Assembly (NCBI RefSeq): GCF_921293095.1 | Contig: NC_060251.1 | Coordinates: 97,326,566-97,390,565 of the forward strand | Direction of reading: 5' to 3' | DNA length: 64,000 nt | From: Ischnura elegans | Lineage: Eukaryota > Arthropoda > Insecta > Odonata > Coenagrionidae | Part shown: in pieces, positions 1 through 64,000 of the stretch | How the letters are laid out: the number at the start of each line of letters is the position of its first letter | How positions within the stretch are numbered: the stretch's first letter is position 1 | Notes under the pieces: model-generated | The model's database searches: none | Told to the model about the DNA's origin: nothing | The model's input: only the letters and a program-made list of their open reading frames with translations | Position numbers and translations under genes: made by a program

Positions 1-785
1 GACAAATACGAAGGTTCCGTAACCTTCCTTTTTGTCTTCGTTCTCAAGCTTCGCTTCTAAAGTTTACTTTGTTTCCCGCATATGGAAGTAATTTAACCAT
101 GTGTTTTCTTACATTTTAAAGTAAGAACGGTTGATAAATATTTCCAAGCCTTTCTTGCACTAGGGAAACGTTTGAAGAGGTTTAGATTCATTTGGTCTAT
201 CATTGGTACAACTTCACGACACAGAGAGCTTAATTATTTATTAGTCATTTAATTATTCATTGTTTTTAATTTAATTATTACAATGTTCCTCATTTGGTTG
301 ATTAGTATATGATTCTGATTATTATTTTAAAGAAACCGATTAGGGGGGCGCTGAGTATAGGTTTATGTATCCAAGGGGGCTCGAAAAAGTTTGGGAAACA
401 CTGATCTAGACTCTGATGCGTTCCGCCTCTAATACTATTTTCACGTCAACCTGTCATCCTTCAGCAAAGGACTACTTTGTATCCGTCTCTCTCATTGGAC
501 GATTGAATATGCATGACCCGCCGCAACCGATCGTCGTGATTACGTCAAGAGTACGGGAGCGACGTTGTGCAATCTTCATGGCGGATGCAATTACGCTGCT
601 CTATTGTCTTGCGTCCGAAAATTTGATCTCGTCAGGCAAAGTACGCCCTTCGAGAAAGTTGCTTCCATGGAAACTCGGATGCACTTGACGTCAGTCGCGT
701 AAATCATGAAAAAAGTTATCAATTATTTCGTAAGTAATCGGAATTGGATTTCAAGGTTGATTTATACGGTTTATTTGCAGAAATT
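1..785. other. Unassigned flank
   Basis: No gene, RNA or repeat with a recognisable family is visible. There are AT-rich tracts around 230-350 and only short chance reading frames. The stretch ends where the left arm of a long inverted repeat begins. Confidence 0.5.
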
Positions 786-1475
786 GATACCGACGAGCGC
801 TAAACATTGTGGAAGTAATAAGTAGTTTCCTTCATCAAAGAAAACGAAAGGCATAGATTGCGATTCGTTAACCGCCATTAGTGTATTCATAATATACATA
901 TTATTTGGTTTTAGAAATACCGGTTTAGACGAATGGCAATGGTCAATTTTATCCTCATTTGAAAAAGGCCAGATTGGCACCCATGCAATGCCATTTCACG
1001 TGAAGTCAGAGGGACCAAGATGCTATACGAGTAGTCAGGATTTTAACATCGTATGAGATTACCGATGCATGCATGAGGCTCAGAGGTCAGGGAAAAGATC
1101 TCTTAATAATTACCTATTAAAACTGCCTATGGTCGGAAAGTTTCCTTCGTTTGATAGGGTATTAATAATCCTTATTTAAGCCAAGCGCCTCCTAATAGCA
1201 GGGTACTCTGCTACCTGCTAGCAGTCTGCATCGCAGCAGCGCACATATCCTCCACTCAACGACACCTCACACGGTGACAGCGGGAACCAGAATTACGTCA
1301 CACGGGCTTTTCCCAGCATTCATACTTAGCCGTCGCGTTTTCGCGTGCTTAAAATGTTTCATTTTTCATGAAATCGCGAAAAATAGATATCGTCATTTAA
1401 AAATCTAAAAGCCTGAAATTCGTACTTCAGGAGTAATAATCCTCAGATTTAGGCAATAAAAAAATAATAATAGGT
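786..1475 (+). repeat. Left arm of ~5.1-kb inverted repeat
   Basis: This arm matches the reverse complement of about 5244-5945 over roughly 690 bp, at an estimated 80-85% identity by eye. Shared landmarks include the GC-rich block around 1255-1320 (matching 5395-5465), the stretch around 1150-1240 (matching 5470-5570) and the segment 915-980 (matching 5745-5810). The outer edge fades near 786 and the inner edge near 1475. Both arms keep an open frame of about 60 codons (plus strand here, minus strand in the right arm) sharing a LDEWQWSIL segment. By inspection the codon differences are mostly replacement changes, so selection on a protein is not evident. The pair may be the long terminal inverted repeats of a non-autonomous DNA transposon or an inverted segmental duplication. 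Confidence 0.8.
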
Positions 1476-4400
1476 AACCACCCTATTGCTAATTGTTAGC
1501 AGAACAACGTTCATGGGGCTAAATTTATCGGTGGATAATGTAAATCTAGAAAAAAATAGCAACTACCGGTATTCTTCCTCCCAAGAAAAGTATTCTACCG
1601 GTAAAAGTAAGTTTACAGGGAGAATTTGCGAATCGCCTCGACTATTCCCTATTCCCTGTCTGAAATTCCCACTTCAATTCCCAGAAAGGTCAACTTCCTT
1701 TCGTGCTATCAATAAATCCAATTCACTTCTTCTCCCCTCTACACTAACCTATCAGCTTACTTAATTTTTTTCGTTCATCACGGCTTTTAGTACTCCTTTC
1801 CCCCTTAGTAATTATGACGTCATTATCTCGAAAACGCTTAGAGATAGATCAAAACAAACAGAAATTCGTGCCTAAAGACCTTTATTTTCAGGTTTTACGT
1901 ATGGGTAGTACTTGTTCTGCCCCAAAAAACTCAATCGAGGGTCCTCCGTACTTAGGGCTCTTGGGGAACGGGTTGCCGTTATTTTTAAGTAACCAAATTT
2001 TAACACGCGAATATAAACCTCATGTGAATAATTTTGAGATTGAGAAAACATATAACTTCTCAATTCTGAAAAGTAAGGGCCGGCCTACTGCCCAAGTTAA
2101 AAATAATGTCACTAGGATACATATATTCCTTCACGAACACAGTACATGCGCAGTACAACACAAATTATACGTCTCATACATACTTTGCAGTAATTTGGGC
2201 GTTTCCATTCCTTGGTTAATACGCCGAACAAAGAAAATAAAATCAAATTATACTATGGCGAAGAAATTAATAGAAAATATTGCTGTTATAACTACATTTC
2301 ATCACAAAAAATAAATATGGTGGAAAAAATTATATCTGGGAAGAGGAATTAATAAGGAGAGGTATAAAAAACTCCCACGAAGGAACTTGACACTGAGAAC
2401 GTATTCTTTTCACGCGACGAAGCCATAAAAAAAAGGAGAAATTCCTTTTGAAACTCGAGTTAGTGACGAATAGGACGTTCTCAGGTGGGCGACATTGCCG
2501 AAAGGCTTTTAGGAAGGCATTTCGTTACGGAAGCCACAAAAAAATAAACAAAACACGCGCGGATATAATGGCGAGCATTGTCACCCTATCGCTACATTCA
2601 CAGTGTCATCACATGACTCCTGAAAAGATCTCCTCGAATTGTTTGTAAGGCTTTCCGATTTTTTCAACCCGAACCGAGTTCAACGATCTTTTATAGACAT
2701 AACGATCCTTGGGGATACAGAACTCTTCTAAAAAACATCCTTTCCCCGAAGAAATTCTTAATTCAAAATAAGAATTCGTAACGAGGAGACAGCGGTCATT
2801 CATCTTCCATCATACTCCAATTTCTAGCGGCTCAACACCCACGCATTTATTTTCCCTGAAAGGAATATTTCCATCCAGCGTGGATTTGGCAAATATTTGC
2901 GAATGTAAGCGTTTCCCAAAACCAAACTATGTTCCAAAAGGTACTACTAACGAGGGTTGCCAGTCCGCTGGTTTCTCCAAATGAGTTCACGTCATTTTTT
3001 GCGTAACAGTGTAGTAGATTATGGTCAATTCAAATGGCTGATGATGCAATCCGATTCGAAAATTAGGATTGGATTGTTAGAATACGAGAGTATTATCTAT
3101 ATTGCAAAACGAAAGGCAACCAACGGTATCGTATCGTAAAAATGCGTCGTGATGCGACACGGAAGTAACGTAATTCAAAGGAGTCTTCAGTGTGAAAAAA
3201 TGGGAAAACATCAGACGCCGTAAGTGCATAAAATATTTCCACGAACAAAAATAAATTTTCAGTGAAAATCACTGAAACAAAGGTGAATTGTAGGCTTCTG
3301 TGAAGGAAAACGTAGAAATAAATTATGAAAAGAAAGTGCCGAAGCTAGACTGGAACTTGAAGTAATTTTTTAGATAATGAAGTAAAATATTATACATAAA
3401 TCACTCCTAAACACATTAATCCGGTTCAAAGAATTCAATAAAATTTAACAAGTCAATCGAAAACCAATTGCCATGGTAAATTATAACTTTGAGTTGTTTT
3501 AAAGGTAATAAATTTGAAATTAAATTGTTTAAATGCTTTTTTATTTAAACTATAGGCTATATAACCCATATGTGAGTGATTTTAGAACATCACCCGATGG
3601 ACTGTGACACTACAGTTTGATTGAATTCTGAGACCCGCATTTTGGACACTCGCCTTAAGTAACCACCACCATTAAGTGCTTAGAAAGGATGGGTGTACCA
3701 AATTTTGCTTCACTATCTAAAAAATAGTAATCTTTCGAAAATAAAAAATTACAATGCATTTTCTTGCATTAAAAATAAGCCAGAAAGTCGTTCGTTGCTA
3801 GAGGCGATCCGTGATGAATTTTGAGAATAATCCAATAAAATAATTAAACTTCATCAACGTGACACATATTTCATTTTTTTGCTTTACTTTTCCGTTATGA
3901 ACAATTGTTCCCATCATTATTAGTACTATTAGAAAGCTTCAAACCTAAATCAGATTTTTATGAGAAGATACAAGAGCTTTATTAGTCACGGTTTCTTGCT
4001 ATCCGACCCCGGGTGTGCTTTAAAGTGAGTAAACAATTACATTAAGCGTAGATATATGATGAGTAACAACAAATATTTTCAATGTACCTTAAAAAATTGT
4101 TAGACAAATATTAAATAGTGGTATTGTATTTGATGGAATGAATTAGACGGGGATTAAACTTCCAAACCCATGATGATGCAATTAACCCTACAGGCTAGCA
4201 TAGACTGTGTTTGCAGAAATTCATTCCTTCCCAGCATACTAGAGTTAGCAGGTAAATTACTATGTGATTTCCCTTCACTCCCGAAACTACTAGAGCCGCT
4301 TTGGCTAGCAAAATGAGACTCCTAGCCTCACAACATTAAGTTATCTCGCAGATTATACATGCTCGTGGCCGTACTGGTCTCCGAATTAGGAAACCTTTGG

Positions 4401-5243
4401 ATTTCGGCTCAAAATGTCTCCGGGCGTTCAATGGTCGCGTCAAATAACAAAGCAAGAGAAGCGTTTACTTAGGATACAGTATGTGGACCAGTTTAATGAA
4501 CGGCGGTGAATCTAATTGTGATTACACTCCTGCCTGAGTTAAGGCACCGAAATGTATGCACTCTCAGATACAAGGTTCCAAGTCAAAAGACTCCGCTACT
4601 GAGATTTTTATGAGCGCATGGCTTTAAAATTATTTTTTAACGGATAAAAACTCTCACTCACTCAGTTATTTGGATAATTTTGGATACCTGAGGGTAGAGA
4701 TCACCGCGAACTAAGTCAAAGAAGTGAGAATTTCACACATTCAGGGTTGGGGGCTAGTTTCTTTCTTAGGGCCACCTTGGACTATCAGGATTTTGTAGGA
4801 GGATGTTTAACCGAAATCTTCAACTGGGGTTTAAACCCGGGACCCCTCGATCCGCAGCCAAGTGTTCTCAACTATAAGATATTACTTCATCCCTGCATTT
4901 TAAAAAAATCACCTTGAAGAAAAAATCAGATTATGACTAGTTAACATCATTTTACTCACATGTTTCAATGTCGCTTAATTCGGTTAATTAGAGCCAAAAA
5001 TACTTTCGGTGACACAGAAAACCGAAATAAATCTTAAAGAATTGGAGTACAAGTCATATCATAAGAGGATTTATTAGAATTCAAGTAGCTTAAACTCACT
5101 TAACTAATACAATGATGATACACAAATATTGAAAATCATAGGGAAAATAGGCATTATTTTCGGGTTGTCCACCTAGTCAAGTTTTTCATTACCAACGTAT
5201 CAATGCTCGACTCGCTAATTGAAGAATTTCAATATGTGGTTTC
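1476..5243. other. Spacer between the inverted arms
   Basis: AT-rich DNA of about 3.8 kb. No transposase, reverse transcriptase or other recognisable domain is seen. The longest frame (1814-2314 plus, 166 codons) resembles no family I know. One weak tRNA-like promoter relic lies near 4826-4895 and is listed separately. Confidence 0.45.
4826..4895 (-). repeat. tRNA-like SINE relic
   Basis: Read on the minus strand, a tRNA-like series is visible: a box A-like segment (TAGTTGAGAACACTTGG), then a box B-like GGGTTTAAACCC about 30 bases on. No complete cloverleaf forms, so this is a degenerate tRNA-derived SINE head rather than a tRNA gene. The family is not identified. Confidence 0.35.
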
Positions 5244-5945
5244 CTATTATTTTTTAATTGCCTTAATCGAAAGATTATTACTCCTGGCGTATGCATTTCA
5301 CGATTTTAGATTTTAGAATTACGATATCTAATTTTCGTGATTTAATGAAAAGTGAAATTTTTCAAGCGCGCGAAAACGCGACGCCTAAGTAGGAATGATG
5401 GGAAAAGTCCGTGTGACGTATTTCTGGTTCCCGCTGTCGCCGTGTGAGGTAACCTTGGGGTGAGGATATGTGCGCCGCTGCTATGCAGGCTGTTAGCAGG
5501 TAGCCGAGTACCCTGCTATTAGGTAGCGCTTGGCTTAAATAAGGGTTATTAATACCTTATCAAGCAAAGGAAACTTTCCAACCATAAGCAGATTTAATAG
5601 GTAATTATTGAGAGATGTTTCCCTGAGCTATGTGCTTCATGCATGCATTGGTAATCTCATACGATGTAAAACTCCTATCAACTCGTATAGAAACTAGGTC
5701 CCTGTGACGCCGCGTGGAGTGGCACCGCATGGGCGCCATTCTGGCCTTTTTCAAATGCGGTTAAAATTGACCATTGCCACTCGTCTAAACTGGGATTTCT
5801 AAAACCTAATAATTTGTATATTATGAATATACTAGCAAATACAAGAGCAATACAAATAATGGTGGGTAACGAATCGAAATCAATGCCTTTCATTTTCTTT
5901 GATGAAGGAAATTCCCTATTGATGCATTGGCTTCGCTATGAGCGA
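5244..5945 (-). repeat. Right arm of ~5.1-kb inverted repeat
   Basis: Reverse-complement partner of 786-1475. Relative to the left arm it carries a net insertion of 18 bases near 5825-5850, which leaves its minus-strand frame (5678-5893) open. That frame encodes a short hydrophobic run (IALVFASIFIIY), then the segment shared with the left arm, and stops shortly after. There is no splice or promoter evidence that it is expressed. Confidence 0.8.
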
Positions 5946-8900
5946 CGCTTGGAATTCCGTGTTCATGACGATGAAAAATGAAAGGATTACGTATAAAATC
6001 GTTTTCGGCTTAATTTTGTGGAAAATGATATATCCATGATAAAAGTACAAATGGTAATATACACACTATTTTATTTATCACTTAACCGACCATAGTTTCG
6101 TCACTTGGTGTCATTTTCAAGGTAATCCAACAAAAAACTCTCTCGGTATACGTATATACCCAGGCCAAGGTAGGAGGTGGGGGGCATATGGAATTGGAGT
6201 GAGGGGAGTGGAAGGGGGAAACAATTTAGGTGAACAAATGAGTGAAGGCCGAAACCAGACGACATACAGCAAGAGGAGCGTGAAGGTCAGGGTTTTGACG
6301 TCATGGGGAAGCTTAACTTTAACAAAGGTGTGTCCGTTCAAAATAAAACATCATAACAAAGTCCATCCGGGCTGTTGGCAATTTCAAATTTTTCCCTCAA
6401 AGTTTGCAAGCTCGAACTGTTATATGTCTTGTACCTCTCATTAAAAATATTCCTTTGCGGCTGCAATAGCCTGCACATAATTGCTGGCGCCTACTCTGGT
6501 GTGATATTTACGGCATATTGATAGAAAGAATGAGGTAACCGAACTCAAAATTGGGAACTATATTTCTGTTTCCTAGACATCCAGCTTCATTTAGCTAGAA
6601 CAGAAAGATTTCAGCTATATGAGACACTAGATTAATCATAATGATAATCGTTATGTATAATTATCATTACGTTCAAACAACCTACTGCGGGAAATATGTG
6701 AAGTTAAAGTAATCGGCGATAAGCGAAAGATTAAACGTTATTCCAACGGGTATCCGAGATCGATATCCAATCTTAGTAATGCCCGACGGGAGTCCATTAA
6801 TCCGATGGCATTAGAAATAATTCAAACGAGTGGATATCATATTTCTACCTCCGCACGATAAATCAGCAATAAGGATTACGAGTCATTTAATGGAGCCCAG
6901 AGGAACACCGTCAATTTTTCATGCAAGCGGGTCACAATTTTTATCTCCCACGAGGATGAAAATCTTCACATGGGCTGCGTCAGCTCAGTCTGGGTCACTC
7001 ATTGAGTGCTTAAGGGCCAACACTATTTCGTGAGGGATAGATCTTCTAGGGAACAAAAAAAATTGTGATTTATTTATAGCAACGTTCATTTCAAGATGGT
7101 ATGATGCTCCGATTATTTAAAAATATTTCGTGCCTAGCTCAAGACTGATAATCAACACATCGAAGCGGTATAAATATATTTAGTGTATTTTTTGCACCAT
7201 CATCTTCTTCTCCATTAATCTATGAATCAAATTATTTGCAAAACACCTCACCATAACTTTTAATTCCGCGAAAACAGTAATCGCTATTCACTTAGCAATC
7301 AAAACCAGGACTTTTTTATTTTTATGGTGAATAAAGTCCTAATATTTTTAAATTTTCCCATTCCAATTGAAATTAGTTTGCCCAGAAAGTTATTCCTTGA
7401 GTTGATTCCTTCGGATATTCCTAAATGATTCTCACGTGGAAGCAATCACAGAGCATTTGGAGCAAATGAAGTAATCCTAATAATCGAAACACTAAGATGA
7501 TAGAAAAAAAAACCTCCGCATATATTGCAACACTGAATAGATTTATTTCGTGGAATCAGCCGGAAATGGAAATTGCTGCTGTATTTTTGAGTATGTTTGA
7601 ACTCGAAAAACCATGAACATTAAGATGAGCAACCATAACACCAGTTAACGATAAACTTCATGTAACTACTTTTACCATGACCCAGAAAAAATTAAACATT
7701 TTCAAGAACAATAGCTCGAAACGCAAATCCATTGCGAAATAGATTTAGGTAGACCTATTGAAAGATTACATGACTGTCAATAAAAGTAGCTAACTCCCTT
7801 ATTAACGGTTATAATTTGAGAGATTTTGAGTTTTTCTTAACCAATGGCTTAAACAACGAAAAGAAGAGTAATACATAAATAATATACATAAATTAATGAG
7901 AAAATACAGACGCTGTTCATTGCTCTCTTCAAAAAATTCACACCAAGGTAAAGGACGTTTAGGAAGCGCCAACAATCAAGTTAACTTGACGTCGAAGAAC
8001 GACATTCACGTATTACAAATTACGAACCTCCATGTTCCTCTAACTTTGTACTCTGTACTTCCAACGGAGATGACATCTAGCGGTCATCATCGAGTTAAAA
8101 CAAATGTTTATAGAGTTTCCAATAGTGCCAATCTCAGAGTATCTAACTAAACGATAACCTACGGACTTAAATAGCTCTACTCCATCAATAATATCGAAGT
8201 CATTAACCTAGTGATGACCGCTGGATATCTCCTTAGGTACTTCGTAATCGTCATATGAGTTCGTTATCTTAGGTAAAAACCAGTGAACTAGAAAAGAAGG
8301 AAACTGAATTAATACCACTTTCAAACACGTCGAAAGTTTGATAAAAAGGCAGTTGGAGTTAGTCCCAAATTAAATAAATGCATGCAATAAATGGCAGAGG
8401 TCATTTTATGAAAAAAAAATTTATTTTAAGGCAGAAAAATTAATCTTTACTTCCTAATAGTTAACTTTAAGTGCCAATTAGTTTCCACACACTGCATCAA
8501 TATCAAAATGAATAAATGAAATTGTAAAAGAAGCCCTTGAAAAAAATTCCACCATCACGACTTTACACGACGGGTTTCATGGTACTAGAAGAGTAATTTC
8601 CATCATTAATCTAAGAAAAAATATATCTTAATGGCAAAGCTTTAATTTAAAAAAATAAGTTTTCATGCTAAGTATTTTCAAAACTAATTAATTGAAATGT
8701 GGGCTATTTTTTAAACTTTCGGTATAAACACACCTGTTTTTCTGGTAATCGCTATGGCGACGAGAATTTCACCAAAATCTTCTTCCACGTAATGGATTAC
8801 ACTTCTCCTCACCTCCTTGATACCCCTCTGATTCCCATTAGTCGCCTCCTTTACAACCTCTCGGCCCATTTCAATCATCTAAAGCGCCAACCGAGTCGAT

Positions 8901-9454
8901 ATCCTCACAGCCCCCCCCCCAAAACCCACCTTATTTCCACACTCTTTAATTCCTCTCCATCGACTCCAATCTCCACCTCATCCTGATTCTAAATTTATCA
9001 ACTCTCGCATCGTCGTTACTGTTGATCCGAAACGTGTGCTAAAAATGTATTCAAACGAAATCCCACTCCAACAGACAGTAAATGGACGCGGAATCTAGAA
9101 TTAGATGCAGCCCATGAGATTAATTTGCAGAGGAGCGATTTCAAATTTCATTTCCGTGAATGGTTTAAAGTATGTTCTTCAAGTCAATGCAAACAATATA
9201 TTTTTAATAATACATATTTTAATAATTAAACTTTTTATTTTCATGGAATTGATTTCTGGGATTTAAAAAAAGCTGAATTATTAAAAAAATGTATTTTCAT
9301 TAACTAAAAGCACATAATTAAAATATGGAGAAATTGGAACCTGAACACCGCGGAAATCTACGTAGTCACAGCACATAATTAAGACCACTCGTGAAAATGA
9401 GATTTTATATCGGTAATTCCAGTCATTCTGATCGATTCCCTGCTTTTTACGGAT
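5946..9454. other. Unassigned AT-rich DNA
   Basis: No recognisable gene. One diverged hairpin-type repeat lies at 8050-8250 (listed separately). Positions 8800-8990 are pyrimidine-rich with a C10 run near 8911, which produces a spurious proline and serine-rich frame. Confidence 0.4.
8050..8250. repeat. Small inverted repeat, MITE-like
   Basis: The segment around 8055-8098 pairs with the reverse complement of about 8198-8245. A CAGCGGTCATCA-like core is shared, with scattered mismatches. The whole is about 190 bp with no coding capacity, consistent with an old MITE. Exact termini and target duplication cannot be fixed by eye. Confidence 0.4.
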
Positions 9455-9625
9455 GGCACCTAGATGACCACGGTTTTACGTCCCATTCGAAGGTTGTTTT
9501 GCTGTACTTAAAGCGCTCTAAACAAAGGATCTGAGCACGAATCGGGATGAAAAATTTCTGTCCGCGCCGGGATTCGAACTCGAGCCCACGCTGTGAGAAT
9601 CCAGCTCATTTCAATTAAGCGAGTG
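9455..9625 (-). repeat. tRNA-derived SINE, family 2
   Basis: On the minus strand a tRNA-like head with box B GAGTTCGAATCCC (around 9565-9585) is followed by a tail containing GGGACGTAAAACCGTGGTC. The same arrangement and almost the same tail block recur at 31740-31961, so the two are copies of one family. Box A is degenerate here. SINEs of this type depend on a partner LINE for mobility. Confidence 0.65.
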
Positions 9626-10375
9626 AAGAGTAAGCACGCACACTCATTATTTATTTCTTTTTCTCAAAATTGATTAAAATTTAGGCATGTGCCTAATTCG
9701 GAACATTAGGTATTCCCGTCATACAGCGTCATATTGGTTTACTACATATTACATTTTAGTAAATCAAGAGGTTTACAAAATAAATTTTAGAAACATATGA
9801 ACTTACCAAGGGAAGACAGACACTAAAAGAAAAACACAGCAAGTAGACGATCTTCAACGCGGTTTGCTTTGAATTTTTCCGATCAACGCTGGAGTTCTAC
9901 CTTTCCTCGCTTGGTGTCGAAACTTATTACTGTCGGCAAATAAGAACGTGCCGAAAACGTCACAATGGGCAATAGTGAAATAACTCACTTGACTACTGAG
10001 GCAAAATGATTCTGGATGTACCTGGATGACCTGTCGTTAAAGGGTTATACATACAGATTAGTGATAGCCGTTGATTAAATCCCCAAGTAAATAAATGTAA
10101 CATCTAAGAAAACACCAAAATTTATATCGAGCAATGTAAATTAATACCGTGGAGAACTGAATAGTAACACTAAATATTAAAGATTAGGCTGATACCACCG
10201 ATGCTTATTTTTTTGTTCCAGGAACAGGAGAAAACTCTAGGCGCATGATTACCTTTAGAAATGGAGAACTGTTTTATAATGTATGTTGCAACAAAGCGCT
10301 TCATATCCGGTAGCCCGAGTAACCCGAATCTGCAGAATTATCATTCATAATAATAATTTCTCCAAAGAAAACAGG
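9626..10375. other. Unassigned DNA
   Basis: Nothing recognisable. AT-rich, with short frames only. Confidence 0.45.
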
Positions 10376-10505
10376 TTTCCCCAACCACAAGAATTTTAAT
10401 ATAGTTTACAAACTCATTCACAATCACCTACACTCTAGGCATCCACATGAGGTACTTGAACCCACGGCCTTCGGTATGGCAGTCGACGACTTTACCCTAC
10501 CGGCA
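10376..10505 (-). repeat. tRNA-Gly-like SINE, family 1
   Basis: On the minus strand, a box A-like GGTAGGGTAAAGTCGTCGAC is followed by a GACTGCCA anticodon-loop region and a box B-like GTGGGTTCAAGTACC. It is a diverged copy of the family best preserved at 30381-30556. The 3' part (lower coordinates) can be followed weakly towards 10376. Confidence 0.6.
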
Positions 10506-10629
10506 CAGTGGCCTTCAAAAATTTGGCGCGAGGATACTTGAGTTGGTGAAATACCATAAGGAATAAGTGACATCCCCAAATTACTGTATCTAGCAATGGA
10601 CTTAGCCCGTGCGGAAGCACCTCTTCGGC

Positions 10630-10635
10630 AAAAAA
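10630..10635 (-). terminator. Pol III T6 terminator of tRNA-Thr
   Basis: On the minus strand a run of six T lies two bases past the discriminator base of the tRNA-Thr gene. A run of four or more T is the normal RNA polymerase III stop signal, and its placement supports a functional transcription unit. Confidence 0.75.
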
Positions 10636-10637
10636 TT

Positions 10638-10710
10638 TGCCTCCTGAGAGAATTGAACTCTCGACCCCTGGTTTACAAGACCAGTGCTCTAACCACTGAG
10701 CTAAGGAGGC
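10638..10710 (-). tRNA. tRNA-Thr (anticodon UGU)
   Basis: This 73-nt minus-strand sequence folds into a full cloverleaf with no mismatches. The acceptor stem is GCCTCCT/AGGAGGC, the D stem GCTC/GAGC, the anticodon stem CTGGT/ACCAG with loop CTTGTAA, and the T stem GAGAG/CTCTC. Anticodon TGT reads threonine ACA/ACG codons. Box A (TAGCTCAGTGG) is canonical and box B (GAGTTCAATTC) departs slightly from consensus. There is no intron, and the CCA end is not encoded, as expected for a eukaryotic nuclear tRNA. A T6 terminator follows directly. Perfect pairing separates it from the decayed tRNA-like SINE heads elsewhere in the window. Confidence 0.93.
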
Positions 10711-10821
10711 GCCGATAAACACCTTCCCATTATACCTTACATTGTCTTCCATCATGACGTCTTCTAACTCAACGCAAGCAAAGTAAGTGATCTCACGTTC
10801 CATATAAATTTATTCCATTAA

Positions 10822-11053
10822 GGCCGTTTTACATGGGGCACGGAATTGCGCAGGTTAGAGCTGTATTAATTTCTAAAATGGCGTGGAATTGCGCGAATGC
10901 ATGAACGAAATTAGAACAGGGGCTATTTTGCCGACTCGCATCCACGCATTCTCGCATTGTTCTAGCAATTCACCGCTTCACACGACGCAATTTTGATTGC
11001 GCCTTCGCACGTACGTCAGATTGCGCAATTCCGTGTACCGTGTACAACGGCGT
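10822..11053. mobile_element. MITE with TTAA flanks
   Basis: About 232 bp bounded by TTAA at 10818-10821 and 11054-11057. The ends are imperfect inverted repeats: the left starts GGCCGTTTTACATGG and the right, read inward, starts ACGCCGTTGTACACGG. Both continue into a shared CACGGAATTGCGCA. There is no coding capacity. Ends of the form TTAAGGCC also occur at 12292-13172. A piggyBac-like (TTAA) or PIF/Harbinger-like (TTA or TAA) source is possible and cannot be settled by eye. Confidence 0.75.
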
Positions 11054-12014
11054 TTAAGGAGAATAACCTAGATATTTTTCTCTACGTACTAGCTAGGGAC
11101 TATTATACTATTTAAAATATTTCTGATGATAGCAACATTAATACTACCTAGGGACTGAGACTATGGAGGTTCTAGGTGAACCCTTATAAGGATACAGCAA
11201 ACCGGGGCCGGGAACCAAGCCCGTGGTTTATACGCCCCATCACCCGGGGAGGGGCTGGAGAGGAAGGGAAAAGGATAGAGGCGCCGCCGCGATGGGAGCC
11301 CGCCGACGCCTCTGGGAAGGGATAGGAGCGGAAGGGAGGGGACGGGGGAAAAACACCCCAACGCTATAGAAGCGAAGGAGGCCCTACTATTAGCGAAACC
11401 AAGCATACATATGCAATTAATTTTCTACCAATCCTAGTGGATTTTCTATGAGGAAGAAAAATCCATCGATCGAATCGATAGATAGCTACCTAGGGACTAT
11501 TTGACTAATAAACACATACGTGATAATAGCAACATAATAGGAAATGATACCATCTGGTATCGCACACACATGCCAAACCACCCGCTGCTTTCTCTCTCAA
11601 CATTTATTTTCCTCCTATGACTGATCACCGCTGGGTTTATTGGCTGGCTCGGAACGCGAATTTGTGAGACCCGTCCCAAATGGAGGGTTGAGTTACGGAC
11701 GGGACACGAAAGGAAAAATAGAAACGAATGGGGATCTGCCGCTGGCATATGCCCCGTCTGCAACAAATGTCAAGAGCTAACGTGCCATACGTTATCAGCA
11801 GACATCGATCCAAACGCGGACTTACCTCGTCTCAACGCCAAGCACAGGGAAACATGCTGGCTCGATATAGGAGGAATTTTTTTACGGAACCTACTCAATG
11901 CGTGAATTTTTTGGTATACTTCTATTTATTTTATTTTATTCCCAAACCACCGAAGTTCATATTAGCCATTGTATACCGGGATATTCAAACAATTTAACAT
12001 ATACGAACAACCAA
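11054..12014. other. Unassigned, with a short direct repeat
   Basis: A segment near 11090-11150 (CTAGGGACTAT, then GATAGCAACAT) recurs in the same orientation near 11490-11540, so the 400 bp between may be an insertion or part of a duplicated unit. Positions 11190-11370 are G-rich and purine-rich on the plus strand and create spurious frames. No gene recognised. Confidence 0.4.
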
Positions 12015-12110
12015 GACCCGGAAAGGGGAAACTTAACCGGGCGGGACTGGAGCCCATGACCTCTTGCTAGGCAGGCGAGGACTTCACCCCGCCGCCATCG
12101 AGGCCGGCTA
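12015..12110 (-). repeat. tRNA-Gly-like SINE, family 1
   Basis: On the minus strand GCGGGGTGAAGTCCTCGCC (box A region) is followed by a TGCCTAG anticodon loop and a box B-like GGCTCCAGTCCCGCC. It is homologous to 30381-30556 with scattered substitutions. Confidence 0.65.
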
Positions 12111-12291
12111 TTTTCCGGGGATTCCACCGCATATAGGATAAAACAACGCTTTCTTCATAATTTGGCTATCTCTAAAGGGTAAATTTTAAAGTTACACACA
12201 ACTGAGCTCAATGGGAATATTGCAATTACTTATTTAATAAATTATTTTAATAATTTCCTACAAATCTTGTCACGTTTCATACAAAATCTAT

Positions 12292-13172
12292 AAAGCCCGC
12301 TGTAAACGGTGAATGATCGTGTGAATGATCATGCTAATAAAATCATTCGCTGTGTATAACGGAACATTTCGCGAATGAACCGTCATGCGCATGATCATTC
12401 ATAGAAAATATGAAACATGTTCTTCGTTAAAACTTTCACGGGTGCTCGTCATTATTAATAAAAATCCCTTGAATAAGAATCTCTTGAAAAAGCAACCAAC
12501 ATCGGTCGGGAAACGTTGGGGCCACCCAAGAATTGATGCGGCGACTTTTTGTGTACTCTTAATTAATGAAAATGATGATGATGATGAAAAGAAAAAAATA
12601 ATAATAATAAATAAATAAAATAAAAAGAAAAACAAGGAAAAAATATTTAAAAACACTGGAAAAAACAACAAAATAAAACAAAATAATAAAATATAAACAC
12701 ATTGTTCAAAGAAATGAATAAAGAAAAAGAGACAATAAAAAAAAGAGAAAAGAAATTCCATATTCACCATTAAAATGTATAACACAACTGTAAAATTAAT
12801 TCATTCATCAAAGTAAAGAAAACCTATAAATATATGTTCCAAAATATGTATCTTTGTATTCAATCCAAAATAATGTAAATGTCAAAATCCTCATCAGCTA
12901 TAAGCTTCTGCTCACACAAACAAAACTCTGCCCACAAAATACAGACAATTGCGCAAAAAAAATAATCATCTGTAATCTGGCTGGTTAGGGTGAAATAATT
13001 CACCGGTACAGCGGGAAAGCGCCTTCGGCGCATCAATTAATGAGTGTGATAATCCAAAAGTTTTTATTCATAATGAAACATGTTCTATTTTGCTCGCATG
13101 ATCCCGTGAATGATCACGTGATCATTCAACATGATCATTTGCATGTTCATTCAGCATGCATAGCGGCCTTAA
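12292..13172. mobile_element. MITE with internal secondary insertion
   Basis: The outer ~110 bp at each side form inverted repeats built from repeated GAATGATC-type motifs. The left runs about 12292-12420 and the right about 13065-13172, ending in GCGGCCTTAAGG. Inside, 12440-12545 carries one arm of the foldback family seen at 59705-59983 (around CATCGGTCGGGAAACGTTGG). It is followed by low-complexity A-rich DNA at 12570-12740. This appears to be a MITE that received later insertions. No transposase frame. Confidence 0.65.
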
Positions 13173-16100
13173 GGATAGGTTCTAAAAAGGAAAATGACGA
13201 AATTTACATGTAATAACATTCTGCCTCTGCAACGATAGTCCGCTAAATGGCAGCTCAGAGAGTCGGCGTAGTGCACGAATCTGGAATATTACAGGAAAAT
13301 GCGTATTTTTTCAACTTATTTTGCCATACTCACGAACGAAAAAAAATCCACAGGCTTCTTTACGTTTCGCCTTTTTACTGTAGTAATTTCAACAACGACT
13401 CTCAGGCCCTATTTTAGCAAATTTTTAATTATTTTAGCAAAATTACCCAAAATTACAATACCCAAATTATAGAATAATCTTCCATTTCTCTAGGTAAGGA
13501 AAATTCATGTGAGTTCGATATTAGGAATGCATTTACAGCTTCTGTTACCCCCGTGGACATTTCGAGTAACCCTGTATATTTTTAGAATCTCACACACTCG
13601 AGAAATGAATTATACCGTGCAACTACAATTACTTAAAACCAATTAGTGTTACTGATCACTAATGATGCAATTGGTGAAAAGAATTGAATTTGACTGAAAT
13701 ATTTATCCACTCACTTGAACGCATATCTGAAGTACCTACTACCTTGTCAATAATCAACTAATCATAAGGGCACAGAGAAAAACGTTGACTTTGATGAAGT
13801 GAGAGTCTATGGTGAGCCCTACCCTAGCCTATCCCAACCAACCACAACAATTGAATCACTGAGTGAGAAGGTCAATCGCGAATTCAGGATAGGAACAAGG
13901 GGGGGGGCAAAAGGGTTATCTCTCTGAAGGGGGGGTTATCTCTCAGTAGCAACCCCTCCTCCCCTCCATAGGTCCGCCCCTGGAGAAGGGCGATACTTTA
14001 TTTACGATTTTTATTTCGATAATTGAATGAAATCAACATTGATATTGAAGAATAACTGTTTGTTGAACAATAAAACATTACTAAATATACAAATACGACA
14101 TTTATATTAGGAAATAACCACTTGGTGAAAGAGAAATGATAACAAAAATAAAACCCACATTCATGAGGACACACGTACTCGAAGAAAGAGAAATGACCGA
14201 AATAAATAACAGTTATGTTTTAAGAGGAATTGCTGATTTGATTTCTTTTAAAATAGAAAGAATGTTAAACTTGGAACTAATTTTCTTCCGTTGAGCACTC
14301 GGTGGCAACAGCTTTCACACCGAGCTCCTCAGGGCATGATTACGAGGAAACAAATTCGCCCAAACGATGGTTTTTGCCATTTCACAACAGTAAGGTCTCA
14401 TGTGTACCATTTACACAAATTTCTAGCAGATAATTATCTTTAACATGCTCACGTCAATGAAAACTAAGGTATCCATTTGGCGCTGATATCTGTCCCTACG
14501 GCGCTGTAAGGGATAAAGTCAGATGGCTAAAAAAAAAAAAAAAATATTTAAATGTTAAAACACATCTGCAACAGACAGAAATTCCTCCATATATTGACTT
14601 ATCGATCGATCAGAAACTTGATGGCCCAGTTTAAATATGCATAAACGGAAACGGTAAGTGAAAAGTTGCGATGACATCAAAATATAAGAACCAGAAAGAT
14701 GGAAACCAGAAAATTACTGAGGATATACCAGAAGTAATTTTCATCTTTCAACTGCAAACAGAGAATCTCATGACGCTCCAACAAATGGAGAGACTTACAT
14801 GAATTTCTCAGTCAGTTAGAACTACACCTGGCTAAATTATTTAGTCGAACGGAGATATTTCCTCGGGCATCTTCTTCACCACACGCTCTTAAAGCTTGAA
14901 ATAAAATATTATTTGAAATCAACATCTTGAGGTCCTCGCGATATCAAATTAAAATCAAATTATAGAACTTGAATTCAAATCATGATTAAAATTAATGAAT
15001 ATGTATCTACAGTTTAGATACAATTTCATCTTTCAAGTGCAGATTCTATTCAAAAGGAGTTCATTTCAAAAAAAGAATGTATCAAAAGATGAGCTCATTA
15101 GACTTAATGAGAAAAATAAAACTTAATATTCAGTCTCTCGTGAAGATACGAGCCCCTTGGATGAATTCTTAACAAGCGATGTAGGGAGATTCAAGTGGTG
15201 CTCACTCAACGATACACTTAAAACTGCGACATCTTAATGAGCCAGGGAGTGACTTATAAAAATAAACACTTAATGCTTCAGGCTAAGCATTGAGTTTGAA
15301 AAAGATGTTAACTTTTTTCACGGGGAGCTGTAAGCCTGCTCCTATTTCTTCCATTATATTACGTATTTTTCACATCTCTCACAAGGCTATTGAAAAAATG
15401 AGAAAGCAAGTTAGATCATCTCCAAGAATTCTAAACAGAGGCATGGTTGATCCGCAATGAGACTCTGTTTCTTATTATACTACACCACGCGCGTAATAAA
15501 GTGGTTTTTTAACTTCCGAACATAATCAAATTGAGTTCTTATTGAATCTGTTATTTGTGAATGACAGAATATATAACAGAAACAAGTCATTGAGTCTCTA
15601 AAGTGGCCACTTTTTTTTTCATTTTTCACGACTGAATGAAACTAAGAATATGACTGAGATAGAATAAAAAATTTCGAAATATACTTACACTTCAAGATCA
15701 AATTCTTCGACTGATAATCGTAAAACAAAACAAAATAGGCTTCCCGCTTTTTATTTCCTGAAAATTTAATTTGAATATCAAAATTTTTACACAGGCTCTT
15801 TTATCACTCTACTTGTCAAACCAATAGGAAATGGACGATTTCTGCTCATATATATTTGTAGCTTCGACAAAAACTGATATTATATTTGTTAAACCATCAC
15901 TATAATTATTAAGGCGTTGTGAAGTATACATATTATCATATGATAGTAAAACAAAGAAAAAATCTTCCATAATATACGTGTGTTTCAGTTTTTATACAGA
16001 GGAATTTCAAATGAATAGCTAGGTGATGCTATGCCAAAGGCTTGGCAGCAGATGCACCACAATCTATTCCAGCAATTAGTTAAAATACACGCGATAATAA

Positions 16101-16204
16101 ATAAAAACAATTACCTTATCCACATCTTTCACACGAGTGATATAACAAAATTACCGAACCAGAATCGTCGCTAACTCAATAAGTTAATGTAGCAACCACA
16201 AATA
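13173..16204. other. Unassigned AT-rich DNA with hAT-like end
   Basis: No gene recognised. At 13960-13982 the sequence ends in GGTCCGCCCCTG, the typical right terminus of the hAT-like MITEs in this window, preceded by G-runs and C-runs at 13900-13965. The matching left terminus was not found. A16 tract near 14529-14544. Confidence 0.4.
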
Positions 16205-16212
16205 CCACGCAC

Positions 16213-16967
16213 CAGTGTCGTAGCCAAGAGGGGTGCAGGGGGTCCGGACCCCCCCGGAATATAAAAACGCCTTCATAAAAGAAAACAAAATATTGAAAAA
16301 TCATGAGTTCACAAAATATTTCTTTAACAAATAGCCCGGTCAAATTGGCCCAAAAAATAGGGGTACCCTTGCGTAAATTGCCAACTAGCTGAAAATTTGC
16401 ATGAACCTCAAGGATACCGCTCCAATGAAATCCTGAAAAGTCCCCATCGATCCCGTGTGTGCATAAAATTTTATTCAAGGTCAAATGTCAGAAAAATGTG
16501 TTTTTTGCATTTTTTGGCCAAACGGTTAGTTTTATGATAAAAATTGCTCCGATCAAAATTGTAGATCAGAAAATTACCTACAAAATTGTCATTTCTTTTT
16601 TTCTCTAAGATTTACCATTTCTGAGAAAAAACCTCTCGAATGTTAGCTGTAGCTATCCAATGATTTTCGGAGAGCGCAACAATATAGTCATGCACATTAC
16701 GGAGAATACAGCTCCAGCTAACGGTCGATGGGGACTTTTCAAGATTTCATTAGAGTGGTATCCTTGAGGTTCATGCAAATTTTCAGCTTGTTGGCAATTT
16801 ATGCAAGGGTCAATGTTTATTTTGACCGGGCTAAAATGAAGTTTTCTCGATTATGAAAAGTGTTGAAATTAGTTTAAAGTCCTTAGCACTTAGTACCCTG
16901 TTTTTCAAAAATTTTCCCCCTGGTTTTGGATCCCTCCGCCTGTACGAAATTCCTGGCTACGCCCCTA
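16213..16967. mobile_element. Foldback hAT-like element
   Basis: 755-bp non-coding element. Its ends read inward as CAGTGTCGTAGCCA and TAGGGGCGTAGCCAGG. It is flanked by a near-matching 8-bp duplication (ccacgcac at 16205-16212, ccattcac at 16968-16975, 6 of 8 identical). The arms are long: about 16320-16455 matches the reverse complement of about 16720-16860 at high identity (for example CATGAACCTCAAGGATACC on both sides). The same terminal sequence, including a GTTTTTCAAAAATTT block, recurs at 59649-60150. 8-bp duplications and CAGGGGCG-type ends are typical of hAT elements. A chance frame (16176-16484 minus) is not a gene. Confidence 0.8.
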
Positions 16968-16975
16968 CCATTCAC

Positions 16976-17929
16976 CATCAGATATATAGACTATTAGTAA
17001 GGCAGTTACTGTAACCTAACTATTTGTTCAACATCGTATAATATCGCCACCCACATTCGTTCAACCCACATTCTGACCTTTACTTAGTTGACGATTTTAC
17101 GCATACTTCAATCGTCAGGCTTGAAAAATCGACGTGAGGCAACATGACCTTCTGGACGGACGACTTTGACCTCGTGTTAGAACAGCCCGGGCGCCGGAAA
17201 AAAAAATAAAACATGCATTTCAACCGAGACAAGTATGCGATCGATGAGATAATGCTGAAGCGATATCTCCACAGTGGAGCATTAAGAGACTTAAGTTTTC
17301 CGCAAACAAAGCGTGTAACTCTCACATGGCTTTCTACCTTATCTTCTCCCATTATCAGGATATATACAGACGAAAACTGAAAAGGGAAAGGACAACTTCC
17401 CTTCTATGATAGACACTTTCCGAACTATGGAAGCAGTAGTAAATACTTTGTTCGGACATTTAGAGCCGGTCTCAAGAAAGATAAACTGCACTGACGGCAA
17501 TGGTAGAGCTATTTACTTATCGGCCGCTACCATGGAATTCCATGAAGCGTCGCCGTGGTTGATTACGACGCGGTCGAAATATGTTGTTCTTCAAGTTTTT
17601 TACTCCAATGACTCTCTACGAAGGCTCATATGGTCGTCGAAATGAAAGTTTTCATTCACAAAAAACTCTGATCGTATTGATAACCAATCGAAATAAACCG
17701 TTCGGAATGAAAACCGATCGGCATGATTGCGCCAAGCACAACCCCCCCTACCCCCCTCCCCCAGGGTTAATGGAGATTGTAACGAACGAAGACAAAAGGC
17801 TCCAATGAATTTGCGAGAAAAACGTGAATATCCATTCATTCAACCATCTCCACATAGGTGACTCTGGCATGGAAACTGGAGAATTATTTGATGATGACCT
17901 TCATGATTGTACGTTGTAAGGCCTCAGCG
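16976..17929. other. Unassigned DNA
   Basis: No gene recognised. Overlapping short frames at 17400-17840 on both strands match no known family. C-rich tract at 17740-17762. Confidence 0.4.
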
Positions 17930-18290
17930 CTTATGGCAAAGCAGCAGACAGCGCTTAGGCTGGGAGCCGCTGGAGACTCGGAGGCTGCGCGCTAGGCTTA
18001 GATTGCTTGAACAATTGAGAATGGATATCTTCAAGAGCGACATAGAGAACATAAAATTAGAGCCACACTATATTTCCAGGTCCGATAGAAGCGATAAATT
18101 AAGAGATATGTTTTGCCGAACGGATAGATATGGGAATTCGTTTTTCCCCCGAGCCATAAAGGACTTTAATAAATGCTTGTCCCAACTTCGTTAGAGCACT
18201 TCATTTTTCTTAGCTGTAAACGACTGGTGTTCCAACACTCCCTGCCACACGCCTTTCAGGCGGCTTGCGGGGTATTATGTAGATGTAGAT
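17930..18290 (+). mobile_element. Non-LTR retrotransposon 3' end (family L-A)
   Basis: The frame to 18194 encodes the C-terminal tail of a LINE polyprotein. LGWEPLETRRLRARLRLL, DIFKSDIENI and YGNSFFPRAIKDFN are the usual tail motifs downstream of the reverse transcriptase, ending in a stop. The 3' UTR follows with a CCACACGCCTTTCAGGCGG segment able to form a short stem, then a GTAGATGTAGAT microsatellite tail, a common 3' end type in Jockey-like and related insect LINEs. Reverse transcriptase and endonuclease are missing, so this is a 5'-truncated dead copy. A second copy of the family lies on the minus strand at 27447-28615. Confidence 0.85.
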
Positions 18291-20291
18291 AACAAGAAAA
18301 TGCGTAGCTCCAACAACAATAGAACTCGTACTCTTCTTCCGTACTCGCCACAATCGGTCGGCTGCTGTCAAGTCAATTCCAATTTCACCTTTTCTTACAG
18401 AGAAATGGAGGAAGAAGCCGCTCTCTCTGGCTGATTAATCGGAAACTTTCGGCCGAATACGGCTACGCTCGACGACTAATCGCGGAGTACAGTCGTACTG
18501 GCCTGGTTGAAAGATATGCCTCACTTTTCGCTGCTCCTCAGAACGTTTCTACTAGTTACAGATTTGAACAAAGCAAATTGGGAAGTGGTCTCCTCAGCAG
18601 CTTCCGAATCGCCCGAACCCGCTCATGCTTGGCGGCTGACCGTGGACTAGAGGGGAGTGAGTGTTCAACCACAGCCACACTAGGTTAACTTGAGGATCAA
18701 GTCTATAAATTCGATTCCTCCGCTAGCCGAGAATAAGCAGGCCATTTAACAATAGAACCTCCGAGGGGATCATTTTGATACGTTTTCGATTTGCGATGTA
18801 TTTATTTAGGAAGCCAAAATAGGTAGAGTGATTTCCTCCCGTGACCTTCACACATTTTTAAGTTACTCTATGGGCCTAGAAGAAGAACCACCAGATTTCG
18901 TTACTTTGTACGATAATACTATTTTTACCTTAAGCGCCCGTAGGGATTAATATGATCCCCGAGCGATAAACAATTTATTACGAAGGGAGATAGCCTTTGG
19001 AATAGCCGCGATAGCATTAATTTTGTTGCAACTTATCATTAAAATCTTTTCACAGCCTTTTCAATTATGCAAGTCGATATCCCTCGAGAAAGTTTGCAAG
19101 GCTCTTGCAATGGGAGCACATATTATACATATTCACATTATTGTGAAAATGCAGGAATATGTTTCTATGCATGTTGCTATGATGTTTTAAAATAAAAAAG
19201 TTTGTTGGTTACGCTTAATTTTAAAAGAAAATCGTCTTTTAATTTTCTTCCTAATTACTAATAAATACTACATACATAACTTGGGAACATTAGAGTAACT
19301 TAAGAGATCCCATACAACTAATACCTTTGGTGACAAAAAAGAAGATTGCTTAAACACCTATTAATATGGATCATCGTAAAATTTTAGAATTTAGATCAAA
19401 TTAGAGTATTATTGCCAGCAAAAATACACATCATATACAATCAATACTTTGACTGAGACGTCTCAATAACTTTGCCGATGAAAAAAAGCGTTTCATAGCC
19501 AAGGGTCGCAGAAAGCTTCGAAGGAGCGGTTGAGAACTATTTATTTGCAAGCTATTGCTCTTTACGGTGTTTTTGGTTCATTTTTGTCATAAATGTAACA
19601 CATTTAGTGATGTAATTCCATCGGAAACAATATTTCTCAACCGCTCCTTTGAAGCTTTCTGAAGCCTCATCACAACACTGACATTTCATTATTGTTATGG
19701 CTTTCTTGAATTATTATGTTGTTTCGGGCGTGACGAAGTGGAGTTGCTTATCATTTTATTATAAGTGGAAAAGAAAATAAATGGCTCAGCCCTAAGCCAT
19801 GAATAGTGATTCCTGGTCAAATATCAAGTTTTCTCACTCTATACTTATTTTATACATTCTTTGACCAAAATCAATAACTATTAATAGAGCTACTTGAGTG
19901 ATCATTTTTTATTTAGTTGGTATAAAACTTCAATATTTTCGGCGCTTATCGATTCACTAAAATGAATGATTTGCTTTTTTTAATAGATCTTTCATTTATG
20001 TAAACAATATATTTGTTACTAGGGTATAAGATTGAATGCGCCCTTTTTTCTGTCAAATAAACTGAGATTCGAGAAACGCAGTCTAAACAATGGAAGAATA
20101 AATAAATGAATTGTGCCAAAATAAAGTTTTCTCTAACGTTCAATTCACAGGAACAATTCATTGTGAATGGCGTATAGTAAAATTAATAACGTTTCCTCCG
20201 AGAAGCCAACGTCGCATATAAATATCATCGAAGAATATTTATTTGGAAGGAAATGCCATGACTTGGGGAAAGATGTTCGTCAGATATGATA
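18291..20291. other. Unassigned DNA
   Basis: No gene recognised. It contains a small inverted repeat at 19511-19661 (listed separately). A possible box B-like AATTCGATTCC sits near 18707 without a convincing box A. Confidence 0.4.
19511..19661. repeat. Small hairpin element
   Basis: About 27 bp at each end are inverted copies sharing AAGGAGCGGTTGAGAA and GAAAGCTTC with one or two mismatches. The ~95 bp between are unrelated. No coding capacity; probably a short MITE or relic terminal inverted repeats. Confidence 0.6.
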
Positions 20292-20293
20292 TA

Positions 20294-20803
20294 CAGTGGA
20301 ACTTGGTTATAACGGCATCGGCCGTAACGTCAACTCGGGTTTAACGTCACATTTTATACAGACCAGCCAAAATTGAACATTTTATGTTGTACGAAAACCC
20401 GTTTATATCGTCGACAAATATTGCGACGCTCGGGTATAGCGTCAAGAATTTTGCGATTCTTAGGTTGCAAAAGTGCTTTACTGCTGCACTGCTTCAAGAC
20501 TCAGCGCGCTTCAAGGCGTTTGTTGCACAACGGAGAGAATTTATATTTCTGAAAGGACCGTTCAAAAGAAGATCACAGATTTTTTTCTACAGTAAAGTAA
20601 GATTTTTATTAAGCTATAAAATATTTAATTGTGAATATCATTTTTTTAATGATACATATTCCAATGTACGAGTACATTTCAATAAACAGTGTTGTATATA
20701 GCAGAACATTTGCGTCTTTACTTTGTCCTTTTTATAACGTCACTCGGGTATAACGTTAAAAATTTTCTAGTCCCTTTGAAGACGTTATAACCAAGTTCCA
20801 CTG
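20294..20803. mobile_element. pogo/Tigger-like MITE with TA duplication
   Basis: 510-bp element. Both ends read CAGTGGAACTTGGTTATAAC inward, about 22 bp nearly identical, each flanked by TA (20292-20293 and 20804-20805). CAGT-type termini with TA duplication are typical of the pogo/Tigger branch of Tc1/mariner elements. Subterminal AACGTCACTCGGG-type motifs are repeated near both ends. The internal 105-codon frame (20384-20701) shows no DDE or helix-turn-helix motif, so the element is probably non-autonomous. High end identity suggests moderate age. Confidence 0.85.
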
Positions 20804-20805
20804 TA

Positions 20806-21221
20806 TATCGAAAATTTCTCACTTGAAGTTACCTAAATAAACTCTTGCTTCGGTAGCATCAACTTATCTTTATGGAAGTTTTAAAATCTGTCAAGAACAC
20901 TCTGGAAGCAAAGAGGAAATAAGAATTTTTCAGAAAAAGATCTCACGCTCCACCATGCATGCGTGGCCGATTGCAATCACGCTCTTTACCCTTGCTCTGA
21001 TTCACAACAGCCCCCTGGGGTTCCCAAGTTACAATAGATCAAACGGCAGTTTTGTTTAGCTGTCGATTCGAATGCACACATCTTGAAGTTTTTCTAGAGC
21101 TGATTCCTCATTTTTTCCATACAAATTCAGCTACATAGAGCCTTATGATTACTTAATTTACCAATATGAAGAGTTAAATGGCAAAAGTTAAGAAAAATTG
21201 GCCAAACCAAGAAAAATTACA
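20806..21221. other. Unassigned DNA
   Basis: No gene or repeat recognised by eye. Confidence 0.45.
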
Positions 21222-23505
21222 TTTCGCGCGGGATATTTACCTCAAAATAACCACAGAAATCGAAAGCGGAGGAAATGTTTATGAACTTGTAGTGTAAAGT
21301 TTTTTTATGAATCAATATTTTGAGAGTTATTCACGATTGAAAACTGACGATTTTTTATGAAAAAACGCGTTTTTCAACGATTTTTCAGGAATAACAAAAA
21401 ACCACGCGTTTTATAAAAAATGTTATGACAAATATGTATGGATATACTGAATGCAAAATAAAATGTGGGTAACAAGGAAACAATGCCTATCTTTTATTAT
21501 TATTATATTTAGCCATACTAATTTATTCATGTCACATATATGGATAGAGAAGTATTATTAATTTTAATCTTTGCCTAAGTTTTATATTTTAGACTTAAAA
21601 TCTCGTCAGAACGTCACAGAGGGGATCAATCAATGTCAATCCATGAAGGTTACACAATATCTTATAAAAGCAAAAAGAGAATTCTTTTATGAGGAATCCT
21701 TTGAGTGGAATTCAACAGCAACACATTGTTAGTGTAAGGATTATTAATAGGATATCGTTTTGGTAAGCATTTAGCATCCAACTTTACGGTGGTTACCGAA
21801 GATAACAATGCATTGATGTGGAATACAGAATCTCTTTGGATGGTTTCCAAGCAGCTCATCCTCACATTTACTCCACAAATACGTTTCCAAATAGCTCCTT
21901 CAATCTCCTAAACGGTTCAATGGATCGTCGAAATCTTTTATAGCTCTTTCATCTGCTTGTAAAACCACAAAAACGTCTCCTCCTAAAAAGGTAACTTTTC
22001 TTTATGCTAAGTCCCTTAACTGCCGCGGCAATTCTTAAGCGAGAAAAAGTATCCGTGATACAGGTTCCAAGAGAGACTTTTATAAGCAATCTTTCCCACT
22101 TTCCCACCACAAAAAAACCATGGCTATATAGAATGATGCGGCAATATTCGTTCCTTGAGTTATCTCAGCCTCTTTAGCGGGCATCAATGGCCTATTTACA
22201 CTTAATGCTTTTCACGGGTCATAAGGTTCCCGTTCTCCGACCCACGATTTTTTGAGATAACAAAATTGAACTATAGCCAAAATAATAAAATCTCAAAAAA
22301 AAACAATAAAAAGTCAGCCGCGTCGTATTCGCGAATCGTTTATCTCTCAATTCGTCGAACTGTACGTTTCCAAACAGCTCCTATTATCTCCGAAAACGTT
22401 CAATTGATCGTCGAAATCTTTAAAAGCTCCTTCATCTGCTTGTAAAACCACAAAAACGTCTCATGCATATACATGGTAACGAAAACATAGACGTAACAGT
22501 TATTACTCAAAGCAAAGAGAGGAAAACTAAGGAAACGGTATTTGAATTTTATTCATGCAACATTTTGCCATATTATTTTTTTATTGCCAATATATCAAAA
22601 AATATATTTATTCCTTAAAGGTGCAATCCTTCCTCAAGTAAAAAGAAATTTCTTAAGAAACTTCCTATGGACGGCATGATATCAACATCTATATCACTTT
22701 TATATCAACATCTATCACTTTTGAAAGAGTTAATACGCTCACAGCATAAAACTTACGGAAAAGATTAAGACAAAACGTCTTTTTCTATACATTATAATGG
22801 AAGTATTCCACCAATTAAGGTAGGTACATTGATTATTTAGGAAGTATTACTAATTCTACTACTACCTTAGTACTTATACTACTGTTAGTATTAAAGATTC
22901 CATCGAGTACTTAGGAAGTATTCTGGCAATCTCCCCTCCCTTCATGAACTTCCCTCTTCAATTATTAATAACGCCTACTCCCTTTCATTCTATCTAAAAA
23001 TCTTATTCTCTTCCTTCCTCTCCCTCATATCCCTAATAATCTACCCTCTTCTTTCGTGCATAAGGTATAAAAATTAGTGTAGCTAGATTAATTTTAATTA
23101 AAATTAGACATTGTTTGCTTCTTTTTCACTTTGTATTTTAGCTCTGCATATTTTTCATGAAACGTTTCTATAAAACGGGTGTTATTTTTTTATTCGTGAA
23201 AAACTGTTTGAAAACTTGTTTTTAATAAAAATCCTAAGTGTTAAATCGTGAATAACCCATTAGGTATTGGTTTATAAAAAAAACTTTATGCTTCACGATT
23301 TGCTATTAACTTCCTCCTCTCCTCCTACATTGAGGTCCTCTATCAATTTCCGGGGTTATTTTAAGGAATAAACATATCCTTGGACACATAAGGAATAAAA
23401 AATTAGCATGGCAAAATGTAACACTAATAAAATTTAAATACCGTTTCCTTGTTTTTCCTCTCTTTGTTTAGAGTAATAACTGTTACGTCTATGTTTTCGT
23501 TTTAA
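21222..23505. repeat. Nested inverted and direct repeats
   Basis: Three internal homologies overlap here. First, about 21222-21450 matches the reverse complement of about 23110-23385 (for example AGTTTTTTTATRAAYCAATA and GGTTATTCACGATT). Second, 22474-22572 matches the reverse complement of 23406-23505 (for example GACGTAACAGTTATTACTC). Third, 21885-21985 is directly repeated at 22364-22466 (TCATCTGCTTGTAAAACCAC in both). No coding sequence. The arrangement suggests two overlapping foldback insertions or a rearranged repeat array. Confidence 0.65.
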
Positions 23506-25599
23506 AAAAGAGCTTAAAGTTGATCTGCGTGCCTCAAATGTTTTGGGAAAGATGGGAAACCTTTTTGAAAGGGAAAGGTTTCGCCGAAATAAAAATTGAT
23601 TCTTTTCTTTCCAACCATCTGTATAAATTGGAAGACTGTTGTTTTCTCCTGCGCGTAAAATAAAAAATTGAAATAGGAGAGAACCCAATGCATCTTAAAT
23701 GAATCTCCTTGGGCGGCATGTGAAGTACATGATGGAGAGCTGATTGTGAGCTACTTATAAACAGACTGGGTGAGAGAACACTACCGTCTTATCTTCAAAC
23801 CGTTCGGCATTCCCCAAACTGGTTTTTCTTTAATGCATATTTCTTCAATACATTTGCTATAGTAGATACCAATGACAACTTCTATGTTTTTTACAAACAG
23901 CTTTTCATAAAACATGGCCGTCGGAATTTTCTGTGTCGAGAAACGCTACCATTAAATCCTATCAGTACTCCCATTTTATCCATTAACTAATACAACTAAA
24001 TATATAGTGCCATCATGTCTTTTTCTAATCGGAAATGATGTAAATCTTCATTCATCACCCATTCTATTTTTAATCCAGCTTCGTTAAGTCCTATTCTTCC
24101 GTTAACTTTGCACCAAAACTTAAAAGATAAATACCTATAAACATTTTTAAGCTTCCGGTACCTTTTTAATGTAGGATAAATATATTTTATACCCTAAGCG
24201 TCCAGGTAGCCTCCTTTCGTATACCTCTCTGCTTGGTTCTCATGCCTGACACACATAATCCGTTCTTCTTCTTCCGTTTCGATCGGCATGCGTAGATCCA
24301 CCCAATATCTCCCCATAGCGCAGTAACTCTGCCTGGCGTACCGCTCTAATCCACTTGATGGCTTTTATATTCCCTCCTTTCCAATCTTTCCCATACGCCC
24401 CTGCGCTTTGATCTCCCGCACGGACATGTCTGCTCGACATGCTATAAATATTCCCCAACTCCACGTCTCATCCTTTTTTTTTTTTCTTTTATGGCGCGGC
24501 CAATGTGATTGTGTTCTCGTGATATGACGACAGTCTCCGTTACGCTCCGAAGCTGAAATCGATCATTTTTACGCGTCCTGCAAACATAAGATTTCCAGGA
24601 GAGGGTAAACATGGGATACAGGCCATTGAATAATGGGAAAATAACGGTTAATGTATTTTTGTGTTTAATTTCCAGCGAAAATCGATATTTACTATCGATT
24701 TATACTATTGATGTATTTATAATTGATTTCATTGGTTATAAGACAACGCTGGTGATACGGGTAAGCATAAATATGGGGATGAACTAAAGATAAAATGGTT
24801 TACCTATCGTAGATTAAAAAAATTCAAAGTTTTTATCGGTATTACGTTACGCTGGTGATATGGATAAGCATCAATATAAAGATGAACTAAAGTTAAAATA
24901 GTTTACGTATCCTCTTGTGTTCATTCTCCCGCAAAATGAATATTAGTGCATTATTGTACGCGAAGAATGAGATATCGGGAGAGTTTTATTAAAATTATCA
25001 CTCAAGCATTCAATTATCTAAGTCAGTAATTTATAATCCAGCATTAATAATTATTATTATTAATTTTTTCACCATTATCCTCTGACGTTTAAATTACTCC
25101 AACGATCTAGTGTTGGGGCCAGATATCATGCAAAATAATGTTGGAACCCTTAAATCGAAAAAATACGAGGTATCAACTATTTCTCGTATAATCAACAAAA
25201 AGACTGATGGAAAATAAATGGATATGTAAGCTTTGTGAGAGTTAAAGGTAAACAAATTAATAAGGTGTCTATAAGGCTTCTCTTTACTGCCGCTCTTCTT
25301 AGTTAACGTCCTAGTAACTTACTTGGTCCATCTATTTTATCTTCATCATTCTTCGGTGGCCCCACATTTAGAATGCTCCCTCTTCTCAGCTGTTGTCAGC
25401 GTCATATGTTTTTCCGCGTACAAACAAAATTGTCATCCTAAAAATGCTTTATTCTATTTTTTTCAATACCGTCCTTACTTTATGGATAAGCCTCGGGTAT
25501 TTCTCCTTAATTCATTACCATATACCCAAAAATCAACTCGCAATAGCCATAGCAACGAAGTTCCCACCAAATAAGAACAAACTATCTATGCCGTGGATA
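23506..25599. other. Unassigned AT-rich DNA
   Basis: No gene recognised. T-rich tract at 24473-24489. A local similarity between 24745-24775 and 24845-24875 (ACGCTGGTGATAYGG, then TAAGCAT) suggests a ~100-bp tandem duplication. Confidence 0.4.
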
Positions 25600-25690
25600 G
25601 AGATAAGTCACCCAGGTGGTAATGGAATCCGTGACTATCGGTTTAGCAGTCGAGGTCTTTACCCCGCAGCCGACAAATCCGTGTAGAATT
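25600..25690 (-). repeat. tRNA-Gly-like SINE relic, family 1
   Basis: On the minus strand GGCTGCGGGGTAAAGACCTC and GACTGCTAAACCG correspond to the box A and anticodon regions of the family at 30381-30556. Box B is eroded (GGATTCCATTACC). Confidence 0.55.
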
Positions 25691-26362
25691 GATTTTTATT
25701 TTCAGTCATAGAATTCCAAGCTAACATCATAATGCATTTACAATTCCACCTTTAAACATGCAATTTTTTCTTTTGTTTCTACATATTTTTTGTATTAGCA
25801 TTTTTTATTTCTGCATTGCATTGCACATCTTCATTTTAAAAATTACGAACGTACTTTTTCTCGTACTGGTATTTTAAAATCTGATTAGCATACTTTTATC
25901 GTAGTCTAAATATATACAACGATATTGTGTTGAGTGAATAGTATGCCTCAGCAGGGAGGAATCGCGCAGCTGGTGGGCAATCTCAGGGCCCCGAGCAAGG
26001 TAGCAATTCATGCGCAAACACGTTCCTACGTGACCACTGGTCAGTGATTCGTTCGATAGCGAATTGATGGGCGACCCCCCAATTTGGCGGGGGCACGGAC
26101 GTTTGCAAATAGCACATGGGAGAGGAATACTAGGGCACAGAGTAGGGATGTACAGAGAGGACAAAACGGCTGAAGGCGGTAATCAGCTCATTGCGCATTT
26201 CACCATGTTCTAAATAAGGAAACGTGGCTTGAGTTGCTATTTGGTTGCTATCGTTGCTATCATTCGCGCTTGGCGTGGAGTGTTGTCGCACCAACTTTTT
26301 TTTATTCCTCCACTCTTCAATGCTTTCACGTAGTGTGCTAGTGTTTTAAAGAAACGTGGAAA
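25691..26362. other. Upstream region of THAP gene
   Basis: No feature recognised up to 26180. The last 180 bp precede the THAP gene start and should hold its promoter and 5' UTR. No clear TATA box is seen. Confidence 0.35.
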
Positions 26363-26708
26363 ATGAAGGAAGTGGAAAATAAGACGAGAAGAAAAGGTTT
26401 CCCTTGGTGTTCCGCCATTAACTGCAAAAATAATGCGGGCATGACGGAAGCAAAGTTGAGTTTCTTCAGTTTCCCTAAAGACCCTGTGAGGTAAGTAATT
26501 TCATTTTTTTTTTCTGAATTACATTGCTGATCGAAGAAACTAAACTTATATTCGAGTATTATTTTGCATGCGAAATGAAATTGCCGAAAAAGTTTAATAA
26601 GAACTTGTGGTGTTGGCGCAGGTCCAAGGAATGGGTGATTCGATGTCGTCGGACGGATTTAGAAAACAATACTGTCAGTTATTTACATAATAACTGCCGG
26701 ATCTGTGC
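26363..26708 (+). CDS. THAP-domain zinc-finger protein, 5' exons
   Basis: Two exons reconstruct most of a THAP DNA-binding domain. Exon 1 (26363-26490) runs from ATG to a strong donor (GTGAG|GTAAGT). Exon 2 (26622-26708) follows acceptor GCGCAG and ends at a plausible donor (TGC|GTGAGA). Spliced, it starts MKEVENKTRRKGFPWC and shows C16-x4-C21, the LSFFSFPKDP strand, the invariant Trp (W47 in KEWV) and C71 in NNCRIC. This fits the C2CH pattern, with the final His expected in exon 3. Exon phases agree (AG|G codes Arg43). Without splicing after exon 2, a stop occurs two bases after the donor, cutting the zinc finger. THAP proteins are DNA-binding regulators or domesticated transposases; which one this is cannot be told. 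Exon 3 was not found. It differs in sequence from the P-element THAP at 44380. Confidence 0.7.
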
Positions 26709-27446
26709 GTGAGAATTGGAGTTCCTTGCTCTACCTTTATTAGTAAAGAAATAATTAGGCTACTTTGAATTTTAAACCCTCTTTTTTCGGTGGATGGTAA
26801 GTCGTTAGCACTATTTAGTTTGAATTTACCGCATAATTTTACTTGTTTTCAATATGGCCGCCGTGCGCGTTTTTCATTACAGAGAAACCTATGGTACAGC
26901 CACCTAATGTCCCCTCTGTATATATCTACTCTGTGACTAGGGTCCGTTTCTCATTGGTGCGAATTTAGTACGTATCCTTCCGGTAAGATGGAAAATGTAG
27001 GAAGCCAGAACTATTAAATCTATATAATACCCCACAACTCCTCAATAGGCGTGTAATATAGGGCAATAATAGGGCACAAGCTGTGACCAAATAAAAAGGA
27101 ATTGTAATAAAAATGTTCCGCCCAGCATTTAATTAAATTTATTAATATAAAACATATTACTATTTTTTAAAAATCAAATGAAGCAGAAATGGTGTCACAA
27201 ACTTTGTCATAAAGTTTTGGATTTGACTGTATCTAATCTTTGCGTACTTTCAGTTTTCCCTATCAATCACCATTCTTTTTATGATACTTAAAAAATTTTA
27301 AATGAAGGCTTATTATTTTTAGCTATGTATACTCAAAAAAAATAAAAAAGCTATTTAGGAACGTATGGAAGCTTCTGATTACTTCCATTAACCGAAGAAT
27401 GGAGGAAGAAATGGAACTGTTGAAAATCACACGCGATAGGAGGATA
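26709..27446. other. Unassigned; presumed THAP intron
   Basis: AT-rich. The missing THAP exon 3 should start with a codon remainder followed by an HF-type motif. No convincing candidate was recognised here. Confidence 0.35.
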
Positions 27447-27563
27447 CATCTACATCTTCGAGCTGACACACTAGATACCTCAAAAGGCGTGTGGCAGGGG
27501 GTGTCAAGATAACAATCGTTAAGAAATAAAATGGAAATGCTCTGGCTAAATTACGCCTAGCAT

Positions 27564-27765
27564 CATAGGCGGATCCAGGGGGGGGGGGGGCACGGGGGCA
27601 TGTGCCCCCCCCAGGTCCTCAAAAATATGCAATATTTTTAATACGGTCCCATTATCATTGTGTTCGTTTTGTATTACGAGGTATCCTTGTGCCCCACCCA
27701 GAACAAAATCCTGGATACGGCCTTGCTCGTGCCCCTCCCAGAAAAAAATCCTGGATCCGCCCCTG
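27564..27765. mobile_element. hAT-type MITE with perfect 8-bp TSD
   Basis: 202-bp element with CAGGGGCGGATCCAGG-type ends: the left begins CATAGGCGGATCCAGG and the right ends CCTGGATCCGCCCCTG. It is flanked by a perfect 8-bp direct repeat, CCTAGCAT, at 27556-27563 and 27766-27773. The interior holds G and C homopolymer runs and a partial internal duplication of the right end (AATCCTGGATACGGCC near 27707). Non-coding. Inserted in the LINE described above. Confidence 0.92.
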
Positions 27766-27863
27766 CCTAGCATTTATTTAAATCATTTGTTGTTCGGGGA
27801 AAATATTCCGCCCCTATCCGAGCGGAGAAATATCTCTCTTAATATATTATTTCTGTATGACTT

Positions 27864-28388
27864 GGGCCGTTTTCCAATCCACGTAGTATGCACTCATTCC
27901 CTCGTTCCCTTTCACCCTGCTCCCTTACTAATGCTCTATTAGCACCATAAATTGTGAACAAAAATAATGCGAACTATTGACAGTAACGAAAGTCGAAGCG
28001 CAGGGTAGTGTTAGGACATATGGTAGTTGATTGAAGAATCAATTTCACCCTGCTTCTCGGTTTGTTTACGTTTGTAATTTAAACTGCTTAGTAATTTGAC
28101 TTTTCTGGTACCGATTGGACGCTCTCTCTCAGCACATAATAAACACAAAATTACAACTCCAGTTTTCTCAACCTCCAACTCAAGACTTCTGAGTTTTCCA
28201 TTGCCGCCATTTTCTCGTCCACTTCCTACGAGGGCACGTGAACGAGGGAGCATCCGCGTTCCCTTGTTCACTTACCCTTCGTTCCCTTGCGCCCTCGCCG
28301 ATTGGATCCACCCTTGCTGTTGTCACATCTGTAAGTTGACGATCGAAAAGTGCACGAAGGGTGAATAATTGCGAATTGGAAAACGGCC
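27864..28388. mobile_element. MITE in LINE (GGCCGTTTTCC ends)
   Basis: About 525 bp; the ends read inward GGGCCGTTTTCCAAT and GGCCGTTTTCCAATT. It lies between the two halves of the LINE open frame, so its limits are fixed by comparison with 17930-18290. The target duplication is short (TT or CTT), which favours PIF/Harbinger or a relative over hAT. Subterminal CACCCTTCGTGC and CCCTCGTTCCC-like motifs occur on both sides. No transposase. Confidence 0.8.
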
Positions 28389-28724
28389 TTAGAAATGCAG
28401 AGAGTTTCTAATATGATGCTTCGTATCGCTCTTACATATATCAAATCTTAATTGAACATGCCATCTAAGCCAAGCGCTCAGCCTCCGAGTCTTCAGAGGC
28501 TCCCTGCGTAATTCCTTTAGCATATGTGTAACGCCTTCTGTACGCCCGCTGACCAATCGCGCAGCACATTTCATCGGCAGTCGAGGCTTCCGAGATCGAA
28601 TCTCGATCAACTCGAAAGACTTTTGTTCACAGTGACTTTCGTCCTTGGTTTATCAAGCTTCGTAAAAAAATAAAGATGTCGGGAAGTTTTTCGCGGGATT
28701 TTAGCGTTAACAGAGACAACCTTA

Positions 28725-29425
28725 CCCTGGAATGAGTTGTCGCGCTGATTAGCCAATCACCGAGAGGACTGCAGGCTCTAGTGAATGCGTTATACGGGCG
28801 GTGCGAGGAGTATGGGATGAGGATTAATCACAAGATGACTAAGTTAATGCGGTTTTGTAAATCGTCGCGAGCGAGGAATGTGAGCCTCAAGATATAAGTA
28901 GGTGGGGAAAAACTCTAGCAGGTAGAGCCATTTAACTATTTGGGCAGCACATTAGAGGAAAACGGATACAGTAGCAAGGACATCAGGAAGCGAATTGCAC
29001 TAGCAAAGGAGGCGTAAATGAACATGAAGGAGCTTCTGAGAGGAAAGAAAACGAGAGACGATTGGAAGCATTCGAAATGTGGGTATGGAGAATAATGTGG
29101 AAGGTGAAACGGACGGAGAGGAGGAGGAACGACGAAGTGCTGGACATGGTTGGTGAGGAGAGGCAGCTTTTACATGAGATACGGAGGAGACAGAAGGTAT
29201 GGATGGAGCGAGTACTTAGCGGGAAGGGATGTTGAAAATGGTGTTAGAGAGTAGAATGTTAGGGAAACAAGGGAGGGGAAGGAAAGAATAGGATTTTTAG
29301 ATAGTTTGAAAGGGAGTAGGCTTTAGTGAATTGAAGAAAGCAGTGCTGGTAGGAAAGGGAGGCTCCTAGATCACTTCTTTAGTACTCCATGGAAATGTAC
29401 CTTAAGCGGTAGAATACTATAATGA
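28725..29425 (+). pseudogene. RTE-like LINE reverse transcriptase remnant
   Basis: Several frames together spell the C-terminal half of a non-LTR reverse transcriptase. VVALISQSPRGLQALVNALY follows a destroyed YADD site near 28735. Then come YGMRINHKMTKLM, VEPFNYLGSTLEENG, DIRKRIALAKEA, RLEAFEMWVWRIMWKVKRTE, NDEVLDMVGEERQLL and a tail resembling LLDHFFSTPWKC. Stops (for example in SLKI*), frameshifts and a deletion after the LLRGKK segment show it is inactive. The motif set matches RTE-type LINEs common in arthropods; clade assignment is from motif memory, not a search. It is unrelated to family L-A. Confidence 0.82.
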
Positions 29426-30380
29426 TAACTTGGTATCCGAATTTTTCCAATAGGTGACGAACCATTCCCCTCCAAGGTAATAGTATGTTTGTATGTATGG
29501 TGTATTTGTAAATGAAATGTGAATTTTGGCGATCAAAACAGGAGCGTGAAAATCAAAAACAGCACTTGAAGCGTTTGATACAAGACCGTATTCGCGGATT
29601 CGGAAGTTTACATTAGTTTTTTTTAGTTGGCTCAACATGAATTATAGCTATCACAAAGTCACGGCAGAATCCGTCTTGTTATAGATACGAATTTTTCATT
29701 TCTTCCCTCTTTTTCCGTTCTCACCACTTCATAAACTACAATGTTCACGGTCACGTGTGCCCCATTTCTTTTCGTAAACCGAATCGGGCGTGACTCGCGC
29801 CGCATTTCACTGATCCCATTTGTCTTTTCCGAATGCGTTAACTATCACTCGACTCTTTTTCATACTCCGTCAAAGTTGCACAACGTGCGACTCCACTCCA
29901 AACACAGACACCGAGCATAAATCTAGCAGACATTTATGGCTTTTTGCAAGAGAAAAAGCGCGTGATAGAAGACTGAGACTGGAGATTGAAGGGTTTATTT
30001 CTGATTTGTCAAACAGGAATTGAGTATGCCCTCGTTCTAAAAACATTCGCACGCAAATCATCTATTTCTCACCATAAATTAAAACTTCACAGTCCACTCC
30101 CTTCCCATAATGAAGAACAAAATAAAAGAAACTACTGCCAGGGTAATACTACCATGAGCGCTGAATGTTTCTCGGCCGAGAAAATGGTTTACAATTTTGC
30201 AAGGTTGTAAAATTAATTTTGCGATGGCATCTTCGCGTCAGGCGTCATATCTTTGTAAATAAGGATCCTATAAATGCTATGAAAATCGTTACGTAAATTC
30301 CGATTTTCCTTTCTTCCTTACGTGTTTGCGTTGCGACGCAGATGCGTCTCCGTATTTTTTAGTACAAGCCAGACCACTCA
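29426..30380. other. Unassigned DNA
   Basis: No gene recognised; short overlapping frames on both strands only. Confidence 0.45.
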
Positions 30381-30556
30381 GGCCTCGCTGGCGGTGGGGT
30401 AAAGTCCTCGCCTGCCAATCCGTAGATCGCGGGTTCGAATCCCGCCTGGGTAAGTGGTCAATCCCAGGGCCTGGATATTTGCGTCGTGCTATGTTAATTC
30501 CTCCGTTGTAAACACCTATCTGTGCTTATGGGGAAGTTGAAAATAAATAAATAAAG
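30381..30556 (+). repeat. tRNA-Gly-like SINE, family 1 (best copy)
   Basis: The head contains box A-like GGCGGTGGGGTAAAGTCC, then CTCGCCTGCCAATCC, which resembles the tRNA-Gly(GCC) anticodon arm (CTCGCCTGCCA). Box B is GGTTCGAATCC, a perfect match to consensus. A unique body follows, ending in GAAGTTGAAA and a short AAATAAATAAATAAA tail, as expected for reverse-transcribed SINEs. Three diverged minus-strand copies lie at 10376-10505, 12015-12110 and 25600-25690. The acceptor stem does not pair, so it is not a tRNA gene. Confidence 0.82.
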
Positions 30557-31739
30557 ACGCAGAAAACACAGGCAATACCCGAAATTCGAGCTCAGCGGAA
30601 AGCGTAGCTGCTCGCGCCGGCCGTGAGAACCGACTTTTGACTGTACGTCAAAAGATTGCCCTGTCCTTACAAGAGAAACTAATCAGGCCATTTACAACGC
30701 GGTAGAAACCCGGGAACCATGAGATCATCCAAAAATCATCGCGGAAGCCCTCGCAAAGATATCTTGTAATGAATGAAATTCTGGATTTTACAAGAAATCT
30801 TTGTTTTAATCCATTCTTAATTCCAATGAGTCTTTGAAAACCGGTTGGGACCACTCGTGAGAACAACTGATAATAAGTTAAGGGATGGTCAACTATCGAA
30901 GATTGCCGTTATTTCTTTACAAAAGATAAAATAGTTGCCTAAGGGACCAAAGAATAATTAGTAAAAGCGGGTATTTCGTATCATCTAAACAGCATACGGG
31001 GGAATTAACATTGACGATCATAAGAATTGTTTGAACAATTGAAATACATTGAGTCTCACGAACGCAAACTCTCATACCGATTGTAATACCCACTACAGGG
31101 ACTGATTTTTGTGAATACTGGAGGATGAAATGTTTGTAAACTGGTCTGTTAAGGGTGTTATGTAAGTGCCAGAACTTAGAGAAAACAGGAAAAATCGCAT
31201 ATTCTTCTCTTTTTCACGATGTTCCACAGCCTAAAAAATGCCGATACACTCGCCAAAAGGTATTTAAAAAACGCCCCCGGAAAACATTTATTCTTTGTAG
31301 CTCTATCAAAAATATTTTATGAAAACATGCGTAGGAAATTTTCTAATCGACGCCATTTCTCCTTTTACCGCTGAAAATTCTTGAAAACAATTGGGCATTT
31401 GCTCTATTGAATAAGCTTTCAAATGTCGCTAATTGCATTTAAAAAAATAAGGTTTCTTGACCGAGATATCTCAAAAAGTGGGAAAATCGTATTTTCGAGC
31501 TATTAGCGGGCTGGAAGTGTGGGGAGGTTAGTCCTATTTGACTCCAAATCGCATGCCCAAAGTACGGCAAAAATCCCGGACGGGGGACTTTTCACCCTCT
31601 TATTCAGCTATGCCATTTCGGATAAAAGCTTCTTGTGAATTAATTACGGCTTATTGGTATGATATGGTATTTGGAGGAGGCGACCGACAGCTTACGTCAT
31701 TTGCGCCGTGTGGGAAGGGTAGGTAAGGAAGGGTGGAGG
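30557..31739. other. Unassigned DNA
   Basis: No gene recognised. B box-like and A box-like fragments are absent. Confidence 0.45.
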
Positions 31740-31961
31740 GAAACCCGGCGTCGGCATTAGCCTGCTCTTAACGAAAGGCGCCAAGGGGACCACGGCTTAA
31801 CGTCCCATCCGACGGACGGAGTGTTGAGCTTGAAATGTCCTCCACACAACATTCAAGCAGGGATCGGGTAATCATTGAAAAATCTCTGCCACCGTCGGGA
31901 TTTGAACCCGAGCCCGCCGGGTGGGAAGCCAACACTCTAGCCACCACAGCAATCGGATCCC
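31740..31961 (-). repeat. tRNA-derived SINE, family 2 (best copy)
   Basis: On the minus strand the head reads TGTGGTGGCTAGAGTGTTGG (box A region) and GGGTTCAAATCCC (box B). It is followed by a body with GGGACGTTAAGCCGTGGTC and CCCTTGGCGCC. The central block is shared with 9455-9625 and looks like the most constrained part, as in SINE core domains. No A tail is obvious; the 3' end is placed approximately. Confidence 0.75.
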
Positions 31962-34900
31962 CCAATTACGGCTTATTTCTCTTGATATTCGTATCAGAGT
32001 CATCTATAATGCCACATAATACATGATGAGAAAGTAGTGTTGAGAGAGCAATCTAGAGGACTCTGATTCGGATAGCCCGTCAGCGACGCAAGTGGTGACT
32101 TTTGTAAACTCAATTTATTTATATGCGCGGTGGCTGACAACGCATTTACATCCCGATTGGAGAATTCTGTATTGCATTATTCGTGGTTTTCTGATTGAAA
32201 AGTAAATAATAGCATTTGTTACCATGCCACCCTCCTTCATGCGCGTGGCCTTGGAATAACATACAACACAAGATCATAAGTGGCGCCACTATTTTTTGGG
32301 AAAAAAGTTTTGGACGCACCGTGCATTCAGTGTGCAACCACAAGATTTTAAAATATAGAAAAAAAGAAATAGCCATGCTCACAAACATATTTTGACTTGT
32401 CAGAGGGATAATCCACTATCCTCAATGAAAGGAAAATGGACTCCATTAAGAGCATTATTAGGTAATCAGTAGGGTAAGGGCAAACTAAATCTCACCGCTA
32501 CAAGCAAATGCCTCGGATATAACCAAGGTTGACGTCACGGTGATCACTTATCTCTAAGAGCTAGGAGGGAAGCGCTGATGGCCAACGAGTTCACCGACTA
32601 GGATGATCTGTAATCACGCACATAAGCGGAAGTGACGCTAGTGCATCCGTCACGTATGCATCTATGCTCTTTCCGATTAACTCGGATGACTGGCTTGAGA
32701 ACCGTTCTCGTCATCAATAGACATTCCTTATAGCACAGAGTGAGTATCACAGAGATAATAAATCCACTTTTGATCGTTTTGAGATACATTTACTTTTCAA
32801 ATATATATGCTACAGAGAAATATTAATAGTTCTTCACAATGCTTTCAGCGCTCTCTTATTTCAATGTACTCTGAATTATATTTATATACACTTTTGTTAT
32901 TTATTATGGAAGATTATATAATGAAAACATTTACATCCACCAAATATATGTTATCAACAATACCTACTTCCTAGCATTCAAGATAATCTCTTGTACTTTG
33001 CTTGATTTATGCAGAAATTGGCGGTATTAACATTTTGGTCAATAAATATGTCGGATTAACAGTTAGACATGCAGCATCACTATTTTCCATGGCATATTTG
33101 AATATACATTCCATTTATAACAATTTTGAAATAGGAAAAATACAAATTATACAACAGCAAAGTGCAATTCAAATGAAATGGATGAAAGGTACATCTTCAT
33201 CCCTTTGGGAGAATTACGGGTTGTAGTATTTTTTGCGGCTGCAATTATACTGGGTTATTTAAGACCGCTCTTTTCACAGAGCACCAACAAGGGCAAAAGG
33301 TGATGTAGCCAAGTTTCTGGGTCTGAGACATATTTTCCTCGCACTGAGAGAGGGTTCCTGCAACAGAATATTTCGGCGTTAAAAAGCGACAGTAATTTAT
33401 GAATAATAAGACTATTCCCTTTATTCTCTAAAGAAAATGTAACAAATCACTATCAAGTTTTTCTTGTAAAGAAATTTTTTTCTAAACCTGTAGCGTCACT
33501 TAAAAATACGTTGAAATTGCCTGTCTGTATTTCTACTCATTCCACTCGTATCACTCCACACATATCCACTCCTTCCATATTTATCTCAAATGTCTGGATG
33601 TACAGGGTGTCTCAAAAAGGACTTTACAACTTTGAAAATTTATTCAACAAAAGTTCTTTGCTGGCTTTTGTTTTCTTTTAAAGGAAAACACATAAAAATC
33701 ACAATTATTAAACACAATTGTATGAAAAATTGTAAATTGTGTTAAACACAATTTTAAAGAACCAAAAGAGAATATTGAAGTTGATTGATGCAGAGGGTTT
33801 CAACTATTGTGGTAATACTGACCTTAAATCACTGTGAAATAAATATAATATATTAACTGTGAATAAAATGCTGAATTGGCTCATTATTATAGAGAATAAC
33901 TTCAAGAAAGAGCACAAAATTCAATGTAATAATACTCATACTATGGATAAACGTAGCAATCCTTTGTTTGAAACGTATCTTTACAATAACATGTAGGTAC
34001 GGTAAAAAGTTCCTGAAGTATTTTGTACCTCATACCTTTAATTGTGTGCCAAAGGCTTTAAGCAATCTAAAATATTTGACCGAAATTAAAAGGGAAATGA
34101 AAGAATGGTTAATTATTGAAACTATAAACTTGTAATTTATTTAATTAACACCCTTAAAATCGCCCCCGCGCAGTGGCGGCTTGCCCCTAAGGACTCTAAG
34201 ACGCCGGACCACCCAAATATTTGAAAAAGGAAAATAAATAAATACCCATTCAATTATAATTACACATCTAATTAACCAAAGTGGTTTTTTTTTCAATCGT
34301 CTACATCGAAAATTTAGAAAAAACACGCAAAAATAGCGCGAGAAGTTCGTATTTGTAGCCGTGGGGCATTGGCCTGAACGTCCAAATCCATCACCATGCA
34401 ATTATATGAAGAGTGGTAGTGGTGGGGGCTGCTGGTGCTATGACGCGTCTAGGCTTGCGCCTTATGGAAGTCTTAGGACGCCGCCCGAGCATGCGCAGAG
34501 CGACATATCTAGTGAGTTCACATCGCCGCGGCGGCCGGCGGGCGTATAATCCGGCGTCTACTTGCTGCTGCAGTGTTGCAGAATACCTTGTTGTGGTTTA
34601 GATTTTATTATTATAAATATTTAAATTATATTATTTTAAATCAAACAAATTTAATAGCCAGATAGCCTTAAAAACTCACTAAAATACACAGAATATTAAA
34701 TAAATGTTGGCCCCAACCCCCGTTAAAGTGTACCCCCCCCCCCCCCCCCCCGAGCATTTGACTCACAAGCCGCCATTTCCCCCGTGGCTACACCAATGGA
34801 AGTAACGATGTGTTTTTCATAGTCAGATTTATTCATTGCTCTATATTTTCGAATTTTCATATTTCTCATTGAACTCACCAGCAGGAGAGATCTTGAATGT

Positions 34901-35172
34901 CCACAGTAACTGGCATACTGATCCTTTTTCCGTACCACCTTTCCTCCTCTGCCACAGGCCGTATTTCCTTCAGTGAGTACTGCAAAAGTCTAAAAATCTG
35001 ACATCCACAGAGAATAGGGTTGTGTCCCATAAGGATCGTAGCGTGGGCGAATCTTTTGTCTACATGGCAATCCTGTGGAACTTTTTGTATCTGTGAGATT
35101 TGGACAGAACGGTAAAAGAGTGAGTACTTCAGAATTCAGGGCCTTTTTGTATCTTATGCGTTCATATAGTGA
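31962..35172. other. Unassigned DNA
   Basis: No gene recognised. Points noted: CAGGGTGTCTCAAAAAGGAC preceded by TA at 33604, like a lone mariner end; a CpG-dense stretch at 34340-34560 containing GCCGCGGCGGCCGGCGGGCG; a C-run of ~19 near 34733-34751; and CAGTGGCGGCTTGCCCC at 34171, like a lone hAT end. Confidence 0.4.
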
Positions 35173-35180
35173 ATAGCATA

Positions 35181-35479
35181 CAGGGGCGCAGCTAGGAATT
35201 AAGGCTAGGGGGGGTTTCAGGCGCAACTAATACTGGGGTGCTTGGGGTATTGCATTACCGCTAGGGTAAACCGGTGGTGCGGACACCTTCCGCCGGAAAA
35301 AAATTAAGATAAATGGTTCAAAAGTGTGATTTTACGGCCTTCTGAGGGTTACTTTATTAATTCTCACACTATTCTATAAGCAATATTAATCCAATTAAGT
35401 AAAATAGATTTAACTTATAAATTTCTGTGAGCTCTGGGGGGGGGGTTTATCCCCCAAAACCCCCCTCGCTACGCCACTG
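35181..35479. mobile_element. hAT-type MITE with perfect 8-bp TSD
   Basis: 299-bp element, left end CAGGGGCGCAGCTAGG and right end, read inward, CAGTGGCGTAGCGAGG. It is flanked by a perfect 8-bp duplication, ATAGCATA, at 35173-35180 and 35480-35487. G and C tracts lie just inside both ends. Non-coding. Terminal similarity links it to 16213-16967, 27564-27765 and 59649-60150. Confidence 0.93.
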
Positions 35480-35487
35480 ATAGCATA

Positions 35488-37783
35488 TATCAAGTATCGG
35501 GAAAGGCGAGCCGCATTGACCACTTCACGAAAGTTCAGTCCTGAACTATAAACCACTCTCAAAAATGACTTCAACCCGATACAGAGTGTAACCTCAGCAA
35601 CGAGATGTCATGCCACGACACTTTGGGAATATTTGTAGTTTGACGATTTTAGCCTTTGGCCATTGACTCTCTCAGTCTAGCACTATCAATTGAGATAGTA
35701 GTGCTTAGTAATATTTTTAGATGATAAATAGATAAGAGGCCGATACTTGATGCCAAGGTAAGTTGGCCTATTTTTTTAATATGAGGATTCACCACGATAT
35801 TTCATACATAAACGCAAAGGAATTACTTAAACATATTTATAAAAATGGCATAGGTATTTTTATATTTATTTATTTTGTTTTGCGTTTACATATTTTGTGC
35901 AATTTTTGCGCCAATAAATGTTATTGGATTTTGACAAAGCAAACATGTCTGGAATGATATAATTCCTTCTATTTCACCACCAAAATTACAGTCGTGATAT
36001 AATTTATTGCTTATAATTTGCGCAAAGCAATACATTTTTGAGCAAACACATTAAATTCTCTTATCCCGCCCGCACTGGCCATAGTCCCCCTCCTGGTCGA
36101 TAGAGGGACAAGAAAGGGTTGCTCCTCCTCATCCCGTGGCCATCTCTCCGCCCTCCCTTCAATTAAACACCGACCGACCCCCTCGTTCATCTCTCATCCC
36201 GTGTACACAATTGGGAGCGCGCCAAATTTATATCGCCTGGCCATACGCTCCTCCTCACCGAGTAGCGAGATTTTCAAATATGTTAAAGTCATAGTTCAGT
36301 CCATTGTCTCGGGTATTATCTAGCGATTTGATCGTTGGATTATTCTTCCTCATAGTATAATCCTCTAAAATCGCTATAATAGTAATGGCTTTGCCTGGTT
36401 TCGCTATTTAGCTGGGCCCTCTTAGCTTCTATAGCGCTAAGGTGTATTTCCCCGTTCCATCCTTTCCGAACCTATCCTACCCTAATATTGTTGTATTTAA
36501 ATGTTTAAAAATTGTTAGCTAACTTTTCTCAAAAACTCCGATTTAGAACAGATATTTAGAGAAAAGTGTGTATTGTCTACAATGGGCTCACTGTGATTAA
36601 ACCCTTTTTTAAATAAATATCATAGCTGTAAAACAATTAGTAATATGACATTAGTAAACAGGAAAATTAAGTTTTGCTAGCTACTCCTCAGAGCCAAATC
36701 TTCGGTACAGCGTCGTTCGTTGAAAGCACATTGTTAAAAACATGGATAACAAAATTGGCAGCGTTGATTGCGTATAATTGAAGTTATAGGTCATATTGCT
36801 ATCGTATAGAGCAGTTATCAAATCGATAGACCTGGATTACAAGCCTAATGCATGCATTTCTAATGGAGCAGCCTGAACGCCGAGTGAGAGGAAATTTAAA
36901 TTTTTTTTATAACCCATTTTGGAGTTACCACCAAATTTTATTCTTGGAATAGTAATATAAATATTTACTAATTCTGAAATAAAAATTTTGACTAATTCTG
37001 AGGCCGAGTATTTGTGAAACGTTAATCAAGATTTTTTTTACGTTTAAATACTACAATGTTAGGAAAGAGTATTTATTATATTTATTTTTAATTCTGTATC
37101 TTACGAAAAGTCAAACCTATGCAAGAGCCTCGTATCATTTGTCAAAATTATATTGTTAATAATATACATTTAAAATATTGGCGTCGTTAACAGTTAATAA
37201 TCAAAACTGTAGATCATATTACCAAGGTCTACAGCATTTATCGCAACGACTTGTACAGCCTACAATATGTATATCCAATGGATGATCCGGATCGCTACGT
37301 GGTAGAAAAATGTAATGTTTATATATTTTCTAAAAATCTGTCTCCAAACTTGCCACTAAATTTTATTTTTGGAATGGTGTAACTCACAATCCGACAACGT
37401 ACCCATCTTTTTTCTTTATTATCCTTACTTAGAGGGGGACTTACCGAACGCTTAAATTCGATTTGCTAAGATATTGGTATATCCTGCACATACGGTTTTT
37501 GTGAAGATGAAATGAATCACTAACTGAAACCAGTTATCATTAATGATTTGATAGAGCAACAAAATATGTATTAGAACCATTTTCCTAAATGATTAAACCT
37601 ACAATTCATGAGAAATAACCAGATATCATGTAGATATGTTTTCTTCTCAAAGATATCATATTCCGTTTCTGATAAAGCATAATTGAATTGATATGAACTT
37701 TTCGGTGCTTTTTAGCCTCGTGAAATAAAATGTTAGAAGATAATATCGATTTTGTTTACTTATATGCATATATAAGTGATTAC
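35488..37783. other. Unassigned; downstream of last LRR exon seen
   Basis: No further LRR, transmembrane or TIR-domain exon was recognised on the minus strand. Positions 36060-36240 are C-rich, without a family match. This stretch is either intron of the LRR gene or intergenic. Confidence 0.4.
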
Positions 37784-40700
37784 CTTAGTTTCTGGAAGAT
37801 CAACATATGCTATGGCGTTGTGGCGTAGGTCTATGTCCAGGTGCCGAGTGTTGGGGAGCTCATAATAGTCATCTGTCTTCACGTAATTCTTTTCAGAATC
37901 ATACTGGTTCACATTAAATATTCCATTCACGTAAAAGAAGTTGTTGAAATAGATTTCCTTGATTTTATTGTAGCGCAAGTCTACGCGCCGGAGATTTGGT
38001 AATAGAAAGAAATATTCGGGCATCACCTCGATCTCGTTGTAGGCCAAATTTAGCACCTGCAGATTAATAATGGATTAATTAACAAAGGAGCAGCGGAAAA
38101 TATCGAACATTCGGTCATTTAAAGGGTGCGTTCGGAAAGTAATGCCATAGAATTTCCAGCGCCACTCCTATGATTCGGAATGGGATAAAACCTTTTTAAA
38201 TTGGTGGGATGGATGCTAAGCTTTGCTGCGAAACCAGACTCACTGCTTTTCTGGCCATGAAAGCATCAGGACGTCGGTTACATTGGAAACCTCTGCGCGT
38301 CGCCCTTGTCGCGAAAAAAATTGTGTCGACGATCAAGCAAAGTTTAATTTATGTGCTAAACTGAAATAATCTCTTGAGTGGACGAACAAAATGATTTTTA
38401 AGGCTAATGGGGACTGTGCTCTGCCTTAATCATAAATTTTGCGGTAGTTAAAGGCCCTTAAGGAGGGCCAGGAAGAGGTTCACGTCCAAAACGGCAAGAA
38501 TCAGCGGATCAAAAGTGAAATCATTGCACAATGACTTATTCGACTGCATATGAGTTGTTCATATGGAAGCTTTCCCTAAAGGACACACAGTTATCGCTGC
38601 TTAGCACATGGATGTGTAAGAAATATTCCGAAAAAGGATCATCAGGGCGATAAAAGACGTATCTGCCACCGGGCTACTCCATCTTGACACGCGCTACGAG
38701 TCCGCGAGTCCCTGGCCAAACCATAGGTTAAAACTCTAACCCCTAAAGCCCTGAAGTGGCTTCAGCAGACTAGCTTCTCTTCCTTTGGATTAAGGTAGCC
38801 ATGAAATGAACCCATATTTCGGAGGTCCAATCAGCCGTGACAAGGACCTAGTAAGATCTCAACGAAAAAGCCTTCCTGGGCACGTTACCGGTCATGGCAG
38901 AGTCGCAGGAAAAAATGTGATGAAGCCCAAAGACAGTACATTAAAGAATTTAAATTGCTTGTTCAAACATGTTCAATCAATTACTCTTCAGAAAAATAAC
39001 TGTGTTACTTTCAGAATGCACCCAGTGTGTCTTGTATTCACCCACTTCGAGGTATTGGATGTTCATTTTAGTCTAAAATGAGACTTTCAGTGACGAAATG
39101 GAATAAAAAATATTTTAAGACAAACGTTGTTCTCATTAGAATATTATGCATTCAAATAAAATTTCATCGAAAGTGTGGCAGCCATTAAGGTTAAGTGATT
39201 GGCTTCTGACCGAAGGATCCAGGATTAAATCCTGGGAGAGGTCTTCGGACATTCACAAAAACATTCCCTGATGTTCACAGCATTCCAAGAAAAAAAACTG
39301 GCTACGCTAGCGAAAAACTGTCATATGCACGCCTACAACTCAGTGGACGGGAGGCATACCTCCATCTACCCAAAATAACTTTGTGGTTAGATCCCGTAGC
39401 AAGTGGGAGTTATAGTTAGAAGGGTATTTCACTTCCATAGATAGGTACATAAGATAAGATGTCTTCTCTCGTTTTGCAACCCTGTAGTGAGTTTGATTAT
39501 ATATATAAGCATAAGCAGTAAAAGCACAAGAAATGAGAGAGGTTTTATCAAAACTAAGCTAGATTATTAAATGATATAGGTTATTCACAACTTGTTATTT
39601 GTCCAATTATTTTCTCTGTAAAATATCCAACTCATTGACGAAATTACTTCCTCACAAATATTTATTATAAATGTCAATTCTCCCTGCTTAAGTTTTCTTG
39701 TGTTTTCGTCAATTATCTGGCGATAATTTGAGTGAATGTTATTAAATGTGACCAAATGTTAAAAATTAAAATGATTAGTTAAGTTGCATTTCTTACTTAC
39801 CTCTAAATTATACGCACGCAACAAAAACGAGTCACATCTCATTGTTGTAAAGGTTTGGTATTCCAGGCATCCATCAAAAGATATGCCATTCCTTGATAGA
39901 TCCAAGTGTACCAACTTATCCATGTACATGCTCAAGTGATGATTTCCTTCGCCCCTGAACACATTCCGAAGAGAGTTATTGGAAAGATCCAACGTGCGAA
40001 GACTTGGAGACACGTTTAAGTTATAACGATTTAGTGACAGTTCATCAAATATGTTTCCACTCAAATTAAGCGAGACAAGAGTTTTGTCAACTTCACTGAT
40101 ATTTGGATGCATAGTGAGTCGGTTGTAGGAAATGTCGATGCGTTTAATGCGTTTTAGATGGGCACTAAAGAGATTACATGGGTACTCAAAATTGTGGGAG
40201 GGAGAGGAGTCGATTTTTTTAATAAAATTGAAGGAGAGATCGATGCGCATTAGAGAACGCAAATGTTTTAATGCAATAGAAGAAATGGTTGTCAATTTAT
40301 TCCGTCCCAAAATCAAAACTTTTAATTTGGGAAGGAATAGGATAGGCAGGTAAGTTAGGCGATTTTCTTCCATACTCAAAAACACCAATTTCTTTGCTTC
40401 TCTAAGAGGCAGGAATACTTTCTCGGGCAGATATTCAATTGCATTATTGCTGACATCTATTCTCTCCAAGCTCAGAAGCCCAAAAAAGAAATTCTCCCCC
40501 AGAGTTCTAATGCTGTTACCAGATATGTCCAAAAATCTAAGCCCACGATTATTACTGAAAAAGCTCTCAGAGATATTGTAAATGAGGTTATTTGACAGAT
40601 TTAAATCGCTAAGTACTTTATTAGATATAAAGAGATTAGTAGGTAGTACAAGGATTCTATTGGAGGAAAGGTCCACTACCGATAAGGGCACCATGCCGGA

Positions 40701-41870
40701 GAATATATTTTCTGATATCCAGGACAAGTTGTTATTACTGCAGTCGAATGTAAGTGGAAAAAAACCGATTTCATCCGAGGAATAGCCCTCGTACTGAGAA
40801 ACTAAAGTTTCTAATTCATTTTTGTTCGGTTTGGAAGATAGAGGAAAAGTTTCTTCTCGGCTGAGTGTTTCCACACCATTTTCAGGGTAAATTAGCATAC
40901 TCTTCGAAACAATGGTTCGCTCTAATGCTAAGAGATTGTTTCCACTTAATTTCAAATGCGAAATGGATCTCATAACAGCAAGGCACTTCAAGTCTAAGAA
41001 TTGAAAACGATTATTTGCCGCTTCGAAAGTCATCAATTCATCCAGTTTGCACAAGCTTTTTGGGAGCATCGAGAGGTAATTACTGTTTAAAATAATCTCG
41101 TCGAGATTTTTTGTTGATATAAATACGTTTTCGTCTAAGTGATCTAGCTTGTTTCCAGATATATCAATGGATTCTAGTTCCGTGAGATTTGTCAGTGATG
41201 GAACAGCCTTTAACTTATTATTCGCCAAATAAAGGTGCGTTAAAGAAAGAAAATGGGAGAAAATATTATGCGGAAGGTATTTCAACGATGTTTTGGTAAT
41301 ACCTAAATATTCTAAGGTTTCTGAGGTCTCTTGAAAAAGATCGTCAGGTATGTTTGAAAGAGATGGGCAAGATATCATTATTGTTGTAAGATCGCTAAGA
41401 TTTCGGAGATGATGACTTCTCAGACTGAAATTTTGTAATCCTTCGCAATGTAGAAGAAGGAAGTGCAAAGTGTCTCCTAAATCATTCATATCAGAAAATG
41501 ACCTTTGAGGCAAAATGTGAGAAAATTCCTTCTCTGGTGGAAGGCATCCGCTAACGACGAGGCCGAGAAGAGACAGATTGTCAAAATATAATTTTGAGAC
41601 GTACTGGTAAGGGTCTGAGACAGTGCGGTCATCACATGTAAGCTTAATCATAACATCCAACCCATCTCCCAGTTGTATGTGTATATTCTCTTGACAGTGG
41701 CATGAGTATGCGAACGGCTTCAAATAGCAATCGCACTCTGGATGGTTAAAAAGCTTTTGTAACTTGTGGTTACCCATGGAAGAAGAAAATGTTAGAAACA
41801 TTGCAGTAAAGAGTATTATACGGGTGAAATTTTTCCGAAACATCATAAAGTTCTTCATAAAGGAAATCAT
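37784..41870 (-). CDS. Leucine-rich-repeat receptor, probably Toll-like (two exons)
   Basis: Exon 1 is 41870-39801 (690 codons from ATG) and exon 2 is 38056-37784 (91 codons). Donor GAG|GTAAGT and acceptor CTGCAG join in phase 0 to give LEVLNLAYNEIEVMP, a perfect LRR across the junction. The start is a short basic stretch with hydrophobic residues 18-28, a likely signal peptide, followed by a cysteine cluster (C46, C48, C57, C59). About twenty LRRs follow (SLTHLYLANNKLKAVP, LRFLDISGNSIRTLG). Many N-x-S/T sites fit a glycosylated ectodomain. Exon 2 ends DLRHNAIAYVDLPETK at donor AAG|GTAATC, a segment resembling the membrane-proximal part of arthropod Toll ectodomains. No transmembrane or TIR exon is seen, so Toll identity is an inference; another LRR receptor is possible. 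A longer frame reaches 41909 but uses TTG. No stops inside the exons. Confidence 0.82.
38127..38720 (+). pseudogene. Degenerate mariner transposase remnant
   Basis: Lies inside the LRR intron. It begins GGGTGCGTTCGGAAAGTAATG, typical of a mariner terminal repeat. Near 38570-38700 broken frames give FPKGHTVIAA, then EIFRKRIIRAIKDVSATG, then LLHLDTRYESASP. This resembles the mariner catalytic region (PKGQTVNA, LRRAIRRKRP, HHDNAPAH), with the expected HDNA motif changed to LDTR. Stops and frameshifts abound. The 3' terminus was not found. Confidence 0.55.
39180..39425 (+). repeat. tRNA-derived SINE-like element
   Basis: The head has GGTTAAGTGATTGGCTTC (box A-like), TGACCGAAGGA and box B-like AGGATTAAATCCTGG. 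The body follows with GTCTTCGGACATTC and a long unique tail. It sits in the intron of the LRR gene on the opposite strand. Whether it belongs with the relic at 4826-4895 is uncertain. Confidence 0.55.
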
Positions 41871-41969
41871 TCTATATAATGACGCTGAATATTGATTAAG
41901 TTGTAACAATTGGTGATATACTGATAATTGTGGGAATTAATTAACGCAAGTTAATTGGAATACAGACTT

Positions 41970-41977
41970 GTATATAA
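41970..41977 (-). promoter_or_regulatory. Possible TATA element of LRR gene
   Basis: On the minus strand TTATATAC lies about 100 bp upstream of the ATG at 41870, with CAGT initiator-like sequence about 55 bp further down. AT-rich surroundings make chance occurrence likely. Confidence 0.25.
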
Positions 41978-42339
41978 TGACTTTTATGTTGTGATTTGTT
42001 TCTCAAATTTCCCCACTAAATGAATATTAAGCTTATGCTTTTCACTACCATACTGCTGCGTTCGTGATAGATTTTTATCTCTTTACAAAAATAGTCTCTT
42101 ATTTTTATTAACCTAACTGTTGATATAGCTCTTCAGTCTTTCCTCAACTTCACCCCAGTTTCCCTGAAATGTCAAAGAAATTATTATTTAATGATTCTAC
42201 ATGCGATCAAGTAAATAGGTTATTAGGATTAAGGTGATGTAGAGTGTAAAATTTAGAACAGTTCGACCTCGCAATGGTCCCAACACATTGTTAGGACTGA
42301 ATATAAGGATAAGAGCTCTAAGGCCGATGAATAGGAATT
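41978..42339. other. Unassigned, between LRR gene and RT relic
   Basis: No gene recognised. The lower part of a Penelope-like relic may extend into it (weak homology continues towards 42250). Confidence 0.4.
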
Positions 42340-42845
42340 GTAAGATGAAATTCCCCAACAGCCGCAACGTAATAACATATCGCCGATGGCATATGGGCGA
42401 TCTAGTGAGGGATAGATCAAGGAAGGGAGGTGTACCACTTTTTTATTTTTCTACGGTTAATTGTACTGTTGGGAAAAGACTGTTGAGATTAGCTAACAAG
42501 TCATCTAGATTGCAGTTACTGATGCTAAAAAATGGCAAATATATCATCAACATATCGCAAGTAAATGAGAAGAAAGTGAAGGAATTTTTCTTTGGTATAA
42601 TTTTTTAGATGAGTCATGAAGATGTTAGCCAGGAAAGGTGATGATGAGTTGTCCATCGTTGTTCCAAAATCTAGTTCATAACACTTCTCTTGGTAGGAAA
42701 AATAATTTTGGTTCATAGCTAAATTTCTATCTGACGTATTCATCAATGATTTTGGGATCCATAGAGAGGAATTCGAGCCAATATTTTAAAGCAAGTATTG
42801 AAATGTCTATCGGAACACTTGGGAAAAGATTAGGTCACGGCTGTT
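42340..42845 (-). pseudogene. Penelope-like reverse transcriptase remnant
   Basis: Broken minus-strand frames spell the palm of a Penelope-type RT. PNLFPSVPID (motif A, catalytic Asp) is at about 42815-42840. NQNYFSYQEKCYELDFGTT is followed by SSSPFLANIFM (motif B), then LIYLRYVDDIFAIF (motif C) near 42540. After a frameshift come LDDLLANLNSLFPTVQLTVEK and PPFLDLSLTR, as in the thumb region of this family. A stop after DEYVR, a frameshift near 42720 and a stop after motif C show it is dead. The GIY-YIG endonuclease expected downstream was not recognised. Penelope-like elements form their own retroelement class, apart from LINEs. Confidence 0.85.
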
Positions 42846-43406
42846 GGAGAATTTCATTATACAATTTCACATTGTTAGAAGTTTATCTGAGAGTCCACCA
42901 AGCTGCCATGAGGACGCTAACTCAAGACCATTCGCGATGCATTTCCAAGGCGATACCACAGCAGGTGACGAGCAACGCTCTGTACGAAGGTGTATGAGCG
43001 TGAAATGACTTAATTCGGACTATCATGAAGGACTTCTTAAAGATTCTCAACTCCGAAACATAACTTGTGAGATTTTATCGCTTGGCATACATTAAATGCA
43101 TACTCCTAAGACATGGAATTTATTTACTTACGCTTAACGTGGAATTACATCACCTTGACCCCAGGTTTATTATTTTGCAATAAACTCCAATGCCACCAAT
43201 CAACACATTTATCAAGCTATGTTAATGAAATATCACACACTTGTTTAGTATAAATTAGGTTTCAAATGTATCAGTGTCATAGCGTAAGCATAATTTAGGA
43301 ACTCCTACGTAAATTTATCTTTAGCAGCCCTCAGGGGTACATACAAACTCTTAGACATTAAGTTCAACAGATTCAGGCTTCAATTGGTGGAAGTTAGACA
43401 TATTTA
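42846..43406. other. Unassigned DNA
   Basis: No gene recognised; may include decayed upstream parts of the Penelope-like element. Confidence 0.4.
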
Positions 43407-43476
43407 AGTAAATGAAAGGTCGTAGCACTTTTCCACAAGAATTCTTGTGGAAAAGTGCTACGACCTTTCATTTACT
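43407..43476. repeat. Perfect 70-bp palindrome
   Basis: Every base of 43407-43441 pairs with 43442-43476, with no spacer; the centre is GAATTC and each arm begins AGTAAATGAAAGGTCG when read inward. CTCTTAGACATT occurs both ~55 bp before it (43350) and just after it (43476), so it may be a duplicated or templated insertion. Perfect spacerless palindromes are unstable and may also be assembly or amplification artefacts. Confidence 0.95.
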
Positions 43477-44048
43477 CTTAGACATTGTTAGCCGATTGCG
43501 AATCAGTAAAATGACACTGATTTGTTTTGATTTCTTACAATTCTATCCTCGTGACAATATGGTATTTAACGCCATGTTGGTTCAAAAACTTGAAAAACCA
43601 ACATTTTAACCTTATGGGTAAGTTAAGCTACCCCACTTGGCCTATTGCTGTGCGAGTTCTAACTAAATGTTTAGTAGCGTAGAGTAGCCTTCACTTTGTG
43701 TCCTTCTCTAGGCAGAAGAGGAAAACGTGTTCCATATATTCTTTAATGACTGAGGAAATCGCAAAATGTACCCTTAATCAAGAGAGGCAGAAACTAAATC
43801 ATTGCTTACAAGTTTGACTTTTTATTTTTCCACTTGGCCTCGTTTTGCGTGGAAATGCTTTTGAAGAAAACGGATTTTTTCCTTAAACTTTGAAGTCATA
43901 AATATTTGCTGAATACGTTTTGACGCCGTATAATGTTGGAATAGAAATAAATTATCCCTATCGTGCATTATAGGGTGCTCTGCGTTCTGGCCAAAGAAAT
44001 AGCGAAATAGCTAGGAGTTTTACGTGTGATCTGCGGTACACTTGTATG
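43477..44048. other. Unassigned; host DNA beside P element
   Basis: No gene recognised between the palindrome and the P-element target site. Confidence 0.45.
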
Positions 44049-44056
44049 GTTTGGTA
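44049..44056 (+). repeat. P-element target site duplication, left
   Basis: GTTTGGTA, identical to 47445-47452 on the other side of the element. 8-bp duplications are the rule for P elements. Confidence 0.95.
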
Positions 44057-44082
44057 CACGGCCGTCTTTAAACAGGCCGGAG
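44057..44082 (+). repeat. P-element terminal inverted repeat, left
   Basis: 26 bp beginning CACGGCCGTC and ending CAGGCCGGAG, the exact reverse complement of 47419-47444. The CA start fits the CA...TG ends of known P elements. Subterminal GGCAAC (44094-44099) and GGAGGCCTG (44108-44116) have inverted partners at the other end. Confidence 0.97.
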
Positions 44083-44272
44083 GGATCATATTTGGCAACA
44101 ATGCGAAGGAGGCCTGTTTATTATTTGTTTATCACTCAACAACAGTGGACTCGAGGTGAAGATACTCGACGTGACTCGTTTGAAGTTAATTTTCTTCCTC
44201 TAAATCCTATTTTTGCAAGAGATAACGTTAGAAGATTCGTTTTTTAATCTATCATCTTAGCTGTAGTCGAAG

Positions 44273-44379
44273 GTAAGTTATCTATTTTGTTTTTTTCTTG
44301 AAATAATCCCACTTGCATTCGAAAGGATCAAGTAAGTTTTAGACTGCAATGAATTTAATATGCTATCCCTTTTCATCAG
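44273..44379 (+). other. Predicted 5' UTR intron of P transposase
   Basis: Donor AAG|GTAAGT at 44273 and acceptor CCCTTTTCATCAG ending at 44379, with the start codon as the first three bases after the acceptor. The 107-nt length is typical of small insect introns. In the spliced message an in-frame TAG lies nine bases before the ATG, supporting this ATG as the true start. Confidence 0.7.
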
Positions 44380-47148
44380 ATGCCGAGGAAGTGCTGTGTG
44401 CCGGGATGTAAAAGCAATTACAGCTCCACGTCGGAATATGTTTCGTCCTTTAAATTTCCTTCGACAGCTGCTGAAAGAGAAAGGTGGATTCAGAGTATCC
44501 CAAGGAAGGATTGGGTTCCATCTCCATCCGCGGTTGTTTGTATTAAACATTTTGAAGAGAAGGATATTTCGCGAGTGGAGACCTTTAAAGATAATACTGG
44601 GGTGACAAAAACGTGGAACAGGAGCCGTCCTTTGATTGTTTCCGGTGCAGTGCCACGTTTGTTTGAAGGTTTACCGAAGTATTTAAGTAAGCCCACGGGC
44701 AGTATTACAAGGGAAGCTCCTTCTTGGAGAGAACGTCATGCTACTCGAGTGGGAGATGAGCAGGAAAAGTGGCGTCAAAGTGATGTCGTTAGTGATTTTA
44801 CTTCCCTAAAGTCCAGTATCCAGGATAAAATTGGTGTTGATGGCAATTTGTTGTTTAAATTTAGTGACAGCTATGTGGTGATTTTCTCTGTGTGTTGTGA
44901 ACATATTCCCAAGGTTTCAGCCAGCATCAAAGTTAGTCAACAGATGTGTATAGAGGTATGTGTGAATGGTAATATCATCAGTAGGTCTGAGTTAAAATGG
45001 GCCCTTCATTCTAACTGCCGGCTTCAATATTGGTCACAGTTACAAAACTTGATTAGTAGGTATTTAAAGAATGCCACTATTCCCAATGGTCAACGGTCTA
45101 GAAAAGACTCGTTAAATGTTATTTTAGAAACTTTTGAAACCCTTGCTTTAAGTCCAGAGGAAGAAAGTGATAGGCACTTATTGTTCATGTATGAGCAGTT
45201 AAAGTTGAGTGCTCTTTCGAAGCGTAGGTATTCAGTGAATATGATAATGATTTCATTTTTGATAATGCATCATTCATACAATTGCTATTGCATCCTCAGA
45301 GAAAATGGTCTTCTGCTATTACCCCACCCTAAGCAAATCCGGCAACTGACTTCAAATTTAAATGTATCTGTTTCGTCGGCTGCTTCAAATAAAAACTTTT
45401 TAAGAATAATTTTCGAACGTCTGTCTGAAAGAGAGAGGTACGTTTCTTTGCAGCTGGATGAAATTTATATCCAGCCGAGGTTGAACTACAAAGGGGGGAA
45501 GTTAATTGGCACAGCAGAGAACTCTACAGAGGAGGCCAGAACTGCCCAAGTATTTTTAATTTCATCATTGTATGGTCACTGTAAAGAAGTTGTTTCCGTA
45601 CACCCTGTGAAAAACCAATCGAGTAAAGAACTTTTAGACGTGACGAGGAACATTTTGCATTTGTTGAAGGAAGCTGGCTTCAAAGTTTTGCTTATCGTAA
45701 GTGATAATAATAGGGTAAATTCTAAAATGTTTTCTTTGATGACTGCCAATTCCAATGACAAGCACATTTTTCGGCCAGGCCCCGGGGAAAATATATTCCT
45801 TTCATTTGATTTTGTTCATGTTTATAAAAACTGGGCTAGGAATAATTGGATTGCTTGTAAAGATGTGGAAAAGACATTCGTTTACCCCCCTTTTGAATCA
45901 GATGGCAAAGATGAAGTTAGGTATGCCAAATTTTCTGACATTATTACACTTAACACAAAAGAGCACGGTGATTTGATTAAGTCTGCGCCAAAATTAAATA
46001 ACAAGTCTGTGTATCCTTCAAGGCTTGAGAGACAGAAAGTGACTCTAGTGAACAATATTTTTGATCCATCCACGATCTCTGCAATAAATGTAGCCCAAGG
46101 CGCAGGAAATGGCACTGGGGAGTTCATGAGGGTTGTAAAACAGTGGTGGGATATAGTGAACAATAGGAATCCTATCGAGGGAATAGCTTCCATTGATGAC
46201 AAGAAATTGGAATTTTTGAGAAAATTTATAAATTGGTTGGACCGATGGCGGGGTGTTTCTAAGAAGGGACATTGTCTTTCAGCTGAAACACATGCTGCAC
46301 TCCGACAAAGCACTTTGGTTTTGTTGGAATTCACTACTTATTCCCTAACGATTCTTAAAATGCCGTATGTTCTGAGCAGCAAGCTACATACGGATTATCT
46401 TGAGCAACGCTTCAGCTGCTATCGGCAATTGTCCGGTGGCAATTATAATGTGTCCCTGTGCCAAGTCCTTGAAACTGAGAATAAGTTGAGGGTGAGAAGT
46501 GTTTTGGGATTTCACTCTGCTCGGTATGGTAATGCTCAGTTTTCTCCAGAAGAGTTATTGAAAGAAAATGAGGGCGAAGTTGAAGCGTTGGAAGATGATG
46601 AGCTCATACTCAATCAGTTCGACCTCCTGGAAATTATGAGCAAACCAATGTTAATAACTGCCGAGGAATATTCGGGACTAAATTACGTTTGTGGGTATGC
46701 TGTCAGGAAGGCATTGCAGCACTTAACCTGTGATATATGTGCAAGTTCATATATTTCAGATGAGGGTAGTGAAGATGCCTATTTCAAAGACTTAGACAAT
46801 GGAGGACTTATTTCTCCTTGTATATCGGTAATAAGTGTTGGTCTTCATGCATTGGCCATTATGATGACTCTAACAGAACCAAAGTATGAGGCTACATTTC
46901 TTAGAAAAGAAAATCATAGGCATGTGTTGGTAAACCTAGTGAATAAAATTATCCTCCTTGACGATAATTTAAGAGAAATTTATGAAGACAGCTGTTTACA
47001 GTGCAATGTACCGAACAGTCACTTTTTTGCAAGATTTATTAAAACTCTGACAAATGTATTTCTAAATAATTATACTAAAGTGAGGAATAATAGGTTGGAT
47101 GTCGCTAGACACACTTCCAATAAGAGAAAATACTCTACAATTATGTGA
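44380..47148 (+). CDS. P-element transposase (THAP + RNase H-like DDE)
   Basis: 922 residues, longer than Drosophila P transposase (about 750). Residues 1-95 form a THAP zinc finger: C5 or C6, C10, W36, C54-x2-H57 and the AVPRLF box at 90-95. A middle linker precedes the RNase H-like core, with candidate catalytic residues D360 (LQLDEIYIQP), D442 (IVSDNN) and E675 (DYLEQRFSCYRQLSGG). Spacings of 82 and 233 are close to those known for P transposase. The long 442-675 interval fits the GTP-binding insertion of this family. GYAVRKALQ (772-780) and CDIC (784-787) are usual C-terminal motifs. The frame has no introns, so there is no counterpart of the regulated third intron of Drosophila P. The ATG is chosen because it follows the predicted acceptor and begins the THAP domain. 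Catalytic assignments are by motif, untested. Confidence 0.95.
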   Translation: MPRKCCVPGCKSNYSSTSEYVSSFKFPSTAAERERWIQSIPRKDWVPSPSAVVCIKHFEEKDISRVETFKDNTGVTKTWNRSRPLIVSGAVPRLFEGLPKYLSKPTGSITREAPSWRERHATRVGDEQEKWRQSDVVSDFTSLKSSIQDKIGVDGNLLFKFSDSYVVIFSVCCEHIPKVSASIKVSQQMCIEVCVNGNIISRSELKWALHSNCRLQYWSQLQNLISRYLKNATIPNGQRSRKDSLNVILETFETLALSPEEESDRHLLFMYEQLKLSALSKRRYSVNMIMISFLIMHHSYNCYCILRENGLLLLPHPKQIRQLTSNLNVSVSSAASNKNFLRIIFERLSERERYVSLQLDEIYIQPRLNYKGGKLIGTAENSTEEARTAQVFLISSLYGHCKEVVSVHPVKNQSSKELLDVTRNILHLLKEAGFKVLLIVSDNNRVNSKMFSLMTANSNDKHIFRPGPGENIFLSFDFVHVYKNWARNNWIACKDVEKTFVYPPFESDGKDEVRYAKFSDIITLNTKEHGDLIKSAPKLNNKSVYPSRLERQKVTLVNNIFDPSTISAINVAQGAGNGTGEFMRVVKQWWDIVNNRNPIEGIASIDDKKLEFLRKFINWLDRWRGVSKKGHCLSAETHAALRQSTLVLLEFTTYSLTILKMPYVLSSKLHTDYLEQRFSCYRQLSGGNYNVSLCQVLETENKLRVRSVLGFHSARYGNAQFSPEELLKENEGEVEALEDDELILNQFDLLEIMSKPMLITAEEYSGLNYVCGYAVRKALQHLTCDICASSYISDEGSEDAYFKDLDNGGLISPCISVISVGLHALAIMMTLTEPKYEATFLRKENHRHVLVNLVNKIILLDDNLREIYEDSCLQCNVPNSHFFARFIKTLTNVFLNNYTKVRNNRLDVARHTSNKRKYSTIM

Positions 47149-47175
47149 ATGCTTTAAATTTTGTGTCTATATTTC

Positions 47176-47181
47176 AATAAA
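47176..47181 (+). terminator. Poly(A) signal of P transposase
   Basis: AATAAA 28 bases after the stop codon, inside the element, so the transposase message can end before the right terminal repeat. Confidence 0.7.
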
Positions 47182-47418
47182 ATCATTTGTTTTATACATG
47201 CCTAATTTGTATCATTCCTGTCTGCTCCTGCTTCACAATCAGCAATGGATGCACGATTATCCCGTGGTAAGTGAAACAGCAGTTTTTTCAGTGGATTTTT
47301 TTGACGTAAAGCGAGTTCTTTTGCCGATATTCTACGCCAAAACAATAGACTTGGTCGCAGGTGAGAGCAATCCCGCAGGCCTCCTGATGACGGGCGCGCG
47401 ACGTTGCCACATCGGTCA

Positions 47419-47444
47419 CTCCGGCCTGTTTAAAGACGGCCGTG
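47419..47444 (-). repeat. P-element terminal inverted repeat, right
   Basis: Exact reverse complement of 44057-44082, ending GACGGCCGTG. Subterminal partners GTTGCC (47403-47408) and CAGGCCTCC (47376-47384) mirror the left end. Confidence 0.97.
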
Positions 47445-47452
47445 GTTTGGTA
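47445..47452 (+). repeat. P-element target site duplication, right
   Basis: GTTTGGTA, identical to the left copy at 44049-44056. Confidence 0.95.
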
Positions 47453-48040
47453 TAACAATAATTTTCACTGGCGGTCAACAGTGGAACAATGAACGCCTAA
47501 CGCAACTCTTTCAAATATTTTCGTAAGTTAACTAACTCTGTCCCCAATAACGTTATGACTCACGAATTCCGTAGATCCCCTTAGTATGCAATTTATTAAA
47601 TATTTAAAAGTAATTGTGATATGTAATAATGTATCGTTAAACACGATGAATGATGAATTATGTGCATAGTCATGACTAAACAGTGATGAAAATTCGTTTA
47701 CATTGCGTGTGACTTTGGGGAAAACTGTGGGGGAAGTTAAAAAAAGAGTTGAAAACTGTTACATACCTGTTCTTCCGACCACTCCAACCAAAAGAATACC
47801 ACCAGCCAGTGAAACACTCGGGACGCAGCTGCTTTCAAAATATTATCCTCATGTTTCTCTCATTAGTACCAATTAACTTAGTGTGCGGTAGATAAGTTAG
47901 TAACCGGAAGGAAAAGGTAAGGGTGATTCATTTAAATGAACTATCTCGAATCGGGTATCATGCATCCGTCATTATCTTTGGAAGCTTGTGATGGCGATAT
48001 AATAGCGGAGGGAAAGGAAGAAAGTAAATTCTACCATTTA
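47453..48040. other. Unassigned host DNA
   Basis: No gene or repeat recognised. Confidence 0.45.
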
Positions 48041-48280
48041 TTTAAGTATACCGGGACTAGCCACGGCTCCGGCTGTGGCGCCATGCGCACGACCTGGACT
48101 GCTAGTCGCAAAATATGCTCAGCAGTCTATACCACCACGTCCGGTGTAGTCCACAAATTTCCACAGGGGAGAATGGTGCCTCGATAGCTTAACTGGCTAA
48201 AGCACTCGGCTCGGATTCGAATCCAGGTCGAGGCAAATGATTTTTCCTCTGTGGATTTTTCGCATAAATTCTACCAATTT
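48041..48280 (+). repeat. TIR repeat with tRNA-like module, copy A
   Basis: Starts TTTAAGTATACCGGGACTAG, the terminal sequence of this family. The centre (48178-48235) is tRNA-like: acceptor-type stem GCCTCGA/TCGAGGC (7 of 7 pairs), D-arm GCTTAACTGGCTAAAGC and box B-like GGATTCGAATCC, but the anticodon arm is deleted. AAATGATTTTTCCTCTGTGG follows, as in the copies at 58352-58640 and 61683-61800. The 3' terminal repeat is missing here. TAAATTCTACCA occurs both just before (48026) and at the 3' edge (48267), a possible target duplication or coincidence. Confidence 0.7.
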
Positions 48281-48734
48281 AGAAAGGTAGAGATAGAGGA
48301 AGGTAGAGAGAGCTTGAAGCTAAGCCACCGGGGAGAGTAATTATTTTGCTAAGTTATAAATTCGTCACAAACGTTCAAAGGAAGTCTAATGAAAAATAAT
48401 TTCGACGTCAGAAATCCAAAACTATTTTTAGTTCCATTTTAAATTTGACAGGTCCTAGGTAAAGGTGGAGGTCTTTGAATACGAGGGAAAGTCAATTATT
48501 ATCCACAATTTAGTTATATCCATTTTATTACTTATATTTTTGGTAGTACTGTCGTTTTACGTCATTGACGAATGCTTTGTTTATTTGTTGCTATGTCTCA
48601 GCGAGCTTAAATCCGGTAGGTTAGCTTCCTTATCGCTGAGGCGCTGCTAACCGTGGCTGCTCCACTTTCTATTTACACCAAAGAAGAGTAACATTCAATG
48701 ATCTGTTTTTTGTGGTCGTAAGTGACTTTCGGTA
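48281..48734. other. Unassigned DNA
   Basis: No gene recognised. Confidence 0.45.
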
Positions 48735-48935
48735 CAGAACGGCTACAGTGCTTTGCCACAGCGGAGTGTCTACGAACGGATTGAAACATTCCAAAATGGT
48801 CGCACAAGTGTTACTCACGATGAAGAATCCGGACGACCGTTTACCACCGCAAATGAAGAAAACATTGAGCGTTCACGTGAAATGATACTCTTAGACAGAC
48901 GATACTACAATATTGCCCACGAATTTTATTCGTAG
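48735..48935 (+). pseudogene. mariner transposase N-terminal fragment
   Basis: The frame reads GYSALPQRSVYERIETFQNG, then TSVTHDEESGRP and ENIERSREMILLDRR. This matches the second helix-turn-helix and linker of mariner transposases (usual form SVFEWYKRFKEGRE, DDERSGRPST, ENVERVRELVRSDRR). The first helix-turn-helix and the catalytic DD(34)D domain are absent, so this is a short dead fragment. It is separate from the mariner relic at 38127. Confidence 0.75.
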
Positions 48936-51008
48936 GCAGTATTGTAGCCTCATATATTCATCAAATTTTATTGCTACATCAGGGAAAATAATAATTGACT
49001 TACCCTCGTATATTTATAGCATATAAACAGTAGGGATGTGCGAGTACTCGAAAATTTGAGTCGAATAGTTGGTACTCAACTTGAGTGATTCAAGTAGTAT
49101 TACGAATGTCGAGTCGAGTCGCGTAGTTTCGGTTCCAGAGATGTCGAGGCCAGTAAGTTCAGAAATTTGCCGACAGAAAGCGCTATCATGAAACTGTTGT
49201 ACTAATTTCGCTTATAAAGTCGTTCTAAGGCATTAGCCAAGGAGTTTCAGCTTTTGTATACGTAGCTGTCAACCACTGTTGTAGTCGCCGTGGGTCCCGA
49301 ATACCTTTTCGTCAGCCGCGGCGTCCGACCGTCTTCCGCCCGGGCGGCGTATTCGGAGTAATCGGAGTGGACCACAGCATCGCTCATACTTTCTTATGCG
49401 ATACTTTTGTACCCTAGCATACTTTCTTTACTCAAACGCCGAGGAATAAAAATAATTGTAGGTTTACGATGAGACAGCCAGTTTCTAGGAGGGCCATCTG
49501 ACTCTTATAGGATTTTTGTCTGATCGTTTCTGAAGGTTTCACACGGGATTGAAAACCAGTATCTTTTGGTCTGTGGCCTTTGGCTCAACTCAGGTACGTA
49601 AAAATTGTTAGGATTTCTATGGAAAAAATGCAACTTTTACGTTTCAGCGGGCAATGCGGGTTTTTCCGGTGTTTGACGTCACATATTTTAGCCTTTTTAA
49701 GCACTAAGTACCTCCAATGATAATTTTCGTTTATTCCTTCGTTGGGTTTAGTTTCCCTCATGAACCAACAGAAAATGGAGTCTATGGCTGATTAAACGAA
49801 GTAAGAAATAAAGAAAAGTTTTTTTGATCTACAAAGCTAAGTTCCATAGTTCGTTCGCTTCGTCCACTAAAATTCCATGAATATTTAATATCCATATAAA
49901 TCGTTGATATAACTTTTGATAAAACTTCCCAAGGTTCCCAAACCTTGCAACTTTGGAAATAAAGTAATTGTCCAGCTACACAAGTGTGTTGCCGAAGGCA
50001 TTTTTCTACAGGCAATAATACTGTAACGTGGAGACGTCAAAACCTACTGCCTGAGCATGTAGAACAATTGGTTTTTCTGCATGAGAATTTGAAAGGTTCA
50101 AATATTACATTTACGTAACAATCCTAATCACTACTGTACTGATATATTTATTGAGGGTTCTTCTGAGCAGTTTGGATACATACTGTTCGTGCCGGAACAG
50201 CCTTATATTTTTCTATTCTTTTAAGTTGAATTTCCCTCCTTTCTTCTTTTTTCCCGCCTGCCTTGGTTTTTTTGGTTTTTTTTTGTTCCTCTTCGCCTAT
50301 AGAGGGCTTTAGAAGCCCAGGAAGAATAGTGCATGCCTCGCACCAGGGCATTCGTTCGCCTGTGTCAAGGCGAAGAGGAAGGTTTCGATATTTCGTCGAA
50401 GCTCGGGCGAGGAATAGGACGCACGACGGACGCATGGGGTGCAGAGTTAGACGGAAGCCAAGGTGAGGCGGGAATCCCGTCCTTATTTTCTCTTCCACCC
50501 CCTTCATTTCTTCCTTTCCATTTTCAAGATTTGGTTTCCATTCCCTCATTTTTTCTTCTATTATTTCGTCGTAAACGTAAGGCTAAGTTCCGTCCCTGCA
50601 TAGATTGCATTTCGGGCGGGACACAACGGCCCCGTGACGCGACACATACATTGACGACATATTAATAGAGGTGTATGAAGAACTTAAAAATTAAATTAAG
50701 AGATTGTGGAATTCAGATAAAGTATACATAATACCTATCATTATCTCTGCCACAGGATGCCTCATTCAATCCATCAAGGTCTTCAAACTATTGGACTGTC
50801 GAAAAACTTGTTTATTACAATACAAAAAGCAGCAATTTTAAATACTTGCCGGATTGTCAGAAAATTTTTCAACACAGAGTAAAACGACGAGGGTGCTTGG
50901 TGATACCCGTACCTCGCCTAAAACCGACAAAAATGCTGTGAAAATATATTTAAAATAATGATAATTATAGTAATAATATTAATAGTAATAATTATAATGT
51001 CTATCAAG
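48936..51008. other. Unassigned DNA
   Basis: No gene recognised. CAGTAGGGATGTGCGAGTAC at 49029 resembles a lone hAT terminus. Positions 50215-50600 are rich in pyrimidine runs and give spurious overlapping frames on both strands. Confidence 0.4.
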
Positions 51009-51092
51009 TAATAAATAAAAGCGAACAAACTATGTATAAATCCACCAATTTATTTTTGTGGTACTACTAGTTTCGACGCAGCGGCGTCATCA
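51009..51092 (-). repeat. 84-bp direct repeat, copy 1, hammerhead-like core
   Basis: Essentially identical to 51202-51285 (offset 193). Read on the minus strand and one base group further, it contains CTGATGA, a GACGC/GCGTC hairpin and GAAAC in order, as in a hammerhead ribozyme core. There is an extra T between core and stem II and no convincing stem I. Such motifs occur in the terminal repeats of Penelope-like and some other retroelements. Confidence 0.6.
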
Positions 51093-51201
51093 TCAGGTCT
51101 TGATTTTATCGTCACAGTTCGGTAGAGTTTGGCCTTTTTTGCTATACTTGCGTTCTTGATAATCTCTATCGTAACAGGCTCAACTTTGTGGAGGTTCATT
51201 C

Positions 51202-51285
51202 TAATAAATAAAAGCGAACAAACTATGTATAAATCCACCAATTTATTTTTGTGGTACTACTAGTTTCGACGCAGCGGCGTCATCA
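51202..51285 (-). repeat. 84-bp direct repeat, copy 2
   Basis: Second copy, directly downstream (in minus orientation) of the LINE endonuclease remnant 51296-51585. The hammerhead-like core is worse here: TTGATGA runs straight into the hairpin. The repeat may be the 3' end of that LINE, duplicated. Confidence 0.6.
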
Positions 51286-51295
51286 AGTACGTTTC

Positions 51296-51585
51296 ATTAT
51301 GAGTTTTATCTTGCACTACTAGATCAGGTCTATTGCTATGGACTGTTTTATCGGTAATAATTGATCGGTCGTAATAAATCTTACGGTGATCGTTTTCAAG
51401 GTTGGATTTAGGTTTGTACTTATAATAAGGAACTCCATTTTCTATTAGTTTACACTTTAGAGCTAATTTCTGGTGGATGATGTTGCATATTTGATTGTGA
51501 CAGTGCAGATAGTCTTTTTGGGATATGTTAGTGCATCCACTTGTGATGTGCTGTATCGTCTCAGAGGCATTATCACATGAAAATA
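51296..51585 (-). pseudogene. R2/R4-type LINE C-terminus (restriction-like endonuclease)
   Basis: The minus-strand frame reads NIFSCDNASETIQHITSGC, then DYLHCHNQICNIIHQKLALK, PYYKYKPKSNLEND, KIYYDRSIITDKTVHSNRPD and LVVQDK. The first part is the zinc-knuckle region (C...H....C with ET.QHI..GC). The RPD...D pair is the restriction-like endonuclease signature of site-specific LINEs such as R2 and R4. No stops occur within ~95 codons, but the reverse transcriptase upstream is missing, so it is a truncated copy. The frame then runs into the 84-bp repeat. Confidence 0.75.
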
Positions 51586-54500
51586 TATATTAAATAATAA
51601 TAATGATAAAAATAATCTACCCATAATGAAGCTGAATGATCTACTCAGCTACTAACTAAGAACGCTCACGATTGAAGTTACGCCATTCCCTCCTCATTCA
51701 AAGACCTTCAATGCACTCGGCAGACTACAGCGCCGCACCCGGTGGTATCAATAAGTGGAAGCAGCTAGAGAGCGATGAGGAGTTTGATGCGGGAGCTAGG
51801 GTCCCTCTCGGTCATTTGCAGACGGCGTGATTTATTCACCTAGCGGGATAGGCACTCTCCGGGCCCAGCGCAAGAGCGGATATAGCGCCGAGACACGGCG
51901 GGCAGGCAAGTCAATCGGTCATATTCAAGGGACTCCTTGAAAAAGGGATGGTAAGGATCCATCGACCACCACCCACTCCAATCTAAAGCCCGGGATGGTG
52001 CACTTCACGATGATTTCGTATACATGTGCAGTGACTGCCTCACAGCCAAAGGTACAGTTCCGAATAGTTATGCCCACGGGAGACCAATGTACAAGAGGTG
52101 GGTAAAACTCGCTCAATAAATTGGACAGTTCAAAATGTCTAACCGTGCAATTAAATAACTGTTCTGAATATATGTTCTTGACGCAACACATATAGTCACA
52201 GATGAAGACATATGAACAGAGAGCAATGCAATAATTGTCTACGCATGGCAAAAAAAGAAATCCAAAATCGTCCACAAGTATACTTGCCACGGCACGCCAC
52301 CCAATTTGATTTTTGAACGTTTTTCAACCATAGTTCCTCATCTAAGGACGGCCACAAAAAATAGGCTCCCTGTAGTTTATTCCTGGAAATGCATTCATTA
52401 TTTCCCGGAACTTTATCATTTCAGCAATCCAGCATTTGTATGGAGATTGTCTTCGTATACGAAAAAATTGTTGATTAATGCCAGAACATACATTTCTTCT
52501 TGAAAAGATGGATAAAAAGTTCATTATGCATCAATAATGATACATATAAAACTGCGAGGGTGCACTTGAATTTGAGTCAGTCGTAAAAGTAAGGTATCAC
52601 AAAAATTACATAAAAACTGAACCTAATATAAAATGCTATACTTACTATGACTTTGAAATTGGACGCATAAGAGTATTTTTTTTCTTTATCTCAAAAACTA
52701 GTTTTCATATTTTCACTCACTCTTTCGTACACTTGAAACTACAGAATAGACATAATAATAATGTTAAGCAGTAGATAAGAAAAATATTTATTCCGACGAC
52801 GTCGAGCCTTTTTATACAGTTTTTCTTACTCGATGGTCCTTGAAACAAGCCAGCATTAAATTTCTTCTCTTTTTTTTGATATTGTCAATTGTGTCCATCT
52901 ACAATTCCAAGATTCCATCGTATCCTGTTCCGCACTCAAATTTCGTCCTATTCTGTTCCGTAAGACCGTTTGATTTTGAAGATGCAGGAATAAAAGAAAT
53001 AATTTAAAGTACCTACTGCAAATGATTTTCAAACTGATTAAAAAAATAATTTAATAACGACTTACTTTGATAAACTCCAATATCGTCTATAATTCTTTTT
53101 CATTTTGGAAAATAACAATTTGTGTCACAATATTGCCGGTATATTCCGTGGAAACCATTTTATTTTTGGAAAAATGGCATACAGCTCCGGAAAAAGAGAA
53201 ATATTTTCATTTTATATTAACTGACTTGCAATTTTACAAATAAATATATGACACATTATGACGAATAGCTTCGATGAACTGTATCATTTACGAGTTTACA
53301 AAAGATAACTCTATTTTTTCAGGGTCTCATGGAAGGATTGATTTGCCGTTAACTCTGTGAATTTCTAAATACTAGCCTCAAGCATTTTATATGTATAAAA
53401 TATATCAAGATACGTACGCTTCCATTGCTACAATTTAATAACTATTTCTACTATTTTTTTAATTTTTAAGGAAACATTTAAATATCAATAACATACGATA
53501 CATTATGGTTAAAGGCAACTTTTTATTAAATGGTTATGTATCACAGATTAGGCAATTTTCCACAAATTTCACATACTCATTGAAAATTTTTCATTGGCTC
53601 CCGTACTTTCCCTACAATTTTTTTTATTTGCAATTTTTCTATGACTCATAATCTATAAAAATATTGATATCTGTGAATGCCAATAACTTCTATTAATGTC
53701 ATGTTGCCGAACGGGGCCGCTCCGGGCCAGTGCCAGTTATCAAGAAGCAACGTTTCGCGCGCAAGATGTGGCAACGCTGCATTCGTCCGCTCCGGTGTAA
53801 TTTTTTAATGCCCATATATATAGTCTATGCAACATAAAAAATCATGTACTTTCGGATCATATAAAAACGGCAAATGAATTAAGAAGTGTTGCTACCAATT
53901 TTATTTTTTCTTTCGGGGTAAACTGTAGGACTCGATACTGTTTAAATATTTTCGTTGTTTTACAACAAAATATGCGCTCTAAAAATATGCAAGAGCCTAT
54001 TCATTAATTTACATTAATTTTTGCAACGTATTGCGGAAGATGAATGTTGTAGACTTTGTAGTTTTCCCTGGGTTGAGTTACAAAGTTCATGAAGTTGACA
54101 AAACGGCTAATTTTATGGTGCGCGGAGTCACTTATTGCACTCGCGTGTCTGCATTTTTAAATTTTTCATAAAACAAAAAATAAAACAGAATTTTAAATAA
54201 AATTTTCTTTAAAATGATATATTATTCATTATTATGGCATGCGCTGAAGTCCAGATACAAATTTGCAAAGTTCAGTGGCACATCAATTTGACGCCGACAC
54301 TAGTTTCTTATATGTATATCACTCGGGTAAATACTCTTACTCGTTTCACATGAGGGGAGCTGACTTCCTTCAGCATAATTAGATGTCGATAACCTTTGGC
54401 ACCAACTGACTGCTTCGAGGACCATATAGTATAACGAACAGGTATATCATAGTCTGATGCACCATTCTGATGATTACTGATCATGTAATTAGTTAATTTA

Positions 54501-55441
54501 TCTGCTCATTGATGTTATTAATGCCCATAGTTGTGTGAAAAGTAGCAATTTAGTTCTTTTTCCATTTGATAAGCAGAATTTCCTTTTTAAAAGTTGTGTT
54601 ATTTGTTTTTTGGTATGTTTAATGCTCGTTTTTCTGTTAGAAAAAGAAATTAAGTTATTTTCTAGTTCATTGTTATATGATAACATTGTATATGTCTATT
54701 GGTAGCAATGCATATGACCACTTCCTTTATTCGTTTTCAGATTGGTTTATTACCATATTAATTATCCTGCGCACCACTTTAATAATTTCTATGTTCCAAA
54801 GGAGTTCACTCCTAGAGCAATTAATGAGTTAATTATTATTATTATTATTATTATTCGTTAAAGAGGAAGGATTGTGCCCCTCAGAAACAATGAGTGTAAT
54901 GTCATATATGGCACAAAATGCAATGAAGGGTTGAGATAATTGCTGTAACTTCCACCAATAACTTCGGGACAGAATCCGCACAACTTGATTATTATTTCTT
55001 CTGAGTATTCCTTCTCAATGTCTCAGAGTTTACCGCTATGTCCTGAACCGATAGAAAATAGCCGATCCTTGAAATCTTTCGTGGGCTCACATGGATTTCC
55101 GCCCACCGCCGGGTTACTGACATGCGCTCCACAAATCACGGGTCGCAGGTCACCGAGCTCAGAGCGGAGTGAAGATTGAAGGATCGCCGGCAGTCTTAAA
55201 GCTTAGAGAGTTCGCCGCTGTGGCTCTATTCGCGGCTTAAAAGTGATAAATTGCAAGTGCCATGGGGATAGGTTCCCTTCCATCGCCGCTCGAGAAGGAG
55301 TTGGGTCAACTTGAGGTGGCCTAGTGAAGCGGAAATGATTGAGGAGTAGAGAGGTTGGAGAGGAGTTCGAGATAGAGGTCACACGAATTTACGCTAGGCT
55401 ATTTTCGAGGTCCATTAAACTAAGAGGGCATTGACAGAAAA
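51586..55441. other. Unassigned AT-rich DNA
   Basis: No secure gene. A 121-codon minus-strand frame (51925-52290) lacks an ATG at its start and resembles no family (see rejected items). ATT microsatellite at 54829-54856. Confidence 0.4.
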
Positions 55442-56240
55442 ATTTTGCATTGAAATTTTTCTCTTTGACAAGCTGTGACTGAGCACTCTTTTGAGGGAAA
55501 AATCTATTGCTTGTGGAATATTTACCTTTCTCCTGCATGTCTTTTAGCCAATATATAATCCGTCTTTTAATACCTCAGTGATATCAATACGTATTTCTCC
55601 TAAAATGGCTACTTCACGAACAATAACAACAAAAAATCTATTGCTTGTGGTTTATTTACCTTTCTCCTGAATGTCTTTTAGCCAAAATATAATTCGTCTT
55701 TTAATATCACAGTGATATCAATACGTACCACTCCTAAAATAGCTACTCCATGAGCAATAATAACAAACAAGAATGATAAGATAAATAAACAATATGCAAA
55801 AACAAAGCCGCAATGAAAAATACAATATCAATTAATGGAAAATTTTACATCAAAATTATTCTCTATAACGAGCTGCGATAAAATGCTGATTTGAAGGAAA
55901 AATTTAATGGTTTCGGCTCATTTCCCTTACTCTTGAATATCTTTTGGCGAATATAGATTCCGTTAGAAGAGCAGAGGATGTATATTAGTATCACAATGAT
56001 TTTAATGCGTTTTACTCCTAAAATGACTATTTTACGAACAATAGCAACAAACAATATAGGTTGAGGAAATAAACAACACGCAAAAACAAAGACGGAACGA
56101 AATAATGCTATTTAAATTGACGGAAAATTTTTACACTAAATTTTTTTTCTGAGACAAAATGCGTCTGAACACTCTTTTGATAGAAAATATATCAATTGTG
56201 GCTTATTAATCTCTCTTGTGAATGTCTTTCGGCGAAAACT
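55442..56240 (+). repeat. Diverged tandem repeat, ~270-290-bp unit
   Basis: Motifs recur in fixed order: AAATTTTTCTCTTTGACAAGCTG, then CTATTGCTTGTGG, CTTTTAGCCAA, CACAGTGATATCAATACG, ACTCCTAAAATGGCTA and CAATAACAACAAA. The CTATTGCTTGTGG-type landmark sits near 55503, 55637, 55903 and 56190. The first interval (134 bp) is a partial unit and the later ones are 266 and about 287. A further fragment (ACAATGCGTATTACTCC) lies at 57398-57470. No coding sequence; an old local amplification or degenerate satellite. Confidence 0.75.
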
Positions 56241-57134
56241 TAATCCAATACAGGAACAAAGGATGTCTATCGACACGTTGTTTAAGAACGGTGAGAATTA
56301 TCGTCATTTTTTTTAAGAGAGTTCCGGACGGAGGACATGATCTCGTCACTTAGGCGCGTCAACATAAAACAACTTTAAATTACGAGTTGGTCTCCCCGAG
56401 CGAAGTTCATCATCAACGTGTTCTCGGACTTCAAAAAATGATTTGTGCCTGTGGAAAATTGTGCTCTTGATAAGCTATGTTCCCCATAGGCCAGTTTCAA
56501 CGCTTCAAAAGTCATACTCGCTGATTCACCATGTTTAACACAAAACTTCATCGCACAACGTTCTTATGAATTCCGATGTTCCATTTTTGTGATACATAAC
56601 AAAAACACAACTTCACTGATGGCGTCGTCAAAAATAATGGCCGTATAGAGTTGAAAATCGGACTGATAAAGCGGAAGGGATGAACAAATCGGTCTATCAC
56701 AGGCCGGTAGGCACAACGTTGCCAGATCGCCCGCAGTGCAGTCAGTCTCTCACACACCTCGTATACCTACTATAGGTATTTAGTTGTACGTATTCCGCCA
56801 TTGTTCGTTACTTATTATGAAAGGACGTCTCGTAATGCTTGATTGGGTAGATTTACATATTTTAAGCATTAGCATTTTAACAATGTTTGAACCAAAGGCA
56901 GTTCACCAAAATTGGCACATATTTTCAATCTCAACACCTCTACCCAGGTAGGTCGCGTTGTTTCTCTACATTTAAATATCCCGGTACGCAACGTGTAGTA
57001 TCACAATTATTACGATACGTATTAAAAGGCAACATATTTATAATTTTTTAAAAGGTCACGAAAATGAATAGATTGTTTCATAAGTTACATATAGGCGCAA
57101 TAAGAGAACTGGCATCATACTTTTTATTTTTTTA
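56241..57134. other. Unassigned DNA
   Basis: No gene recognised. Confidence 0.45.
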
Positions 57135-57480
57135 TATATACTTTAATTAAGTAAATTTATTGTAACAATGAAACTTAGCAACCACAAACAAATAAAATAA
57201 CGATTGAACAATAAAAAGTTATGGTACCTTTTCACACGATCGAGTTTTTCAGAAACAATCGAGTTTAAAATAAGATTTAGCCATGAGGATAAGCCGCGAG
57301 TCGGTACTCATCCTCATTATGGAAAAATTAACGCGGTGGGAATCCCGAGAAGAGTTTACCCACATCATTCGCTGGGAAAACATTAAATCATATATCACAA
57401 TGCGTATTACTCCTAAAATGGTTATTTCATAAACGATAACGACAAATAATATTATTTAGGTAGATAAACAACAAGCAAAA
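57135..57480 (+). repeat. Interspersed repeat shared with 63240-63480
   Basis: AGTAAATTTATTGTAACAAT and CAACCACAAACAAATAAAA (57150-57200), and CGGTGGGAATCCCGA followed by GTTTACCCACAT (57335-57370), reappear in the same order at 63240-63480. The segment from 57398 on belongs to the tandem repeat family. Non-coding. Confidence 0.6.
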
Positions 57481-58351
57481 ATAAGACGTGAAGAAACATG
57501 CAACATAATTAACACTTTAGATTACATACACATAACGCAATACCTAATTAGTATTTGCACTGCTGAAAATCAACGATATCAATCAATACAATATTCCAAT
57601 GCAATAAATAGTAAGTGCAATTTCTGAATTTTATATTTCGGGGTCGGATTGGTAGCGATTCACTGTTCTTCGGCGAAAAAAAATACTCAATATTTACCTT
57701 TTACCATGAATTAATCAACAATACCGCATTCTCTCCTGACTAGAGGAAGAGATGCGTCCCTAATGTATGCATACGTACTAGGTACAATATGCGTGAAATT
57801 AATTATCGTTCTCTAGAAGAATAGTAAGAGGTTTGTGCGATCTCACATGTCGATTCGATGATCCGAGGCCAACCTACTCTGGCCACTGACGACATAATCG
57901 AAGTGGATGGTGACATGAGCTATAATTCTACCACTTGATCAATTACGCCTCCCGGTTTGTCGTTCATAGATATGTGTTGCCACGCTGGAAATCAAATACT
58001 CTACTCCAGGGGTATAATTTTCGGCATGAATTCACCCACGGCAATCAATTATCGATCTTCCATAGCATTGCTTCCACTGAGTTCATATGTCCGAGGTTTG
58101 TTTGCTCCTGAGTGATATACTTTCGAAGATTGAGACTGAATCCATCGATTGCTGAAGAGTTCTCATCGAAGTAGGGAATCGAAATTTTTGATGGATTCTT
58201 CTTCTTCGTCTTATTTATTAGAACCCCAAATGTAGATAAAGAAGGCCGCTCGGGTGCTCCTTCGGGTAATCTCCTCCATGGCTGCCAAAGTTTCGGTTGT
58301 ACGAGTTGTACTCCATCCACAGGGTTGAATGAGACCCTTACAATGAGTTTA
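57481..58351. other. Unassigned DNA
   Basis: No gene recognised. Confidence 0.45.
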
Positions 58352-58640
58352 AAGTATAGCGACACTAGCCGCTGTGATAAATTTTACGGGAGTCACCCGC
58401 AATGCACAATCGTACGAAAGATTCACAGAGAAAAAATCATCCGCCTTGTCCGGGATTCGAACCCGGATCCCCCGATTTCCGGTCGAGTGCTTTAGCCAGT
58501 TAAGCTTTTCTTCCCTGTGGATATTTGCGGACACTACCGGACAAGGTTTTGCTGGACAACAGAGAATATGATGCCACAAGCAGTCCAATAGTGCGCACAG
58601 TACCACAGCCCGAGAGCAGGCCCGGACATAGAATACAAAG
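58352..58640 (-). repeat. TIR repeat with tRNA-like module, copy B
   Basis: The most complete copy, read on the minus strand. The 5' end is a decayed terminal repeat near 58640. A unique section is followed by the tRNA-like module with GCTTAACTGGCTAAAGCAC (box A), an intact anticodon-arm region (CTCGACCGGAAATCGGG) and box B GGGTTCGAATCCC near 58465. Then come CGGATGATTTTTTCTCTGTG and GCGGGTGACTCCCGTAA, and it ends in GCTATACTTTAAA, the inverted counterpart of the family start. Terminal inverted repeats plus an internal tRNA-like promoter are an unusual combination. Confidence 0.7.
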
Positions 58641-58654
58641 AGGTGTTCGCTCTT

Positions 58655-58745
58655 GACTAGTTTAAAGTATACCGGGACTAGTCCTAGTCCCGGTTAAGGC
58701 GGATGATTTTTTCTCTGTGGATCTTTCGCACACCTTAGAATGACG
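58655..58745 (+). repeat. TIR repeat family, internally deleted copy C
   Basis: TTTAAAGTATACCGGGACTAG is followed almost at once by AAGGCGGATGATTTTTTCTC and GTGGATCTTTCGCAC. The terminal repeat and the post-tRNA section are therefore fused and the tRNA-like module is lost. Confidence 0.65.
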
Positions 58746-58960
58746 CTGAAGTTTTTTCGGGTTGCCCACCGGGTGAGGCTCTCTATCTCTGCCGACGTTT
58801 CGACGGCCGTGTCATGTCGTGTGACTGAGTGGCTTAGGGCGTTACCAGCGTAGGGCTTAGGGCGTAACCATGAATCGTGATGCTGGTCATCATCCGATCA
58901 TCCGGTGGGAAACCCGAAACAACTTCAACACTATGATACGCCGCGAAAGCCTCAGATCTT
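58735..58960. repeat. Foldback segment with GAAACGTCGGC motif
   Basis: CGGGTTGCCCACCGGG at 58757 is the inverted counterpart of CCGGTGGGAAACCCG at 58902, and AACTTCAAC and TGAAGTT flank them. On the minus strand GAAACGTCGGCAGAGATAGA lies next to the left arm. The same motif followed by the CCGGTGGGAATCCCG block occurs at 63385-63435. Confidence 0.5.
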
Positions 58961-59648
58961 TTCCCTTAGAATGGATTACGTCTCGTAGCCCAAAACGTCG
59001 GCAGCCATGGAGGAGATTTTCCGGTGGAGCACACGAGCAGCCATTACGACCAGTACACTCCGGGAAAGTATCAGATGTTTTTTTCCCATACTGTAGGGCC
59101 GCAGTCAAAGTGACTTTAGTGAGGAGATACCAGTTCAAAATTAGATGCGTAAAAGTTTTTCGACGAGGCCTTCTCAAATCTGGATCACACTTTATATTTT
59201 CCGTCCATAAGAATGATGGCATAATCGATAGTTTCTCACGGACCAAGAGAGTTATCGCTCTACATTTTCTGAATTACACGGTCATTCCCACTGTTCCGGT
59301 CATTCCCAACTATGAGGGAATAGATCCCCTCCAAAACCTAAGAGAAATAAAAAATAGTTTAAACCATTGTCTAGTTTTGACGTATATTAACTGCATCTAC
59401 TTAAAATTAAATTATAAGTGCCAAAACGACGTAAAACGTATTTCGAGGCATGTCATTTTTCAAAAAGTATCACGGAACTCTCATTGCCAGGGGGGGCTCT
59501 CTCCTCTCTCTATCTCCCTCCAAAGCATATTGGTGGTTACGCCACTGATTTCCACCCTTTTCTCCATCGCTTACTCCGCCACTTTCCTTATTTACAACTT
59601 TCATTCAGTCAATGGTGGATTTCGAGGGGGAATCACAGGAAGTGGGTT
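58961..59648. other. Unassigned DNA with hAT-like right end
   Basis: A 276-codon plus frame (58870-59700) runs through here but crosses three repeats and shows no domain. A right-end hAT-like motif, GGTTACGCCACTG, sits at 59534-59546. Confidence 0.4.
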
Positions 59649-60150
59649 AGCCAGGAATTTCGTTCGGGGGGGGGTCCAAAATGAGGGGGAAAACTTTTGA
59701 AAAACAGGGTAATAGGGGGTTTCCAACTAATTTTTACACTGTTAAATGAAAACTATAGGGTTATGTCAATTTTTTGGTGGCACCAACGTTTCCCGACCGA
59801 GGCTGGTCGCTATCTCGAGGGAGTCTGTATCCCTTGGAAAGTATCCTTAGGAAAGAATCCCTTGAGAAAGCGACCAGCATCGGTCGTGAAACGTTGGGGC
59901 CAACCAAAAATTGACGCGGTGACATAGCCCTATAGTTTTTATTTAACAGTGTTAAAATTAGTTGGAAACCCCCTGTTACCCTGTGCTTTAATAATGGATA
60001 TAGCATTATTCCATAAATTAAGCCTGAAACGATTTTATACGTTTATTTAACAGTGTTAAAATTAGTTTGAAACCCCCTGTTACGTGCCCTGTTTTTCAAA
60101 AATTTCCCCCTCGTTTTGGAGCCCCCCCTCCCCGAACAAAATTCCTGGCC
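59649..60150. mobile_element. hAT-like foldback element, same family as 16213-16967
   Basis: Outer ends read inward AGCCAGGAATTTCGTTCGGG and GGCCAGGAATTTTGTTCGGG, then G-runs, then GAAAAACAGGG-type sequence, matching the right end of 16213-16967. The extreme GGGGCGT terminal bases are lost or diverged and no target duplication is clear. A second inverted repeat (59705-59983) is nested inside. Confidence 0.7.
59705..59983. repeat. Nested foldback with ~115-bp arms
   Basis: Left arm 59705-59822, right arm 59866-59983, about 85% identical when inverted. Shared blocks are GGGGGTTTCCAACTAATTTT, CACTGTTAAAT and CAACGTTTC with CGACCGA. A third partial copy follows at 60043-60088. One arm of the same family is embedded at 12440-12545, so it is a dispersed family. 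Confidence 0.8.
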
Positions 60151-60189
60151 ATATAATATATGCACCAAGAATGAAGTTCGTAAAGAAAA

Positions 60190-60340
60190 AATATTTGGAT
60201 CAACTGGGATTCGGACTCGATTCTACTGATCGCCGGTCAGATTCGCTCTGAGGAAATGGCTTGGTGGTGTAATTAGCTAACACTCCTGGCAGGCGATCGA
60301 GAGATCCCGCTTCAAATCCCGCTCAAGCCAATTTTTTTCA
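60190..60340 (+). repeat. tRNA-like heads, opposed
   Basis: On the plus strand 60258-60330 has GGCTTG/CAAGCC acceptor pairing, box A-like GTAATTAGCTAACAC, box B-like GCTTCAAATCC and a T7 run just after, but the anticodon arm does not fold. On the minus strand 60195-60240 shows another box B-like GAGTCCGAATCCC. Probably two SINE heads or tRNA pseudogenes meeting head to head, not functional tRNAs. Confidence 0.5.
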
Positions 60341-60463
60341 TGGCGAACTTCACCCTTGGTTTATAACCTTACACCCGCGTTCGCGACAGAGAGAAAAGTC
60401 ACTCTGTCATGCATTCCCTTTCTATTTCCGTCTTTCTATTCCCGTCGACCCTTTCTAACCGAA

Positions 60464-60766
60464 TTTTGGGAGAATTCAAATTTCAAGATTTTTCATAATG
60501 AAAACTTGAAATTTTGCAATTAATTATAATTATTGTGGGAGCTGAATATTTCGTCATTACAATTAACACCACAAATTAATGCATGATTTTTTTATATTTC
60601 TACTTTTTGGAGAATACGAGAGCTACTTTTGGGAGAATTGAAATTTCAAGATTTTTCATCATGAAAACTTGAAAATTTTGCGATCAATCATAATTATCGT
60701 GGCAGCTGAATATTTCGTCATTACAAATAACATCACAAAGTGATGCGTGCTTATGTATATTTCCTG
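60464..60766 (+). repeat. 163-bp tandem duplication
   Basis: 60464-60604 repeats at 60627-60766 with about 85-90% identity. TTTTGGGAGAATT, AAATTTCAAGATTTTTCAT and GCTGAATATTTCGTCATTAC are in both. AT-rich and non-coding. Confidence 0.85.
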
Positions 60767-61682
60767 AATAGAGCAGATCATTTATACATATTTGATGTTG
60801 TTTAGAAGCGACATTGGGAAATAATGGGTTAAGAAAAGAGGTATTGGTGTCGTGTACGTTTGGATTCTATAAATAGACACGTGATCGAAGGCACAGTGGA
60901 TGAAGATTGCTTTTCCCTCGCGAATAACACAGTGGTCCTCCTTTCTACCGTGAAAACACTTTTACGAAAATCTCAAGCGTCGTGTATACTCGTCCTTTTA
61001 TTGATGTAAGTCCCTCCTCAAGTTCTTCGCCGACCCTCCAGAGTCCACATTAGAGAGATAGAGAGGCGGTTGCGGGATTCTCCTCTTGGGGGTTTTCAGG
61101 TGACGCTAAATCACTCGGAAAGTATTTGCTTCGGAGGGAGAGGAAGAATATGTGTGTGTGTGGGAGTTTGAAGTTTCAGGGAGACGGCGTCCTCGGTGGA
61201 AGAATGCTGGCGTTTGCACCCAACTTTCGCGCCAGTCCAAATCTTTCTGGAGCCGCTTGAAGACCCCCGTCTCTTTCCCTTCGGCGTCGTCTGGTTAACC
61301 TTACTGACAACGGCAAGAGTTTTGGGCCCAGTTTGGCTCAACTCAAGTCGGTTTTCCATGATGTTTACACCAGTTGTGAAAATGAACCACGCAAACTAAA
61401 TGGAATGCTGAAAGTCTCGGCACCATAACCCAGCATCTCCTTGCAATGATATGCTTATAACACGCAAGGAACAAACTAAGAGTAAAAACTGGGGAAAGTA
61501 TGCATTAAATCCAGCATAAATCGAAACAAGATGACAAATTTGCACTGATAACGTAAATTATCCCTATGAATGTATATATGAATCTCTAACTGTAGAAATG
61601 CATCATGTCCAACCTGGACGATTTATCTTTTTTTACTTAAGTTTTGCGAAAAATCTACAATAAAAAAAATCATTCTCTTTGC
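60767..61682. other. Unassigned DNA
   Basis: No gene recognised. Short GT run at 61152-61161. Confidence 0.45.
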
Positions 61683-61800
61683 CCAGGATCTTTATCCTGG
61701 TCAAGGTGAATGATTTTTTTCTGTGGATTTTTCTCACAAATTGCACAATGCGGGTGACTCCGTAAATATATCACCATGGCTAGTCCCGGCATACTTAAAT
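61683..61800 (+). repeat. TIR repeat family, 3' fragment (copy D)
   Basis: GGTGAATGATTTTTTTCTGTGG, then GCACAATGCGGGTGACTCCG, then the family terminus GGCTAGTCCCGGCATACTTAAA. This is the best-preserved 3' end of the family, and it is the inverse of the 5' end at 48041. The tRNA-like module is reduced to a partial T-arm hairpin (CAGGATCTTTATCCTGG). Confidence 0.7.
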
Positions 61801-63059
61801 TATTTAAGAAGTTTTTGCTAGGTGCAATACTAAACATGTCCTACTAAAAGGAAACGTCATGCTAATAACATCGAGTGTATGTTTCCATAACAAGAAAGTT
61901 AGTAAGAAATCTTGAGTCTTGAACCTAGCAGCAAGTTAAAGAAGGAAAAAGAAAAATTGTCCAACTTGGACATGATGTCCTTCCGCAGTTAGCGATTCAT
62001 ATATACGCACACAGGGAGTAATTTCGGTACGTTGCCAGATACAACGAAAGGAGTAAGGGAAACTAAATTTATATGAGAATCAGCAGTGGCGCCGCAAAAC
62101 TTTACCTAAAACTTTTTAAATTTACTGTATGTCCGGTGAGTAAGGGTCCTGAGAGCATAATTTCTTGTGTCACCGAAATCGTCATTGAGGACCCGACGCA
62201 TATAAATACTAAAATTAGGAGGTGATCCACCGTGCAAGAAGCACGTCCTTTTACTGCACAGCTAAAGGCACATCTTAAAAATAGAATGAGTTAAAAATTA
62301 TCCAAGGAATTATGGTAACTGTTTCCGCTGATCTTGAGTGGAAGAACTGGGTGGTTGCGTAGGAGACAGTGAGATTTAACATGGAAAAAATCGTTTCCGA
62401 ACCCATGTTCGTACTACATTACGTCATCGCCTACGTAACTGGAATGTGTCCTGATATCACTGACTTAAATGTTTGTAAAATCAATGTAATGATTAAAAAT
62501 TTTTGGCATAAAAATCCGCGGAAGTTTAAACGAAGGGTTATGCCATTGGTTATTGGTAGTTTCAATTTGAATCATCATTTGAATCTTGGAATCATTTGTG
62601 TCTTGTCAATGATGAATCAGACAGTTATCGGGGAGGGAAAACTTACAGGGCTGGTTTTATAATGCCAGGTTAGGACCATCCATAAGATGCTACAAGCCTC
62701 CACTTTATCTGTAGGTGTATTAGAGAATTGGTTAACTTGAAATCTGACCTTTTACGGAAGCTAACCAAATATTTTAATCACCGCCAGGAAAATTTGAAGG
62801 CTGCATCATCTAATGGGTAGCGGTAACCGGTCTTAATAAAACCTTAATAATGTATCGTTAGATGATGGTATTGAAAAACCACCGATGTTTAGGAAAAAAT
62901 CGCATTTAACGTTAAGTTTAGCGATATGATGAATATATGTCGAAGTTCACAGAAATCTACGGTTCAGAAGAGCTCAAAATGTAAAGATAATCATGAACTG
63001 CTTCATAAATTTCTTGTTACATTCAATATAAAAATTACCTAGCTGTACATACCGATGGA
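61801..63059. other. Unassigned AT-rich DNA
   Basis: No gene recognised; the 97-codon frame at 62369-62662 matches no family. Confidence 0.45.
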
Positions 63060-63480
63060 GATGGCTGGCCAAAAAATAACTAGAAATAGTGTGGGTAAGC
63101 GTTTCTCGGGATTCCACCGGGTTAAATACTTAATTCTAGCAAACTCGGGATTCATCCCCATGGCTACCGAATGCCTATTATTTGTTTTTTGGTTGCTGCG
63201 TCACATTTTGACAATTAATTTAGTGAATCAAACTTGTTGTATTAAGCAAATTTATTATATTTTGATTATAACAATTCTGTCATAATTCTAAACTACGTCT
63301 CATTGTCACAAATTATTTGTGACTGTGAGACATAGCAACCAAAAAACAACAAATAAAACGACTTTCAGCAGATTTGAAGCTCGAAACGTCGGCTAAAATA
63401 GAGAGTTTAACCCGGTGGGAATCCCGAAAAACGTTTACCCACATTATTTGCCGGAAAAGCATCAAATCTTATTTCATCTG
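63060..63480. repeat. Repeat with inverted GTGGGTAAACG arms
   Basis: GTGGGTAAGCGTTTCTCGGG with CACCGGGTTAAA (63090-63126) is inverted at 63410-63442 (TTTAACCCGGTGGG, AACGTTTACCCAC). Between lie GAAACGTCGGC (63384) and blocks shared with 57135-57400. Non-coding; MITE-like or a non-autonomous retroelement fragment. Confidence 0.6.
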
Positions 63481-64000
63481 GGAATGTTGCCTTGAATTCT
63501 AGACTCCAGCATTGAGCGTGTTAAGTAATGGCGGTTGAAAGTGATTCGAGAGTCCGCGATGAAACCAATTAGGTCCCGATGGTTTGGTCGGACATTGGAA
63601 GAAAGGCGAAGGATTGGAAGCGACTCGTCGGGGGGGAGGTGTAGCATAGCAACGTGGGAGGGGAGGAAGTTTGAGATAAGGGGATGGGGAAATTCCGACC
63701 TTTTAAGGAGGAGACAGCAATGGGGTAGGACGGCGAGAGGAGGAAACTGACAGATTGGGATATTCCGTCGTTAATTGGATGAGAGGGAGGGTTGAAGGAA
63801 ATGGGGATAAGATGGCTGTATACGATCCCATATCCACGGAGTGAATCTTCAAATTGAAGCAAATGGGAGCCGAGGATTTTTTATATCTTCGGAGAAAGGA
63901 GAGTTTAATCTAGTCTCAAGATTGAGTTCCGGAATTCCCAACACACTCCAAGACCAAAGCGAACCCATCAATGTCCCAACAAAGTTTTCTTCCTTCTTCT
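63481..64000. other. Unassigned flank
   Basis: Purine-rich plus strand at 63590-63740 gives spurious frames on both strands. No gene recognised to the window end. Confidence 0.45.

Follow-up and report, generated by a model that had tools for sequence, protein, structure and literature searches.

The genome of the damselfly Ischnura elegans very probably contains a DNA transposon of the P superfamily that is structurally complete and of the autonomous type. It lies in a stretch of 64,000 nucleotides (C6:97326566-97390565; hereafter the window). Viewed together with its relatives in the 1.72-Gb genome searched, it is a complete new member of this superfamily in an odonate, and probably the master copy, or one of the master copies, of its family.

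Structure of the element and its surroundings

The element measures 3,388 bp from one inverted end to the other (positions 44057-47444 of the window), and the structural features reported in the initial annotation could be located exactly. The terminal inverted repeats are perfect over 26 of 26 bp (44057..44082 on the plus strand and 47419..47444 on the minus strand), or extend to 29 bp with one mismatch (97%). They are flanked by two copies of an 8-bp target-site duplication, GTTTGGTA (44049..44056 and, as read from the sequence, 47445..47452), that agree at 8 of 8 positions. A single uninterrupted frame of 922 codons, beginning with ATG, occupies 44380..47148 on the plus strand and is followed by an AATAAA polyadenylation signal (motif only) at 47176..47181 on the same strand. 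A 5'-UTR leader intron ending at the transposase ATG is possible: a by-eye reading gave a candidate at 44273..44379 (plus strand), with a GTAAGT donor and a TTTTCATCAG acceptor abutting the ATG.

In addition, the 10-bp sequence AGGAGGCCTG forms a subterminal inverted repeat at 44107..44116 (plus strand) and 47376..47385 (minus strand; CAGGCCTCCT on the plus strand), 50 and 59 bases inward from the element ends. It was found at both ends, with at most one mismatch, in 42/42 analysed copies of the family (see below), and is likely to be the counterpart of the 11-bp internal repeats of the P element; it is a putative binding site. This organization resembles that of the Drosophila melanogaster P element, which has terminal repeats of about 30 bp, subterminal inverted repeats, a palindromic target and internally deleted relatives; however, its transposase is assembled from four frames according to the available text of PMC7776569, compared with the single 922-residue frame observed here. 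Terminal and subterminal inverted repeats are also shared with zebrafish Pdre2 (PMC10983969, as far as available), which differs in having 13-bp ends, distant subterminal repeats of 12 bp and 8-bp duplications (accessible parts of PMC7776569 and PMC10983969).

Several other features were observed in the window. On the minus strand, positions 39762-41936 contain a 725-residue leucine-rich-repeat frame that is 69% identical to an I. elegans 'leucine-rich repeat and death domain-containing protein 1-like' (P0020) and 58% identical to a chaoptin-like protein of the same species (P0021). A long inverted repeat at 817-1469 and 5245-5920, which consists of three blocks with 86-88% complementarity and a spacing of about 3.8 kb, is perhaps another long-ended element. 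Weak tRNA-model matches at 48178-48235 and 58450-58506, near a 40-base repeated unit (48041, 58349 and 58662), are perhaps tRNA-derived SINEs, and a plain tRNA-Thr lies at 10638-10710.

Transposase domains and class assignment

The THAP motif noticed earlier corresponds to a zinc-finger domain at residues 5-95 (44392..44664, plus strand; Pfam PF05485, E 2.5e-15), in which C5, C10, C54 and H57, presumably the zinc ligands, are all present. The N-terminal part of an RNase-H-like core covers residues 339-453 (45394..45738; PF21787, E 4.9e-14) and contains D360 (codon 45457-45459) and D442 (codon 45703-45705). These two models exceeded the Pfam cut-offs, whereas those for the GTP-binding insertion domain (residues 514-599, 45919..46176; PF21788, E 0.039) and for the C-terminal part of the RNase-H-like core (residues 671-690, 46390..46449; E 0.094), which includes D672 and the catalytic E675 (codon 46402-46404), remained below them; all lie on the plus strand. 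The initial annotation had named D360, D442 and E675 as candidate catalytic residues, a proposal that would fail if they fell outside the catalytic columns. They lie within them: D442 and E675 align with D303 and E531 of the P transposase (phmmer), and D360 aligns with D230 in a profile stretch that is weak alone (12.5 bits). Moreover, in an 18-row alignment of relatives D442 was invariant and D360 nearly so.

The sequence and the predicted fold both point to a GTP-binding insertion domain. K534, K553, V554, D591 and N594 have the same letters as the GTP-contact residues of P, and 6/8 GTP residues named in the available text of PMC7776569 are identical in the window protein; the corresponding Pfam model matched 7/18 family members at E 0.01. 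Residues 258-713 of the predicted structure match the P transposase (structures 6p5a and 6pe2), in a span that includes this insertion domain. P transposase was the best fold match by about 20 Z units, although identity over the matched part is 18%. Both proteins share the THAP domain and an RNase-H core with a GTP-binding insertion and the D/D/E columns. The D. melanogaster P transposase has 751 residues, and the window protein extends about 200 residues past the end of the fold match at 713. In the comparison with zebrafish Pdre2 and THAP9, the THAP9 C-terminal domain (PF22824) points both ways: the window protein gave no hit to it up to E 1, whereas 3/18 aligned relatives matched it at E 0.01.

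Membership in the P superfamily, as first proposed, is therefore supported by predicted domains, catalytic columns, GTP-site residues and modelled fold. THAP domains occur in other transposases too, which might suggest another THAP-bearing superfamily such as Kolobok. Kolobok duplications are TTAA, and such an assignment is contradicted by the duplication length observed here; together with the TNP-like RNase-H model, the margin of about 20 Z units for the P-transposase fold, the GTP-site residues, the 7/8-bp duplications and the palindromic target, this makes it extremely improbable. Within the P superfamily, the element combines a THAP domain, a D/D/E core, a predicted GTP-binding domain, terminal inverted repeats, duplications of 7 or 8 bp, subterminal repeats and a palindromic target. 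It conforms neither to the P element sensu stricto, in which 8-bp duplications are the rule (2/42 copies only here), nor to Galileo, whose inverted ends are long and internally repetitive (26-29 bp here).

The closest protein found, P0001, is 41% identical, and P0003 (Callosobruchus maculatus) is 33% identical. In a 13-row protein tree, the window protein grouped with P0001 (support 100/99), and these two grouped with P0002 and P0003 (98/97). Two short proteins (P0018 and P0019) were all that a profile search contributed, and in a scan of prokaryotes no relative was confirmed among 20 pattern matches, as expected. No P element of I. elegans was found in the literature searched, and one paper on the I. 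elegans genome (PMC10781644) has 0 occurrences of 'P element' in its main text. On the other hand, one survey, in its available portion, listed the P superfamily for all arthropods examined (PMC6327564), so its presence in an odonate is not surprising. The earlier suggestion of a possibly undescribed P lineage agrees with the distance to the closest protein and the lack of mention in the literature searched.

Copy family and target sites

With at most two mismatches, the 26-bp end motif was found 104 times in forward and 103 times in reverse orientation in the 1.72-Gb genome, and its reversed 26-mer, used as a control, 0 times in either orientation. A solitary copy with no related elements would have spoken against the initial annotation; instead, many related copies were found, including about 100 places with the same ends and a sister copy (L002) that is 99% identical over the full length, with 31 substitutions in 3.4 kb. 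In the whole-element search 40/218 candidates were scored, and the copy counts are therefore lower bounds. The 42 copies analysed here comprise 40 fetched end pairs on C1-C6, the window copy and L002. Outside this set fall single ends, four pairs (one of 11.8 kb on C5, one with both ends on the same strand on C3, one at C6:122065592 and one on C7) and all later contigs.

The window copy was the only intact one among the copies examined. L002, which occupies a different site and is flanked by a 7-bp duplication of its own, has lost 4 bp within the frame, is interrupted by a stop at codon 729 and carries the zinc-finger replacement H57Y. Two copies on C14 share 91-92% identity with the element; they show 6 and 8 projected stops, and residue 360 is H. 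Two copies on C8 match positions 9-1500 only, and C19 contains separate pieces. The C8 partial copies (C8:115177765-115179318 and 115198071-115199624) have equal coordinates and identity, opposite orientation and a spacing of about 20 kb, which suggests an inverted duplication. The idea that the window element is itself a chimera, which was considered since most genome matches cover only its 3' end, was rejected; the pattern is due to the foreign centre of the derivatives described below.

A perfect 7-bp duplication was found in 35/42 copies and one with a single mismatch in a further 2/42, whereas a perfect 8-bp duplication was found in only 2/42 (the window copy and L040). No target duplication was found in 3/42 copies (L015, L026 and L041). 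Among 1,722 comparisons of unpaired left and right flanks, 4 matched over 7 bp and 0 over 8 bp. Thus, the initial annotation was correct about the 8-bp duplication of the window copy, but the P rule on which it relied does not describe this family, in which 7 bp is the norm. The 35 perfect 7-bp sites gave the pattern W-G-G-GYYNRRC-C-C-W, which represents column preferences, single sites being only partly palindromic. In this respect the family resembles Drosophila Galileo: according to the accessible text of PMC4168063, its duplications are normally of 7 bp but in a few cases of 8 bp (three copies in D. willistoni), and its 15-bp target motif is palindromic. Galileo differs in its target consensus (GTATTAC in the same text, compared with GYYNRRC here) and in its long, internally repetitive ends, compared with the 26-bp ends of the window element; D. 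melanogaster P differs in duplication length, the damselfly duplications being mostly 7 bp.

Derivatives carrying a reverse transcriptase gene

Almost all fetched copies (39/40) keep element positions of about 1-231, 2521-2737 and 2748-3388, the third piece being split in two in L034 and L038; the remaining copy, L031, keeps 1-95 and 2748-3388. A foreign passenger sits between the second and third kept pieces. In L044 it covers positions 452-2828 of that copy (2,377 bp) and has 98-bp inverted ends at 98% identity, which read TTTACACGG...CCGTGTAAA. The passenger was present in 40/40 fetched derivatives (L009-L048), over at least 98% of its length in 37/40 (85% in L045, 81% in L030 and 72% in L031), and both of its inner ends were found in 39/40. 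Its gene encodes a reverse transcriptase (RT) on the strand opposite to the transposase (PF00078, E 5.9e-32; 547 codons in L009). The passenger was absent from the window copy, from L002 and from all eight further family pieces that were fetched (L003-L008, L049 and L050). One of these, L049 (1,095 bp; 7-bp duplication with one mismatch), has the same internal-deletion junction with an empty passenger site, which indicates the order of events: the derivatives probably arose from a master by internal deletion, followed by acquisition of the passenger and a burst. A target duplication of the passenger itself was sought but not found; where it sits, about 10 bp of the P sequence have been replaced.

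The 29 copies with lengths of 3.3-3.52 kb were 95.6-99.8% identical in pairwise comparisons (median 96.6%). Four derivatives (L034, L035, L038 and L042) are 3.97-4.09 kb long, about 0.5-0.65 kb longer than most, and L034 and L038 each contain an extra insertion, at a shared position within the 3' part. It was also considered whether the RT drove the spread. The RT frame of 39 copies (without L026) contained 454 non-synonymous, 132 synonymous and 40 stop variants (ratio 0.94); on the ground of this neutral-looking variation the idea was rejected, and the RT is regarded as a passenger.

A similar arrangement is known in Anopheles P-MITEs, in which P ends enclose a non-P centre and few autonomous copies exist alongside (5 to 310 copies per family, according to the available text of PMC1562414). 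The duplications of these elements are of 8 bp, compared with mostly 7 bp in the damselfly derivatives, in which the centre is formed by a passenger of 2.4 kb that contains an RT gene and has 98-bp inverted ends of its own. In the literature searched, no case of retroelement cargo with P ends was found. A precedent for such carriage by another element is the MER6 transposon, which contains a SINE domain (PMC6887750).

Selection and possible activity

The recent insertion proposed initially is consistent with the perfect ends, the perfect duplication, the open frame and the small distance to the sister copy (31 substitutions over 3.4 kb). Between subfamilies, dN/dS was 0.44, a value that includes decay of the C14 copies. 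The transposase frame was under past purifying selection, which, together with the open frame and the precedent of THAP9 for domestication of such a protein (PMC7776569, available text), could be taken to indicate a domesticated THAP9-like host gene that retained transposon ends by chance. The perfect ends and target duplication, the 99% sister elsewhere with its own 7-bp duplication and the approximately 100 places with the same ends make domestication very unlikely.

Between the window copy and L002, overall dN/dS was 1.28, and the differences were polarised with the other copies. Non-synonymous changes numbered 1 on the window lineage and 14 (one a stop) on the L002 lineage, synonymous changes 3 and 1, and non-coding changes 7 and 1, respectively; 4/31 differences were unassigned, and 4 more were assigned by majority only and counted with their side. 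For the coding part the outgroups were a small, non-independent set, made up of a near-identical pair on C14 and a pair on C8. In Fisher tests on these small numbers, the lineages differed in the ratio of non-synonymous to synonymous changes (p 0.016) and of coding to non-coding changes (p 0.0025; p 0.018 without majority calls); when all four unassigned changes were given to the window lineage, the values were 0.10 and 0.015, respectively. Coding changes were depleted on the window lineage (4 coding versus 7 non-coding, with a coding length of 82%; binomial p 0.001). These results fit a window lineage that passed through working copies after L002 died, within the limits of small numbers and of coding outgroups that are two near-duplicate pairs.

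We tentatively propose, as a plausible reading that falls short of being probable, that a young odonate P family has its last working master in the window copy, which would still be able to transpose, that it or its sisters carried the RT-passenger derivative to about 100 sites, and that its transposase tolerates 7- and 8-bp staggers on identical ends. It is also conceivable, but less than probable, that the element died recently, its frame being open for lack of time and its protein bearing at least one disabling replacement. As the window lineage has acquired only 11 to 15 changes after separating from L002, the open frame would be no surprise, and L002 is already dead. The window protein also deviates from the consensus of its relatives close to the active site, reading for example SSKLHTDYLE before E675 instead of LGKFQTDNLE, and has one extra residue before ARNNW. 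However, the catalytic residues and 6/8 GTP-site residues are intact, L002 has the same letters at the catalytic and GTP sites, only 1 replacement polarises to the window lineage and coding changes are depleted on it. When the flanks joined at one GTTTGGTA were searched for in one assembly, the hits were limited to both flanks of this locus and a partial match at 77%, which in a single assembly is uninformative on an empty site. The element is possibly still mobile, as first suggested: the depletion of coding changes supports this indirectly, but an empty site was not found in that assembly.

Proposed mechanism and implications

If the window copy is a working master, its transposase, once expressed, would bind the subterminal sites through its THAP finger and pair both 26-bp ends with GTP as a cofactor, and the D360/D442/E675 site would cut the DNA. 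Insertion would take place at palindromic sites that approximate WGG-GYYNRRC-CCW, the stagger usually being 7 bp and sometimes 8. This transposase, or that of a close sister, may have moved about a hundred derivatives, of which those examined consist of P ends and a foreign passenger.

An intact P transposase from the dragonfly group, available with its ends, target motif and derivatives, provides a combination of autonomous and non-autonomous elements that can be tested together and is distant from those of Drosophila and zebrafish. As two staggers occur on the same ends, the 7-versus-8-bp difference between Galileo and P becomes directly testable. Finally, the passenger is an example of a retroelement gene spread by the ends of another element.
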